Positions 1 to 64,000 of a DNA stretch of 64,000 nucleotides are shown here, in pieces. The translations under genes were made by a program, and so were the position numbers. This DNA comes from an uncultured Pelagibacteraceae bacterium (GTDB lineage: Bacteria > Pseudomonadota > Alphaproteobacteria > Pelagibacterales > Pelagibacteraceae): NCBI GenBank assembly GCA_902571055.1, contig CACGAM010000004.1, positions 1-64,000 on the forward strand, in the 5' to 3' direction. The notes below the pieces were generated by a model. It ran no database searches and was not told where the DNA came from. It saw only the letters and a list, made by a program, of their open reading frames with translations. Positions within the stretch are counted from its first letter, which is position 1; each line of letters starts with the position of its first letter.

Positions 1-1620
1 ACTGTTACAAAAATTTCTCAGAAATATTGCTGGGTACATTTAGATCAACTAAAATCTGAGCCTGCAATCGATATAAACGAGATAAAAGAAATTAATCTAT
101 TAGATAAGCTAAAAGAGGGATCAAAATTAAAAATTGTAGTTGAAAATCTAGAGTCAAGATCGGGTGAAATTGTTGTTTCAGCTTCTAAAGCAAAAAAAAT
201 TGAGGGGTGGGAAGCGCTTCTTAAAAAATACGAAAATAATGAAGTAATTAAAATTAAAATTAAAAACAAAATTAAGGGTGGTTTTGTATGTGAGGAAATT
301 GAAACAAAACATTTATTATTTATGCCTGCATCTCAACTTTCATCAAGACCAAGTAAAGAAAGTGCTAATGTTATAAATACTGAAATGGAAGTCAAAATTA
401 TTCAAGCTGACAGAAAAAGAGCAAATTTATGTTGTTCAAGACGTGAATTAATAAGCGAAAATAAAAAAGGAGATCAAAAACAAAAATTTAATAAATATAA
501 CCTTGGAGATCGTGTAGATGATGCTGTCGTAAAAAGCATAACAGATTGGGGTTTATTTTTTGAAATAAATGGTGAACTAGACGCATTATGTCATTCGTCT
601 TGCTGTAGTTATCAAAGAATTGAGAATTTAAATGATATTTTTGAAGTTGGACAAAAAATACCGGTTGAGGTAATAAGCAAAGATGAAAAGAAACTTCAAA
701 TTGGAGTAAGCATCAAAGCACTTTTAAAAAATCCTTTTGACAATATAGAAAATTATAAAGTAGGTGAAAACTACGACGTTATAGTAAAAAAGGTACTTGC
801 TTACGGTTTATTTTGTGAGTTAGAGGATTCACTGGTAGCTTTATTACATCAATCCCAGATATCATGGACCGAAAAAAACCCATTCCCAAAAAATTATTTT
901 CAAGTTGGCCAAAAAATTAAAGCTCAAATAATGTCAATTGATAAAGATAACCAAAGAATTTCTATATCTCATAAACTTACACAAGAAAATCCATATGAAT
1001 TAATCAAAAATAAATTTGGATCTATTGCTTCAATAGAGGTTACAGTAGTTGATAAAAATGAAAGTGGTTTAATAGTCAAACTTCCAGAAGTAAACGTTGA
1101 AGCATTCTTGCATCAAAATCAATTAAGTTGGACTGGAAATTTTAAAGAGCAATTACAAAATTATAAAAAGGGTGATAGCATTAAGGTAAAAATTGTAGAC
1201 ATATCTGTGGAAAATAGCAAAATATTGGTTAGCAAAAAAGCTTTAGAGCAAGATCCAATGAGCTTTTGGGATGGAAAAAAAGTAGATGATATTGTTACAA
1301 CAAGAGTAATTTCTGTAGATAAAAAGGGACTAATAGTTAAACCTGAGGGGTCAGAAATAGAAATTTTTATAAAAAAAAATCAAATCGCTATAGAAAATGC
1401 CGATGCGAGAGCAGAGCGTTTTACAGTGTCTGACGTTATCGATTGCGCTATAACCGAAATTTCAATGGAAAAAAGGAAAGTATCATTAAGTATTAAAAGG
1501 GTAGAGGAAATAAATAATGAAATAGCAATAAAAAATTATGGTGATTTATCTTCAGGTAAATCTTTACCTTTTGCAAATTTATCTGATAAGTTGAGTAAAA
1601 AAGATAAGAATAAAAAATAA
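1..1620 (+). CDS. rpsA: 30S ribosomal protein S1 (5' truncated by window edge)
   Basis: Frame 1 is open from base 1 to the stop at 1620; repeated S1/OB-fold units (WGLFFEI..HSS..VGQKI; YGLFCEL..LLHQSQISW..VGQKIKAQI; GLIVKLP..FLHQNQLSW); followed by ihfB and pyrF. Confidence 0.93.
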   Translation, partial: TVTKISQKYCWVHLDQLKSEPAIDINEIKEINLLDKLKEGSKLKIVVENLESRSGEIVVSASKAKKIEGWEALLKKYENNEVIKIKIKNKIKGGFVCEEIETKHLLFMPASQLSSRPSKESANVINTEMEVKIIQADRKRANLCCSRRELISENKKGDQKQKFNKYNLGDRVDDAVVKSITDWGLFFEINGELDALCHSSCCSYQRIENLNDIFEVGQKIPVEVISKDEKKLQIGVSIKALLKNPFDNIENYKVGENYDVIVKKVLAYGLFCELEDSLVALLHQSQISWTEKNPFPKNYFQVGQKIKAQIMSIDKDNQRISISHKLTQENPYELIKNKFGSIASIEVTVVDKNESGLIVKLPEVNVEAFLHQNQLSWTGNFKEQLQNYKKGDSIKVKIVDISVENSKILVSKKALEQDPMSFWDGKKVDDIVTTRVISVDKKGLIVKPEGSEIEIFIKKNQIAIENADARAERFTVSDVIDCAITEISMEKRKVSLSIKRVEEINNEIAIKNYGDLSSGKSLPFANLSDKLSKKDKNKK

Positions 1621-1625
1621 GCAAA

Positions 1626-1913
1626 TTGTCAAAAAATAAGTCAGATATTTTAAAACAATTATCAACAAACTTTCCAAATTTTATAAAAAAAGATCTTTCA
1701 AAAGTAATTGAAATTATTTTAGAAAAAATAAAAAACTCTTTGAAAAATAACGAGAGAGTTGAATTAAGAGACACTATAATTTTTGAGGCAAAGTCTTTTA
1801 AAGCTAAATATGCAAGGGATCCAAGAAATAATCAGAAAGTATTTGTTCCAGATAGAAAGTTAATTAAATTCAAGATTTCAAAGAAATGGCAAAAAGAAAT
1901 TAATGAAAAGTAA
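1626..1913 (+). CDS. ihfB: HU/IHF-family DNA-binding protein, IHF beta-like
   Basis: 95 aa with the HU/IHF pattern (RVELRDTIIFEAKSFKAKYARDPRNNQKVFVP); TTG start; directly downstream of rpsA. Confidence 0.85.
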   Translation: MSKNKSDILKQLSTNFPNFIKKDLSKVIEIILEKIKNSLKNNERVELRDTIIFEAKSFKAKYARDPRNNQKVFVPDRKLIKFKISKKWQKEINEK

Positions 1914-2574
1914 AGTTTTTATAGCTTGCGATACTACAAAAATTAAAAAAATTAGAGAAATCATAAGTAAAACTAAAAATTCCAAAATTAAAATTGGTTT
2001 GAAATTTGGTCTTGAATTTTTAAATTCTAAAACTGGTAGAGCTTATATATCGAAAATCAAAAATAAGACAATTTTTGCAGACCTAAAACTTCATGACATC
2101 CCCAATACTTGTGCATCAGCAATTAATGCAATTAAAGATTTAAAAGTTGATTATTTAACGATACACATAAGCTCAGGTTTAGAGGCTCTTAAAGTTGCAA
2201 AAAAAGCCTCAGGTAAAATTAAAATTGTAGGTGTAACTATATTAACCTCATTGAATAATAATGCTTTAAAAGAGATTGGATTTGACAAGGATGTTAAAAA
2301 ATTAGTTCTTCATCAAGCAAGATTAGCAAGCAAAGCAGGGCTTGATGCTATTGTTTGTAGTGCACAAGAGGTAAAATTAGTAAAAAAAGTATTTAAAAAA
2401 GAAATAATAACACCTGGCATAAGATTTAGTTCAAAAGCAAATGATCAAAGGAGAACTTTAACCCCTAAACAAGCCATTTCAAACGGTGCTAATTGGCTTG
2501 TAATAGGTAGGGACATAACTAAAGGTAACATTCAAAAAAATATTAAAAAATTAATTGATCACTTAAATAAATGA
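1903..2574 (+). CDS. pyrF: orotidine 5'-phosphate decarboxylase
   Basis: KIGLKFGLEF, FADLKLHDIPNT, TPGIRF motifs. Confidence 0.93.
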   Translation: MKSKVFIACDTTKIKKIREIISKTKNSKIKIGLKFGLEFLNSKTGRAYISKIKNKTIFADLKLHDIPNTCASAINAIKDLKVDYLTIHISSGLEALKVAKKASGKIKIVGVTILTSLNNNALKEIGFDKDVKKLVLHQARLASKAGLDAIVCSAQEVKLVKKVFKKEIITPGIRFSSKANDQRRTLTPKQAISNGANWLVIGRDITKGNIQKNIKKLIDHLNK

Positions 2575-3194
2575 TCAAAGGTTTAAAAATTTGTGGTGTC
2601 TCAGATGCCGAAACTTTAAGTTATATCTTAAATCACAATCAAAGACCTACTATGATTGGCTTCATAACCAATTATGAAAAAAGCAGAAGATTTGTTGAAT
2701 ATGAAAAACTAAAAAGTTTGGTTGATGTGGATAAAAAAAACGTAAGTTTTGTATCTGTGCTTGTAAATCCAGATGATAAGATTTTAGAAAAAATTAAAAA
2801 TTTAAATTTTGATTATTATCAATTATACGATGTAAATTCTGAAAGAACTAAAGAAATTAAATTAAAATATAAAATCAAAATAATTAGTGCACTTACTGTT
2901 TCAGGTAAAAATGATGTGATAAAATATAAAGATTACCAAGATATCTCAGATATAATTCTATTTGATTCAAAGGGTTACCATAAATCTGAAAGTTTTGATC
3001 ATAACCTACTAGATGAAGTGCCTCATAAATTAAATAAAATGATTGCAGGAAATATACAAATAGATGATATTCCAAAATTTAGAAATAAAGACTTCATAAT
3101 TGACCTTAGTGGAGCAATTGAAGATGAAAATGGAAAAAAAGATATAAATAAAATTAATAAATTGTTAAATTTATTTAAAAAATATGAAACTTAA
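2571..3194 (+). CDS. trpF: phosphoribosylanthranilate isomerase (divergent)
   Basis: LKICGV N-terminus, YQLYD, IAGNI, IDLSGAIEDENGKKDINKI; upstream of trpB/trpA. Confidence 0.85.
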   Translation: MIKGLKICGVSDAETLSYILNHNQRPTMIGFITNYEKSRRFVEYEKLKSLVDVDKKNVSFVSVLVNPDDKILEKIKNLNFDYYQLYDVNSERTKEIKLKYKIKIISALTVSGKNDVIKYKDYQDISDIILFDSKGYHKSESFDHNLLDEVPHKLNKMIAGNIQIDDIPKFRNKDFIIDLSGAIEDENGKKDINKINKLLNLFKKYET

Positions 3195-4428
3195 AAAGAA
3201 AATTCCAGTAATTGATCAAGGAAATAAACTCGGGTTTTGGGGAGGTAAGTTTGGTGGAAATTTTGTTCCCGAAACATTAAAAAAACCAATCGAAGATTTA
3301 GAAATTCTCTTTAATAATCTCAAAAAAGATAAAAAATTCATTGCTGAAAGGGATAAATATTTCAAAAATTGGATAGGTGCTCCTACCAGATTCATAAAAC
3401 TAGAAAATTTAACAAAGCATGTTGGTGGAGCTCAAATTTATTCTAAAGTTGTCTCGGACGCAAACGGTGGGGCACACAAGATTTACAACGCAACAGTCCA
3501 TTGTTTACTTGCAAAACGCTCTGGTAAAAAAGTTATTTGTGGGGACACCGGCGCGGGGTATGCGGGTAAAATGTTAAGTATGGCTGCAAAAAAGTTTGGT
3601 CTTAAATGTAAAATCTTTATGGGCGCAAAAGATATTGCAAGACAACAACCAAATGTAAAAGCTATGAAAAAAAATGGTGCCGAGGTAGTTCCGGTTTATT
3701 CAGGAAGCCAAACGCTTGTGGATGCTGTTTCAGAGTGTATGAGGTTCTGGGTTGCTAACTGTGATACAACTGCCATGTGTGTAGGTAGTACGGTAGGACC
3801 AGCAGTTTTTGTTAGAATTTGCGGTTGGAGCACTAGTCAAATTTCGAGAGAACTTAAAGTTCAATTGATTGATGAGTTTGGATCAATTCCAAAAAAACTT
3901 AAACTTTACAATTGTGTGGGTGGCGGAAGTTCGAGTTTTGGATTTTGGAATGAGTTTATGGATTATGATAAAAAACAGTGTGAATTTATTGGTGTGGAAG
4001 CTGGGGGACCTGCAAAAAGTAAAAAGCATGCAGCACCTTTAACTTATGGTTCTAAAATTGGAATTCTTCATGGTGCAGCCCAATACGTAAATCAAAACTC
4101 AGATGGACAAATAGAAGAAACAGAATCTATCTCAGCTGGTTTGGATTACCCTGGAATTTCTCCACTGCATTGTTTTTTAAAAGACACAAAGAGAGCTAGA
4201 TACACATCAGCAAGCGATGAAGATGCTCTTAAAGCATACAAGTTAGTAACAAAATTTGAAAAATTAAGGCCTTCTTTAGAACCGAGCCATGCATTCTTTG
4301 TTGCAATAGCTGATTCAAAAAAATTTAGCCAAGATACAATAGTAGTCGTTAATAGCTGTGGGGATGCTTACAAAGATAAAGGAATTTTAGAGCAAAGGTT
4401 AGGAAAAAAATATGTTAAATCCAATTAG
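3184..4428 (+). CDS. trpB: tryptophan synthase beta chain (divergent)
   Basis: GNFVPETL, GGAHKIYNA (PLP lysine), DTGAGYAG, GAEVVPVYSGSQTL, CVGGGSSS, SAGLDYPG. Confidence 0.9.
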   Translation: MKLKKKIPVIDQGNKLGFWGGKFGGNFVPETLKKPIEDLEILFNNLKKDKKFIAERDKYFKNWIGAPTRFIKLENLTKHVGGAQIYSKVVSDANGGAHKIYNATVHCLLAKRSGKKVICGDTGAGYAGKMLSMAAKKFGLKCKIFMGAKDIARQQPNVKAMKKNGAEVVPVYSGSQTLVDAVSECMRFWVANCDTTAMCVGSTVGPAVFVRICGWSTSQISRELKVQLIDEFGSIPKKLKLYNCVGGGSSSFGFWNEFMDYDKKQCEFIGVEAGGPAKSKKHAAPLTYGSKIGILHGAAQYVNQNSDGQIEETESISAGLDYPGISPLHCFLKDTKRARYTSASDEDALKAYKLVTKFEKLRPSLEPSHAFFVAIADSKKFSQDTIVVVNSCGDAYKDKGILEQRLGKKYVKSN

Positions 4429-5212
4429 TGCTGCATTTAAAATAGCTAAAAAAGAAAAAAGGCCAGCTTTGTTAACATACACTGTTGCAGGTGATGGATC
4501 AAAAAAACAATCCTTAAATATTCTTGAATCAATATCTGAAAATGTTGATATTCTAGAGGTTGGAGTTCCGCATAACACTCCAGTTGCAGATGGTACCCAA
4601 ATTCAAACCAGCGCATATCGAGCTATAAAAAATGGAATTAAAATTAATGATATTTTTAATATTATTAAAAAATTTAAAAAATTACAAAAAAATAAACCCG
4701 TAATATTAATGGGTTATTATAATATGATTTTTCAGTATGGTGAAAACAACTATATAAAAAAGTGTAAAGCCTCTGGTGTTAATGGATTGATAGTCGTAGA
4801 TTTACCTTGGCCAGAAAATAAAAATTTTGCGAAAAAATGCAAAAGTAAATCGATTTATTTTATTCAGCTATTATCACCAACAACCACAAATAAAAGGCTT
4901 AGAAAAATTATTAAAGATTCTCATCAAATGAATTATTTTATATCAATGTTGAGTACTACAGGGGGTAAATTAAAAGTGACACCTAAAGAAATACTTAAAA
5001 ATTATAATAAAATCAAAAAAATAGATCCAAAAAAACATACTGTGATTGGATTTGGAATCACCGAAAAAACAATTGGAAAATTTAAATCTGCAGATGGATT
5101 GGTTGTAGGTAGTGCAATTTGTAAAGAAATTACTAGAAGTTTAAACAATAGACAAAATCCTGTCACAAATGTAAGTAGATTAGTAAAAAATTTAAAGAAA
5201 AAAATAAGATGA
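4412..5212 (+). CDS. trpA: tryptophan synthase alpha chain (divergent)
   Basis: LLTYTVAGD, ILEVGVPHNTPVADGTQIQ, VVDLPWPE, GFGITEK; overlaps the trpB 3' end. Confidence 0.88.
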   Translation: MLNPISAAFKIAKKEKRPALLTYTVAGDGSKKQSLNILESISENVDILEVGVPHNTPVADGTQIQTSAYRAIKNGIKINDIFNIIKKFKKLQKNKPVILMGYYNMIFQYGENNYIKKCKASGVNGLIVVDLPWPENKNFAKKCKSKSIYFIQLLSPTTTNKRLRKIIKDSHQMNYFISMLSTTGGKLKVTPKEILKNYNKIKKIDPKKHTVIGFGITEKTIGKFKSADGLVVGSAICKEITRSLNNRQNPVTNVSRLVKNLKKKIR

Positions 5213-6150
5213 ATTGGATAAAAAAAATTAAATATTTAGGTCAAAGAATTAAAGTAAATTTTAAAAAAAAATTCCCAACTAAAGAAGAAGTTGAGAATTC
5301 AGATTGGACTAGCTGTTGCACTGGCCCAATATTAAAAAAAGATTTGGAGGATAATTTTTGGGTTTGCGGTGCTTGTGGAAAGCACCACAGAATAAACTGT
5401 TTGCAGAGATTTAATATTTTTTTTGGTAAAGATAATTATGAAATTATAAAAACTCCAATACCTGGAGATGAAAACCCTTTAAAATGGGAGGATGTAAAAC
5501 CGTATAAAAATAGGCTAGCAGATACAAAGAAAAAAACCGGACAGGACTGTGCAATAATGGTGGCTAAAGGAAAAATAAACAACATTGAAGTGATAGCTGC
5601 TGCATCAAATTTTGAATTTTTAGGAGGCTCTGTATCTATAGCGGAATCGGAGGCAATAGTTTATGCCGTCCAAAATGCAATAGATAATAAAATTCCTTTT
5701 GTAAATTTTTGCAGTGGTGGAGGAATGAGAATGATGGCTTCTGCAGTTAGTCTCACAGCCGGGATGGGCAAAACAACAATTGCGATTAATGAGCTTAAAA
5801 AATCTAGATTGCCTTACATAGTTTGCATTGTAGATCCTTGTGCTGGAGGAATTTCAGCAAGTTACGGAATGACAGCCGATGTTATATTTGGAGAGTCAGG
5901 CGCACTTTGTGCTTTTGCTGGTCGCAGAGTTGTGCAGGCAACTGTGAAAGAGGAATTACCTAGTGATTTTCAAAGTGTTGAATTTTTAGAAAAACATGGG
6001 TTTATTGATAAAGTAATACATCGAAGAGATTTAGCGTCAGAGATTGGTAACATATTATCTATATTGCTTAACAAAAATACTGAGGTAAATTTAACAGCAA
6101 ATAATGAAACTTCAGAAAATATTGAGCAGATTACAAAAGCTGCATCCTAA
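5209..6150 (+). CDS. accD: acetyl-CoA carboxylase carboxyltransferase beta subunit
   Basis: Zn-finger-like N-terminus, DPCAGGISASYGM, GESGALCAFAGRRVVQ. Confidence 0.9.
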   Translation: MNWIKKIKYLGQRIKVNFKKKFPTKEEVENSDWTSCCTGPILKKDLEDNFWVCGACGKHHRINCLQRFNIFFGKDNYEIIKTPIPGDENPLKWEDVKPYKNRLADTKKKTGQDCAIMVAKGKINNIEVIAAASNFEFLGGSVSIAESEAIVYAVQNAIDNKIPFVNFCSGGGMRMMASAVSLTAGMGKTTIAINELKKSRLPYIVCIVDPCAGGISASYGMTADVIFGESGALCAFAGRRVVQATVKEELPSDFQSVEFLEKHGFIDKVIHRRDLASEIGNILSILLNKNTEVNLTANNETSENIEQITKAAS

Positions 6151-7369
6151 AGAAATTGATCTTAGTTTAGTTCGTATTAAAAATCTCCTGCACAAACTTG
6201 GAAATCCCCAAGATGAAATTAAAGCTATAACTGTTGTAGGTACTAATGGAAAGAATAGTACAATAAATGCAATTTTCTCAATTTTAAAATCAGCAAATAT
6301 AAAATGTAATGTTTATACAAGTCCTCATATTTTAAAAATAAATGAGAGGTTTATTTTTGATGATAGAGAAATTAATGATGAAGAATTGGCAGATTTATTT
6401 GAGGAAGTAGAAAGTATAAATGAAAATGAAAAAATAACATTTTTTGAAATACTAACTGCTTGTTATTTTTATAAAGCTTCTAAATTTCCTAATAATATTA
6501 ATCTTATAGAAGCTGGGTTATTTCACAGGTTTGATGCTACTAATGTATTAAAAAAAAATATTGCTAGTGTCATAACTTCAATAAGTTTAGATCACTTGGA
6601 CTGGCTACCTCAGAATGAGAGGACTATTGAAAAAATCATATTTGAAAAAACTTCTTCATTATTAAAATCAAATATTATTGTTGCAAAACAAAGCTCAAAT
6701 GAAATTATGGAGTGCATAAAACAAGTAATTTTTAAAAATAATTCTAATAAATTTTTTTTTAATGATGATTATAGCTTTTTAGTTAATGAAAATGATTATT
6801 TTTATTACGAGGATAAATTTGGTAAATTAAAATTACCAATGCCAAATTTACTTGGCCAATTTCAGTTGGAAAATATATCAACTGCAATATCTACTCTGAG
6901 AAATCTAAAGTTTGATATTACGGAGTCAGATATTAGAAGTGGAATAACAAACCTAACATCCTTAGCCAGACTTCAAGAGATAAAATCAGGTAAATTAAAA
7001 GAATTAGTTAAAAATAATAGGTTAATTATTGATGGTAGTCATAACGAAAATGGCAGCAGGTCTTTAAATAATTATCTTCAAAGCTTAAATTGTAACAAGC
7101 ATGTGGTTGTTGGAATGATGGCAAATAAACATCATAAAAAATATATCAGTTACTTTAAAAATATTTCATCTTTAACAACTGTAGATATTCCAAATCAACC
7201 GAATTCGATAAGTGGAAAAGATTTAATGAAAAAATTTAAGGATTTACCAAACGTAAAATATCAACCTAATATATTAGAAGCAATTAAATCCATAAACTTA
7301 AAAGAGGGGGATGTTTTATTAATAACAGGATCTTTATATTTAGCTGGGGAAGTATTGAGTTTAAATTAA
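6104..7369 (+). CDS. folC: bifunctional folylpolyglutamate/dihydrofolate synthase
   Basis: VVGTNGKNST P-loop, YTSPHILKINERF, RFDATNVL, DGSHN, LLITGSLYLAGEVL. Confidence 0.9.
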   Translation: MKLQKILSRLQKLHPKEIDLSLVRIKNLLHKLGNPQDEIKAITVVGTNGKNSTINAIFSILKSANIKCNVYTSPHILKINERFIFDDREINDEELADLFEEVESINENEKITFFEILTACYFYKASKFPNNINLIEAGLFHRFDATNVLKKNIASVITSISLDHLDWLPQNERTIEKIIFEKTSSLLKSNIIVAKQSSNEIMECIKQVIFKNNSNKFFFNDDYSFLVNENDYFYYEDKFGKLKLPMPNLLGQFQLENISTAISTLRNLKFDITESDIRSGITNLTSLARLQEIKSGKLKELVKNNRLIIDGSHNENGSRSLNNYLQSLNCNKHVVVGMMANKHHKKYISYFKNISSLTTVDIPNQPNSISGKDLMKKFKDLPNVKYQPNILEAIKSINLKEGDVLLITGSLYLAGEVLSLN

Positions 7370-7680
7370 AGATTTTCTTTAATCCAATCTTGAATATTAG
7401 ATTTTGTAGTTGCTCCAACCTTTGTACTTGCTAATTCTCCATCTTTAAACAATAGCATTGTTGGGATACCTCTAACTCCAAACTTAGTTGGGGTATTTGG
7501 CTCTTCATCAATGTTATGTTTGGCTACAACAACTTCTTTCATTTCATCAGAAATTGCCTCAAGATGTGGAGCAATCATTAAACATGGATTACACCAAGAT
7601 GCCCAAAAATCCGTAACAACAACTTTATTGTCCTTGATCATTTTTTCAAAAGTTTCGTCCGTAGATTTTACTGTAGGCAT
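7366..7680 (-). CDS. trxA: thioredoxin
   Basis: DFWASWCNPCLMIAPHLEAI..GVRGIPTMLLFKDGE. Confidence 0.93.
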   Translation of the reverse strand: MPTVKSTDETFEKMIKDNKVVVTDFWASWCNPCLMIAPHLEAISDEMKEVVVAKHNIDEEPNTPTKFGVRGIPTMLLFKDGELASTKVGATTKSNIQDWIKENL

Positions 7681-7746
7681 AATTCTTATATATAAAAATT
7701 TAATTTATAATCAATATATAATTTTAGTATTTTAATATTATCCACA

Positions 7747-9177
7747 TTAAACATTTTCATATTTTTTTTGTATTGACATAACATGATCATTTAACTGATC
7801 TAAAAATTTTAGTTTTTCCTCATCATTTTGATCTGAATATTTATCTCTCAAAGTGTCAATTTCAGTAAAACAAGCAGCAACTGTCCACCATTTTTCTTTC
7901 CCAGTGCTTAATATTCTCTTTGCAATACCTTTTTCTATTTTTTTTTTTATGTCTTGAGGCAGGACTTCTGGAGCTTCTTGAAAAATAATTTTCTTACCAA
8001 AATCATGCAACCTTTCATCCTCAAATTTTGACAGTAGGTTTAGTTTATCCTTCCAATCTGCTGAATGCCAGGCAGGAAATAAGGCTGTATCTTTATTTGA
8101 TGTGAATTTTGTATAAATACTTTCCTCAGCATATATATCCTCTTGATTTTTTGATTGTTCTTTATCTTCTGCAATTTCTCTCAAAGCTGTTAATATATTT
8201 TTTGAAAAATCTTCATTTTCCTTAACCATTTTAGATCTTTTGTTAATTAGTTCTAGATCCATTGCATTATAAGGTTCTTCTTGCATACCATATTTTTTAT
8301 CGAGAATTATTGGAGCTTTATTTGATCTTATAGTTCTTAAAAATTTAGGGGTTTTTTTCATTTCTGCTTTTAGTTCATTTACTGACATTTTTAACAAAGG
8401 CTCTACATCAACTCTTAAGTCGACAGCCTGGCCCCATTGATAAATTGGATGAATACAATATTTTGGATGAAGTGGACTGACCAGATATAGTCTACTTTTG
8501 CCATAAAAATATTCATTAAGGGTAATGATATTTTCTTTTTTTATGATTGTTTCGGTCTCTATTTTATTAGAAGTTCTCAAAAACTCATTCCATGTATGAG
8601 GTTGTTTTCTTTTTATCAAACCAAGAACTTTTGCAGTTAAGCTTGCATCAAATAACGCAGAGTGAGCTCCAGCTGAGTCAAACCCATTCATTTTACTCAA
8701 AGACGCTAATTTAAATACCGGGTTATTTTTTTCATTAATTTCTGTCTCAAGCACGTTTTGATCTACAGCATAAGCTGCTCTAGCAATATTAATTCCATCA
8801 TGACGTTTGTTTGGCGAAGCGTTGGTTATATAAGGATATCTAATACCTTTAAAAAACTCTTTTCTTATCATTTCATCATCAAAACCAATATTAGACCAGC
8901 CTAGAAAAATTGCCGGGCTCCATTTTTTAAAAATTTTTTCTATTTCTCCCAGCATTTGATAATGGCTTAAATTTCCTTGGGTAAGCTGCTTGATACTTGT
9001 TTTATTTACTATTAATGCCATTGCTTGAGGTATTTCGCCCTCAGGTAATCTGCATCTTAGATTAAATCTATCTTTCTCATTAAAGTTTTCATCAACTAAA
9101 ATTCCCCCTATCTCAATTATACTTCCAAAATCTGTACTTGCGCTTGAGCTTTCTATGTCCCATATTGCTAAATTCAT
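7747..9177 (-). CDS. sbcB: exodeoxyribonuclease I-like DEDDh exonuclease
   Basis: WDIESSS (DxE), LGWSNIGFDDEMIRKEFF, AHSALFDASLTAKVLGLI exonuclease motifs; length fits ExoI. Confidence 0.8.
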   Translation of the reverse strand: MNLAIWDIESSSASTDFGSIIEIGGILVDENFNEKDRFNLRCRLPEGEIPQAMALIVNKTSIKQLTQGNLSHYQMLGEIEKIFKKWSPAIFLGWSNIGFDDEMIRKEFFKGIRYPYITNASPNKRHDGINIARAAYAVDQNVLETEINEKNNPVFKLASLSKMNGFDSAGAHSALFDASLTAKVLGLIKRKQPHTWNEFLRTSNKIETETIIKKENIITLNEYFYGKSRLYLVSPLHPKYCIHPIYQWGQAVDLRVDVEPLLKMSVNELKAEMKKTPKFLRTIRSNKAPIILDKKYGMQEEPYNAMDLELINKRSKMVKENEDFSKNILTALREIAEDKEQSKNQEDIYAEESIYTKFTSNKDTALFPAWHSADWKDKLNLLSKFEDERLHDFGKKIIFQEAPEVLPQDIKKKIEKGIAKRILSTGKEKWWTVAACFTEIDTLRDKYSDQNDEEKLKFLDQLNDHVMSIQKKYENV

Positions 9178-9295
9178 ATTTACCTTTTAGCTTTGTTTTG
9201 AGGAATATTTGAAGTTATTAAAGAACTTAACTATTCGCATATAAACAATTAGCATTAAGTTAATTAGTCTATCTTTATTAAACAAAAGTTTAAAG

Positions 9296-9985
9296 TCAAG
9301 CTGAATTCTTAAGCTCATAAAACATTTTTAATCTGCCTAGAAATAAATTTTGATACATTTGCAATTCAGGTCCTTCAATTACGAAATCTTGAAATAAGTT
9401 ATCCACAGTGCATAATAGAATAACTCCTGATGTAATATTTGTTTTATAAACAACATTATGGGCTAATGTATAAGCTCCAAGTTGTAAAAAATAATCTTGA
9501 ATATAATCAGCTTTTTTAGGTCGGTTTGCCTGTTTGAAATCAATAATGGTTTCGTTTCCTTCATAAATTCCAATAAGGTCTGCAGTACCAGCATATCTAT
9601 CATTAGGATTAATTAGGGTGGCCTCCATCCCAAAAATCTCATCTAGCTTGCCTTTTATCCCTTTTTCAATGATGACCTTGGCCATATTTTTATGCTGCTC
9701 ATTACTTTCGAAAAAGCTATCGTTAACTCTTCCTCTCAAATAATCCTCAATATAAGCATGAAGAGATGTTCCCCTTCTAGATGCATCAGTTTTAATTCTA
9801 TTAGCCTCTTTATACCCAACTCTTTGTCTCCATAATTCCAAAGATGCTTTGTCCTCTTCTGATTTGGTTAAACTTAATATACTTGTTACACTTGGATATT
9901 TTTTATCACCTGATAAATACTTTCTCATCCCGTCTTCATTAGATCTTGAGGATTTAGGGTAATTAAACTTTGTATTCCACTTCAT
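9296..9985 (-). CDS. PD-(D/E)XK (RecB/MGME1/phage-exonuclease-like) nuclease
   Basis: YPSVTSILS N-terminus, GTSLHAYIEDYL, YAGTADLIG...TIIDFKQANRPKK (D...DxK), QLGAYTLA. Confidence 0.8.
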   Translation of the reverse strand: MKWNTKFNYPKSSRSNEDGMRKYLSGDKKYPSVTSILSLTKSEEDKASLELWRQRVGYKEANRIKTDASRRGTSLHAYIEDYLRGRVNDSFFESNEQHKNMAKVIIEKGIKGKLDEIFGMEATLINPNDRYAGTADLIGIYEGNETIIDFKQANRPKKADYIQDYFLQLGAYTLAHNVVYKTNITSGVILLCTVDNLFQDFVIEGPELQMYQNLFLGRLKMFYELKNSA

Positions 9986-10022
9986 TCTGACTTTTATATT
10001 GTGATTTGTGTTTAAAATGAAA

Positions 10023-11120
10023 CTAATTTTTGACTTGTTTTACAGATTCGATAAACTTTTCTACATTCTCATTTTTAACAGCATTTTCTATTTGTTCAGG
10101 ATCTTTAATATTCTCAAGAGTTCTGGTTATTGATCTAGCATCTTTTCCAAAACTATCTACAACTGACATCGCTTCCTCTAATTTTTTTCTTAATTTATAT
10201 ATATTTTCGAAATGGCTAGAAAATCTAGTGCTGATTGTTTTTAAGTGATCATAAATTTCTGTAGCATGCTTTTGTACTTTTAGAGTTTGAAAACCCATAT
10301 GTAAAGACTGTAGATACGCAGACAATGTGTTAGGTCCTAAAATAACCACTTTATACTTTTTCATCAATTCTTGTGTCAATAACTCTTTTGTTGTTGGATC
10401 TTGATATGAACTTAATTCTGAAAATAAACTTTCTGTTGGAGCATACACAATTGCAAAATCTGTTGTTTTTGGTGGATTGATATATTTGTCATTTATTGAT
10501 TTAGCTTTATCTCTAAAGGCTCTTGCTAAATTTTTTCTTGCTTCTGCTGCAGCCTTTTTATCCTCATTTTTAAAAGCGTCTTGTATTGCATTAAATTTTT
10601 CGACTGGAAAATGACTGTCAACTGGAACCATAACGCCACCTTGAAGTTTAATAGCAAACTCAACATTTTCTCCACTATCATCCTTCGTTTTTACATTCGA
10701 GTTATATTGAGATGCTGGAAGAAGATCTTGTAATAAAGATCCTAAGCTAAATTCAGCCAAAGTTCCAAACTTTTTAACGCCTGCTAGTATCTTATTAATA
10801 CCCATTTGACTTTTATTTAAATCCTCAACTTGAATATTAAAAGCTGCAACTTTTTCATTAACTGATGTAAGTGCTTGTGTCATATCTTTTGTAACATCTT
10901 TTGATAAATTATTAAAAGATGAGGACATACTTGCCATTTGGGTATTGAGTGAAGAAGAAACACTATTGATCTGTGTATTTATCGACTCTTTTAGTAAATT
11001 AATATCATCACTATTATTCTCATTTTTAATATTTTTTTGGATATTATTAATTTTAAAAATTAAATATGAACCAATTAAAATTGTTATAAATAAAATAATA
11101 TATAAAATTAATGATTCCAT
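10023..11120 (-). CDS. rmuC: DNA recombination protein RmuC
   Basis: N-terminal TM, coiled coil, C-terminal RmuC domain (VDSHFPVEKF, DFAIVYAPTESLFSEL, VVILGPNTLSAYLQSLHMGFQTL). Confidence 0.92.
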   Translation of the reverse strand: MESLILYIILFITILIGSYLIFKINNIQKNIKNENNSDDINLLKESINTQINSVSSSLNTQMASMSSSFNNLSKDVTKDMTQALTSVNEKVAAFNIQVEDLNKSQMGINKILAGVKKFGTLAEFSLGSLLQDLLPASQYNSNVKTKDDSGENVEFAIKLQGGVMVPVDSHFPVEKFNAIQDAFKNEDKKAAAEARKNLARAFRDKAKSINDKYINPPKTTDFAIVYAPTESLFSELSSYQDPTTKELLTQELMKKYKVVILGPNTLSAYLQSLHMGFQTLKVQKHATEIYDHLKTISTRFSSHFENIYKLRKKLEEAMSVVDSFGKDARSITRTLENIKDPEQIENAVKNENVEKFIESVKQVKN

Positions 11121-11155
11121 TAATCCATAGTATATACTAAATAACTTTTAGTAGT

Positions 11156-11287
11156 ATGGATATATTCTTATTAATTAATTTTTTAATAGTAGTTGGGTTA
11201 ATTATTTCAATATATGTATTATACAAAAATATCGATGTAATCAAAATTATACTAAACTATTGGAAAGATAAATTATTTGGAAAGTAA
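11156..11287 (+). CDS. candidate 43-aa single-pass membrane protein (not in supplied track)
   Basis: Read by hand: MDIFLLINFLIVVGLIISIYVLYKNIDVIKIILNYWKDKLFGK*; one hydrophobic helix plus basic tail; fills the gap between rmuC and hisG. Confidence 0.45.
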   Translation: MDIFLLINFLIVVGLIISIYVLYKNIDVIKIILNYWKDKLFGK

Positions 11288-11962
11288 TTTAATAAGATTT
11301 TTTAATCCCTTTTTTTTCTGACTTATTTTTGAGGTAAAAATACAGGCTTGTGACTTCAATATTTCTCCATCATTTAATACTCTTAATTTGTTAGCTTTTA
11401 AAGTTTGCCCTGAAGAAGTTATGTCACTTATGAATTCTGCAGTTCCTATGACAGGCATAAGTTCTGTGGCCCCTAAAGACTTAACAATTTGAAAGTTTGT
11501 TACACCTCTCTCATACAGAAATGATCTCGTTAGATTCGGATATTTAGTGCCAATCCTTACTAGAGTTTTATATTTCTTTCTAAACTCATCCGCCACCTCA
11601 TCCAAATCTAGTGTTGTAAAAAGATCAATATTTTCCTCTCTGACAGCAAGCACTAAATTAGCGTAACCGAATGATAGTCTTTTAACTAAATTAATTTTTT
11701 TTTGAACATTAATCTCTGATTCTTTTAAAAGATCGTACCCACTAATTCCTATATCTAAATTTCCAATTGACAATTGTTCAATTATTTCACGAGCGTGTAA
11801 AAATAAAACTCTTATATTTGACTTACCTTTTATTTTTCCAAATAAATCTCTTTCTCCTCTTTCAGAAAATATTTTTAATTTTCTTTTTCTTAATAGATTT
11901 TCTGTGAAGTTTTTCAATCTTCCTTTTGAGACAATTCCAATGTTTATGTTATCTTTATTCAT
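11273..11962 (-). CDS. hisG: ATP phosphoribosyltransferase catalytic subunit (short form)
   Basis: IGIVSKGRLKNFTENLL, GNLDIGISGYDLL, RIGTKYPNLTRSF; start taken at MNKDN. ORF track begins at 11989. Confidence 0.9.
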   Translation of the reverse strand: MNKDNINIGIVSKGRLKNFTENLLRKRKLKIFSERGERDLFGKIKGKSNIRVLFLHAREIIEQLSIGNLDIGISGYDLLKESEINVQKKINLVKRLSFGYANLVLAVREENIDLFTTLDLDEVADEFRKKYKTLVRIGTKYPNLTRSFLYERGVTNFQIVKSLGATELMPVIGTAEFISDITSSGQTLKANKLRVLNDGEILKSQACIFTSKISQKKKGLKNLIKLLSK

Positions 11963-13013
11963 AATTAGATAAATTGACCGCAGCACCAACTGCAGGTACC
12001 TTCTTTAAACCCAAATACTTGGATGTTAATTCATCAAACCTGCCGCCAGATATTAGATTAACAAATTTATTTTTCTTTTTAACGTCCAATGAAAATATGA
12101 GGGAATTGTAAAACTCAACTTCTCTACCTCTTCCAATCCTTGTTGAAAACTCAAATTTTGTGTTTTTTATTTTTAAATTTTTAATTGGAAAAAAATCTTT
12201 GTTTATGAAAATATTTAAATTATGCTTCTTAAAAAATTTATTTAATACATTTGGAGCATTATTTAATGAGCACTTTATTTTAAGAAATTCTTTAATTATT
12301 TTTGCACTTTTTTTTCCACTTTCTGACTGCCTAGGATCATTTATTTTACTTTCAAATCTTCTTATTATCTCTTTATAAGATCTACCATTAATTATTTTTT
12401 TTTGATTTAATTTTATCATTTTTGAATACATTTTTTTGTCGCCTGCTACTGTTACAGGATCTATATCCAAATTGCTTTCTAATCTTTTTAAAAGTTCAGA
12501 AAAGTATTTTTCATTCCAAAAGAATTTAATAAGCCTTTGCTTCCATCTTTGTGGAATTTGTAATTTATTAATAAGTAGTTCAAATAGTTTAAAATTACCA
12601 ATATTCAATTTAGAATTTCTATACTTAGATGACTTTAAAATTTTTAAAGATATGTCAATAATTTCTTTATCATCAATACTTTCATTCTTAGATGAAAATA
12701 TTTCCATTCCAATTTGCTTCACAACTACGTTTTTTTTATTATAAGATTTTCTAAATGCACTACCTGTATAAAAAACTTTTTCTTTTTTATTCGATTTACT
12801 TTGTGCATGTCTGATAACAGACGAAATAGTAAGGTCAGGTCTTAGTGAAAGCTCCTGTCCATCTGAATTATAAAAGGAGAATAGATATTTTTTGAAATTT
12901 TCTCCTGAACGTTGAAGTATAAACTTTGATTCAATAACTGGGTCCAGTTCTATGTGCTTAAAATATTTACCTTTAAGTATATTAAAAACTTTATTGTAAT
13001 TTTTTGATTTCAT
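11955..13013 (-). CDS. hisZ: ATP phosphoribosyltransferase regulatory subunit (HisRS paralogue)
   Basis: Class II aaRS-like fold (LRPDLTISSVIRHA; VNLISGGRFDELTSKYL); lies between hisS and a short-form hisG. Confidence 0.88.
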   Translation of the reverse strand: MKSKNYNKVFNILKGKYFKHIELDPVIESKFILQRSGENFKKYLFSFYNSDGQELSLRPDLTISSVIRHAQSKSNKKEKVFYTGSAFRKSYNKKNVVVKQIGMEIFSSKNESIDDKEIIDISLKILKSSKYRNSKLNIGNFKLFELLINKLQIPQRWKQRLIKFFWNEKYFSELLKRLESNLDIDPVTVAGDKKMYSKMIKLNQKKIINGRSYKEIIRRFESKINDPRQSESGKKSAKIIKEFLKIKCSLNNAPNVLNKFFKKHNLNIFINKDFFPIKNLKIKNTKFEFSTRIGRGREVEFYNSLIFSLDVKKKNKFVNLISGGRFDELTSKYLGLKKVPAVGAAVNLSNYE

Positions 13014-14376
13014 TAATTAAATTTTCTTTAGATACGGTAAATTGATTATTTTCAACTTCTGACTTAAGTTTTTTTATAGTTGCTTTATTTTTATCTATTT
13101 CATCTTGTCCACAAATTATTGCTAATGAAAAACCCTTCTTATCTGCATAAGCAAGTTGTTTCTTCATATTTTTGTTTGGATCAAGATATATCTCAGAATT
13201 AATATTGTTATCTCTTAATAAATTAACTATCGAATAGTACTCATCTAAATATTTTTCATCTAGGACAAGTACAAGAACACCATTTGAATTTAGATCTGAT
13301 TTATTTATTTGATTAAGTGCAAATACAAGCCTATCTACTCCGATAGACATTCCTGTTCCTTTAAAGTCCACACCTTTAAATCTTTTAATTAGGGAATTAT
13401 ATCTTCCACCGCTAGCACAAGAACCTATATCAATATCTTTGCCCTTGGCATTTTTTGTTTTGAAATTAAGGTTAGTCTCCCAACAGTTACCAGAATAATA
13501 TGCTAATCCCCTGACAATATTTAAATTTAATTTAATAAAATCAAGAAATTTACCTTTTGCCAAAATTTCAAATAATTTTTCAAGTTCTTCTATACCCTCT
13601 AAAGATAATTTATTTTTAATAGATTTTTTTAAATCGCTGATATCTTTGATCTGTATTAAGTCTAAGACCGCCTCTGTTTGCAGATTTGTTAAGTTTGCAC
13701 CTTTTGTTATTGCGCCACTTTCATCCTTTCTGCCTTCCTGAAGAAGATCTTTTACTCCTTGTAAACCTAGACGATCCAATTTATCAATCGCTCTTATAAC
13801 TTTTTTCTTTTGATAATCATTTATTTTAATATCAGAAAGTAAACCTTCTACAATTTTTCTGTTAGATACATTTATTTTAAATTGGCCTTTTGTTAATCCA
13901 CAACTTTTGAATGTATCAGCAATTATATTGCAAATCTCTCCATCTGCCTGTGCTTCATTGACGTTTCCTATTATATCAGCATCAAATTGCATAAATGATC
14001 TATATCTAGCATTGTCTGGTTTCTCTCTTCTAAATACATCTCCATATGCGTAACGCTTAAATGGAAAAACTAAATCTCTGTAGTTCTGAGCAACAAATCT
14101 TGCTAAAGGCGCACTCATATCGTACCTTAAAGTTAAAGATTCTTTCTCGTCTTTAAACGAGAAGACATCTGACATTTGGTTTTCTTCATCATTGGCTAGA
14201 AAAGATCCAATATTCGAACTTATTTCCATTGGTGGCGTTTCTAACGGCACAAATCCGTATTTAATAAAAGTGTCCTCTACCGTATTTAATATTTTTTTTT
14301 TGAGAGCTAACTCTACGCCCCATCTATCCCTAAAGCCTTTTGGCAAACTAGGTATTAAATTTTTATCTTTTTCCAT
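12991..14376 (-). CDS. hisS: histidyl-tRNA synthetase
   Basis: SLTLRYDMSAPLARFVA, YGDVFRREKPDNARYRSFMQFDADIIG, GGRYNSLI, GTGMSIGVDRLVFAL. Confidence 0.95.
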   Translation of the reverse strand: MEKDKNLIPSLPKGFRDRWGVELALKKKILNTVEDTFIKYGFVPLETPPMEISSNIGSFLANDEENQMSDVFSFKDEKESLTLRYDMSAPLARFVAQNYRDLVFPFKRYAYGDVFRREKPDNARYRSFMQFDADIIGNVNEAQADGEICNIIADTFKSCGLTKGQFKINVSNRKIVEGLLSDIKINDYQKKKVIRAIDKLDRLGLQGVKDLLQEGRKDESGAITKGANLTNLQTEAVLDLIQIKDISDLKKSIKNKLSLEGIEELEKLFEILAKGKFLDFIKLNLNIVRGLAYYSGNCWETNLNFKTKNAKGKDIDIGSCASGGRYNSLIKRFKGVDFKGTGMSIGVDRLVFALNQINKSDLNSNGVLVLVLDEKYLDEYYSIVNLLRDNNINSEIYLDPNKNMKKQLAYADKKGFSLAIICGQDEIDKNKATIKKLKSEVENNQFTVSKENLINEIKKLQ

Positions 14377-14380
14377 TTTT

Positions 14381-14455
14381 TGGTACTGCCGCTTGGAATT
14401 GCACCAAGATAGCCCGCTCCACAGGCGGGAGTAATAACTATTATACGACGGCAGC
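14381..14455 (-). tRNA. tRNA-His (GTG), CCA encoded
   Basis: Hand fold of the minus strand: acceptor GCTGCCG/CGGCAGT + A73 + CCA; anticodon arm CCCGC-CTGTGGA-GCGGG (GTG); T arm CTTGG-TGCAATT-CCAAG; D arm GTAT..TTAC. Adjacent to hisS. Confidence 0.85.
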
Positions 14456-14468
14456 GTCCTTTCTATAT

Positions 14469-14474
14469 TTTATA
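14469..14474 (-). promoter_or_regulatory. possible -10 element for tRNA-His/hisS unit
   Basis: Minus strand TATAAA about 13 nt upstream of tRNA position 1. AT-rich context weakens the call. Confidence 0.35.
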
Positions 14475-14625
14475 CTAATTATTATTAATTTTAAATTTAT
14501 AAAATGATTAAATTGCTAGCGTGCAGCCAGCATGAAAATGATGTCTGTGAAAATTACAAGTTTTTTGAACTTTTTTAATCATAAAGATTTCATAACATTT
14601 TTTTTTATAAATGCAACATCTTAAG

Positions 14626-14666
14626 TACAGGAATAGTACAGCTATGTTAACTGTAATACTCCTATA
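14626..14666 (-). other. imperfect 16-bp hairpin downstream of cspA
   Basis: TACAGGAATAGTACAG / CTGTAATACTCCTATA pair at 13 of 16 positions around a 9-nt loop; no strong U-tract follows on the cspA strand. Confidence 0.5.
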
Positions 14667-14685
14667 CAAAATACTTGAATTAGAA

Positions 14686-14895
14686 TTAAGAGGTTTTTTG
14701 CAGTTTTACTGCGGCAGGACCTTTTTCTCCATCTTCAACTTCAAATGTTATTTCGTCTCCTTCGTTTAAAAACTTTAAACCCGCTTCTCTTACTGCTGAA
14801 GCATGTACGAAAACATCCTTTTCTTTGTCTTCACGTTCAATGAAACCATAACCTTTTTTTCCATTAAACCACTTTACTTTACCTTTTAGACTCAT
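14686..14895 (-). CDS. cspA: cold-shock protein
   Basis: [31 protein letters not shown]. Confidence 0.95.
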
Positions 14896-14995
14896 TTTTA
14901 CTCTCTTTACGTTATTTATCTTAAGCTAATAAATAGCTTAGCTTTGTTATTAGATTTCTAAAATTATTGCAAGCTTTAAGATTACTATAAATTAG

Positions 14996-15070
14996 TGGTG
15001 CCTCGGGAAGGATTCGCACCTCCGACACAAGCCTTTTCAGGGCTCTGCTCTACTCCTGAGCTACCGAGGC
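14996..15070 (-). tRNA. tRNA-Phe (GAA), CCA encoded
   Basis: Minus strand GCCTCGGTAGCTCAGGAGTAGAGCAGAGCCCTGAAAAGGCTTGTGTCGGAGGTGCGAATCCTTCCCGAGGCACCA; loop CTGAAAA. Confidence 0.95.
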
Positions 15071-15089
15071 TTTTTTTTGAGGATTAAAC

Positions 15090-15308
15090 CTATTGTCCTC
15101 TAAAAACAATTATGCCACGCGACAAATCATAGGGACTGACGCTAACTTTTACAGTATCGCCTTGAAGAATTCTTATCCTATTTTTTCTTATCTTCCCTGC
15201 GCTATGGCAAATAATTGTATGACCATTCGTTAGCTTCACTCTAAACATCGCATTTTTTAAAAGCTCAACCACCTCTCCGGAAAATTCTAATGTATTTTCT
15301 TTTGCCAT
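15090..15308 (-). CDS. infA: translation initiation factor IF-1
   Basis: [59 protein letters not shown]. Confidence 0.96.
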
Positions 15309-15323
15309 TAAAATATTTTAGAT

Positions 15324-16580
15324 TTAAAGTCTAGACTTAATACTAAGCGCATGGGCATATAAGTTCTCATATTCGGCAAGAGTTATAGCTTGCTTACCAA
15401 TAACTTCAATACCTTTTTTACTAAGTGTAAATCTGCTAATTTTTTTATAAAAATCGTTTAAATTTAAACCAGACGCAAATCTAGCTGATCCAAGTGTTCC
15501 TAGAGTATGATTGGTTCCAACATTGTAATCACTAGCGGCAACAGGACTATAAATGCCTAAACCAATACTTCCTACATTATAAATGTTGCTTAATAATTTT
15601 TTGTAATCTTTAGATAATAGTTCTAAATGTTCAGGACTTATCATATTAATTAGATTAATAATTTGTTGATTATTTTTTGCTAAAATTAATAATCCATTTT
15701 TTTTTAATGAATGTGTAATTATAGTTTTTCTTGGAATTTTCTTTAAATATATATTAATTTTTTTATTTATATTTTTAATTAGTTTTTCATTCTTAGTTAT
15801 TAATATGCTTTGTGAATTGATGCCGTGCTCCGATTGAGCAATCATAGATGTAATAACTTTAGACATGTCAAATAGTTTATCAGCCACAACAGTTATCTCT
15901 GATGGTCCTGCTATCATTCCCTCTATACCCACGTCACCAAATACTTCACGCTTTGCTCTCGCGACAAAGTCATTTCCTGGGCCAAATATTTTATCAACTT
16001 TTTGTATGTATGCTAAGCTTCCAATAGCTTGTGCACCACCTATACTTATTATTTTTGTGATTTTACATTTTTTTGCAACATACATAACTGCAGGGTTAAG
16101 CTTTCCACTTAATCTCGGGTTAGCTAACACGATATTTTTAACACCCGCAATCATAGCTGGGATCGCATTCATCATTAGGGTTGATGGTAAATTAGCGGGC
16201 ACATAAATACCTATAGAATTTAAAGGAACATAAATATGCTCAATCTGATTTTTATATTTATCGATATATTTAATATTTTTATTTTTTTGTAGCTTGTGAA
16301 ATCTTAAAATTCTATCAAATGCAACATCTATTGCCTTTTTTAAATTATTATCTAAAGATTTAATTGATTTTCTAATTTCTATTTTTGATGGGTAAATTTT
16401 ATTATTATTACTTAATTTTTTTTCATATTTTAAAACGGCAATTTGTTTATCTTTTCTAACATCAGCTAATATTTTTTTGACTATTGAGGTATTGACGTTT
16501 TTTCCCGATCTTCTTTTATCAAGAAATCCCTCAAGCTTTCTTAGATTGTTGGTATTTTTAAAATTAAAAATTTTGATCAT
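15324..16580 (-). CDS. hisD: histidinol dehydrogenase
   Basis: IGGAQAIGSLAY, FGPGNDFVARAKREVFG, IAGPSEI, AQSEHG, SPEHLEL, SARFASGL. Confidence 0.93.
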   Translation of the reverse strand: MIKIFNFKNTNNLRKLEGFLDKRRSGKNVNTSIVKKILADVRKDKQIAVLKYEKKLSNNNKIYPSKIEIRKSIKSLDNNLKKAIDVAFDRILRFHKLQKNKNIKYIDKYKNQIEHIYVPLNSIGIYVPANLPSTLMMNAIPAMIAGVKNIVLANPRLSGKLNPAVMYVAKKCKITKIISIGGAQAIGSLAYIQKVDKIFGPGNDFVARAKREVFGDVGIEGMIAGPSEITVVADKLFDMSKVITSMIAQSEHGINSQSILITKNEKLIKNINKKINIYLKKIPRKTIITHSLKKNGLLILAKNNQQIINLINMISPEHLELLSKDYKKLLSNIYNVGSIGLGIYSPVAASDYNVGTNHTLGTLGSARFASGLNLNDFYKKISRFTLSKKGIEVIGKQAITLAEYENLYAHALSIKSRL

Positions 16581-16971
16581 CTATTTTTTTTATGTCTTCC
16601 ATTGTAACCTCTACTACTTCTGTTGACAAAGTTATAACTCCGTTATTTAAAAATAATAGTAGAATTTCGAAGTTATCATTTTTCTTAAAAATATTTATTG
16701 AAAATAGCTCTAAAATATTTTCAAGATCACTTTGATTGATATTTTTAGATTTGCAATTGTCAATAAAATCAAACTTGATCACACTGCCTATTTTTTCCTT
16801 TGTGACATTATTTTCTTTATTTGTTCTTTCTATAGTTAATATGAATACTTTGTTATTTTTTAAATACTTTATATCTGATTGTTTTACTTTGGCCTGAGAA
16901 CATAGTGCCGAGATGATGCTTAAATCTTCTGGTCTTTGAGCAATGACTTTTTTATAAAACTTTTTAATCAT
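16564..16971 (-). CDS. DUF2948-like hypothetical protein
   Basis: AQRPEDLSIISALCSQAKVKQSDIKYL; position between murA and hisD as in other alphaproteobacteria. Confidence 0.65.
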   Translation of the reverse strand: MIKKFYKKVIAQRPEDLSIISALCSQAKVKQSDIKYLKNNKVFILTIERTNKENNVTKEKIGSVIKFDFIDNCKSKNINQSDLENILELFSINIFKKNDNFEILLLFLNNGVITLSTEVVEVTMEDIKKIDDQNF

Positions 16972-18237
16972 TTAATTGTCGGACTTTATTTTCACCCCCA
17001 ACTTTTTCAGTTTTCCAACTAAGTTGAATAACCCTCTTTCACCATGATAAACTCTATTTATGTTGGAAGATCCCTTAGCGGCAATTGCACCTAATATAAT
17101 AGAAAAAGTAGTTCTTAAATCAGAAGAAATACAATCCGCACCAATTAAATTTTTACTTCCAACTATAACTGCTTTGTTATTTTTAACTTTTATATTTGCT
17201 CCCATCCGAGCAAGCTCTGGCACGGCCATAAAACGATTTGAGAATATTGTTTCCTCTATATGACTTTTTCCTGGAACTTTTGTCAAAACTGCAAGTAGAG
17301 AAGGCATATTGTCAGTTGCAAAATTTGGGTAAGGAGCAGTTTTTACTTTTATTGGAAAATGTTTTTTTTTTGATTTGATAAAAATATAATCTTTTCCTAT
17401 TTTGACCATGCAGCCCATTTTTTTTAAAACTTCAATTTCAGTCGATAAGAATTTTGGATTTATATTTTTGACTAAAACATTTCCTTTAGTAATTGCACCA
17501 ACACATAGATAACTAAAAGCCTCTATCCTATCACCTATTATAGTATGTTCTCCTTTTATTAACTCCGTTACGCCTAATATTTTAATACTTCTTCTTCCAA
17601 TAAATTTTATTTTAGATCCAGAATTATTTAAAAATTTAATTAGGTCAATAACTTCCGGTTCAATAGAAATATTTCTAATAATATGCGTCCCTTTCGACAA
17701 AACTGAAGCCATTATCAAATTTGAAGTACCCGTAACAGAAACTTTTGGAAATTTATAACTACCTCCTACAAGTCCATTTTTTGATTGGATTCTGACATAG
17801 CCTTTTTCTAAACGGTGTTCTGCAGCTAAACTTTCAAATCCTGATAAATGATAATTTATGTCACGAATTCCTAAACTACATCCACCACCTTTAGCAACAT
17901 AAATTTTTTTTTTTGGATATCTTCCTAGTAATGAGCCCATAGTTAAAACACCAGCACGCATAGTGGAAACTAATTTGTAAGGGACTCTCCGTTTATGCGA
18001 TTTACTATTTTTTATAATCATCTTGTTTGTTTTTAAAATTTCTACTTTTGAACCCAATGAAATTAGCAAATTTTTCATTGTTATTACGTCTTTTACCAAA
18101 GGTACATTTTTTAAAATTACTTTATCTTTAAATAATATTGATGCTGCCATTAATGGTAAACAGGAGTTTTTAGCTCCATTAATATTGACAGTTCCACTAA
18201 TACTATTAGTGGGACCTTTGATAATATATTTTTTCAT
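16972..18237 (-). CDS. murA: UDP-N-acetylglucosamine 1-carboxyvinyltransferase
   Basis: NGAKNSCLPLMAA, TMRAG, GGGCSLG (catalytic Cys), GDRIEA, NRFMAVPELARMGA. Confidence 0.92.
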   Translation of the reverse strand: MKKYIIKGPTNSISGTVNINGAKNSCLPLMAASILFKDKVILKNVPLVKDVITMKNLLISLGSKVEILKTNKMIIKNSKSHKRRVPYKLVSTMRAGVLTMGSLLGRYPKKKIYVAKGGGCSLGIRDINYHLSGFESLAAEHRLEKGYVRIQSKNGLVGGSYKFPKVSVTGTSNLIMASVLSKGTHIIRNISIEPEVIDLIKFLNNSGSKIKFIGRRSIKILGVTELIKGEHTIIGDRIEAFSYLCVGAITKGNVLVKNINPKFLSTEIEVLKKMGCMVKIGKDYIFIKSKKKHFPIKVKTAPYPNFATDNMPSLLAVLTKVPGKSHIEETIFSNRFMAVPELARMGANIKVKNNKAVIVGSKNLIGADCISSDLRTTFSIILGAIAAKGSSNINRVYHGERGLFNLVGKLKKLGVKIKSDN

Positions 18238-18789
18238 TTATTTTGACTTTGCTAAAGTTATTCCCGTTTGTCCTTGATACTTACCTTTGCGATCTGCGTA
18301 TGAAACTTCCGGAGGATCTCCTTGAAAAAATAAGATTTGAGCAGCACCGCTGTTAGCATACAGTCTGATCGAGTTACTAGTGTGATTTGAAAATTCTAAA
18401 ACTAGATTTCCATGCCATCCAGCTTCTAAGACTGTTGGCGGTGTTCCTAAACCACATCTTGCGTATGTTGATTTTGCCGTTACTAATCCTGTAATATTTC
18501 TTGGCATTTTAAAGTACTCAAGACTACTTGCTAAAGCAAAAGAGTTTGGTGGAATTAATATAGATGACTCACCATTTACAGTAATAAAATTGTCCTCAGT
18601 AAAATTTTTTGGATCTGCTGTAGCACCTTTTATATTGGTAAAAATTTTAAACTCTTCTCCACATCTTAAATCAAACCCGAAACTATTTAGACCGTGGCTT
18701 ATTCCGTGCGAAACAGATTTATCCACAAAAGGTGAAATCATATCTTCATCTTCAACCAATTTTTTTATTTGTCTATCGTTTAGTATCAT
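18238..18789 (-). CDS. dcd: dCTP deaminase
   Basis: ILNDRQIKKLVE, GLNSFGFDLRCGEEF, AKSTYARCGL, QILFFQGD. Confidence 0.95.
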   Translation of the reverse strand: MILNDRQIKKLVEDEDMISPFVDKSVSHGISHGLNSFGFDLRCGEEFKIFTNIKGATADPKNFTEDNFITVNGESSILIPPNSFALASSLEYFKMPRNITGLVTAKSTYARCGLGTPPTVLEAGWHGNLVLEFSNHTSNSIRLYANSGAAQILFFQGDPPEVSYADRKGKYQGQTGITLAKSK

Positions 18790-18889
18790 TTGATTGATTT
18801 TTTTTTTTTTGAAAAAGCTTTCTTTTTCTTAAGTTTTTACGTAAAGCATTTTTTAAATCAAGCTGGACTGCTTTCTTTTTTTTAAACAT
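18773..18889 (-). CDS. candidate 38-aa Lys/Arg-rich small protein (not in supplied track)
   Basis: Hand translation MFKKKKAVQLDLKNALRKNLRKRKLFQKKKNQSNDTKR*; 17-bp overlap with dcd. Contains a homopolymeric A12 run. Confidence 0.35.
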   Translation of the reverse strand: MFKKKKAVQLDLKNALRKNLRKRKLFQKKKNQSNDTKR

Positions 18890-18895
18890 GATTAA

Positions 18896-19096
18896 TTACT
18901 TTTTGTCAGGATTTGTAAGGTGGTCTAATGTAATTACTGTATCTAGTGGAATAGTGTTATCCTTTTCCGTTTTTTCAACTGGGCCAGATTTTGCTAGTTT
19001 TTTCGCTCTACGTTCAGCAAGTTTTTTTTCCCTTTTAGCTTGCTTTTCCATTGCTTTAGCACCTCTAGTGCTTTTATAATCGTAGTGGATACCCAT
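18896..19096 (-). CDS. small basic hypothetical protein (66 aa)
   Basis: MGIHYDYKSTRGAKAMEKQAKREKKLAERRAKKLAK..; sole ORF in this stretch, plausible composition. Confidence 0.6.
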   Translation of the reverse strand: MGIHYDYKSTRGAKAMEKQAKREKKLAERRAKKLAKSGPVEKTEKDNTIPLDTVITLDHLTNPDKK

Positions 19097-19200
19097 AACT
19101 GCATTTTTAAAGATTATATATCTTATTAAAGAAAAATTAAGTCAATAATTTGTCAAATTTACATTTATACACTAATCTTTCGCAATTATTATTATTTTTT

Positions 19201-19274
19201 GCCCTGATAGTTAAATGGTATAACAGATCCATGGTAAGGATCAATTTCCAGTTCAATTCTGGGTCAGGGCACCA
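19201..19274 (+). tRNA. tRNA-Thr (GGT), CCA encoded
   Basis: Acceptor GCCCTGA/TCAGGGC; anticodon arm GATCC-ATGGTAA-GGATC (GGT); T loop TTCAATT. Confidence 0.85.
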
Positions 19275-19276
19275 GT

Positions 19277-19996
19277 TTATTGTTTAAAAAATTTCTTCCT
19301 AAAATAGATAGCTAGTAAAAAAATTAGAAACATGCATAGCAAGGGCAAATATATATCCGGTGTCTTTAACATTTTCCAAATACTTGGTAATTTTTCATTT
19401 TCTTGAATTATCTTATCAATTCCAGCACCCAAAGAGACACCAACAAATAACTGGGGCGTTAATCCTATAATAGTTCCAAAAAAATAATTTCTGATTTTAA
19501 CATTAAATAGTAGTGGTAAAAGATTTTGTAAAAAGAATGGAATGCCTCCAACAGCTCGATAAAGTGTAAAATAAGCTAATTCGTTTCTTTTAAATTTTTC
19601 CGTTAAATATTTAAATTTTGATGAAAACTTTTTATATATTAAATCTTTGATCAAAAAATTGGCAAAATAATATAGAAGAGTTGAGCCTAAAGTTAACCCA
19701 AGCACAACTAAAATTGTACCAACCCATTTACCAAATATAAATCCACCAATTAAGAAGATCGGTGAACCAAAACCTAAAAGCAATACCCAAACGATTATTA
19801 CTATTAAGAAAATCAGAGATGAAAGAAAAATATTTACATTTTTTAAGTTGTTTAGTGTATCACGATTTTTCTTTATTATTTCGTATGATGTGAAATCTTG
19901 AATTGAAAATTGTTTAAAAAAAAACCATAAAAAAACAACAATTATTAAGATATAGGTAAGTCCAACTAAAAATTTAATATTTTTTTCAGCATTCAT
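19277..19996 (-). CDS. TVP38/TMEM64-family membrane protein
   Basis: Multi-pass protein with GFGSPIFLIGGFIFGKWVGT and FTLYRAVGGIPFFLQNLLPLLFNV. Confidence 0.8.
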   Translation of the reverse strand: MNAEKNIKFLVGLTYILIIVVFLWFFFKQFSIQDFTSYEIIKKNRDTLNNLKNVNIFLSSLIFLIVIIVWVLLLGFGSPIFLIGGFIFGKWVGTILVVLGLTLGSTLLYYFANFLIKDLIYKKFSSKFKYLTEKFKRNELAYFTLYRAVGGIPFFLQNLLPLLFNVKIRNYFFGTIIGLTPQLFVGVSLGAGIDKIIQENEKLPSIWKMLKTPDIYLPLLCMFLIFLLAIYFRKKFFKQ

Positions 19997-20072
19997 TACA
20001 TTAATGTATTAAAAAAAACTGTACTTATATACTTTTATTTTCTATAAGAGCAAAATTTAAAAAAACACGAAT

Positions 20073-20207
20073 ATGAAAAGAACTTGGCAACCGTCGAAAA
20101 TTAAAAGAGCTAGGAAACATGGTTTTAGATCCAGGATGGCAACAAAAAAAAGACAGAAAGTTTTAAAAAATCGTAGGAGAAAAGGTAGGAAAAAAATTTC
20201 TGTTTGA
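20073..20207 (+). CDS. rpmH: 50S ribosomal protein L34 (not in supplied track)
   Basis: Hand translation [44 protein letters not shown]; directly before rnpA. Confidence 0.97.
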
Positions 20208-20548
20208 TGAGAATTAAGATTTCTAGTTTATCTAAGAATGAGGATTTCAAATATTTACTTGGTGGGAAGAAAATTTCTAGCAAATACATAACTATTTTTT
20301 ATAGAAAATTAACAAAAATGAACCCTGGTAGTTTAAATATCAGCTTTGTAATAAAAAAAAAATTAGGAAATGCAATAATAAGAAATAAGATCAAAAGAAG
20401 GTTAAGAAATATAATGAATGACGCATTAAAAAAAATTAATATTAATATCAAATATTCTTATTTATTTATGGCAAAAAAAAATGTATTTGATGATGAATAT
20501 ATTTTAATAAAAAAAAATATCTTCGAGACACTAGAAAAAGTTGAATAA
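20207..20548 (+). CDS. rnpA: ribonuclease P protein component
   Basis: GNAIIRNKIKRRLRN motif; rpmH-rnpA-yidD-yidC order; ATG overlaps the rpmH stop. Confidence 0.92.
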   Translation: MRIKISSLSKNEDFKYLLGGKKISSKYITIFYRKLTKMNPGSLNISFVIKKKLGNAIIRNKIKRRLRNIMNDALKKININIKYSYLFMAKKNVFDDEYILIKKNIFETLEKVE

Positions 20549-20784
20549 TGAAATTTATAAATTTTCCATTTATTGCAATTATAAAAATTTACAAATATTT
20601 AATAAGCCCCTTCTTTCCAAATTCTTGTAAGTTTGAACCAACTTGTAGTAATTATGCTATTGAATGTTTCACTAAGTTTAATTTTTTTAAGGCTTTTTTC
20701 AAAACATTGATAAGAATTTTAAAATGTAACCCATGGTTCAACACAGGGGGATATGATTATCCCTCCAAAAAGGAAATAAAGTAA
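20548..20784 (+). CDS. yidD: membrane protein insertion efficiency factor YidD
   Basis: YKYLISPFFPNSCKFEPTCSNYAIECF..ILKCNPWFNTGGYDYP. Confidence 0.95.
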   Translation: MKFINFPFIAIIKIYKYLISPFFPNSCKFEPTCSNYAIECFTKFNFFKAFFKTLIRILKCNPWFNTGGYDYPSKKEIK

Positions 20785-22476
20785 GTGGACTTAAAAAATA
20801 TTATAGCAGCAATAACTTTATCAGCGGCTGTGATTGTTCTGTATGGACTCTTTTTTGCACCAACACAGGAGCAGATAAACAATTTAAATAATAAAGATGA
20901 AAAAAATATTACTCAAAATACAGATGCGCCAACTATTGACGAAAAAATAGAAGTTAAAACTATAACAAGAGAAGATGCTCTTGGAAAAGACAACAGAGTT
21001 TTCTTTGAAAATGCTTTCATAAAAGGCTCTATTTCTTTATTGGGTGGAGCAATTGACGATTTAGAATTAAAAGCCTATAACAAAACACTTAACAGTAAAG
21101 AAAAAATACAGTTACTTAATCCAGCTTCAACAAAAGATGGTTATACCTTCAACACAGGATGGGCCACAAGATCAAATATCGAAACACCAAACTCAAACAC
21201 AATTTGGAAAATTGATGGTACAAATAAATTAACACCAGGTGCTGCGGTCAAGATTTATTTTGAAAATAACTCAGGCATAAGATTTGAGAGATTGATTTCA
21301 ATTGACGAAAAATATTTATTTAGCGTCAAACAAACGCTCATAAATAATTCACAAGAGACTTTTAAGGTTTATCCGTTTGCGAGAATAAACCGTAATAGTT
21401 TACCAGATGATTTAACCGATTTTTATATTCTTCATGAAGGGTACACATTTATTACGGGAGAAAATATTGAGGAGATTGATTATGATGATGTAGAGGAAAA
21501 AAAACACTCAACTGAAGGTTCAACAGGCGTTTTAATACAAGGTGATAAATATTGGATGACCTCCATAATACCTGAACAAGGTAGAAATTTCAGGTTCGAC
21601 TTAGATTATAAAGATAAATATAGAGCAAGCTATATAGATTTAAAAGGATATGAAGCTCGACCAAATACTTTAATAGAACACAGTGTAAAAAGTTTGATAG
21701 GAGCGAAAGAAATAAAACAAATTAATAAATATAAAGATGACCTAAAAATAGAAAAATTAGACCTTATAGTTAATTACGGGGTACTTTATTTCATAATAGT
21801 CCCTATGCATAAAATTTTAAGTTATTTCTTTAACTTTACAGGAAACTACGGCTATGCAATTATATTACTAACGATTCTTGTAAGAGTAGTATTTTTTCCA
21901 TTAAACCAATATTCGATGAAATCAATGGGTAAAATGAAGAGCTTAGGCCCAGAAATAGAAAATTTAAAAACAAGATTTAAAGATGATAAACAGCAACTTC
22001 AAAGAGAAATGATGAAGTTATATAAAGTCAACGGAGTAAATCCTGCAAGCTCGTGTTTTCCCATTTTAATACAAATTCCAATATTTTTTTCTTTATATAA
22101 ATTATTATTGCTTGATCTTGCAATGAGACATTCTCCATTTGTTTGGGTTTGGCAAGACTTGAGCGCTAAAGACCCTTTAACAATTTTTAATCTGTTTGGC
22201 TTATTGCCCTTTAGTGTTCCAACTTTTTTAGAAATTGGACTACTTCCTGTGTTGATGGGTAGTTCGATGTGGTTGCAAATGAAACTTTCACCTCAACCTT
22301 CTGGTTCTGACGAAATGCAAAAAATGCAAAAGAAAATATTTATGTTAATGCCTTTATTTTTAACTGTTATACTTGCGCCATTCGCTGCCGGCTTAATCCT
22401 ATATTGGGTTTGTACCAATATTCTCACTATTATTCAGCAGTATATAATTAATAGAAATATAAAAGTTAAGAGTTAA
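20785..22476 (+). CDS. yidC: membrane protein insertase YidC
   Basis: Periplasmic domain plus NYGYAIILLTILVRVVFFPLNQYSMKSMGKM and C-terminal TM helices. Confidence 0.96.
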   Translation: MDLKNIIAAITLSAAVIVLYGLFFAPTQEQINNLNNKDEKNITQNTDAPTIDEKIEVKTITREDALGKDNRVFFENAFIKGSISLLGGAIDDLELKAYNKTLNSKEKIQLLNPASTKDGYTFNTGWATRSNIETPNSNTIWKIDGTNKLTPGAAVKIYFENNSGIRFERLISIDEKYLFSVKQTLINNSQETFKVYPFARINRNSLPDDLTDFYILHEGYTFITGENIEEIDYDDVEEKKHSTEGSTGVLIQGDKYWMTSIIPEQGRNFRFDLDYKDKYRASYIDLKGYEARPNTLIEHSVKSLIGAKEIKQINKYKDDLKIEKLDLIVNYGVLYFIIVPMHKILSYFFNFTGNYGYAIILLTILVRVVFFPLNQYSMKSMGKMKSLGPEIENLKTRFKDDKQQLQREMMKLYKVNGVNPASSCFPILIQIPIFFSLYKLLLLDLAMRHSPFVWVWQDLSAKDPLTIFNLFGLLPFSVPTFLEIGLLPVLMGSSMWLQMKLSPQPSGSDEMQKMQKKIFMLMPLFLTVILAPFAAGLILYWVCTNILTIIQQYIINRNIKVKS

Positions 22477-22480
22477 GTTA

Positions 22481-23344
22481 ATGAGTATTAATAAAGAAGA
22501 ATTAAGAAAAATTCTTCCTAAAAATGGTCCAAATATTGACGAGGTTTCAAAGTATATAGAAAAATATAGAGATGAAATAATTACAATAAAGTATGGAGGC
22601 AATGTTTTCATAGATAGGCAAATATTTAATAATTTCATTAATGACTTATCTATCTTACAAAAATTAGGTTTATCAGTTGTTGTTGTGCATGGGGGTGGGC
22701 CAAGAATTAAAAGAGAATTAGATAAATCAAATATAAATTCTAAATTTGTTAGAGGCTTAAGAGTTACTGATGAAAAAATTATAGATATCGTAGAAAAAGT
22801 TCTTATTGAATTTAATGAAGACATTGTTTCCTCATTAAAACATATTGGAAGCAATGGTATTTCCATAAATACAAAAAAAAACAATGTTTTAAAAATTATA
22901 CCTGAAACTAAAGAATTAGGATTTGTTGGGATACCAAATAATATTAATGTTGAAATTATTATTGATAAAATAAAGAAGAATTTTATACCTATAATATCTC
23001 CTCTGGGATTAGGACCCGATAATAAAACTTATAACATTAATGGAGATACTGCAGCTGGAGCAATAGCTAAATCTCTTAAATCAAGAAGGCTACTATTAAT
23101 GACTAATGTAGAAGGTGTGCTCAACAAAGATAAGATCTTAATTGAAGAAATATCTTCTTCTAAAATCATGGAGATGATTAACGATAAAACTATTACTGGG
23201 GGCATGATACCAAAAATTAATACATGCTTAAATGCTGTGAACAATGGGGTTACAGCTGTTGCTATAATTGATGGTAGAAAAAAACACTCTATTTTATTTG
23301 AAATATTTTCAGATAAAGGCTCCGGGACTTTGATAAGAAAATGA
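22481..23344 (+). CDS. argB: acetylglutamate kinase
   Basis: TIKYGGNVFID, VVVHGGGPRI, FVRGLRVT, NINGDTAAGAIA, GGMIPKI. Confidence 0.95.
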   Translation: MSINKEELRKILPKNGPNIDEVSKYIEKYRDEIITIKYGGNVFIDRQIFNNFINDLSILQKLGLSVVVVHGGGPRIKRELDKSNINSKFVRGLRVTDEKIIDIVEKVLIEFNEDIVSSLKHIGSNGISINTKKNNVLKIIPETKELGFVGIPNNINVEIIIDKIKKNFIPIISPLGLGPDNKTYNINGDTAAGAIAKSLKSRRLLLMTNVEGVLNKDKILIEEISSSKIMEMINDKTITGGMIPKINTCLNAVNNGVTAVAIIDGRKKHSILFEIFSDKGSGTLIRK

Positions 23345-24012
23345 ATAATTTGATAAATAAGAAAAATCTTTTATTAGATCTGGACGGAACAGTATATCAA
23401 GATCTAGAGTCTGTATTTGGTCAGGTTTCTAAATTAATGACTAAATATATATCTGAAAAACTTAGTGTCAGTTTAAAAAAAGCAAAAGAACTCCAAACAA
23501 ATTATTTTTACAAATATAATACTTCTCTGAATGGATTAATGATTCATCACAATATCCCGCCTAAAGAGTTTTTAAAATATGTACATGATATAGATCTTTC
23601 ATTTATGAAAAAAGATCTAGTTCTAAGAAAAGAATTAGAAAATTTAGATATGCGGAAACTTATTTTTACAAATGGTAGCATAGATCATGCTAAAAATGTG
23701 TTGAGTCATTTGGGTATAGATGACTTGTTTGAAAATATATTTGATATTATAGACGCAGAATATCAGCCGAAGCCAGAACCCAAGGCTTTTGATTTAATGA
23801 CAAAAAAATTTAATTTAGACCCCAGTGAAACAATATATGTAGAAGATATAGCCAAAAATTTATCTATAGGTAAAGAAAGAGGTTGCACGACTGTGTGGTT
23901 AATTAATAACGAAGAGTGGGGAAAAATGGAGTCTGATAAGAATTACATTGACTATAAAATTGAAAATCTATCTTTATTTTTAAAGGAATTAAGGTTATTA
24001 AAAAGTAAATAA
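23341..24012 (+). CDS. HAD-superfamily pyrimidine 5'-nucleotidase-like
   Basis: LLLDLDGTVYQ, FTNGSIDHA, KPEPKAF, YVEDIAKNL. Confidence 0.87.
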   Translation: MNNLINKKNLLLDLDGTVYQDLESVFGQVSKLMTKYISEKLSVSLKKAKELQTNYFYKYNTSLNGLMIHHNIPPKEFLKYVHDIDLSFMKKDLVLRKELENLDMRKLIFTNGSIDHAKNVLSHLGIDDLFENIFDIIDAEYQPKPEPKAFDLMTKKFNLDPSETIYVEDIAKNLSIGKERGCTTVWLINNEEWGKMESDKNYIDYKIENLSLFLKELRLLKSK

Positions 24013-24014
24013 AT

Positions 24015-24842
24015 ATGTCTATTGAAAAAATTATAAACGAAGCTTGGGATAACAGAGATAAGGTTAATCAAAATTCTGAAAAATCTTTAAAACAAGCAAT
24101 AGACCAAGTTATAATGGATTTAGATACCGGTAAATCAAGGGTCGCTGAAAAAATTAATGGGGAATGGAAAACTCACCAACATCTAAAAAAAGCAATCATG
24201 CTTAGTTTCAGAATTCATGGCATGGAAACTTTAGCTGGACCTTATTCAAGCTGGAGAGATAAAAGTAACATTTTAAAGGGTAAAACAGCTGGATGGGGAG
24301 ATAAAGAATTTGAGGAGGCAGGCTTTAGGATGGTGCCAAATTCTCCTGTAAGAAAAGGATCTTTTGTTGGGAAAAATGTAGTCTTAATGCCATGTTTTGT
24401 TAATATAGGAGCATATATCGATCAAGGAACAATGATGGATACTTTTAGTCGAGCAGGAAGCTGTTGTCAGATAGGTAAAAATTGTCATATTTCAGCCGGA
24501 AGTGGAGTTGGTGGTGTTTTAGAGCCCGCTCAAGCACAACCAACAATAATTGAGGACAACGTTTTCCTTGGAGCTATGTCCGAGGTTGTTGAAGGTGTAA
24601 TAGTGGGTGAAGGTTCTGTTTTAAGTATGGGTATGTATATAGGTCAATCAACAAAAATTGTTGATAGAAAAACAGGAGAAATTACTTATGGAAAAATTCC
24701 ACCTTATTCAGTTGTGGTTCCTGGTTCTCTACCAGATAAAAAAAATCCATCTGCACCATCTTTAAGCTGTGCGGTAATAATTAAGCAAGTTGACGAGAGA
24801 ACAAGATCTAAAACGTCAATAAATGATCTTTTGAGAGATTAA
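24015..24842 (+). CDS. dapD: tetrahydrodipicolinate N-succinyltransferase
   Basis: Left-handed beta-helix repeats: VLMPCFVNIGAYIDQGTMMDTFSRAGSCCQIGKNCHISAGSGVGGVLEP. Confidence 0.96.
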   Translation: MSIEKIINEAWDNRDKVNQNSEKSLKQAIDQVIMDLDTGKSRVAEKINGEWKTHQHLKKAIMLSFRIHGMETLAGPYSSWRDKSNILKGKTAGWGDKEFEEAGFRMVPNSPVRKGSFVGKNVVLMPCFVNIGAYIDQGTMMDTFSRAGSCCQIGKNCHISAGSGVGGVLEPAQAQPTIIEDNVFLGAMSEVVEGVIVGEGSVLSMGMYIGQSTKIVDRKTGEITYGKIPPYSVVVPGSLPDKKNPSAPSLSCAVIIKQVDERTRSKTSINDLLRD

Positions 24843-24843
24843 G

Positions 24844-26001
24844 ATGAAAATCTTTAATGATTTACAATTAGCAAAAGAGCTAATCAAATTCCCTACAGTG
24901 ACTCCTGTGGATGCTGGAATAACGAAATTTTTAGAAAAAAAACTAAAATCAATCGGATTTAAAACTAAAATTCTTGAGTTTAAGGACGGCAATAGTACAT
25001 CAGTTAAAAACATTTACGCTAGACTAGGAGCAGGAAGTCCAAATTTTTGTTATGCAGGACATGTAGATGTCGTTCCTCCTGGTAACATAAAAAATTGGTC
25101 TTACAATCCTTTTAAACCAACAATTAAAAATGGAAGGTTAATAGGGAGAGGAGCTAGCGACATGAAATCATCAGTTGCGTCCTTTATTGCTGCTGTTAGT
25201 GATTTTGTTAGCAAAAATAAAAAATTTAAAGGTTCTATAAGTCTCTTAATTACTGGGGATGAGGAAGGTATAGCCATTAACGGAACTAAAAAAGTTGTTG
25301 AGTATCTAAAGAGAAAAAAAGAAAAAATTAACTTTTGTTTAGTTGGAGAGCCCACAAATCCATCCCGTATGGGTGAAATGATTAAAATTGGAAGAAGAGG
25401 TTCGATAACAGGTTACTTGAGTATTTTTGGTAAAATGGGACACGTAGCTTATAGTCATAAAGCGGTAAATCCATCAACCTGTATTGTAGATATTTTAAAA
25501 AACTTAAAACAATTAAGACTTGATAATGGCTCAAAAAATTTTCAACCTTCAAATTTAGAAGTAACTAAAATTAATATAGATAACAGTGCAGATAATGTAA
25601 TTCCTGGAGATGCATTTGCTACATTTAATATAAGATACAATGACAGACATAGCTCTAATAAATTAAAAAAAAAAATAAATATTTATTTAAAAAAAATTTG
25701 TAAAAAATACAAATGTAAATTTAAAATAGAATACATGATATCCGGTGAGCCATTTATTACTAAACCAGATAAAACTACTTATATGATTAGAGATATCATA
25801 AAAAAAAATACAAAGATAAATACCAAATTATCTACTTCTGGTGGTACATCTGATGCAAGATTTATTAGAAAAATTTCTCCTTGTTTAGAGTTTGGTATGG
25901 TCGGTGCTAGTATGCATCAAGTAGACGAAAATATTAAAGTAAGTGATTTAAAAACCCTGACAAAAATTCATAAAGAAATTTTAGAAAATTACTTTTCATG
26001 A
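24844..26001 (+). CDS. dapE: succinyl-diaminopimelate desuccinylase
   Basis: YAGHVDVVPPG, GRGASDMKSSVASF, TGDEEG, GGTSDARF. Confidence 0.95.
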   Translation: MKIFNDLQLAKELIKFPTVTPVDAGITKFLEKKLKSIGFKTKILEFKDGNSTSVKNIYARLGAGSPNFCYAGHVDVVPPGNIKNWSYNPFKPTIKNGRLIGRGASDMKSSVASFIAAVSDFVSKNKKFKGSISLLITGDEEGIAINGTKKVVEYLKRKKEKINFCLVGEPTNPSRMGEMIKIGRRGSITGYLSIFGKMGHVAYSHKAVNPSTCIVDILKNLKQLRLDNGSKNFQPSNLEVTKINIDNSADNVIPGDAFATFNIRYNDRHSSNKLKKKINIYLKKICKKYKCKFKIEYMISGEPFITKPDKTTYMIRDIIKKNTKINTKLSTSGGTSDARFIRKISPCLEFGMVGASMHQVDENIKVSDLKTLTKIHKEILENYFS

Positions 26002-26921
26002 AAACCGCAATAGTTACATCAGATACATCAGAAAAACATTTAACTGGTGATGGTCATCCTGAACAACCCAAAAGAGTAGAGTCAATTATAAATGTTTTAA
26101 AAAAAAAGAAAGATTTGATATGGGAAAAACCTGATGTAGTTCCTGAAAAAATATTAACTCTTACTCATACTGAGAATTACATTAAAAATTTAAAAAACTC
26201 TTTTCCAAAAAAAGGTATAAACTTTCTTGACGGAGATACTGTCGTATCTCCAGGGAGCAAAGAGGCAGTATTTGATGCTGCGGGTTCTACAATAAAAGCA
26301 ATTGACGGAATACAGAATAAGAAATTCAATAACGCATTTTGCGTGGTAAGGCCCCCGGGACATCACGCCGAAAAAAATAAAGCTATGGGCTTTTGTTGTT
26401 TATCAAATGCTGGCATTGCAACAAACTATTTGATTAATAAATATAATTACAAGCGAATAGCTTGTGTGGATTTTGATGTTCATTGGGGAAATGGAAATTA
26501 TAACGTACTCTATGACAACAAAAACTCTTTATATATATCAACCCACCAGTACCCTTTCTATCCTGGGGGAGGTACTGAGAATTATAAAGGAAAATTTAAC
26601 AATTCACTAAATATTCCTTTACCAGCAGGCACAAATTCAGAAAAATATTTTAATGCCTATGATAGAGTTATTGATAGATTAATTGAATATAAGCCAGACT
26701 TTCTTATTTTTTCAGCTGGTTTCGATGCACATAAGGATGATCCTTTGGCACAATTTGAATTGTCATCTAAAGATTTTTATGAAATTACTAAAAGAACTCT
26801 AAGAGCTACTAATAAATATACGAAAGGAAAGGTTCTATCTGTTCTAGAAGGTGGATATGATCTTAACGCACTTGCTGAAAGCGCATATAATCATGTAATA
26901 GCTCTCTCTGAAAAAGACTAG
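25998..26921 (+). CDS. histone deacetylase / acetylpolyamine amidohydrolase family protein
   Basis: VRPPGHHAEKNKAMGFCCLSN, VDFDVHWGNG, STHQYPFYPG, FSAGFDAHKDDPLAQ, EGGYD. Confidence 0.93.
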   Translation: MKTAIVTSDTSEKHLTGDGHPEQPKRVESIINVLKKKKDLIWEKPDVVPEKILTLTHTENYIKNLKNSFPKKGINFLDGDTVVSPGSKEAVFDAAGSTIKAIDGIQNKKFNNAFCVVRPPGHHAEKNKAMGFCCLSNAGIATNYLINKYNYKRIACVDFDVHWGNGNYNVLYDNKNSLYISTHQYPFYPGGGTENYKGKFNNSLNIPLPAGTNSEKYFNAYDRVIDRLIEYKPDFLIFSAGFDAHKDDPLAQFELSSKDFYEITKRTLRATNKYTKGKVLSVLEGGYDLNALAESAYNHVIALSEKD

Positions 26922-26923
26922 TT

Positions 26924-27388
26924 ATGAAATTATACAAAATTGGTTACTCAAAAATTAATAATAAAGGGTTATTTGCTAATAAAGATATTCAAAAAGGCAA
27001 AAGAATTATTAACTACATTGGAAAAATAATTACAAAAAAAGAAACAGATAGAAACCCTAAATTCGATAATAATAAAGCAATTTATCTTTACAATTTAAAT
27101 AACAGATATGACTTAGATGGAGATTTTTCCTATAACACAGCTAGACTTATTAATCACTCATGTAATCCAAATTGTGAGGTTGATGGTAAAGGACTAAAAT
27201 TATGGATTTCATCAATAAAAGATATAAAAAAAGGCGAGGAATTATCATATGACTATGGATTTGGTTATGATGAAGATTATAAACAATTTCCCTGTAAGTG
27301 TGGAGCTAAGAATTGTTGCGGGTATATAGTCCGTGAGGGCTCTAGGTGGAGAATTAATAAAAAGTTTAGAAAAAAAACTAATAAGTAA
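26924..27388 (+). CDS. SET-domain protein (putative lysine methyltransferase)
   Basis: GLFANKDIQKGKRI, ARLINHSCNPNCEV, GEELSYDYGF, post-SET-like CKCGAKNCCGYI. Confidence 0.92.
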   Translation: MKLYKIGYSKINNKGLFANKDIQKGKRIINYIGKIITKKETDRNPKFDNNKAIYLYNLNNRYDLDGDFSYNTARLINHSCNPNCEVDGKGLKLWISSIKDIKKGEELSYDYGFGYDEDYKQFPCKCGAKNCCGYIVREGSRWRINKKFRKKTNK

Positions 27389-28118
27389 TTTTTTTTAAAT
27401 AAAGACCATGCGGTGGAGCAAGTGGTGCGCAAAGTTTTCTATTTTTTGATTTAAGAACTTTTTCGAATTTCTTTAATGTCCATTTTTTTTCACCAAGGCA
27501 TTTAAGACAACCAACCATCGATCTGACTTGACTTTTTAGAAAAGATTTTGAAACAATATCAATAGATATTAAAGTTTTATTTTTTTTTATTGTAAACTTT
27601 TTAATTGTTTTGATTGGGTTTGTGGCATCACAACTTGAAGATCTATATGTGGAAAAATCATGAGTTCCAAGAAATTTTTTTGCACCTTTTTTCATTATAC
27701 CAATATCTAAATTTTTAATTAAGTGCCATTCACGTTTCATGTTAATTACTGACTGAGATATGCTATTTCTTATTAAATAATTGTACGTTCTTTCTTTTGC
27801 ACTATGTCTAGCGTGAAAATTTATATTTTTTTTTTTTATGATCAATATAGAAATTTCTTTTTTATTTAAAAAAAAGTTTAAAGATTTAATTAATTTTGGA
27901 ATATTTGTTAGTTTTTCTTTACAATAAAAATGCGCTGATTGCTCAATTGCATGTACGCCTGAGTCTGTTCTTCCAGCACCGTGGATAATAATTTTTTTTT
28001 TTAACAACTTTTTTAAATATAATTGAACAGTGTTTTGAATTGATCTGCCATTTTTTTGAGACTGCCATCCAACATACTTTGTTCCAACATATTCCAATAA
28101 TATTTGATATCTATTCAT
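27378..28118 (-). CDS. truA: tRNA pseudouridine synthase A
   Basis: GAGRTDSGVHAIEQ, FHARHSAKERTYNY, FLKSQVRSMVG. Confidence 0.95.
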   Translation of the reverse strand: MNRYQILLEYVGTKYVGWQSQKNGRSIQNTVQLYLKKLLKKKIIIHGAGRTDSGVHAIEQSAHFYCKEKLTNIPKLIKSLNFFLNKKEISILIIKKKNINFHARHSAKERTYNYLIRNSISQSVINMKREWHLIKNLDIGIMKKGAKKFLGTHDFSTYRSSSCDATNPIKTIKKFTIKKNKTLISIDIVSKSFLKSQVRSMVGCLKCLGEKKWTLKKFEKVLKSKNRKLCAPLAPPHGLYLKKITY

Positions 28119-29028
28119 ACTTAAGTGTCACCCCTTTTTTAATTTTGCTACCTAAAAGAAAGCTACTTATATTTTGAGATTTTTTTCCTTGTCTCTGAAT
28201 TTCCAATATTTTAATCGATTTTTTTCCACAACCTACCGTCAATAAATTATCTAAAACCTCTCCTGGTTTTCCAGTTAATTCTGACAGCTCAGATTTGATA
28301 ATTTTATATCTTTCTTTTTTAAATTCAAACCAAGCACCAGGATTTGGAAAAAGACCATTTATTTTGCCTTGAATATTTTGTGCACTTTCATTCCAATTAA
28401 TTTTACCCTCCATTTTGTTTATTTTTTCAGCATAACTAGCTTTATCGTGTATCTGATCTACAAATGTTGCTTTATTTGAAAATATTAATTCAATATTGTG
28501 AATAATTTTTTCTGCGCTTAGTTCGCTTAATTTTTTGGATAATGTTTCGCTGTTATCGGTTATATTAATTTGGATCTTATATTGATTGCAAATAGGACCG
28601 CTGTCCAAAACATTATTTAACTTCATAAAGCTTATCCCAGTAAATTTTTCCAGATTAATTAACGAGCGTTGAATGGGTGCTGCTCCTCTATATTTTGGTA
28701 ACAAAGACGCATGAATGTTAATAAATCCGTATTTACAGCTTTTTAGTATTGTTTCTGAAATAATTTGACCGTAAGCAACAACTATACCTAAATCAAATTC
28801 AGCAGTTTTTATAAAATTTTCCTCTTTTTTTACATTTTCTGGAGTTTTAATTTTTAAATTAAATTTTTCCGCATAATTATGTACGGGAGATTTTAAAATT
28901 TTTTGACCTCTGTTTGATCTTTTAGGAGGCTGAGTGAATACACATATTATTTCTAAATCGTTTTTAATTATTCTATCCAAAATCGGTACCGCGAAGTTTG
29001 GAGTACCAAAAAAAATTATTTTACGCAT
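28111..29028 (-). CDS. fmt: methionyl-tRNA formyltransferase
   Basis: FFGTPNFAVP, INIHASLLPKYRGAAPIQRS, TGISFMKLNNVLDSGPI. Confidence 0.95.
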   Translation of the reverse strand: MRKIIFFGTPNFAVPILDRIIKNDLEIICVFTQPPKRSNRGQKILKSPVHNYAEKFNLKIKTPENVKKEENFIKTAEFDLGIVVAYGQIISETILKSCKYGFINIHASLLPKYRGAAPIQRSLINLEKFTGISFMKLNNVLDSGPICNQYKIQINITDNSETLSKKLSELSAEKIIHNIELIFSNKATFVDQIHDKASYAEKINKMEGKINWNESAQNIQGKINGLFPNPGAWFEFKKERYKIIKSELSELTGKPGEVLDNLLTVGCGKKSIKILEIQRQGKKSQNISSFLLGSKIKKGVTLKYE

Positions 29029-29552
29029 TAAACTATTATTTTATTATTATTTGAAATTTCTTTTGAAATTTTTTTTATAATTAAATCTTTTTTAAGTTTT
29101 GATAAATAGTCGATTATTAAAATACCGTCACAATGTTGAATTTCGTGTTGAATACACGTTGACAAAAGCCCGCTACATCGCATATTTCTTTTTTTTCCAT
29201 TTTCATCAATATATTCTATTTCAATCTCTTTCGGTCTTTCTATCTGTATAAAAGTGTTGGGTATAGACAGGCATCCTTCTTCATAAGAAGATCTATCATC
29301 ACTAAACTTTTTAATTTTGGGGTTAATAAGGCAGTGAAGATTTCTTTTTTCATCTTCTTTTGTTATATCTACTATGACAATTCTTTTAGGTATACCTATT
29401 TGTATTGCTGCTAAACCAATACCATTAGCGTTATACATAGTATCTTTAAGATCTTTTATTAATTTTTTTTCATGAATACTAACTTTTTCTATTGGTGAAG
29501 ATATTTGTTTAAGAATAGGGTCGGGCACAGTAATAATTTCTTTGATTGACAT
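29028..29552 (-). CDS. def: peptide deformylase
   Basis: GIGLAAIQIG, EEGCLSIP, CIQHEIQHCDG. Confidence 0.94.
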   Translation of the reverse strand: MSIKEIITVPDPILKQISSPIEKVSIHEKKLIKDLKDTMYNANGIGLAAIQIGIPKRIVIVDITKEDEKRNLHCLINPKIKKFSDDRSSYEEGCLSIPNTFIQIERPKEIEIEYIDENGKKRNMRCSGLLSTCIQHEIQHCDGILIIDYLSKLKKDLIIKKISKEISNNNKIIV

Positions 29553-29558
29553 ATATAT

Positions 29559-31301
29559 TTAGACTTTCAAAGGTAAAATTTTAATCAAAATGTTGTTGCG
29601 TAATTTATCAAGATTAATCTCATTGAGAGTTGTAGTTATAAAATATAGTGTTTCAGTACCCAAATCTTCGAGATTATCTTCCCCAATAATTTCAACTAAT
29701 CTAAGCAATATCATTCCTATATCTTCATTATTTATATATACTTGTAAATCAGTTGGAATGTTAGGGTTTCTCTCATATAGATTTACATATTTTTTTTGAA
29801 TATCTACACCATCGTAGATTAAAGAGTCTAACATTATTTTATCTTTGTTTGAAAAAATATATTTTTTGTTGGCTTTAACTTTTTTTAATATATCATTTGT
29901 CTCTTTATTGGCTTTATCAATACTATAACCTTTAGCAAAATAATTTATTAATTTTGATTGATGAATTATTTTATTGTTAATATTATATGTTTTTTGTATT
30001 TTTTTTTCATTAATTAAATTTTTCTGATAAAATGTTGTTTGACTTGAGGAAATATCATCAAAGTTAATATCCTTTAAAATATTAGATAGTTCTATGACAA
30101 ATGCATTTTCTATTTTATCTTTTCTAAATAAACTTTTCATTTTCATTGCAAGATTAACTTTATTGATTGGGTCATCAGACAAAAGAAGTCTTTGATATAA
30201 AATAGCTCTAGCTTGAAAATTTGGTAAGTCATTGTAAAGGTTATTTGCATCTAATAGCTGAGATAAACTAAAGTCAAATCTTTTATAAAGTCGTAAAAGC
30301 TCTTTTTCAGAATAATTTTTTTCATGAGTCGCTTTTTCTAATGTCATAATTTTTTTTGCATTTTCTAGGTCGATTTCTTTTATATTTTCTAAAAGATTAT
30401 TTGATGAAAGATATCTCCATATAAATTTTGGTGTTTTTTCGTTAGCTGTGTAATTAAAATTTTTCGTTGTCACATGTGAAAGGTGAAAATTCAAAACACT
30501 TTTTTCAGAGATTTCAGTGGTACTTTTATCACTATATCCCATAAGGTAATTAAACTTTGATTCAAAAAATTTATCTCTAAACCCTTGCTCTTTTTTTAAA
30601 TCATAATAGATTTGTGCTTCCTCATTTTTTTTTAACTTAATTAGACAATAAATTTTAAATTTATCGATATAATCGTTTGTTATTTGAAATTTTAGTTGAC
30701 TCATCAATTTACAAGACTCGTCAAGGTTCGCATTTTGAAGATAATAATCTAAATAAAATTTTACAATTCTATTATTGTTTATTGTTTCATTTTTTATTAA
30801 AAAATTTTTGATTAAATTTGTATCCTCTCTTTTGATAAGATAATTAATTTTAAAATTTGTAAATTCATTATTGTCATTTAATTTTTTTGGTGGGTAAGCA
30901 TTAGTTAATAACGCCACTTCTAAAATCTCAATAGCATCATTTGATAGATTAATTTTTTCTATTTTTTTTATTAAATTTTTTACCTGATCGGAGTCAGAAT
31001 ATTTCCACATATCAATCGTTAAATTATTTTCTTGGGGATCGTATAAACCAACTAAATTAATTTTTGGATTTTCTAAATTTTCAAAATTGAAAATATTGTT
31101 ATCATTTTTTTCTTTTGATATACTTTCATTTATTATTATTTCATCTTGCTCTATATTCTGAACATCTAAATTTGTATTATCTTTTTTATTATTATCTAAA
31201 TTCCAAATATCTACTGGTTCGTTAGAAAATGTACTTAAATTAAAAAATAAAACGAAAACTAGTGACAGAAAAAAACTATTTGATGACTTTAAAATTTTCA
31301 T
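29559..31301 (-). CDS. secreted hypothetical protein, 580 aa, helical-repeat-like
   Basis: N-terminal signal-like segment (FFLSLVFVLFFNLSTFS) and a long helical body; no recognised domain. Confidence 0.7.
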   Translation of the reverse strand: MKILKSSNSFFLSLVFVLFFNLSTFSNEPVDIWNLDNNKKDNTNLDVQNIEQDEIIINESISKEKNDNNIFNFENLENPKINLVGLYDPQENNLTIDMWKYSDSDQVKNLIKKIEKINLSNDAIEILEVALLTNAYPPKKLNDNNEFTNFKINYLIKREDTNLIKNFLIKNETINNNRIVKFYLDYYLQNANLDESCKLMSQLKFQITNDYIDKFKIYCLIKLKKNEEAQIYYDLKKEQGFRDKFFESKFNYLMGYSDKSTTEISEKSVLNFHLSHVTTKNFNYTANEKTPKFIWRYLSSNNLLENIKEIDLENAKKIMTLEKATHEKNYSEKELLRLYKRFDFSLSQLLDANNLYNDLPNFQARAILYQRLLLSDDPINKVNLAMKMKSLFRKDKIENAFVIELSNILKDINFDDISSSQTTFYQKNLINEKKIQKTYNINNKIIHQSKLINYFAKGYSIDKANKETNDILKKVKANKKYIFSNKDKIMLDSLIYDGVDIQKKYVNLYERNPNIPTDLQVYINNEDIGMILLRLVEIIGEDNLEDLGTETLYFITTTLNEINLDKLRNNILIKILPLKV

Positions 31302-31461
31302 TTGGTATTTTTTTTTCTATAACCTTATTTGGTGATGGAAAATCAATTTTATCAACTAATATCAAGACTATATATAAAACTGCTAATACAAGAATCATTT
31401 TAATAAAAATTTTAACAAACAAACCGATGTTGCCAGCTCTTGTTTTTTTTTGAAATTGCAT
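31276..31461 (-). CDS. candidate 61-aa single-pass membrane protein
   Basis: MQFQKKTRAGNIGLFVKIFIKMILVLAVLYIVLILVDKIDFPSPNK..; one TM helix; just upstream of the 580-aa gene on the same strand. Confidence 0.55.
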   Translation of the reverse strand: MQFQKKTRAGNIGLFVKIFIKMILVLAVLYIVLILVDKIDFPSPNKVIEKKIPNENFKVIK

Positions 31462-31517
31462 ATAAGTTAAATATTTTCAAATTAAGACAAATTTGTGTTT
31501 TTTCAATACAGAAGATT

Positions 31518-32030
31518 ATGAAAATGAAAAAAAATCTAGTTTTAGTCGGTATGATGGGATCAGGAAAATCGACAATTGGCAATATAATATCAAAAAAATT
31601 GAATTTTGAGTTTATTGATACTGATTATGAAATAGAAAAATATGAGTCTATTACAATTAAAAAAATATTTGAGATCAAAGGTGAAGTTTACTTTAGAAAA
31701 TTAGAGGAAAAAATAATTTTAAAATCTATAAATTTAGATAACAAAGTAATATCTTTAGGTGGCGGTGGATTTTTAAATTTAAATATTAGAAAAAAAATCT
31801 TAAAAAAATGTGTCTCCTTTTGGTTAGACTGGCAAGAAGATACTATAATAAAAAGAATATTTAAAAATGATAAAAGACCCTTGGCAAGACATTTGTCAAA
31901 GTTAGATTTAAAAGATATGATTGGTCAAAGGCATAAGTATTATAAACAAGCTACTCACAGAATTATTTGCGAAAATTTAAATAAAAAAGAGATTTCTGAT
32001 GAAATAATAAAAAAATATGAGATACAATAG
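31518..32030 (+). CDS. aroK: shikimate kinase
   Basis: LVGMMGSGKSTIGNIIS, FIDTDYEIE, FRKLEEK, ISLGGGGF, RPLAR; start chosen at MKMKKNL. Confidence 0.92.
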   Translation: MKMKKNLVLVGMMGSGKSTIGNIISKKLNFEFIDTDYEIEKYESITIKKIFEIKGEVYFRKLEEKIILKSINLDNKVISLGGGGFLNLNIRKKILKKCVSFWLDWQEDTIIKRIFKNDKRPLARHLSKLDLKDMIGQRHKYYKQATHRIICENLNKKEISDEIIKKYEIQ

Positions 32031-33129
32031 ATTAAAAATTCAAACTTCAACAAGTAAGTATTCTATTTATATTGGAACAAATTTTTCTAATAAAATAAAT
32101 ACAATTCTCAATAACGAAAAGATTTTTTTTAATAAAGCTTTAATAATTTATGACTCGAAAATCAAAATCAAAGAGGTTTCAAAAATAATATTAAAATTGA
32201 AAAAAAAAAAAGTATTTATATATAAGTTTTATTCAAACGAAAAATCTAAAAGTTTTAATACTGTTAATAAGATAATTAGCAAACTATTGAAAAATAATTT
32301 TACTAGACAAGACTGTATTATTTCATTGGGTGGTGGAATTACAGGAGATTTATCAGGTTTCGTCTCTAGTATTTATAAAAGAGGAATTAAATTTATTAAT
32401 ATTCCAACAACTTTGTTGGCTCAAGTGGATGCGAGTATTGGTGGTAAAACAGGAGTTAATCACGAGATTTATGGTAAAAATTTAATCGGATCATTTTATC
32501 ATCCCAATGTTGTTATAGCAGATACAGAATATCTTAAGTCTTTAAGTAAAAAAGAATTAATTTGTGGATACGCTGAAATATTTAAGCACAGTCTAATATA
32601 TAGCAAAAAAAATTTTCTTTTTTTAGAAAAATTTAATAAAAAAATTTTATCATTAGAAAAAAAAGTTTTACAAAAAGCAATTTTAGAAAGTTGTAAAATC
32701 AAAAAAAGTATTGTTCAAAAAGACGAAAAAGAAAAGAATTTACGAATGATATTAAATCTTGGTCACACGTTTGGTCACGCTTATGAAGCTGCTTGCGGAT
32801 ACAAAAATAATTTAAATCATGGAGAAGGAGTAATGCTTGGAATAAAAACCGCTATTTTATTCAGTTTAAAAGAAAAAAAGTTATCTTTAAATGATTTTAA
32901 AAGAATTAATCAAAATATATTAAATTTAAATTTTAATTTAAAACTTAAAAAGTTTTTTAAATTATCAGATATTAATAAATTAATAAGTTACATGCAAAAT
33001 GACAAAAAAAATAATAATTCAAAAATTAATTTAGTTTTATTAAATAGAATTGGAAAAGCATCAATAAAAAATTCATACGATCAAAAAAAAATAAAAAAAT
33101 TCTTATACGAGAACTTAGATAATATTTAA
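32017..33129 (+). CDS. aroB: 3-dehydroquinate synthase
   Basis: SLGGGITGDLSGFVSSIYKRGI, PTTLLAQVDASIGGKTGVN, LNLGHTFGHAYE, HGEGVMLGI. Confidence 0.95.
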   Translation: MRYNRLKIQTSTSKYSIYIGTNFSNKINTILNNEKIFFNKALIIYDSKIKIKEVSKIILKLKKKKVFIYKFYSNEKSKSFNTVNKIISKLLKNNFTRQDCIISLGGGITGDLSGFVSSIYKRGIKFINIPTTLLAQVDASIGGKTGVNHEIYGKNLIGSFYHPNVVIADTEYLKSLSKKELICGYAEIFKHSLIYSKKNFLFLEKFNKKILSLEKKVLQKAILESCKIKKSIVQKDEKEKNLRMILNLGHTFGHAYEAACGYKNNLNHGEGVMLGIKTAILFSLKEKKLSLNDFKRINQNILNLNFNLKLKKFFKLSDINKLISYMQNDKKNNNSKINLVLLNRIGKASIKNSYDQKKIKKFLYENLDNI

Positions 33130-33375
33130 TTGAATCGAATGAATATAATTTTTTAATTCATTATTTAGCAAATTATAAATTATTTTTGTTCTTTTAATTC
33201 TATCCATTTTATTGAGATAATTTGACTCAATCGAAATTTTGACATGAAACTTTTTTTTGTCATGTCCATCATGGTTTAAATGTAAATATGTTTTGTCTTC
33301 TATAATTATTTTTTGTACTTTAATTCCTTTTTTTATTTTTTTTTTTACTATTTCAGAAAGTTGATTTATATCCAT
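33115..33375 (-). CDS. BolA-family protein
   Basis: MDINQLSEIVKKKI..HDKKKFHVKISIESNYLNKMDRIKRTKIIYNLL; downstream ATG preferred to the track start at 33450. Confidence 0.75.
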   Translation of the reverse strand: MDINQLSEIVKKKIKKGIKVQKIIIEDKTYLHLNHDGHDKKKFHVKISIESNYLNKMDRIKRTKIIYNLLNNELKNYIHSIQLNII

Positions 33376-33395
33376 ATTATATAAATATATAATAT

Positions 33396-33920
33396 ATGAA
33401 AAATATCTGTGATTGGAATAGCTGTAATAAACCTGGTGAATATAAAGCACCAGTTGAAAGAGATAATAGCAGAAAATATAGGCTATTATGCCTAGAACAT
33501 ATTAGAGAGTTTAACAAAAATTGGAATTATTTTAGAGGTATGGATGACCAACAAATATTTGACTTTATCAAATCTGATCTTACTTGGCATAAGCCAACCC
33601 AAAGTTTCAGTTCATCAGATAATTTTTTTAAAGTATTATGGAATAATGCTCTTAAAAATGAGGGTAGAGATAGAGAAATAGATCCTAGTTTGGACAACAT
33701 GAGACAATTTAGATTTAATCAAAATGATCTGAAGTCTTTTAAAATTTTAGGTCTGAATGTTGGAGTAAAATGGGATAGTATAAATAAAAGATTTAAAAAA
33801 CTTGTCAAAAAATTTCACCCTGATATGAATTCAGGTAATAAAAGTTTTGAGGATAAACTTAAAGTAATTACATTGGCTTATACTCAACTTAAAAACGCTT
33901 ATAGGAAAAAAATTGATTGA
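33396..33920 (+). CDS. J-domain (DnaJ-like) protein with Cys-containing N-terminus
   Basis: C-terminal J domain (LGLNVGVKWDSINKRFKKLVKKFHPDMNSGN, HPD motif); N-terminal CDWNSCNKPG. Confidence 0.87.
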   Translation: MKNICDWNSCNKPGEYKAPVERDNSRKYRLLCLEHIREFNKNWNYFRGMDDQQIFDFIKSDLTWHKPTQSFSSSDNFFKVLWNNALKNEGRDREIDPSLDNMRQFRFNQNDLKSFKILGLNVGVKWDSINKRFKKLVKKFHPDMNSGNKSFEDKLKVITLAYTQLKNAYRKKID

Positions 33921-34890
33921 AAATCTTAAAAAAGAACCAGATATAAAAATATCAATTAAACAAACATTCGGAATTGATACCGATCTCGAAGTTGATGCAT
34001 TTTCAGAAAAAAACGAATTGGTTCCTGAAATAGATAAAGATTATGTATTTGATAGAGATACAACTTTAGCAATTTTAAATGGCTTTTCACACAATAAAAA
34101 AGTAATAGTGCACGGTTATCACGGAACTGGAAAAAGTACACATATCACTCAGGTAGCAGCTAGATTAAATTGGCCATGTGTTAGAATAAATTTAGATTCC
34201 CATATCAGCAGAATTGATCTTATAGGAAAGGATGCAATTACACTTAAAGATGGAAAGCAGATAACTGAATTTAAAGAGGGTATACTTCCTTGGTCTTATC
34301 AAAATCCAGTTGCTTTAGTTTTTGACGAATATGATGCTGGCAGAAGTGATGTAATGTTTGTTCTACAAAGAATTTTGGAAAGTGATGGTAATTTTACTCT
34401 TTTGGATAGAAACAAAGTTGTAAAGCAGAATAAATATTTTAGATTATTTGCTACAGCCAACACCATAGGCTTGGGGGACACAACTGGACTTTACACTGGA
34501 ACTCAACAAATAAACCAAGCACAGCTAGACAGATGGGAAATTGTAACTACGCTGAACTACTTAAACCCAGAAAAAGAATTAGAAATAATTTTATCTAAAA
34601 ATAAAAACCTAAATAATGAGTCCGGAAAAGAAAACGTGAAAAATATGATTAAAGTAGCCTCTTTAACTAGAAAGGGATTTATGTCAGGTGATATTTCAAC
34701 CGTAATGAGTCCTCGAACTGTACTCAATTGGTGTAATAATTCAGATATATTTAAAAATATTGGGTATGCATTTAGGGTAACGTTTTTAAATAAATGCGAT
34801 GAAACTGAAAAAAATATAATTGCAGAATATTATCAAAGATGTTTTGGGGATGACCTGCCAGAGTCATTAAAAAATAATCAAGATAAATGA
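33913..34890 (+). CDS. cobS: CobS-like AAA+ ATPase
   Basis: [22 protein letters not shown] Walker [52 protein letters not shown]. Confidence 0.92.
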
Positions 34891-36674
34891 AAAAAGATGA
34901 GATTTTAAGGGAAAAAATAAAAAGCGCTTTAATAAGCACTTTTAAAGTAATTTCGTTGAAATTCAACAAAGACAAATTAGAAGACTTCGATAAAAAAACT
35001 ACAGACTTTATAGACCAAAAAAATGAAATTATAATAAAAAACTTTGATAATCTTAGAGCGGAGTTTGATTCAAAGGCGTTAAAACAAGGTTACTCAGATA
35101 AAGAAATTTTTAATAATAATTTACCTCAAAACAACAAACAAATAGCTTTGTGCAAAATTGCAGAGAAAATAAGGTGTGAATTTATCGGAATGGATATGTA
35201 CCTTGGTATTAATAAAAATATTAATAATTATTACGACCGTAAAATAAATTTAAATAATAAATTGAAGATCGATACAATTAAAGATGCCCCAGCATCGAAA
35301 GCCTTTGAGCTTTACATGATAAAAAATTTTTTAGATATCAAACTTAATTCCAACAGTCAAAAAATATTAAATTATTGGGAGACAAAATTTGATAATACAA
35401 TAAAAAAACATAAAAAATACTTAATCGAAAATATAAATGATCAAGAGATCTTTAATTCAAAGTTTTCAGAATTAGTAAGTGAGTTAAATTTAGAAGACAT
35501 TGATGAGGACACGAGCCAAAATAATGAGGATGATAAAGATAAACAACAAGATAATTCTAGAAATGATGATGAAAAAGAGAATAACAATAAAGACACATCT
35601 GATGAACAAAATTCAAGTAGTATGGAATTTGAAAGTGACGTGTCTGAATTTAGAATTGATGAACAATTGGATGTCGACGAAAATGTTGATAATTCCTCAA
35701 AAAATATATCACAAAAATTAAATATTATTAAAGATGAAAAAGAATACAAAATATATACTAATAACTTTGATGAGATAGCGAGAGCTGAAAAGTTAGAAAA
35801 CAACGAAGAAATTTCAAAATTGAGAAAAAACCTAGATCAACAACTTTTGAGTTTTAAAGATCTGGTTACTAAGCTTGCAAATAAGTTACAAAGACAACTC
35901 TTGGCAAAACAAAATAGATCTTGGGAATTTGATTTAGAGGAGGGTTTGTTGGATAGCTCTAAATTAACAAGAGTAGTTATTGATCCATATAATTCCTTAT
36001 CATTTAAAAAAGAAAAAGACTTAGAATTTAAAGATACTATAGTAACAATTTTAATTGATAATTCGGGATCTATGCGTGGAAGACCTATTACGATAGCAGC
36101 ATTGTGTGCAGATATTTTATCAAGAACCTTAGAAAGATGTTCTGTAAAAGTCGAGGTTTTAGGTTTTACAACGAAAAATTGGAAAGGTGGTCAAAGTCGT
36201 GAAGATTGGACAAAACAAGGTAAAATTAAAAATCCTGGTAGGTTAAATGATTTGAGACACATTATATACAAGTCAGCTGATAACCATTGGAGGAGATCTA
36301 AAAATAATTTAGGCCTTATGTTAAAAGAGGGATTACTTAAGGAAAATATAGATGGAGAAGCAATAAATTGGGCCTACAACAGACTTCAGAAGAGGGGTGA
36401 AGAGAGAAAAATCCTAATGGTAATTTCAGATGGAGCACCAGTTGATGATTCTACACTATCAGTTAATTCAGGAGATTATTTAGAAAAACATTTAAAAAAA
36501 ATGGTAAAATTAATTGAAAGCAAGGAAGATGTTGAAATCTTAGCAATTGGCATAGGCCACGATGTTTCCAGATATTATAAAAGAGCAATAAAAATTTCAG
36601 ATGTAAATGAGTTGGGAGATGTCATGATAAATCAATTAAGTACTTTATTTGAAAAAGATAGAACTTTAAATTAG
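34887..36674 (+). CDS. cobT: CobT-like VWA-domain protein
   Basis: Acidic low-complexity middle; [47 protein letters not shown]. Confidence 0.92.
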
Positions 36675-37948
36675 ATCCGTTTTAGATCTTTGTTATTCCA
36701 AGCTATATTTACCTCTGCTCCAGTTCTTGTTTCTGAATTTCTAAAAATTATATTAGCTAGATTTTTTTCTAAAAGTGTTTTTCCGATAAAAATTCCTAAT
36801 CCAAGTCCAGACTTAGTTGAATATTCTTTTATTTGAGATTTATTGTATGGCTCACCAATTTTATTAATGACATCTTTTGGGTAACCGGGACCATCATCTT
36901 CAATTATTATTTCGGAGATTTCACTATCACTTTTAATTGTTACAAATATTTTTTTATTAGCAAATTTATTTGCATTACCAATAAAATTTCTAATACCATA
37001 TATAAGCTCAATTGATTTAGTTATTTGGAATGGGTTTGAGTCTTGCTCAAGGTTAACAACAAACATTTTTTTAGATATTTCCTCAAAAGATTTTATTATT
37101 TCATTGACATAATCTGCCAAACTAAGATTTTGATTAATAAAATCATCTTTTACAAGTGGATCAATTGTAAGTTTTTTCAGAATATTTTCGCATCTTTCAA
37201 CTTGACTGATCAGTAGTTCAATATCTTTTCTATGATCTAAATTTTTACCGAGTGATTTGTTCAGCTCATTAGAGATCACTTTTATGGTTGATAATGGAGT
37301 TCCAAGTGAATGTGCTGCTGCTGCTGCTTGTCCACCTAATGAAACCAGGACATGCTCTTTCGAAATTACCTCTTGAATTTTATCTAAAGCATTTTTTCTT
37401 ATTCTATTTTCTTTACCAAATAGAATTGCAAAGTAATTTAAAAAAATTAAAGCAATTATCAATCCTAAAGGTATTGAGTAATAGTAATAATTACTTAATT
37501 TATAATCATTTAATGGAGAGGGTAACTCTTGATGGTATAATGTCAAAACTGAGATAGATAGAATTGTTACTAAAATTAATATCAGATTTGTTTTAATATT
37601 TAGGTTGGATGAAGCGAAAACACTTGGAATTATTAAAAATACAGAAAAAGGATTTAAAATCCCACCAGTTAAATATAGCAGCAGACTTAATTGAAGAATA
37701 TCGGCTAATAAATAATAAAAAGCAATTTTGTTGGAAAGTTGGGTACTTCTATTATAATTTATTAAGATAATGTTACTGACGGCTCCAAATGCTACAATTG
37801 CGTTAGATAAAATATAATTAAATTCAAATTTAAATATGAAAGCTACTATATTAATTGTAAGAAATTGACCAATTATACCGATCCATCTTAAATTTATATA
37901 TGTAGACTTATTTAAAAAATAATTACTTGAACTATTAATGATCTCCAT
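36671..37948 (-). CDS. regB: RegB/PrrB-like redox sensor histidine kinase
   Basis: [32 protein letters not shown] (H box), VERCENIL (Cys), [14 protein letters not shown]. Confidence 0.88.
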
Positions 37949-37949
37949 T

Positions 37950-40016
<2,067 letters not shown>

Positions 40017-40171
40017 TTATATCATTAATACCTTTTTTTTTAAAAAATATTTCAAAAGGGTTAATTAAATAGTTATTGAAATTCAATGTTAATTGCACCA
40101 GAAATAAATATTTTTACTCACTATTCAAAAATTCAATTTTTAAGCAAATTATCTATTGTTAAATTAAAAAA

Positions 40172-40261
40172 TGGCGGAGAGAATGGGATTCGAACCCATG
40201 AAAGAGTTTCCCCTTTACACGCTTTCCAAGCGTGCGCCTTAAACCACTCGGCCATCTCTCC
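40172..40261 (-). tRNA. tRNA-Ser (GGA), CCA encoded
   Basis: Acceptor GGAGAGA/TCTCTCC; anticodon arm CACGC-TTGGAAA-GCGTG; long variable arm; T loop TTCGAAT. Confidence 0.95.
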
Positions 40262-40316
40262 TGAATTATTTTCTACTTTACATTATATATATAAACTTAA
40301 TAATGTATTTATTTTC

Positions 40317-41165
40317 ATGAAAAAGATACTAATTACAGGAACAAGTGGTTTTTTAGGATCGAATATTTTAAGAAGTTTGGTTAGATCAAATACTGTGTAC
40401 GCAACTACAAGAAAAAAAATAATATCAAATCATAAAAATCTTAAATATATATTTTTTTACAATCACTCAGATTTAATTAAAAAATTAAAAAAAATTAGAG
40501 TCGATGCAGTTATTCATTGTGCTACTCACTATATTAAAACACACCGAAGTAATGATATACCTAAAATAACTAAATCTAATATAGAGTTTGGTAATATTAT
40601 ATTAGAAAATTTAAATAAAATGAGAGTAAAAAAGTTTATAAATTTTTGTACTGTTTGGCAAAATTACAATTCAAAGAAAAATCAACCATATAATCTTTAT
40701 GCTGCATCAAAAAATGCATTTATAGAAATTGTAAATTATTATAAAAAAATTAATAGAAAAACGAACTTTTATAACATTTATATTGCTGATACATTTGGTA
40801 ATAATGATAGAAGGAAAAAGTTAGTTAATATATTAAAAAATGGTGAAAGAAATGATAAAAAAATTCTAATCGAGTCCAGAAATCTCGCTTTAAATTTACT
40901 TGATGTAAAAGATGTAACCAATGCAATCCTTGTTATTGTGAAAAAGAAAATTAAAGATGGTGATTACAATTTAATTAACAATAAGAATTTTAATATTTTC
41001 AAATTAATTAAACGTTTAAATAAAAACAAAAAATTTAAAAAGAAAATAATTTGGGCTGGAAGTAAGAAAATAAATAATAAGATTTTTAAAATTAAAAAAC
41101 TTCCTTATTGGAAGCCTAAATATAGTACTTTCGAAGATCTTACAAATTTTATAATTGGTAAATGA
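40317..41165 (+). CDS. NAD-dependent epimerase/dehydratase
   Basis: MKKILITGTSGFLGSNIL Rossmann start; YNLYAASK active-site-like motif. Start moved from the track's 40086, which runs through antisense tRNA-Ser. Confidence 0.85.
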   Translation: MKKILITGTSGFLGSNILRSLVRSNTVYATTRKKIISNHKNLKYIFFYNHSDLIKKLKKIRVDAVIHCATHYIKTHRSNDIPKITKSNIEFGNIILENLNKMRVKKFINFCTVWQNYNSKKNQPYNLYAASKNAFIEIVNYYKKINRKTNFYNIYIADTFGNNDRRKKLVNILKNGERNDKKILIESRNLALNLLDVKDVTNAILVIVKKKIKDGDYNLINNKNFNIFKLIKRLNKNKKFKKKIIWAGSKKINNKIFKIKKLPYWKPKYSTFEDLTNFIIGK

Positions 41166-41962
41166 AAATATTTGATACAATAACTTTTTTTAGAGAAAAC
41201 TTTATTACAAATCTTAGATTTGAAATATTAAATGAAGTAGTTGACTATTTTGTTATTTGTGAGTCTAAATATGATCATCAAGGTAAAGAAAAAAAATTAA
41301 ATTTTTATTTAAAAAATCAAGGATTTAAAAAAAAAATTATATACTTAGTTTTAGATAAGCCATTTAGAATAGGAAATTCTGCTTGGCAAAATCAAGCGTT
41401 GCAAAGAGAGTATATATTGAATGGTTTAAAAGACGCAAAAAAAGATGATTATATTATGTTTTCTGATCCTGATGAAATTCCTGATCCAAAAAAAATAAAT
41501 GAAGTAAAATTAAAAAAAAAGTATGGAATTTTTTTACAAAAGTGTTTTTGTTATAAGTTTAATTTGTATAACAAATATGAAAGTCCATGGGAAGGCACAA
41601 GAATATGTCAATTCAAAAACCTAAGTTCGGTGGATTATTTAAGACAAAAGATATTATCTAAAAATCTCTCCTCCCCATTCTGGAAGTTTTATAAAAATAA
41701 AAGTATTGAATTAATTGACAACGGAGGATGGCATTTTAATTCACTATTTACGCCGGAAGATATTTCGTTAAAACTTAAAACTTTTGCACATGATGAATTT
41801 TCGAACCCAATTTATTCAGATGTCGAAGTCATAAGAAAAAATATATTAGAAAAAAAAGATCTTTTTAAAAGAGGGTGGAATTATCAGAAAATTGATCTAG
41901 ATGAAACATTTCCAAGTCATATTTATAAAAACAAAAAACTTTTTAAAGAATGGATAGTATAA
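41162..41962 (+). CDS. glycosyltransferase family 17-like
   Basis: MKIFDTITFFRE..LNEVVDYFVICESKYDHQG, FSDPDEIPDP, GGWHFNSLF. Confidence 0.82.
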   Translation: MKIFDTITFFRENFITNLRFEILNEVVDYFVICESKYDHQGKEKKLNFYLKNQGFKKKIIYLVLDKPFRIGNSAWQNQALQREYILNGLKDAKKDDYIMFSDPDEIPDPKKINEVKLKKKYGIFLQKCFCYKFNLYNKYESPWEGTRICQFKNLSSVDYLRQKILSKNLSSPFWKFYKNKSIELIDNGGWHFNSLFTPEDISLKLKTFAHDEFSNPIYSDVEVIRKNILEKKDLFKRGWNYQKIDLDETFPSHIYKNKKLFKEWIV

Positions 41963-41963
41963 G

Positions 41964-42650
41964 TTGGAAAAAATTAATAAATTAAAATTTAAATTTAATA
42001 AGTTATTTTATTTCCTTTTCAAAGAAAGATTTAATAAAACTATTGACTTCTCTTTTCCTAAGAATATTAATAGATGGGATCTAATCAAAGATATAATAAA
42101 TTTAAAAGGCTATAGGTCTTATTTAGAGCTTGGTTGTGACGATGACCATTCATTTGAGAAAATAAAGATTGATTATAAAATTGGTGTCGATCCATATTCT
42201 GGTGGTAATTTCAAAGGTACGAGTGATTTTTTTTTCTCACAAAATAAAAAGAAATTTGACTGTATATTTATTGATGGTTTACATGAATATAAACAAGTTT
42301 GTAAAGATATTCAAAATTCATTAGACTGTTTAGAGGATAATGGGATTATTCTTTTACATGACAGCTTGCCAGCAACAATTCATCAACAAGCTGTACCAAG
42401 ATACAAAATAATTTGGAATGGAGATGTATGGAAAGCTGTGGTTAATTTTAGAACGAAATTGGACTGTGATATAGTAACATGTAAAATAGATCATGGGGTA
42501 TCTTTGGTAAGAAAGGTTAAAAATAAAAAAAAATTGGTAATTAATGTCAAAAATTTTCAAAATCTTAAATTTGAGGAATTTTATAATAATTATAAAAATT
42601 ATTTAAGAGTTTTAGACTATGAAAATGTAATTAAATATATTCAGAATTAA
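41964..42650 (+). CDS. class I SAM-dependent methyltransferase
   Basis: YLELGCDDDHSF, IGVDPYSGG, FDCIFIDGLHEYKQVCKDI, ILLHDSLP. Confidence 0.85.
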   Translation: MEKINKLKFKFNKLFYFLFKERFNKTIDFSFPKNINRWDLIKDIINLKGYRSYLELGCDDDHSFEKIKIDYKIGVDPYSGGNFKGTSDFFFSQNKKKFDCIFIDGLHEYKQVCKDIQNSLDCLEDNGIILLHDSLPATIHQQAVPRYKIIWNGDVWKAVVNFRTKLDCDIVTCKIDHGVSLVRKVKNKKKLVINVKNFQNLKFEEFYNNYKNYLRVLDYENVIKYIQN

Positions 42651-43726
42651 ATAAATTTTTTTAAGATTTCTAAATCTAGATAAATATCTCCATTCAAATT
42701 GTCTTTAATCTTATTTAAATAAATTGACTTATAATTTAAATTGTTTATCCGGCTAATTCTTTTAAAAAGTTTATTGGAATTATCTTTTGGAATTATCTCA
42801 ACTATTTTTGTATCTTTAGCACAAAACACAATGTTTGTTAAACCAGCTCCATGGGGTGCTATAACTTTACTACAATTTTTAAAAACTGAAACCTGCTCAG
42901 AAAAGGTTAGCTCACTAAGTTTTATACATTTATAACTTTTTTTGATTAAAAATTTTTTAATTTCTTCATTATTAATAAGCTTACAGTGTGTATTTTTTGA
43001 GTCACTTCGATCTATAAAAATTTTTTTTATTTTCTTTTTCGGATTATTTACTTTCTTTAAAAATTCTTTTCTAAGGTATCTTATTATCCAGGTAGGTATT
43101 TTACTTTGCGAATTAAAAAAAGATTTATTAAAATAATATGGATGCGATACAGCAATTAATTTATCTACCATTAAATATCTTTTGTAGTTTGAGTCTATAA
43201 ATTTATGACTTTCTACTCCAAGTAATTTTAAAGTTTGTTTCTGAAAAGAATTTAGTCTTGTAAAATAAAAATAATCAATTTTGTTAAGTGCATATAAATT
43301 TGATATAAGCTTGATTTTAGGAATTATATCTAACATCCAATGAGCATAATTGTGATGGCCACTAGCCCCTTGAGTTAGAACCGCTACATTACCATTAACT
43401 TTCTTTAAAAATTTAGAAATACCAGACTTAAGGACCTCATTTTCAGAATTTTTTAAAAAACCATTTATTTGTTGAAATGATGCATTTTTGATCAAAAAGT
43501 TGTCAGAAATTATACTTACATTTTCAACGTAATTGGTAAAAATCTTCCCATTTACAATTTCATATAATTTATATTTATATTTTTTTAAATTAACTCCATT
43601 TATAAAATTAATTTCAGAAACTTTTAAATTTTTTACTTTTTTATTTGGTAATAAAATCTTACCATTTATTTTTAAAAATATGAATTTGATAAGATTTTTA
43701 TAAATATTCTTAATTAGATTTTTCAT
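42647..43726 (-). CDS. glycosyltransferase family 61-like (DUF563)
   Basis: HNYAHWMLDIIPKI, FIDRSDS, APHGAGLTNIVFCAKDTKIVEIIP. Confidence 0.85.
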   Translation of the reverse strand: MKNLIKNIYKNLIKFIFLKINGKILLPNKKVKNLKVSEINFINGVNLKKYKYKLYEIVNGKIFTNYVENVSIISDNFLIKNASFQQINGFLKNSENEVLKSGISKFLKKVNGNVAVLTQGASGHHNYAHWMLDIIPKIKLISNLYALNKIDYFYFTRLNSFQKQTLKLLGVESHKFIDSNYKRYLMVDKLIAVSHPYYFNKSFFNSQSKIPTWIIRYLRKEFLKKVNNPKKKIKKIFIDRSDSKNTHCKLINNEEIKKFLIKKSYKCIKLSELTFSEQVSVFKNCSKVIAPHGAGLTNIVFCAKDTKIVEIIPKDNSNKLFKRISRINNLNYKSIYLNKIKDNLNGDIYLDLEILKKFI

Positions 43727-43741
43727 TAAACTATAAAATAT

Positions 43742-45547
43742 TTATTCTTTATTTATCTTAAGCACTCCAATAAATGCCTCTTGAGGAATCTCTACTTTTC
43801 CGAATTGTTTAGATCTTGCTTTTCCTTTTTTTTGTTTATCAAGCAGTTTTCTTTTTCTGTCTCTTGCACCACCTCCATGAATTTTTGTAAGAACATCTTT
43901 TTTGAAACCTTTTATTGTCTCTCTGGCAATTATCTTACCACCTATTGCGGCTTGCACAGGTATCATAAAATTATGTCTTGGTATTAAATCTTTTAATTTT
44001 TCACAGACCTCTCTTCCTATTGTTTGTGCAAAATCTTTATGCACCATCATTGCTAAGGCATCTACAGGCTCAGAATTTACAAGTATTCCCATTTTAACTA
44101 GGTCGCCTTCTTTGTGACCGATAATTTCGTAATCAAAACTCGCATAACCACTTGTCATCGATTTTAATCTATCATTAAAATCAAACACAACTTCATTTAG
44201 TGGAATCTCATAATTTATAACTGCCCTATTACCTGAATAACTTAAATTTGTCTGAATTCCTCTTTTATTTTGGCAAAGCTTCATTATCGATCCTAAATAT
44301 TGATCAGGAGTAATTATAGTAGCTTTAATCCACGGTTCCTCTATCATTTTGATTAAAGTTGGGTCTGGTAAATTAGATGGGTTCTGTAAATTTTTAATTT
44401 CACTGTTATTCATGTGTACTTTGTACACAACACCTGGAGTAGTAGTTAACAAATTTATGTCAAATTCTCTCTCGAGCCTCTCTGTAACTATTTCTAAATG
44501 TAATAAACCTAAAAAACCACACCTAAAACCAAGTCCTAATGCTGATGAAGTTTCAGCCTCATAGGTAAAACTTGCATCATTCAACTTTAATTTTGCTAAG
44601 CCATCTTTTAGTTTTTGATATTCAGAACTATCAACTGGAAATAGGCCACAAAAAACAACAGGTTTACTTGGCTTAAAACCCGGCAATGCATCATTGAGTG
44701 GGTTGTTTGCATCGCAAATTGTGTCACCAACTTTTGTATCTGAAAGTTCTTTTATACCCGTTGTAATAAATCCAATTTCTCCAGCATTCAGATCCTGCAC
44801 ATCTTCTGGTTTTGGTGTAAATACCCCAACCTTTTCTATAAAGTATTCTTTATTATTCGACATCATCTTTATCTTCATATTTTTTTTTAATTTCCCATCA
44901 ATAACCCTTACTAGGATAACAACTCCAAGGTAAGTATCATACCAACTATCAACTAATAAGCATTTAAGCTTTTCGTTTATTTGCCCTTTAGGGCTTGGTA
45001 ATATCTCAATAATCTTTTCTAATATTTCATCTACTCCCTCACCAGTCTTACCAGAGCATGGAACAGAATTTTTAGTATCAATTCCTATAACATCCTCAAT
45101 TTGTTTATTTGATCTATCTAAATCTGATGCAGGTAAATCAATCTTATTTAAAATAGGTATAATCTCATGATTTGAATCTAAAGCTTGATATACATTTGCT
45201 AATGTTTGTGCCTCTACACCTTGAGTACTGTCAACAATTAATATTGATCCTTCACATGCATACAAAGATCTACTCACTTCGTAACTAAAGTCGACATGTC
45301 CAGGTGTATCTATAATATTTAAAATGTACTCTTTTCCAGACTTTGATTTATAATTTAACTTAACAGTCTGTGCCTTTATTGTTATCCCTCTTTCTCTTTC
45401 AATATCCATAGAATCAAGAACTTGTGCTTTCATTTCTCTATCTGTAAGACCGCCACATTTATGTATAATACGATCAGCTATTGTTGACTTACCATGATCA
45501 ATATGCGCTATTATTGCAAAATTTCTTATATTTTCAATTGATGACAT
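43742..45547 (-). CDS. lepA: elongation factor 4
   Basis: [56 protein letters not shown]. Confidence 0.97.
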
Positions 45548-45548
45548 T

Positions 45549-47930
45549 TTAAGATCTTAGTTGTGCGCCCGTATGCTCTTCAACTGATTTGATAATTCTA
45601 TTCGATATATCTTTCAATTCATTATCATTTAAAGTTTTTTCATCCGATTGAATGGTTACTTTTAAAGCAATTGATTTTTTATCAGAGGGAATATTTTCTC
45701 CTTCATAGACATCAAATATATTAATTTTTTTAATCATTGATGAATCTGTATTTTTAATTGCATCAACTAGTCGTTGGGCATTTATGTTTTTACTAATCAA
45801 GAATGCAAAATCTCTTTCTGACTTTTGAAAATCTGATAATTCAAGGCTTTTAATTATTTTTTTATTACTTTGTTTAAATTGAACTAGATTATCTAAAAAA
45901 ATTTCAAAACCAAACGTTTCATTAATTATTTTAGGATGTAGCTGACCAAAATATGCCAGTAAGCTTTTTTCATTTTTTGATGAAATGGTACCTGAGATAC
46001 CAGGATGATAGTATGAGGGCGAAATATCTTCTATTAACATTTCTTCTCTTTCTAATCCTAGCTCTATAAGTGACTGGATAAGATCTTTTTTAATATCAAA
46101 TACATTAATATTTTTTTCTCCGAAATTGTTTTGATCATCATATTGTTTTTTTCTAACACCGCATACAACTGTAATCTGATCTCCAGGTTTTTTACCCGTA
46201 AACACTGGGCCAATCTCAAACAAAGATTGATCAGCGAAACCTCTATTTAAATTTTTTTCCAAATAGTAAATTAAGTTTGGATACAAAGAATTTCTAAGCA
46301 CACTTAACTCTGAGCTTATAGGATTGATAATTTTTATAGTTTCCAAACTTTCTTTAAACTTATCGTTTATTTTATCTTCGCTAAAAGACCATGTTATAGT
46401 TTCATAGTAACCTTTTGAGGCTACTGATCTTTGAGCTAAATGGAAATGTTTTTGATAAAAGTTTAGTGTTGGCTTTATTCTAATTTTCTCAGGCTCTATA
46501 GATTTAATATTGTCATAACCTGAAATTCTAATAATCTCCTCAATTAAATCAATCTCACCAAATATATCTGGTCTCCAAGTAGGAACCTTTATTTCAATAA
46601 ACTTACTTTTATTTTTTGTTTCAAAACCTAATCTAGTTAAAATTTTAATCATATCTTTCTGATTAATTTTTATACCAATTATTTTTGATACTAAATTAGA
46701 ATTAAATTTTATTATTTTTTTTCTAAATTTTTGTGTTTCTTGAATGTCAAAATTTGAAACTTCTCCACCACATATTTCAGTTATTAATTTAGCAGCGGTT
46801 TCGAGACCCTCTTTTACTGATTGAGGATCAATTCCTCTTTCAAATCTAAATTTGGCATCGCTGTTAATTTCTAACTCTTTTGATGTTTTTCTTGTAATGC
46901 TTGGATCAAAATATGCTGACTCTATCAAAATATTTTTAGTATTTAACTCTGTTCCTGATCTAACACCCCCAATTATTCCACCCAAACCAAGAGCTCCCTC
47001 ATCATCTGAAATTACACACATATTCTCTTTTAACGTATATGTTTTGTTATCAAGTGCCTTAAGTATTTCACCTTTTTTCGAATTTCTTACAATAATTGAA
47101 TTTTTTATTTTATCTAAATCATATGCATGAAGAGGTCTATTTAAGTCAAACATTACATAATTTGTAATATCAACAACTGCAGATATTGGTCTTAAACCTA
47201 ATGCCAAAATTCTTTCTTTTAACCAGCTCGGACTTTCTTTATTAGATATATTTTTAATAAGGCAACTTCCAAATATTGAACATGCTTGATTTTTACTTTT
47301 TTCTATTTTTATCTTTAAGTTGTGCTTTAATTTTTTGTTAAATTTGATTTTCTTAATTTCTTTTAGATTACCATATCCGCACGCATGAAGATCCCTGGCT
47401 ATTCCTCTTACCCCCAAACAATCTGGTCTATTTGGTGTAATAGATAATTCTATAACATTATTATTATTTTTATTCTTAAAATATGATTTTCCAATACTAC
47501 CAGAATATTTTTGACTTAGCTCAATAATACCCTCAGATTCGTTGGACAATTTCAATTCAGATTCAGAGCAAAGCATACCATAAGAAGTTTCTCCCCTTAT
47601 TTTTGAAACCTCCAACTTAATTCCATTTTTTGGTATTGTTGTGCCTGGTGGAGCATAGATAGTTAATAAACCGTCTTGTGCATTTGATGCTCCACAAACA
47701 ACTTTTATACTTTCTTTTGCTCCTATATCAACATCACATAATTTTAATCTGTCAGCGTTTGGATGTTTATTAGCTTTAATAATTTTTGCTACTAAAAATT
47801 CACTTAGTTCATTTTTTGCATGATCAACCTTTTCGACTTCTAAACCAATCCCGTTAAGTTTTTCAATAATTTGCTTCTCACTTTTACTAGTACTTAAATG
47901 ATCACTCAACCAATCTTTGGTAAACTTCAT
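45549..47930 (-). CDS. pheT: phenylalanyl-tRNA synthetase beta subunit
   Basis: [43 protein letters not shown]; overlaps the pheS 3' end. Confidence 0.96.
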
Positions 47931-48994
47931 CTACTTAGTCCTCTATAATTAGTTGGAACATCTAATGGATCAAAGCCATAATGATTTAACCATCTGTAAT
48001 CGCATTCAAAAAAAGATCTCAAATCATTGATCCCATATTTCAACATAGCCAGTCTATCTATACCTATACCAAAAGCGAAACCTTGAAATTTATTTGGGTC
48101 TACATTGCAGTTTTTTAAAACATTTGGATGGACCATTCCACAACCAAGTATTTCAAGCCATTTATCTCCTTCGCCAATTATAATTTTATTATTTTCAATT
48201 CTATAACCTATATCTACTTCTGCTGATGGTTCAGTGAAAGGAAAATGGCTAGGACGAAATCTCATTTTAATTTTTTCTACTTCAAAAAATTCTTTGATAA
48301 AATAGTTGAGACAACCTTTTAAATGACCCATGTTTATATCTTTATCTATGTGAAGACCTTCTAATTGATGAAACATAGGAGTGTGGGTTTGGTCACTATC
48401 ACTTCTATATGTCCTGCCTGGAGCAATTATTTTAAACGGTGGTCTTCCTTTTAACATTGTACGTACTTGAACTGGAGAAGTATGGGTTCTCAACAAAGTT
48501 TTCATATCTTGATCTAAATAAAAAGTGTCATGCATATCTTTTGCTGGATGATTTTCAGGTGTATTTAGTGCTGTAAAATTATTATACTCATTCTCTACAT
48601 CTGGTCCCTCTTCGACGGAAAATCCTATTTCTGAAAAAATACAAGATATTTCATCAATTACTTGAGAAACTGGATGAACTTTTCCAATTTTAAAATCTTT
48701 TTCAGGTAAGGTTATATCAATTTTTTCCTTATTAACTTTCTCAATAATTTCTTTATCTAAAACTTCTTTTGATTTAATTGAAAAAAATTCTGATAGCTCT
48801 TTTTTTAAACTATTTATATTAGCAGCAAAATTTTTTCTCTCATCTGGAGATAATGATCCTATTTTTTTGAATTCTAAGTTTATTATTCCGTTTTTGCCAA
48901 ATATTTCAGAACTTATTTTAGTTAATTCAGATAAATTTTTTGCGACTTTTATTTTTTCCTTAAATTCAAATATTTTTTTTTCAAATTCAGACAT
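47927..48994 (-). CDS. pheS: phenylalanyl-tRNA synthetase alpha subunit
   Basis: [62 protein letters not shown]. Confidence 0.97.
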
Positions 48995-49041
48995 TTAGAC
49001 AGATTATTTCTTAAACAAATAAAAACAATAGACAATGATTG

Positions 49042-49398
49042 TTAATTAAGAGCTGCTTGAGCTTTTTTTACAATAGTTTTGAATGCCTCTGGGTTATCAT
49101 ATGCAATTTCTGCAAGAATTTTTCTATCAATTTTAATACCTGATTTGTTTAATCCATTAATGAATTTTGAATATGTCAAACCTTCTTGTCTTACTCCAGC
49201 GTTAATTCTCTGTATCCAAAGAGATTTAAATTCTCTTTTTTTATTTCGTCTATCCCTGTAAGCATATTGCATTGCTTTTTCCATCGCTTGTCTAGCGACT
49301 CTTATAGTGTTTTTCCTTCTGCCCCACTGACCTTTAACAGCTTTTAAAACTTTTTTGTGTTTAGCTCTACTTGTTACACCACGCTTTACTCTAGACAT
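49042..49398 (-). CDS. rplT: 50S ribosomal protein L20
   Basis: [67 protein letters not shown]. Confidence 0.98.
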
Positions 49399-49399
49399 A

Positions 49400-49606
49400 T
49401 TAACCTCTCAAACTGTAGGGCATATAAGATTTTACAATCTTTCCATCTTGCTTTGACATTACAGTTGTTCCTCTTTGTTTTCTTATTTGTGAATTGGTTC
49501 TTTTAATCATACCATGCCTTTTACCAGCTTGAGCCATTATTACTTTTCCTCTTGCTGAAATTTTAAACCTTTTCTTAGCTGAACTTTTTGTTTTTAGTTT
49601 TGGCAT
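49400..49606 (-). CDS. rpmI: 50S ribosomal protein L35
   Basis: [32 protein letters not shown]. Confidence 0.97.
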
Positions 49607-49656
49607 AGTGGTGGGTTATACTAATATAAATATTATTTTACAATAGATATTATAGC

Positions 49657-50202
49657 CTATAAAGGCTGGATTACCATGATCATTTGTTTACCATCAAATT
49701 TTGGTTGCAACTCTACTTTGCCAATTGTCTCCATATCGATCTTAATTTTTTCCATTAGATCATTCCCTAACTTGGAATGTTGCATTTCTCTTCCTTTAAA
49801 TCTTATAGTAAACTTCACTTTGTCTCCTTTCGAAAGAAATTTTTGAGCATTTTTAATCTTAAAAGTATAATCGTGAACTTCTGTAACAGGTCTTAATTTA
49901 ATTTCTTTTAGTTCGATTTTTTTTTGCTTCTTTTTTGCTTTGTTTAATTTTTTCTGTTGGTCATATTTATATTTCCCCATATCCATTATTTTACAAACAG
50001 GTGGTCTTGCATTTGGAGCTATTTCTATTAAATCAAGATTTTCATTTTTTGCTTTGGATATTGCTTCTTGTAAGTTTAGTACTCCAAGATTTTCACCATC
50101 AGTATTAATAACTTGTACCTCTGGAGAAGTAATTCTGTTATTAGCTCTAGGACCCTTGGGTTTTGTTCTTCTTTGAAAATAATTTTGTTTTGGAAATGGC
50201 AC
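49657..50202 (-). CDS. infC: translation initiation factor IF-3
   Basis: ANNRITSPEVQVINTDGENLGVL, VCKIMDMGKYKYDQQKK; GTG start abutting the thrS stop. Confidence 0.97.
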   Translation of the reverse strand: MPFPKQNYFQRRTKPKGPRANNRITSPEVQVINTDGENLGVLNLQEAISKAKNENLDLIEIAPNARPPVCKIMDMGKYKYDQQKKLNKAKKKQKKIELKEIKLRPVTEVHDYTFKIKNAQKFLSKGDKVKFTIRFKGREMQHSKLGNDLMEKIKIDMETIGKVELQPKFDGKQMIMVIQPL

Positions 50203-52122
50203 TTAGTTAATTGGGGGCTTGCTTAATGTAGAATATTTTTTTAAAAGTTTATCTAAATCCATACTTTCCTGTTTTTTAGAATCTAATTTTCTAATAGTTA
50301 CTGTGTTAGAGTCAACTTCTTTTTTCCCACAAATCAATAATAAAGGTATTTTTTTTAAGGAATGTTCTCTTATTTTGTAATTAAGGTTATGATTTTTTAA
50401 ATCAACCTCACTAGTTATGCCAATTTTTCTTAGCTCATTGTTTACTTTTTTTGCGTAATTGTCAAAATCGTCAGAGATAGGTATGACCATTGTTTGCAAT
50501 GGAGAAAGCCAGAAAGGGAGTTTTCCTGAGTAATTTTCAATTAAAATTCCAATAAATCTCTCTAAGGATCCAAATAAAGCTCTATGCAGCATTACTGGAA
50601 CTTTTTTTGAACCATCTTTATCAACATAGCTAGCACCTAGCCTTCCTGGTAAATTTAAATCAACTTGTAAAGTTCCACATTGCCAATCTCTTCCAATAGC
50701 ATCTCTGAGAACAAATTCAATTTTAGGACCATAGAATGCTCCCTCGCCTTTATTAATGCTATATTCTAAATCTGTTTCTTTAATTGCTTTTAATAAAGCT
50801 TTTTCAGATTTGTCCCAAACATGATCTTCTCCTACTCTAACTTCTGGTCTATCTGAATATTTTAAAATTATATTTTCGAAACCTAAATCTTTATAAATCT
50901 CTAGAATTAAATTTGTTACCGACAAACATTCTTGTGTAATTTGATCCTCAGTACAAAATATATGTGCGTCGTCTTGTGTGAATGCTCTAACTCTCAATAA
51001 TCCGTGCAAAGAACCAGAGGGCTCATATCTGTGAACCTTTCCAAATTCTGACATCTTTAATGGTAGATCTCTATAACTTTTCAAACCTTGGTTAAACACC
51101 TGAACACATCCAGGACAATTCATTGGCTTTATTGCGAATACTTTTTCATCTGGAGTAGTAGAAGTATACATGTTATCCCCAAATTTCTCCCAATGTCCTG
51201 ACTTTTCCCAAAGAGATCTATCTAATATCTCAGGTGTATTAATTTCGTTGTAACCTGCTTTATCCTGTTTTGCTCTCATATAAGAAATTAATTTTTGAAA
51301 TAAATTCCAACCTTTTTGATGCCAAAAGACTGATCCTGGACTTTCCTCTCTGAAATGAAAAAGATCCATCTCTTTACCCAATTTTCTGTGATCTCGTTTT
51401 TCTGCTTCCTCTAATCTATTTAAGTATTCATCTAATTCTTTTTTTGAACTCCAACACGTGCCATATATTCTTTGAAGCATTTCGTTATCTGAGTTACCAC
51501 GCCAATATGCTCCTGAAACTTTTGTAAGTTTAAAAGCTTTTCCAATTTTACCTGAAGAAGATAAATGAGGACCTCTACATAAGTCATACCAAGTTTCACC
51601 GTGATGATATATTGAGAGTTCCTCACTATCTGGAATACTTTCTATAATTTCTGCTTTGTATTTTTCCCCAATTTTTTTGAAATGATTTATAGCTTTTTTC
51701 CTTTCCCATACTTCTCTTTTTGTTTTAACATCTTGATCTATAATCTCAGACATTCTAGTTTCGATCTTTAATAAATCATCGCTAGTAAAAGGTTCTTTTC
51801 TTGCAAAGTCGTAAAAAAAACCATTTTCAATTACTGGACCAATAGTTACTTGAGTTCCAGGAAATAACTGCTGAACTGCCATTGCCATTATATGGGCCGC
51901 ATCATGTCTTATAACTTCTAAACCTTCTTTGGTTTTAGATGTAATTATTCTTACTTTAGAATCTTTAGTAATTTCATGGCTAAGATCTTTTAATATCCCA
52001 TCAACCTCCATTACAAGAGCTTGCTTTGCTAAAGAGCTACTTATTAATCCTGCAATTTTTAAGCCATCAATTTTTTTTTCAAAATTGAGCTTTTTTCCAT
52101 CTGGTAAAATAATATTAGGCAT
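50203..52122 (-). CDS. thrS: threonyl-tRNA synthetase
   Basis: TGS domain; KPMNCPGCVQVF, FTQDDAHIFCTEDQI, PVMLHRALFGSLERFIGILIE. Confidence 0.97.
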   Translation of the reverse strand: MPNIILPDGKKLNFEKKIDGLKIAGLISSSLAKQALVMEVDGILKDLSHEITKDSKVRIITSKTKEGLEVIRHDAAHIMAMAVQQLFPGTQVTIGPVIENGFFYDFARKEPFTSDDLLKIETRMSEIIDQDVKTKREVWERKKAINHFKKIGEKYKAEIIESIPDSEELSIYHHGETWYDLCRGPHLSSSGKIGKAFKLTKVSGAYWRGNSDNEMLQRIYGTCWSSKKELDEYLNRLEEAEKRDHRKLGKEMDLFHFREESPGSVFWHQKGWNLFQKLISYMRAKQDKAGYNEINTPEILDRSLWEKSGHWEKFGDNMYTSTTPDEKVFAIKPMNCPGCVQVFNQGLKSYRDLPLKMSEFGKVHRYEPSGSLHGLLRVRAFTQDDAHIFCTEDQITQECLSVTNLILEIYKDLGFENIILKYSDRPEVRVGEDHVWDKSEKALLKAIKETDLEYSINKGEGAFYGPKIEFVLRDAIGRDWQCGTLQVDLNLPGRLGASYVDKDGSKKVPVMLHRALFGSLERFIGILIENYSGKLPFWLSPLQTMVIPISDDFDNYAKKVNNELRKIGITSEVDLKNHNLNYKIREHSLKKIPLLLICGKKEVDSNTVTIRKLDSKKQESMDLDKLLKKYSTLSKPPIN

Positions 52123-53272
52123 TTATTAATTTTTTGTACTCTGAATAAGTAGTATTGCACATTTTTTCAACATTAAATTTTGCAATTATATTTTTTCTAC
52201 CCTCGGCACCGATACCATTTAACGTTAGTTCGCTTAAATTTAATACCTCTTTAAGTTTTTCACTTAAATTTTTTGAGTCACCAGATTCAAATAAAAAACC
52301 AGTTTTATCATTTATAATAGTTTCATTAGAGCCACCAATGTTACTTGCAACAATTGGTTTTTCCATGGATTGTGCCTCTACCGATACTCTACCAAATGCT
52401 TCTGGCTCAATTGAAGATGACACAATAACATTTGATATTTCGTATGCTATTGGCATTAATTCTAAATGATCTACAAAAATAACATTACCGCTCAATCTGT
52501 GTTGTTCAACTAATCTTATTAATTTTTTTTTATATATTTTCCTACCCTGATCACTTCCAAGTATTACTGCTTTAAATTCTAGTTCTGGTAAATTTTTTTT
52601 TAATAAGCTTATTGCCTCAATAAACATTTCTTGGCCTTTCCATTCAGTTAATCTTCCTGGTAGTAGGATTATTTTTTTTTCGTCGGTTATATTCCATTTT
52701 TTTTTTAACAAATTTTTGTCACTTTCTTTAATTTTTTTTGAATTGAAATAGTCTGTATTTATACCTCTAAAAATTACTAAAAATTTTTTTTTATTTGACA
52801 AATATTTTGAATAATTTTCTTTTATATGTGAAAATATAAAATTAGATCCTGCTATAATTAGATCAGATCGAACCATTATAGAATTATACCATTTTTTTAA
52901 ATCGCTTTTAAAATTATAAGTACCATGAAAAGTAGTTACAAATTTTCGTCTAGTTAACTTTGTTGCAATTAGACATGACCAAGCAGGTGCTCTACTTCTA
53001 GCATGAACTATATCTACATTAAGGAAAAAAATTATTAATGTTAATAATATAGAATTTAAAAAAATTAAAATTGGATTTTTGCTTTGAACGGGCAATCTTA
53101 TTATTTTTACTTTTTTTTTATTAATATATTTTAATAAAGGTCCGCCACTAGTTACAATATAAGACTTACAATTATGCTCATGAAGATAGTGAGCTAGGTC
53201 AAAACATCCAGTTTCAGCTCCTCCATAACCTAACTTTGGTATTACCTGTAGAATTTTTATTTTTGATGACAT
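52115..53272 (-). CDS. glycosyltransferase family 4 (group 1)
   Basis: VIPKLGYGGAETGCFDLA, LLPGRLTEWKGQEMFIEAI, SSSIEPEAFGRVSVEAQSMEKPIVASNIGGSNETI. Confidence 0.9.
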   Translation of the reverse strand: MSSKIKILQVIPKLGYGGAETGCFDLAHYLHEHNCKSYIVTSGGPLLKYINKKKVKIIRLPVQSKNPILIFLNSILLTLIIFFLNVDIVHARSRAPAWSCLIATKLTRRKFVTTFHGTYNFKSDLKKWYNSIMVRSDLIIAGSNFIFSHIKENYSKYLSNKKKFLVIFRGINTDYFNSKKIKESDKNLLKKKWNITDEKKIILLPGRLTEWKGQEMFIEAISLLKKNLPELEFKAVILGSDQGRKIYKKKLIRLVEQHRLSGNVIFVDHLELMPIAYEISNVIVSSSIEPEAFGRVSVEAQSMEKPIVASNIGGSNETIINDKTGFLFESGDSKNLSEKLKEVLNLSELTLNGIGAEGRKNIIAKFNVEKMCNTTYSEYKKLINA

Positions 53273-53314
53273 TGCAACTAACTATATATTAAGTAATAAT
53301 TCTAATAAACTTTT

Positions 53315-54070
53315 ATGAACCAAATTAAATACATTAAAATATCAAAAAATATAAAAATTAGATATTTAACAAACAACTTAAGGAAGAATCCTTATATAAT
53401 TTTTTTACATGGATTTATGTCTGATGTAGACGGCGAAAAGCCAAAAGTATTCAGTAAATTCTGTAGTAAGCTTAAGTTGGGTTTTTTTGCTATTGAATAT
53501 TCCGGACATGGAAAATCATCAGGTAAATTTACTCAGGGAAATATTACTAAGTGGAGTAATCAAGTCAACTTTTTCATAAAAAAGAAAGTTAAAAATAATA
53601 AATTTATTATTATTGGATCTAGTATGGGTTCATGGTTATCCACACTGCAATTTAAACATTTTGAAAAACAGATAAAAGGTTTTATTGGAATAGGTTCAGC
53701 TCCTGAGTTTCTGGGTAAAGTTATGTGGAAAAAATTTACTAGTAAAATGAAATATGAAACTATGAAAAAAGGAGTTTATAACCTTAAACATGGTGGGTAT
53801 GAGTATCCTATAACATATCAATTAATTAAAGATGGAAGAAAAAATAAAGTATTCAATAAGAAAATTTCCTCTAAAATTCCAGTAACATTATTTCACGGAA
53901 CTAAAGATGAGGCAATTCCAGTAAAATTTTCTAGAAAATTAATCAAAATATTTACTAAAGCAAAACGAAAATTAATTATAATCAAAAATGGTGATCACAG
54001 TTTATTTTCAAAAAAATATCAAAAGAAAATATTAAAAGAATTAGAAAATATAATTAATCATAGCGTTTAG
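53315..54070 (+). CDS. alpha/beta hydrolase, ABHD10/thioesterase-like
   Basis: IFLHGFMSDVDG, EYSGHGKSSG, IIGSSMGSW (nucleophile elbow), FHGTKDEAIPVKFS, NGDHSL. Confidence 0.82.
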   Translation: MNQIKYIKISKNIKIRYLTNNLRKNPYIIFLHGFMSDVDGEKPKVFSKFCSKLKLGFFAIEYSGHGKSSGKFTQGNITKWSNQVNFFIKKKVKNNKFIIIGSSMGSWLSTLQFKHFEKQIKGFIGIGSAPEFLGKVMWKKFTSKMKYETMKKGVYNLKHGGYEYPITYQLIKDGRKNKVFNKKISSKIPVTLFHGTKDEAIPVKFSRKLIKIFTKAKRKLIIIKNGDHSLFSKKYQKKILKELENIINHSV

Positions 54071-57000
54071 CTCGCAAATCCTTGTAGCTCTTTATTTGTA
54101 ATTGGGTTATCTAATTTATCGATCATTTCTTTCGGACAAACCTGGTAGAAATGATTCAACTCTTGATCAAAGTTATTAATTATTTTTTCTGAAACTTTTG
54201 AATTGGTCTCTCTAAAATGTTGACTTACTAAGTTTTTCAAGTAGTTTTTCCAATATTCTGTTTCTAATCTTTGCCAAACGACTGTTTCCGGATTAACTTT
54301 TTTTTCAAATTCTTTTTCCTCATCGTAAACGAATGCCATACCACCTGTCATTCCTGCTCCAAAATTATCGCCTATAGTCCCCAATATTATTACAGTTCCG
54401 CCAGTCATATACTCACAACCGTTTGATCCACATCCTTCAACAACTGATGTAGCTCCAGAATTTCTCACCGCGAACCTCTCTCCAGCCTGACCGGCTGCAA
54501 ATAAGTTTCCTGAAGTAGCTCCATATAGAACTGTGTTACCGATAATTGTATTTTCATTTGATATTAAATTACTTTCTTCACGTAATTTTATTGAAATAGT
54601 TGCGCCAGATAAACCTTTCGCGACATAATCATTAGCATCGCCTTTAAGATTGAGTTTTAAACCTTTTGTTCCAAAAGCACCAAAAGATTGACCTGCAGAT
54701 CCTACAAAATTTATCTCTACGGAATTTTCAGGCAATTTATTATTTCCAAATTTTTTATATAAATTATATGAAATTCTTGTTCCTACTGCCCGATCTGTAT
54801 TTTGTATATTATAAATTTTTTCATTTTTTTTATTATTATCGATACAATCCTCAATCTCACCCCAAATTTTTTGGTCAAGTGTGTCAGGCACCGAATTAAT
54901 AATTCGTTTTTCGCAGAACCTTTTGTATTTGCCTGGATCAGCTTGTACAAATAATGGGTTAAGATCTAGATCATCTAAATTAGAAGAACCCTTGCTAATC
55001 TGCTTTAATAAATCTGTTCTTCCAATAATATCGTTTAGACTTTTAAAACCTAGCTCAGCGATTATTTCTCTAACCTCTTGAGCAATAAAGCTAAATAGAT
55101 TTACAACTTTTTCTGGTGTTCCATTGAATTTTTCTCTAAGTTTTTCATCCTGAGTACAAACGCCTACAGGACAAGTATTTGAATGACATTGTCTAACCAT
55201 TATACATCCCATCGCCACCAATGATGTAGTTGCTACACCATATTCCTCTGCACCCATCATTGCTGCAATAACTACGTCTCTTCCAGTTTTAATACCTCCA
55301 TCAGTTTTTAAAGTAACAGTATGTCTAAGATTGTTTAGTGTTAATACCTGATTGGCCTCAGTAAGACCCATTTCCCATGGTATTCCAACATATTTTACGC
55401 TAGTTTGAGGAGAGGCTCCCGTACCACCATTATGTCCAGAGATTAAAATTATGTCCGCTTTTGCTTTCGCTACTCCTGCCGCAATAGTTCCAACGCCTGA
55501 TGAAGCTACTAATTTTACACTTACTCTTGCTTTTGGATTAATTTGTTTAAGATCATAAATTAATTGCGCTAAATCTTCGATAGAATAAATATCATGATGT
55601 GGTGGTGGAGATATAAGTGTAACACCTTTCGTAGAATGTCTTAATCTAGCTATTTCATCTGTAACTTTAAAACCAGGCAGTTGTCCACCTTCACCTGGTT
55701 TAGCTCCTTGAGCAATTTTTATCTCTATTTCATTACAATTATTGAGATAGTCGACTGTCACTCCAAAACGCGCTGATGCTATTTGCTTTACTCTAGAATT
55801 TGCGGTGTCACCATTAGACATTACTTTAAATCTCTCAGAGTCTTCTCCTCCTTCTCCACTACAGGATGCCCCTTTAATTCTGTTCATAGCTACTGCTAAC
55901 GTCTCGTGGGCCTCTTTTGACAATGCGCCATGAGACATGCTTCCGCTACCAAATCTTTTTAAAATATTTTCAATTGGTTCAACCTCTTCAATCCCTACAG
56001 ATGTTTTTTTATTAAAATCAACTAAATCTCTTAAACTTATAGGTGGTAGGTTATAAATGCCTTTAGCATATTTTTTATATGTTTCGTATGAGCCTGTTGC
56101 TACCGCACTTTGTAAAAGATGTATTAATTTCCCTTGATACTGATGTTTTTCACCATTTTTTCTATATCTATAAATTCCACCAATTGGCAGAATATTTGCA
56201 CCAGTTTGAAAAGCATCTTTATGAATTGATCTAATTTTTTTTTCTATTCCTGTTAATCCAATTCCAGAAATTTTGGACATCATTCCAGGGAAATACTCAT
56301 TAACTACAGTTCTACTTAAACCTACTGTTTCAAAGTTACACCCACCTCTATAAGAACTTAAAACTGATATACCCATCTTAGACATTATTTTAAGCAGTCC
56401 AAGATTAACTGATTTAATATATCTAACTATACAATCTTCGAAACTTAAATTTTTGAATAATTTTTTTTTAAATCTTTCATACAAACTATCAAAGGCTAAA
56501 TATGGATTTACTGTGGTTGCACCAACACCTATTACGGTTGCAAAAGAATGTGTATCTAAACATTCACCTGATTGCACGTTTATTGAAACATACCCTCTAA
56601 GTCCCAATTTAACCAAATTTGTATGAATTGCACCAACGCTTAATAGAGTTGGTATAGGATATTTATCATCTGAAATATCTTTATCAGATATGACTATTTG
56701 CGTTATTCCTTGTCTAACAGCAATTTCAGTCTCTTTTTTAAGCCTATTTAAAGCGTCTTCGAGTGTTTCTCCATTTTTAAAAGTGCAGTCGAAAATTTTA
56801 TAATTGTTTCCAAAGTAAGTTATAAACTTTTGAAACTGCGAATTTGATAAGATTGGGCTGTTTAAAACGTATATGTTTTCCTCTGTAAGATTATTAAAAT
56901 CAAGAATATTTCCTAAATTACCAAATCGAGTTTTTAAACTCATAACTTTATTCTCTCTTAATGAGTCAATTGGAGGGTTAGTAACTTGACTAAAATTTTG

Positions 57001-58569
57001 TCTGAAGTAATGATATAAAGGTCTGTATTTATCTGAAAGGACTGCTAAAGGTGTATCATCTCCCATTGATCCAGTTGCTTCTTTCGCATCTTCCGCCATT
57101 GGATGGAGAATTAGTTCTAAATCCTCTAAACTATATCCAAAAGTGTGCTGACGTTTTCTAAGCTCTACACCCTCATAATTATTATTTTCTTCTTCTATAG
57201 GAAACTTTTTATCTAGGTCAATTATTTGATTATTAAAATGTTTATACTCTTTCGCTAAATAATCTTTGATCTGGCTATTTGTAAATACTTTACCCTTTTC
57301 AATTCTAACACCTATTATCTCTCCAGGTCCCAATCTTCCTTTTCTTATGATTTTCTTTTCATTTAGATCAACCATACCGGTCTCAGATCCTGCAAATAAA
57401 AGTTTATCTCTAGTTATGGTAAATCTTAACGGTCTTAATCCATTTCTGTCTGATGCTGCAATTACCCATTCGTTATCAGTGCCTGCTAATGCTGCTGGTC
57501 CATCCCAAGGCTCCATTGTGCTATTTAAAAAATTGAACAATTTTAATTGATTTTTTGGTAAGATTTTACTTTTCTTCGACCAAGCATCTGGTATCAACAT
57601 TAGCTTGGTTAACGGTGCTGAGTGACCTGACATACTTAAAAGTTCAAATACGTTATCCAATGATGCTGAGTCTGAATTACCTTCAGGAATTACTGGTTTT
57701 AAATTTTCCATGTTTTCATAGTTTGAATCAAACATTTCTTCCTCGTGAACTTTCATCCAGTTTACATTTCCCTTTAATGTATTTATCTCACCATTATGTG
57801 CAATTGATCTGAAAGGTTGAGCTAGGTCCCAGCTTGGTGCTGTATTGGTTGAAAATCTTTGGTGAAATATTGCATATCTTGATATGAACCTTTCATCTTT
57901 TAGGTCTAGGTAAAAATCTGATAATGCTTCTGCTAAAAACATTCCTTTATAAATAATTGACTTTGAGCTGAAAGAACAAATATAAAAATTATTCAAATGT
58001 TTCTGACTACAGGACTTTTCTATTTTTCTTCTAGTCTCGTAGAGTTTTCTCTCTAAATTTTTACCTCTAATTTCTTTATCATTTGTTTTAAATAAAACTT
58101 GAGCTATTTCTGGTCTTGTTAGCTCGGCTTTTTCACCTAAAACTTTTGGATCTACTGGAACTTGCCTCCATCCATAGATGTAAAAATTATTTTTGGTTAA
58201 TTCGCTCTCAACTATAGTTCTGCAGCTTTCCTGTGCAGAATAATCATTTCTTGGAAGAAATATCATACCCACACAAACTTCATCTTCAGAATTATGTTCG
58301 TGGCCTGTGACCTCAATTTTTTCTACAAAAAAATCAGATGGTATTTCAATATGAATACCTGCACCATCACCTGTTTTCCCATCCGCATCGACGGCTCCCC
58401 TGTGCCAAACAGCTTTCAGTGCTTGTATTCCGTATTCTACTACTTTTCTACTTTTTTTACCTTCGGTTGAAGCTACTAATCCAACACCACATGCGTCATG
58501 CTCCATTTTTTCTGAGTAGACATGGTTTTTCGTAAGTTTTTTTAAATTCTTATTTCTTAAATTCATCAA
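54067..58569 (-). CDS. gltB: glutamate synthase (NADPH) large chain
   Basis: HDACGVGLVAS, RFSTNTAPSWDLAQPFRSIAHNGEINTLKGN, SGEGGEDSERF, CHSNTCPVGVCTQD, GXGXG-rich C-terminal domain. Confidence 0.98.
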   Translation of the reverse strand: MMNLRNKNLKKLTKNHVYSEKMEHDACGVGLVASTEGKKSRKVVEYGIQALKAVWHRGAVDADGKTGDGAGIHIEIPSDFFVEKIEVTGHEHNSEDEVCVGMIFLPRNDYSAQESCRTIVESELTKNNFYIYGWRQVPVDPKVLGEKAELTRPEIAQVLFKTNDKEIRGKNLERKLYETRRKIEKSCSQKHLNNFYICSFSSKSIIYKGMFLAEALSDFYLDLKDERFISRYAIFHQRFSTNTAPSWDLAQPFRSIAHNGEINTLKGNVNWMKVHEEEMFDSNYENMENLKPVIPEGNSDSASLDNVFELLSMSGHSAPLTKLMLIPDAWSKKSKILPKNQLKLFNFLNSTMEPWDGPAALAGTDNEWVIAASDRNGLRPLRFTITRDKLLFAGSETGMVDLNEKKIIRKGRLGPGEIIGVRIEKGKVFTNSQIKDYLAKEYKHFNNQIIDLDKKFPIEEENNNYEGVELRKRQHTFGYSLEDLELILHPMAEDAKEATGSMGDDTPLAVLSDKYRPLYHYFRQNFSQVTNPPIDSLRENKVMSLKTRFGNLGNILDFNNLTEENIYVLNSPILSNSQFQKFITYFGNNYKIFDCTFKNGETLEDALNRLKKETEIAVRQGITQIVISDKDISDDKYPIPTLLSVGAIHTNLVKLGLRGYVSINVQSGECLDTHSFATVIGVGATTVNPYLAFDSLYERFKKKLFKNLSFEDCIVRYIKSVNLGLLKIMSKMGISVLSSYRGGCNFETVGLSRTVVNEYFPGMMSKISGIGLTGIEKKIRSIHKDAFQTGANILPIGGIYRYRKNGEKHQYQGKLIHLLQSAVATGSYETYKKYAKGIYNLPPISLRDLVDFNKKTSVGIEEVEPIENILKRFGSGSMSHGALSKEAHETLAVAMNRIKGASCSGEGGEDSERFKVMSNGDTANSRVKQIASARFGVTVDYLNNCNEIEIKIAQGAKPGEGGQLPGFKVTDEIARLRHSTKGVTLISPPPHHDIYSIEDLAQLIYDLKQINPKARVSVKLVASSGVGTIAAGVAKAKADIILISGHNGGTGASPQTSVKYVGIPWEMGLTEANQVLTLNNLRHTVTLKTDGGIKTGRDVVIAAMMGAEEYGVATTSLVAMGCIMVRQCHSNTCPVGVCTQDEKLREKFNGTPEKVVNLFSFIAQEVREIIAELGFKSLNDIIGRTDLLKQISKGSSNLDDLDLNPLFVQADPGKYKRFCEKRIINSVPDTLDQKIWGEIEDCIDNNKKNEKIYNIQNTDRAVGTRISYNLYKKFGNNKLPENSVEINFVGSAGQSFGAFGTKGLKLNLKGDANDYVAKGLSGATISIKLREESNLISNENTIIGNTVLYGATSGNLFAAGQAGERFAVRNSGATSVVEGCGSNGCEYMTGGTVIILGTIGDNFGAGMTGGMAFVYDEEKEFEKKVNPETVVWQRLETEYWKNYLKNLVSQHFRETNSKVSEKIINNFDQELNHFYQVCPKEMIDKLDNPITNKELQGFAS

Positions 58570-60017
58570 GCAACTTTTTTCTTTCTCTTTGAGTTTACAT
58601 ATTTAATGATTTGATCGGAAACATCTCTTCCATCTTTTATAGCCCAAACAACTAGAGATGCTCCTCTAACGATATCACCAGCAGCAAAAACCCCCGGCAC
58701 TGAAGTTTCCATTGTTTCATAATCAATTTTAATTGTTCCCCACTTAGTAACTTTTAGTCTTTCCTCATTAAATAAATTTGGTAAATCTTCTGGATCAAAA
58801 CCCAAAGACTTAATTACTAAATCAGCATTAATAATATAATTTGAGTCTTTAATTATTTCTGGTCTTCTCCTTCCGCTGTCATCAGGTTCTCCAAGATTAA
58901 TTTTATTTACTTCAACGCTTTCAACTTTATTATTTCCATTAAATTTTGCTGGACTTGACAGCCATACAAATTCTATTCCTTCCTCCTCTGCATTTTGAAC
59001 CTCTCTAGCTGACCCAGGCATATTCTCTTTATCTCGCCTATATAAACATTTTACAGATTTTGCCTCTTGTCTGATTGCCGTTCTTACACAATCCATTGCT
59101 GTATCGCCCCCTCCGATTACAACCACATTTTTTCCCTTGGCGTTTAAAGTACCGTTATCGAATAATTCTACTTTATCTCCTAAGCCTTTTTTGTTTGAAG
59201 CAGTCAAAAATTCCATTGCTGGGAATATATTAGCTAAGTCGCTACCTGGTAAATTTATTTCTCTTGCTTTGTAAACACCAGTAGAAATTAAAATTGCGTC
59301 GTGCCTATCTCTTAAATCCTTTAATGAAGTGTCTTTACCTACTTCAAAATTATGAACAAACTTTATTCCACTTTTTTCTAATAGTTGAGTCCTTCTTTGA
59401 ACAACATATTTTTCAAGTTTAAAATTAGGTATACCATAAATTAAAAGTCCACCTGATCTGTCATATCGGTCATAAATAGTTACTTGGAAATTTTGTTTTC
59501 TAAGTTCCTCTGCACAGGCTAGACCAGCAGGTCCAGCACCTATTATACCGATGCTTTCACTTCTTTCTTCTTTAACTTGAATTGGTTTAACCCAACCTTG
59601 CTCCCACGCATTCTCTGTAATGAATTTTTCTACTGAACCAATCGTTACAGTTCCATGACCTGATTGCTCTATAACACAGTTGCCCTCGCATAATCGATCT
59701 TGAGGACATATTCTCCCACAGACCTCGGGCATATTATTTGTACTTTGAGATAGCTGATATGCTTCCTCTAACCTACCCTCAGCAGTTAATTTTAGCCAAT
59801 CAGGTATATTGTTGCTCAAAGGACAGTGAACCTGGCAAAAAGGTACACCACATTGAGAACACCTGCTTGATTGCTCTTTTGCTTTTGGCGAAATAAACTC
59901 TTTATAAATCTCATTAAAGTCGTCTTTTCGCTCCTTTACACCTCTTTTAGGTGGTGTTTGTTGACCTAAATCCACAAATTTAAGCATTTTTTCCGACATA
60001 GTGAAGGACTCGTACAC
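58566..60017 (-). CDS. gltD: glutamate synthase small chain
   Basis: SRCSQCGVPFCQVHCPLSNNIPDWLKL, CGRICPQDRLCEGNCV, IGAGPAGLACAEELRK. Start may be MSEKML at 59999. Confidence 0.97.
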   Translation of the reverse strand: MYESFTMSEKMLKFVDLGQQTPPKRGVKERKDDFNEIYKEFISPKAKEQSSRCSQCGVPFCQVHCPLSNNIPDWLKLTAEGRLEEAYQLSQSTNNMPEVCGRICPQDRLCEGNCVIEQSGHGTVTIGSVEKFITENAWEQGWVKPIQVKEERSESIGIIGAGPAGLACAEELRKQNFQVTIYDRYDRSGGLLIYGIPNFKLEKYVVQRRTQLLEKSGIKFVHNFEVGKDTSLKDLRDRHDAILISTGVYKAREINLPGSDLANIFPAMEFLTASNKKGLGDKVELFDNGTLNAKGKNVVVIGGGDTAMDCVRTAIRQEAKSVKCLYRRDKENMPGSAREVQNAEEEGIEFVWLSSPAKFNGNNKVESVEVNKINLGEPDDSGRRRPEIIKDSNYIINADLVIKSLGFDPEDLPNLFNEERLKVTKWGTIKIDYETMETSVPGVFAAGDIVRGASLVVWAIKDGRDVSDQIIKYVNSKRKKKVA

Positions 60018-60041
60018 TAAAACTAGTCACTCTGAAAGTTA

Positions 60042-60067
60042 AATAAGGACAATAGTACTGTCTTATT
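60042..60067. promoter_or_regulatory. inverted repeat in gltD upstream region (dyad 1)
   Basis: AATAAGgACA-atagtac-TGTCTTATT; arms match apart from one bulged G. Confidence 0.45.
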
Positions 60068-60082
60068 ATTTAAAAAAGTTAG

Positions 60083-60107
60083 CAATTTGAGCCATTTTTA
60101 CAAATTG
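60083..60107. promoter_or_regulatory. inverted repeat in gltD upstream region (dyad 2)
   Basis: CAATTTG-(11 nt)-CAAATTG perfect 7-bp arms; also near-direct repeats CAATTTGAGC/CAAATTGAGC. Confidence 0.45.
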
Positions 60108-60175
60108 AGCATATTAGATATGCATTCATGGAATTGCTTTATTTTGATTTTATTTAGTTTTAGAAAAATAAATCA

Positions 60176-60943
60176 ATGACCTCTTATTATTTAGAAATTT
60201 TATTACTTTCCATTATCCAAGGCATATCAGAGTTTATTCCTGTAAGCTCATCTGCACATTTATTTTTATTTTCAAAAATTAAAGAGTCGAATTTTTCGTC
60301 TTTAGAAATTGATGTTAGTCTGCATTTAGGGTCCCTTATTGCAATTATAGTATATTTTTGGAAAGACCTTTTAAATGTTTATAAAAGTAAAGAGTTATTG
60401 AACTTAATATTTTTTGGATCAATACCTTTGTTAATTGTCGGTTTCTTTTTTTATAGTTTTGGATTTATTGATCATGTTAGAAACTTAAAAGTAATTGCTT
60501 GGACAACTCTAATATTTGGTGTTCTTTTATATTTTTCTGATAAAAAAATTCAGAATAAAAATATTAAAAAAAATTTGAATCTAAAAAACATATTCTTAAT
60601 TGGTTTTTTTCAAGCATTATCTATAATTCCAGGTGTGAGTAGATCGGGTATAATTATTACAGGTTGTAGATTTTCAAACTTTAATAGAGTTGATGCAGCA
60701 AAAATTTCTTTTTTTTTATCGATACCCGCATTAGCAGGTGCAAGTTTTTTAAGCTTGAATGATATGCCAGATAAAACATTCGAATTTAATTTAGCAATAT
60801 TCTTATCAATTTTATTTTCATTTATTTTTTCATATATGACAATAAAATTTTTACTTTACTATTTAAAAAAATTCTCCTTAAATATTTTTGTTTACTATAG
60901 ATTAGTATTGTCTTTATTATTATTTATTATCGCGTACAGTTAG
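60176..60943 (+). CDS. uppP: undecaprenyl-diphosphatase
   Basis: IQGISEFIPVSSSAHLFL, SIIPGVSRSGIIITG; multi-pass. Confidence 0.95.
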   Translation: MTSYYLEILLLSIIQGISEFIPVSSSAHLFLFSKIKESNFSSLEIDVSLHLGSLIAIIVYFWKDLLNVYKSKELLNLIFFGSIPLLIVGFFFYSFGFIDHVRNLKVIAWTTLIFGVLLYFSDKKIQNKNIKKNLNLKNIFLIGFFQALSIIPGVSRSGIIITGCRFSNFNRVDAAKISFFLSIPALAGASFLSLNDMPDKTFEFNLAIFLSILFSFIFSYMTIKFLLYYLKKFSLNIFVYYRLVLSLLLFIIAYS

Positions 60944-61825
60944 TTTTTTAAATGATGGTGTAATTTGGGATAGGATAACTGCGATTAGAATTATAAAGCA
61001 ACCTAATATATTACTGAAATCTAACATTTGGTTAAGTATTATCCATCCTGCCAATGCTGCAAATACTCCCTCTAAAGAGTAGATTATAGCAGCAGGGGCT
61101 TCCTCAATATTTTTTTGTGCATACATTTGCAAAGTAAAAGCAATTCCTCCAGACAGAAAACCAGCGTAAATAATCGAATAGTTTTCTAAAAGAATATTTG
61201 TCAAATTAATTTCTTCAAATAATAACGCAAATAAAAGTGAGTACATGCCAACCAATATTGCCTGTAATGCTGCAAAAAATATTGGAATATCAAATTTCTC
61301 CATAAATTTTCCTGCAAAGATTATATGCAATGCCCAAAATACTGAACATAATATTACTAAGCTGTCTCCAATCAAAATTTCTGAATTTGAAAAATCACTT
61401 AAGAAGTAAACACCAATAATACAAAGTAATATTGAAGGCCATATACTCCAATGTACTTTGATTTTGTAAATTATGAATAAAATTATTGGAACTAATGGAA
61501 CATAGAAAACCGTAAAAAATGCTGCATTGGCTATGTTGGTGTACAATAAAGATGTTTGTTGAAGGTAAGTGCCAAAAAATAATGATAAACTCATCAAAAA
61601 TAAATATTTAAAGAAAAGTTTTTTATCTAAATTTATATTTTCAATTATTTTTCCCCTTTCAACTAAAATGGCTATTGGTAAGACTGTTACAAATCCTACA
61701 AAAAACCTTGCTGCGTTAAAAGTTAATGGACCAATATTGTCCATTCCAGTATCTTGAGCAATAAAAGCTGTTCCCCAAATAAAAGTTGTGATTAAGGCGC
61801 AAATTAAGGATATCGATTTACTCAT
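60920..61825 (-). CDS. EamA/DMT-family transporter
   Basis: ALITTFIWGTAFIAQDTGM, NAARFFVGF, AAIIYSLEGVFAALAGWIIL; ~10 TM helices. Confidence 0.88.
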   Translation of the reverse strand: MSKSISLICALITTFIWGTAFIAQDTGMDNIGPLTFNAARFFVGFVTVLPIAILVERGKIIENINLDKKLFFKYLFLMSLSLFFGTYLQQTSLLYTNIANAAFFTVFYVPLVPIILFIIYKIKVHWSIWPSILLCIIGVYFLSDFSNSEILIGDSLVILCSVFWALHIIFAGKFMEKFDIPIFFAALQAILVGMYSLLFALLFEEINLTNILLENYSIIYAGFLSGGIAFTLQMYAQKNIEEAPAAIIYSLEGVFAALAGWIILNQMLDFSNILGCFIILIAVILSQITPSFKKLTVRDNK

Positions 61826-61833
61826 TTATAAGG

Positions 61834-62928
61834 TTAAATGATATTGTGTATTCTACATGAGCTGTCAAAATCTTCTTTATTAATATAACAGCCAGACATT
61901 TTTCTTTCCCCGCTAAATGATCCTCTGCCGTGAAGTATTCTCCAATTATTAAATATTAATAATTCCCCTGGGTTAAGCACGTGTCTCCACTGATATTCTT
62001 TATTATTTGCAATTAAATCAAATTCTTTTATAGCTTCATAAAATTTTTTAGTTTTATCTTCACTCAATTTAAATGGTGCACGGTCATAATTGTTAAAACT
62101 AACTTGAATTAGTTCATTATCGGTATTAACCCTAAATATAGGTCTTTTTGCTTTAAGGAAAACTCCATCTCCAATATATTGACCAGTGACTTCAATCTGG
62201 GTTAATAAATCATAAATTTCTTTTTTCTCTTTTTTGATTTTTTCCGCAATTTTAAAACCATCAACCATTATAGATTCTCCTCCAGAAGCCTTGTAATGAC
62301 AACACAGCAACAATTGAAGACCTGGAGCATCATTGCTGTAAGTAGAATCTGTGTGTGGTCTAAGCTCCTCTTGTGTGTATGCACTGTCTGCCTTATCCTC
62401 ATTAGACTCAAAACTCCATAACCCACCAAAAATAGATTCTCTTACATAACCAATTTTTTTAGCTATTTTTTCTACTGAGCTCATTTCAGTTTTACAATTT
62501 TGAATTACAGTAAATCCATAGTCGTATAATTTTTTTAGAAAAAGTTTGTAACCATCCTCTGAAATGGCTTCATTAAAATCTGTGTATATATTTTGGTCTA
62601 GATCCTTATTTGTCCAAATTTTTAAATTTTGATATTTATTATTAGATTTTGTTAAATTGTTTAAAAAAAAATCAGCAGTATAATTTATACTTTTATTCAA
62701 ATCGGACCAAAAAATATCAACGGAATGACCATTATCTTTTACCTCTGCTTTTTTAACATGTAAATTTGTATCTAATTTTGCTGTAAATATTTTTCTTTGA
62801 TGACTTCTCTTATCCCAGCTATTATCATCCTGAGCATGATCTCTTAGCCAAATATTCAAAAAAATTTCTTCTTTATTAGAAAAAAAAATTTTTAGTTTAT
62901 CAGGCAATATTTCCACATTTTTAATCAT
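61834..62928 (-). CDS. gamma-butyrobetaine hydroxylase-like Fe(II)/2-oxoglutarate dioxygenase
   Basis: N-terminal NIWLRDHAQDDNSWD; catalytic HTDSTYSNDAPGLQLLLC and NNWRILHGRGSF. Confidence 0.85.
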   Translation of the reverse strand: MIKNVEILPDKLKIFFSNKEEIFLNIWLRDHAQDDNSWDKRSHQRKIFTAKLDTNLHVKKAEVKDNGHSVDIFWSDLNKSINYTADFFLNNLTKSNNKYQNLKIWTNKDLDQNIYTDFNEAISEDGYKLFLKKLYDYGFTVIQNCKTEMSSVEKIAKKIGYVRESIFGGLWSFESNEDKADSAYTQEELRPHTDSTYSNDAPGLQLLLCCHYKASGGESIMVDGFKIAEKIKKEKKEIYDLLTQIEVTGQYIGDGVFLKAKRPIFRVNTDNELIQVSFNNYDRAPFKLSEDKTKKFYEAIKEFDLIANNKEYQWRHVLNPGELLIFNNWRILHGRGSFSGERKMSGCYINKEDFDSSCRIHNII

Positions 62929-63000
62929 TTTTTATAAGTAATAATATTTCTACCACAATTGTATCTATTTTAGGACAAGTTTTAATATTTAAATATCTAT

Positions 63001-63105
63001 ATGTTTAAATTAATTATCAAAAAATTATTTAATGTTAATAAAAGTGATGACCTAGATGCCAGGGTTTGGATACAATATACTTTACTTAGAAAGAGATTTG
63101 ATTAA
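63001..63105 (+). CDS. candidate 34-aa small ORF (not in supplied track)
   Basis: Hand translation MFKLIIKKLFNVNKSDDLDARVWIQYTLLRKRFD*; fills the gap between a minus-strand start and a minus-strand stop. Confidence 0.3.
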   Translation: MFKLIIKKLFNVNKSDDLDARVWIQYTLLRKRFD

Positions 63106-63114
63106 ATTTAAAAA

Positions 63115-64000
63115 TTAGTCTCTTTCGATACACATCGCAATACCCATTCCTCCACCAATACAAAGAGTTCCTAAACCTTTTTTTGCATTTCTTCTAATCA
63201 TTTCATGAATTAAAGTAACAATTATTCTCGTACCAGAGGCTCCTATAGGATGGCCAAGAGCAATAGCTCCTCCATTTACATTTACAATTTCTTTTGGTAT
63301 TTTTAGATCTTTAATAACTGCTAAACTTTGAGCTGCAAAAGCTTCGTTAGACTCGACTAAATCCAAATCTTTTATTTCCCAATTAGCTTTTTCAAGTGCT
63401 TTTTTTGCTGATGGTATAGGACCTGATCCCATTAATGCAGGATCAACACCGCAAGAAGCCCAGGAGACTATTTTTACTAAAGGATTTAATTTTCTTCTTT
63501 CTGATTCACTTCGCTGCATCATAATAACCCCTGCAGCACCATCATTAATTCCAGAAGAGTTTCCTGGGGTAACAGTTCCATTCTCCTTAAAAATTGTTTT
63601 TAATTTTGCCAAGCTGTCAGTTGTAACATCGGATCTTGGATGCTCATCTAAAACATCAAATTCGTCTAAAATTTCTTCCTTAAACTTATTATTTTTTATC
63701 GCTTCTTGTGCTTTAGCCTGAGATTCAAAAGCAAATTTATCTTGTTCTTTTCTCGAAATATTCCATTTTTCTGCAACATTCTCAGCCGTAACACCCATAT
63801 GATATTTGTTATAAACATCTATTAGTCCATCTTTAAGCATCACATCTTTATCACAATTTGTCATACTCTCTTGACCGCCAGCAAGTACGATACTTGCGTC
63901 ATTTAACTTTAAATTTTGATATGCGGAAACAATACTTCTTAATCCTGAACCACAAACTTGATTAACGATATAAGCCGTTTTGTTTATAGGTATTTCAGCC
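63115..64000 (-). CDS. acetyl-CoA acetyltransferase / thiolase (5' end beyond window)
   Basis: Frame open to the window edge: [68 protein letters not shown]. Confidence 0.93.

What the first reader, a model, noticed from the sequence alone, without database searches (positions are those of the whole stretch)
11273..14455. tRNA-His abuts hisS and heads a tRNA-His-hisS-hisZ-hisG unit
On the minus strand the encoded CCA of tRNA-His (14381) is followed by 4 nt (AAAA) and then the hisS ATG (14376). There is no room for a Shine-Dalgarno outside the tRNA. hisZ (a HisRS paralogue that activates short-form HisG) overlaps hisS by 23 bp, and hisG overlaps hisZ. So the tRNA, its synthetase, the synthetase-like regulator and the first enzyme of histidine synthesis appear to share one transcript. 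Inference: 3' tRNA processing would release a nearly leaderless hisS mRNA, or RBS access would depend on tRNA folding, giving a route to couple tRNA-His, HisRS and histidine synthesis.
Basis: partly seen in the sequence, partly recalled or inferred. Interest (0 to 1): 0.75.

Follow-up and report, generated by a model that had tools for sequence, protein, structure and literature searches.

The report
tRNA-His fused to its synthetase gene
In SAR11-type ocean bacteria the only histidine tRNA gene sits four bases before the gene for the enzyme that charges it and seems to share one transcript with it; such tight packing is common in these compact genomes, but here the spacing and an upstream ribosome-binding-like motif have been kept while the tRNA itself was repeatedly swapped.

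Summary
Confirmed. tRNA-His (14381-14455, -) ends in an encoded CCA, then AAAA, then the hisS ATG (14376); hisZ overlaps hisS by 23 bp and hisG overlaps hisZ by 8 bp. The genome is a Pelagibacteraceae (SAR11) relative. All 88 genus genomes that keep the hisS start have the tRNA directly upstream; in 64 of 87 measured the ATG lies exactly 7 nt after A73, in 81 it lies 6-9 nt after. The outgroups sampled lack the abutment. A complete relative has only this one tRNA-His. One transcript is very likely (inferred, not shown).

The abutment itself is ordinary here: 7 of 32 tRNAs have an ATG within 12 nt, tRNA-Gln/cca keeps exactly 3 nt in 29 genomes, and only 13% of genes have an SD. What is special is (1) the cognate pairing, (2) an AGGA motif in the 5' leader just before the tRNA (63/87 genomes, versus 1/57 other tRNA leaders) and (3) frequent replacement of the tRNA body while leader and linker stay. 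Best reading: tRNA maturation frees an almost leaderless hisS mRNA. Boldest reading: the folded tRNA joins a split ribosome-binding site, as the hairpin does in E. coli thrS. Feedback regulation is untested.

The parts
14468..14477 (-). TAGTATAAAA, -10-like element (TATAAA 14469-14474) 13 nt upstream of the tRNA; predicted promoter of the unit
   Evidence: sequence; the same or a close variant (TATAAA/GATAAA) in the same place upstream of tRNA-His across the genus
14457..14460 (-). AGGA, SD-like motif in the predicted 5' leader, 1 nt before tRNA G1
   Evidence: SD core within 12 nt of tRNA-His in 63/87 genus genomes versus 1/57 other tRNA leaders
14381..14455 (-). tRNA-His(GUG) with encoded CCA; no G-1, G1.U72 and A73
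   Evidence: ARAGORN, Rfam RF00005; acceptor stem kept by compensatory changes in 31 distinct relatives
14377..14380 (-). AAAA linker between CCA and the hisS start
   Evidence: CCAAAAA then ATG in 59/87 relatives
12991..14376 (-). hisS, histidine--tRNA ligase, 461 aa
   Evidence: TIGR00442 340.7 bits, above cut-off
11955..13013 (-). hisZ, HisRS-like regulatory subunit of ATP phosphoribosyltransferase, 352 aa
   Evidence: NF008953 E 3.9e-74, TIGR00443 E 1.8e-27, both below curated cut-offs
11273..11962 (-). hisG, short-form ATP phosphoribosyltransferase (ATG start chosen here)
   Evidence: TIGR00070 164.8 bits, above cut-off; start from sequence

Best explanation
The sole tRNA-His gene heads a histidine unit, tRNA-His-hisS-hisZ-hisG, transcribed from a promoter whose start lies about 5-8 nt before the tRNA. 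Maturation cuts out the tRNA (RNase P at G1, a 3' nuclease at or near CCA) and leaves a hisS mRNA whose AUG is about 4 nt from its 5' end. That AUG is read without a neighbouring Shine-Dalgarno, as is usual in this lineage. The layout keeps tRNA-His, HisRS, HisZ and HisG at one transcriptional dose. Shown here: gene order, gap, conservation, low SD use, presence of RNase E. Inferred: the shared transcript, the processing order, leaderless initiation. Not shown: any feedback.
For: Gap and overlaps. -10-like TATAAA at a fixed place before the tRNA, and no terminator-like site between tRNA-Phe and hisS. tRNA directly upstream of hisS in all 88 genus genomes with the hisS start, and in genus g5 of the family with a 5-nt A linker. 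Only one tRNA-His in the complete relative G012, so this copy must be made into a working tRNA. SD cores upstream of only 13% of ATG starts in G012 against 3-7% background. Other tRNAs also abut ATGs: Gln-cca 3 nt in 29 genomes, and in G012 Glu 4, Pro 5, Leu 6 and 9, Gly 6. RNase E/G is present above cut-off in 5/5 genomes.
Against: No RNA data. RNase E could as well cut inside the AU-rich 5' end of hisS and destroy the message; a canonical RNase Z was found only as a weak match. Leaderless initiation would not explain the AGGA kept before the tRNA in most lineages.
Confidence: 0.58

Rival explanations
1. Split ribosome-binding site: the AGGA in the leader is the SD of hisS. The folded tRNA-His between it and the AUG brings the two together (effective spacing 8-13 nt), so unprocessed precursor is the translated form. 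RNase P cleavage, or HisRS bound to the tRNA part, would switch hisS off, giving feedback as in E. coli thrS.
For: SD core in the last 12 nt before tRNA-His in 63/87 genomes and in 20 of 31 distinct tRNA sequences, against 1/57 other tRNA leaders (Fisher P 2e-19 by genome, 5e-11 by tRNA sequence; rows are related, so these overstate). Flanks of GG are AGGA in 33 of 36 distinct cases. Effective spacing 8-13 nt overlaps the broad 3-13 nt spread of SD spacings in G012. Anti-SD intact. Motif present in the earliest-branching members of the genus. In three of the four measured long-linker genomes the linker itself holds an SD core, and in three the leader lacks one. E. coli thrS has a bipartite RBS interrupted by a hairpin that ThrRS binds (PMC3858243).
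Against: About a quarter of genomes lack the motif, including a whole subclade with the same 4-nt linker, and so does genus g5. The other tRNA-mRNA pairs do without it. The motif falls at the predicted transcription start, so it may be only partly transcribed. Loss with long linkers is not significant (P 0.06).
Confidence: 0.18
2. Neutral packing: the tRNA lies next to hisS by chance in a compact, syntenic genome, the gap is simply the minimum, and nothing regulatory follows.
For: Median codirectional CDS gap 2 nt; 22% of tRNAs against 19% of gene ends have an ATG within 12 nt; other tRNA-CDS neighbours are equally conserved.
Against: Length kept at hisS although the tRNA-Pro/CDS gap drifts over 3-7 nt; the downstream gene is the cognate synthetase, roughly 7/1350, or 0.5%, by chance (reckoned after the fact); leader motif specific to this tRNA.
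Confidence: 0.25
3. The GG of the leader pairs with the encoded CC of the CCA end, lengthening the acceptor stem and slowing RNase P, so the motif tunes tRNA maturation and not hisS translation.
For: MFE folds of several precursors pair leader GG with CC of CCA. Leader-RCCA pairing is a known anti-determinant of bacterial RNase P (PMC9433436).
Against: A pairing partner of ACCA would be UGGU, but the flanks are A on both sides, which suits an anti-SD. In PMC9433436 the effect comes mainly from positions -1 to -3, while here the GG is often 4-5 nt away.
Confidence: 0.08
4. hisS has its own promoter inside the tRNA or cspA region and is transcribed separately.
For: The tRNA D-arm of this species happens to contain TATAAT.
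Against: Relatives with other tRNA bodies lack it; the scan finds minus-strand promoter-like sites upstream of the tRNA but none inside it.
Confidence: 0.04

Closest known systems
E. coli thrS bipartite RBS with ThrRS autoregulation
   Same: A synthetase mRNA whose SD and AUG region is interrupted by an RNA element its own product recognises (PMC3858243)
   Different: There the element is a hairpin in the mRNA; here it is the real, sole tRNA-His. SD function and HisRS binding in the precursor are untested.
tRNA-mRNA operons and the mitochondrial tRNA punctuation model (general knowledge)
   Same: A tRNA placed directly before a coding sequence and cut out of a shared transcript
   Different: A free-living bacterium; only some tRNAs; linker of 3-4 nt conserved; the message encodes the cognate synthetase
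Alphaproteobacterial hisS-hisZ-hisG gene order (recalled; seen here in family f2)
   Same: The same order in the sister family
   Different: In family f2 tRNA-His is about 1.4-2.4 kb away, with an MFS transporter gene between in G025
G-1-less A73 tRNA-His and its HisRS in SAR11 (PMC3937112, PMC4284800)
   Same: A73 and no G-1, as described for SAR11 strains and not for HIMB59
   Different: The gene fusion and the swapping of tRNA bodies are not described in the papers read

Membership tests
tRNA-mRNA dicistronic operon | tRNA and CDS on one strand with no room for a promoter or terminator between | tested here: met
   4-nt gap; scan finds no terminator
tRNA-mRNA dicistronic operon | Shared transcript detected | not testable with these tools
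   no RNA data
Leaderless mRNA | 5' end of the mRNA at or within a few nt of the AUG | not testable with these tools
   would follow from 3' processing at CCA; not mapped
thrS-type split-RBS autoregulation | SD on the far side of a structured element, effective spacing compatible with initiation | tested here: inconclusive
   SD core in 63/87 leaders, effective spacing 8-13 nt; absent in about a quarter
thrS-type split-RBS autoregulation | Synthetase binds the element in the mRNA and represses | not testable with these tools
   needs binding and repression assays
T-box riboswitch | T-box leader upstream of the synthetase gene | tested here: not met
   Rfam scan of the window gives tRNA matches only
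Alphaproteobacterial G-1-less tRNA-His | A73 and no genomic G-1 | tested here: met
   A73 and G1.U72 in 31/31 distinct sequences; the -1 base is C here and mostly A or T in relatives; a minority (the GCCCTGG type) has G at -1 in the DNA

The most novel reading that the evidence does not exclude
A working tRNA doubles as the operator of its own synthetase gene: the folded precursor tRNA-His bridges an SD (5') and the hisS AUG (3'), and tRNA maturation or HisRS binding turns hisS translation off, so HisRS output follows the demand for tRNA-His. The layout tolerates exchange of the tRNA body because only the two ends of the tRNA matter.
Probability: 0.14. Interest if true: 0.85.

Novelty: new variant of a known kind. 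Interest (0 to 1): 0.47.

Why it matters
SAR11 cells are among the most abundant on Earth and have few known regulators. If a tRNA and its synthetase share one precursor, then every processing event sets the ratio of tRNA to enzyme, a simple control suited to a minimal genome. It also suggests that several SAR11 mRNAs are born by tRNA excision (tRNA-Gln-cca, tRNA-Leu-tig), a free-living parallel to mitochondrial tRNA punctuation that 5'-end data could test directly.

Tried and rejected
First took the genome for HIMB59; rejected because HIMB59 has ancestral C73/G-1 traits (PMC3937112) while this lineage has A73 and no conserved G-1, and record titles say Pelagibacteraceae. First pattern search used a fixed spacing one base too short and found nothing. 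T-box or other known leader RNA: none. Degenerate pseudo-tRNA or tRNA mimic: rejected, since it is the only tRNA-His in a complete genome, passes Rfam even where ARAGORN misses it, and keeps its acceptor stem through compensatory changes. Leaderless signature by TATAAT position upstream of ATGs in G012: no clear peak. Viral origin of tRNA-His alleles: no exact match in viral contigs; phage records give no match for the window's tRNA and only weak matches, mostly phage tRNA-Gln, for another allele. Prior description of the arrangement: none found in ten literature searches of open papers. The paper said to discuss co-transfer of tRNA-His and HisRS into SAR11 (Wang et al., cited in PMC3937112) could not be read, so the adjacency may already have been noted there.

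Full report
1. The observation. On the minus strand tRNA-His(GUG) runs 14455-14381, ends in ACCA, and is followed by AAAA and the ATG of hisS at 14376. hisS (12991-14376), hisZ (11955-13013) and hisG (11273-11962 from its ATG) overlap by 23 and 8 bp. Upstream lie cspA-like, tRNA-Phe, infA and hisD genes. The tRNA has G1.U72 and A73, and -1 is C, so it lacks G-1.

2. The organism. The nearest named records are single-cell genomes and MAGs titled uncultured Pelagibacteraceae, HisS 72-93% identical. A73 without G-1 fits SAR11 and not HIMB59 (PMC3937112; PMC4284800). One relative, G012, is a single 1,343,202-base contig of 28.5% GC with 32 tRNAs.

3. Conservation. Of 111 genus genomes 90 have hisS matches. 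For 88 of these the region around the hisS start was read, and in all of them tRNA-His is directly upstream (G077 by Rfam). In 87 the distance from A73 to ATG was measured: 7 nt in 64, 6-10 nt in 83, and 25-32 nt in four; the linker is CCAAAAA in 59. Genus g5 of the same family has a 5-nt A linker. The sister family has tRNA-His 1.4-2.4 kb away, with a transporter gene between in G025. None of 69 other alphaproteobacterial loci nor 30 class representatives has a tRNA-His near hisS within the flanks fetched. The abutment is thus, on present sampling, a trait of this family.

4. How unusual is it here? In G012 the median codirectional gap is 2 nt; 7 of 32 tRNAs have an ATG-started ORF within 12 nt, against 19% of gene ends. 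tRNA-Gln is followed after exactly 3 nt by the CCA-adding enzyme gene (named from its sequence motifs, not by a family search) in 29 genomes, while gaps between tRNA-Pro and its neighbour drift over 3-7 nt. SD cores occur upstream of 13% of ATG starts, against 3-7% background, though the anti-SD is intact. So the missing SD and the tight gap are ordinary; the fixed length and the cognate pairing are not fully explained by packing.

5. The leader motif. In 63 of 87 genomes an SD core lies within 12 nt 5' of tRNA-His, mostly AGGA 0 or 3 nt before G1; among 57 other tRNA leaders of two genomes there is one. On a HisS tree the motif is present in the earliest branch of the genus and its pattern needs 8 changes. 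If the tRNA fold is skipped, its distance to the AUG is 8-13 nt. This resembles E. coli thrS, whose bipartite RBS is interrupted by a hairpin that ThrRS recognises (PMC3858243). Alternatives are pairing of GG with the CCA end or a role in transcription start. Fifteen genomes have GCCCTGG-type tRNA; all but one of them lack the motif and still keep the tight linker, so the motif cannot be essential.

6. The tRNA is real, single and exchangeable. Thirty-one distinct tRNA-His sequences keep acceptor pairing through compensatory changes, with G1.U72, C2-G71 and A73 invariant. Yet close relatives differ strongly in it: G120/G121 have HisS 92% and tRNA 63% identical while the flanks are 88-96% identical; G003/G049 92% and 61%; and G114 carries a tRNA 97% identical to that of G004 (HisS 80%) behind a leader like that of G015 (HisS 98%). 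tRNA-Phe and tRNA-Thr(GGU), within 5 kb, are also very variable; most other tRNAs are 90-100% identical between G000 and G012. The body appears to have been swapped with sharp borders, leaving leader, linker and hisS, which suggests that the architecture, not the tRNA sequence, is under constraint.

7. Mechanism. I favour one transcript starting just 5' of the tRNA, excision of the tRNA, and SD-independent initiation on a nearly leaderless hisS mRNA. RNase E/G is clearly present; a canonical RNase Z is only weakly matched. Regulation by HisRS or by processing is plausible and untested. Folds of 52 distinct precursors give a mean acceptor-helix probability of 0.72 and an unpaired AUG of 0.81, compatible with either model.

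8. Limits. No transcript data; the transcription start is inferred from a -10-like element; gene starts in G012 come from a simple ORF rule; relatives are not independent; most genomes are incomplete; the HisS tree is a quick one. The arrangement may have been noted in a paper that could not be read.

Noticed in passing
14381-14455 and relatives L001-L193: The single tRNA-His gene is hypervariable: relatives with HisS 89-98% identical can have tRNA-His only 57-83% identical, while distant ones share nearly identical alleles; leader and linker are kept, as if the tRNA body were swapped precisely.
   Followed up: partly
14996-15070 and 19201-19274: tRNA-Phe and tRNA-Thr(GGU), both within 5 kb of tRNA-His, are also unusually variable between relatives, unlike most other tRNAs of the genome.
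   Followed up: partly
L307 (G012:C1:139712 onward) and L135 (G000:C1 near 64000): tRNA-Gln is followed after exactly 3 nt by the start of the CCA-adding enzyme gene in 29 genomes, a second pairing of a tRNA with a tRNA-maturation gene.
   Followed up: partly
14996-15070; also G012 tRNA-Val(GAC), tRNA-Phe and tRNA-Thr(GGT): Several tRNAs have non-canonical T-loops (TGCGAAT, AGCGTAA, TGCAAGT), with G in place of U55; some tRNA-His alleles share the AGCGTAA loop of tRNA-Val(GAC).
   Followed up: no
L014 (G022), L189 (G083), L185 (G116), L145 (G085): The genomes with long linkers carry a hairpin between the tRNA CCA and the hisS ATG, with different stem sequences, and in three the hairpin loop holds GGAG or AGGA.
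   Followed up: no
L003 (G017), L146 (G056), L184 (G053), L145 (G085): In four genomes the tRNA-His gene does not encode a proper CCA right after A73, unlike nearly all other tRNAs of the lineage, so CCA would have to be added.
   Followed up: no
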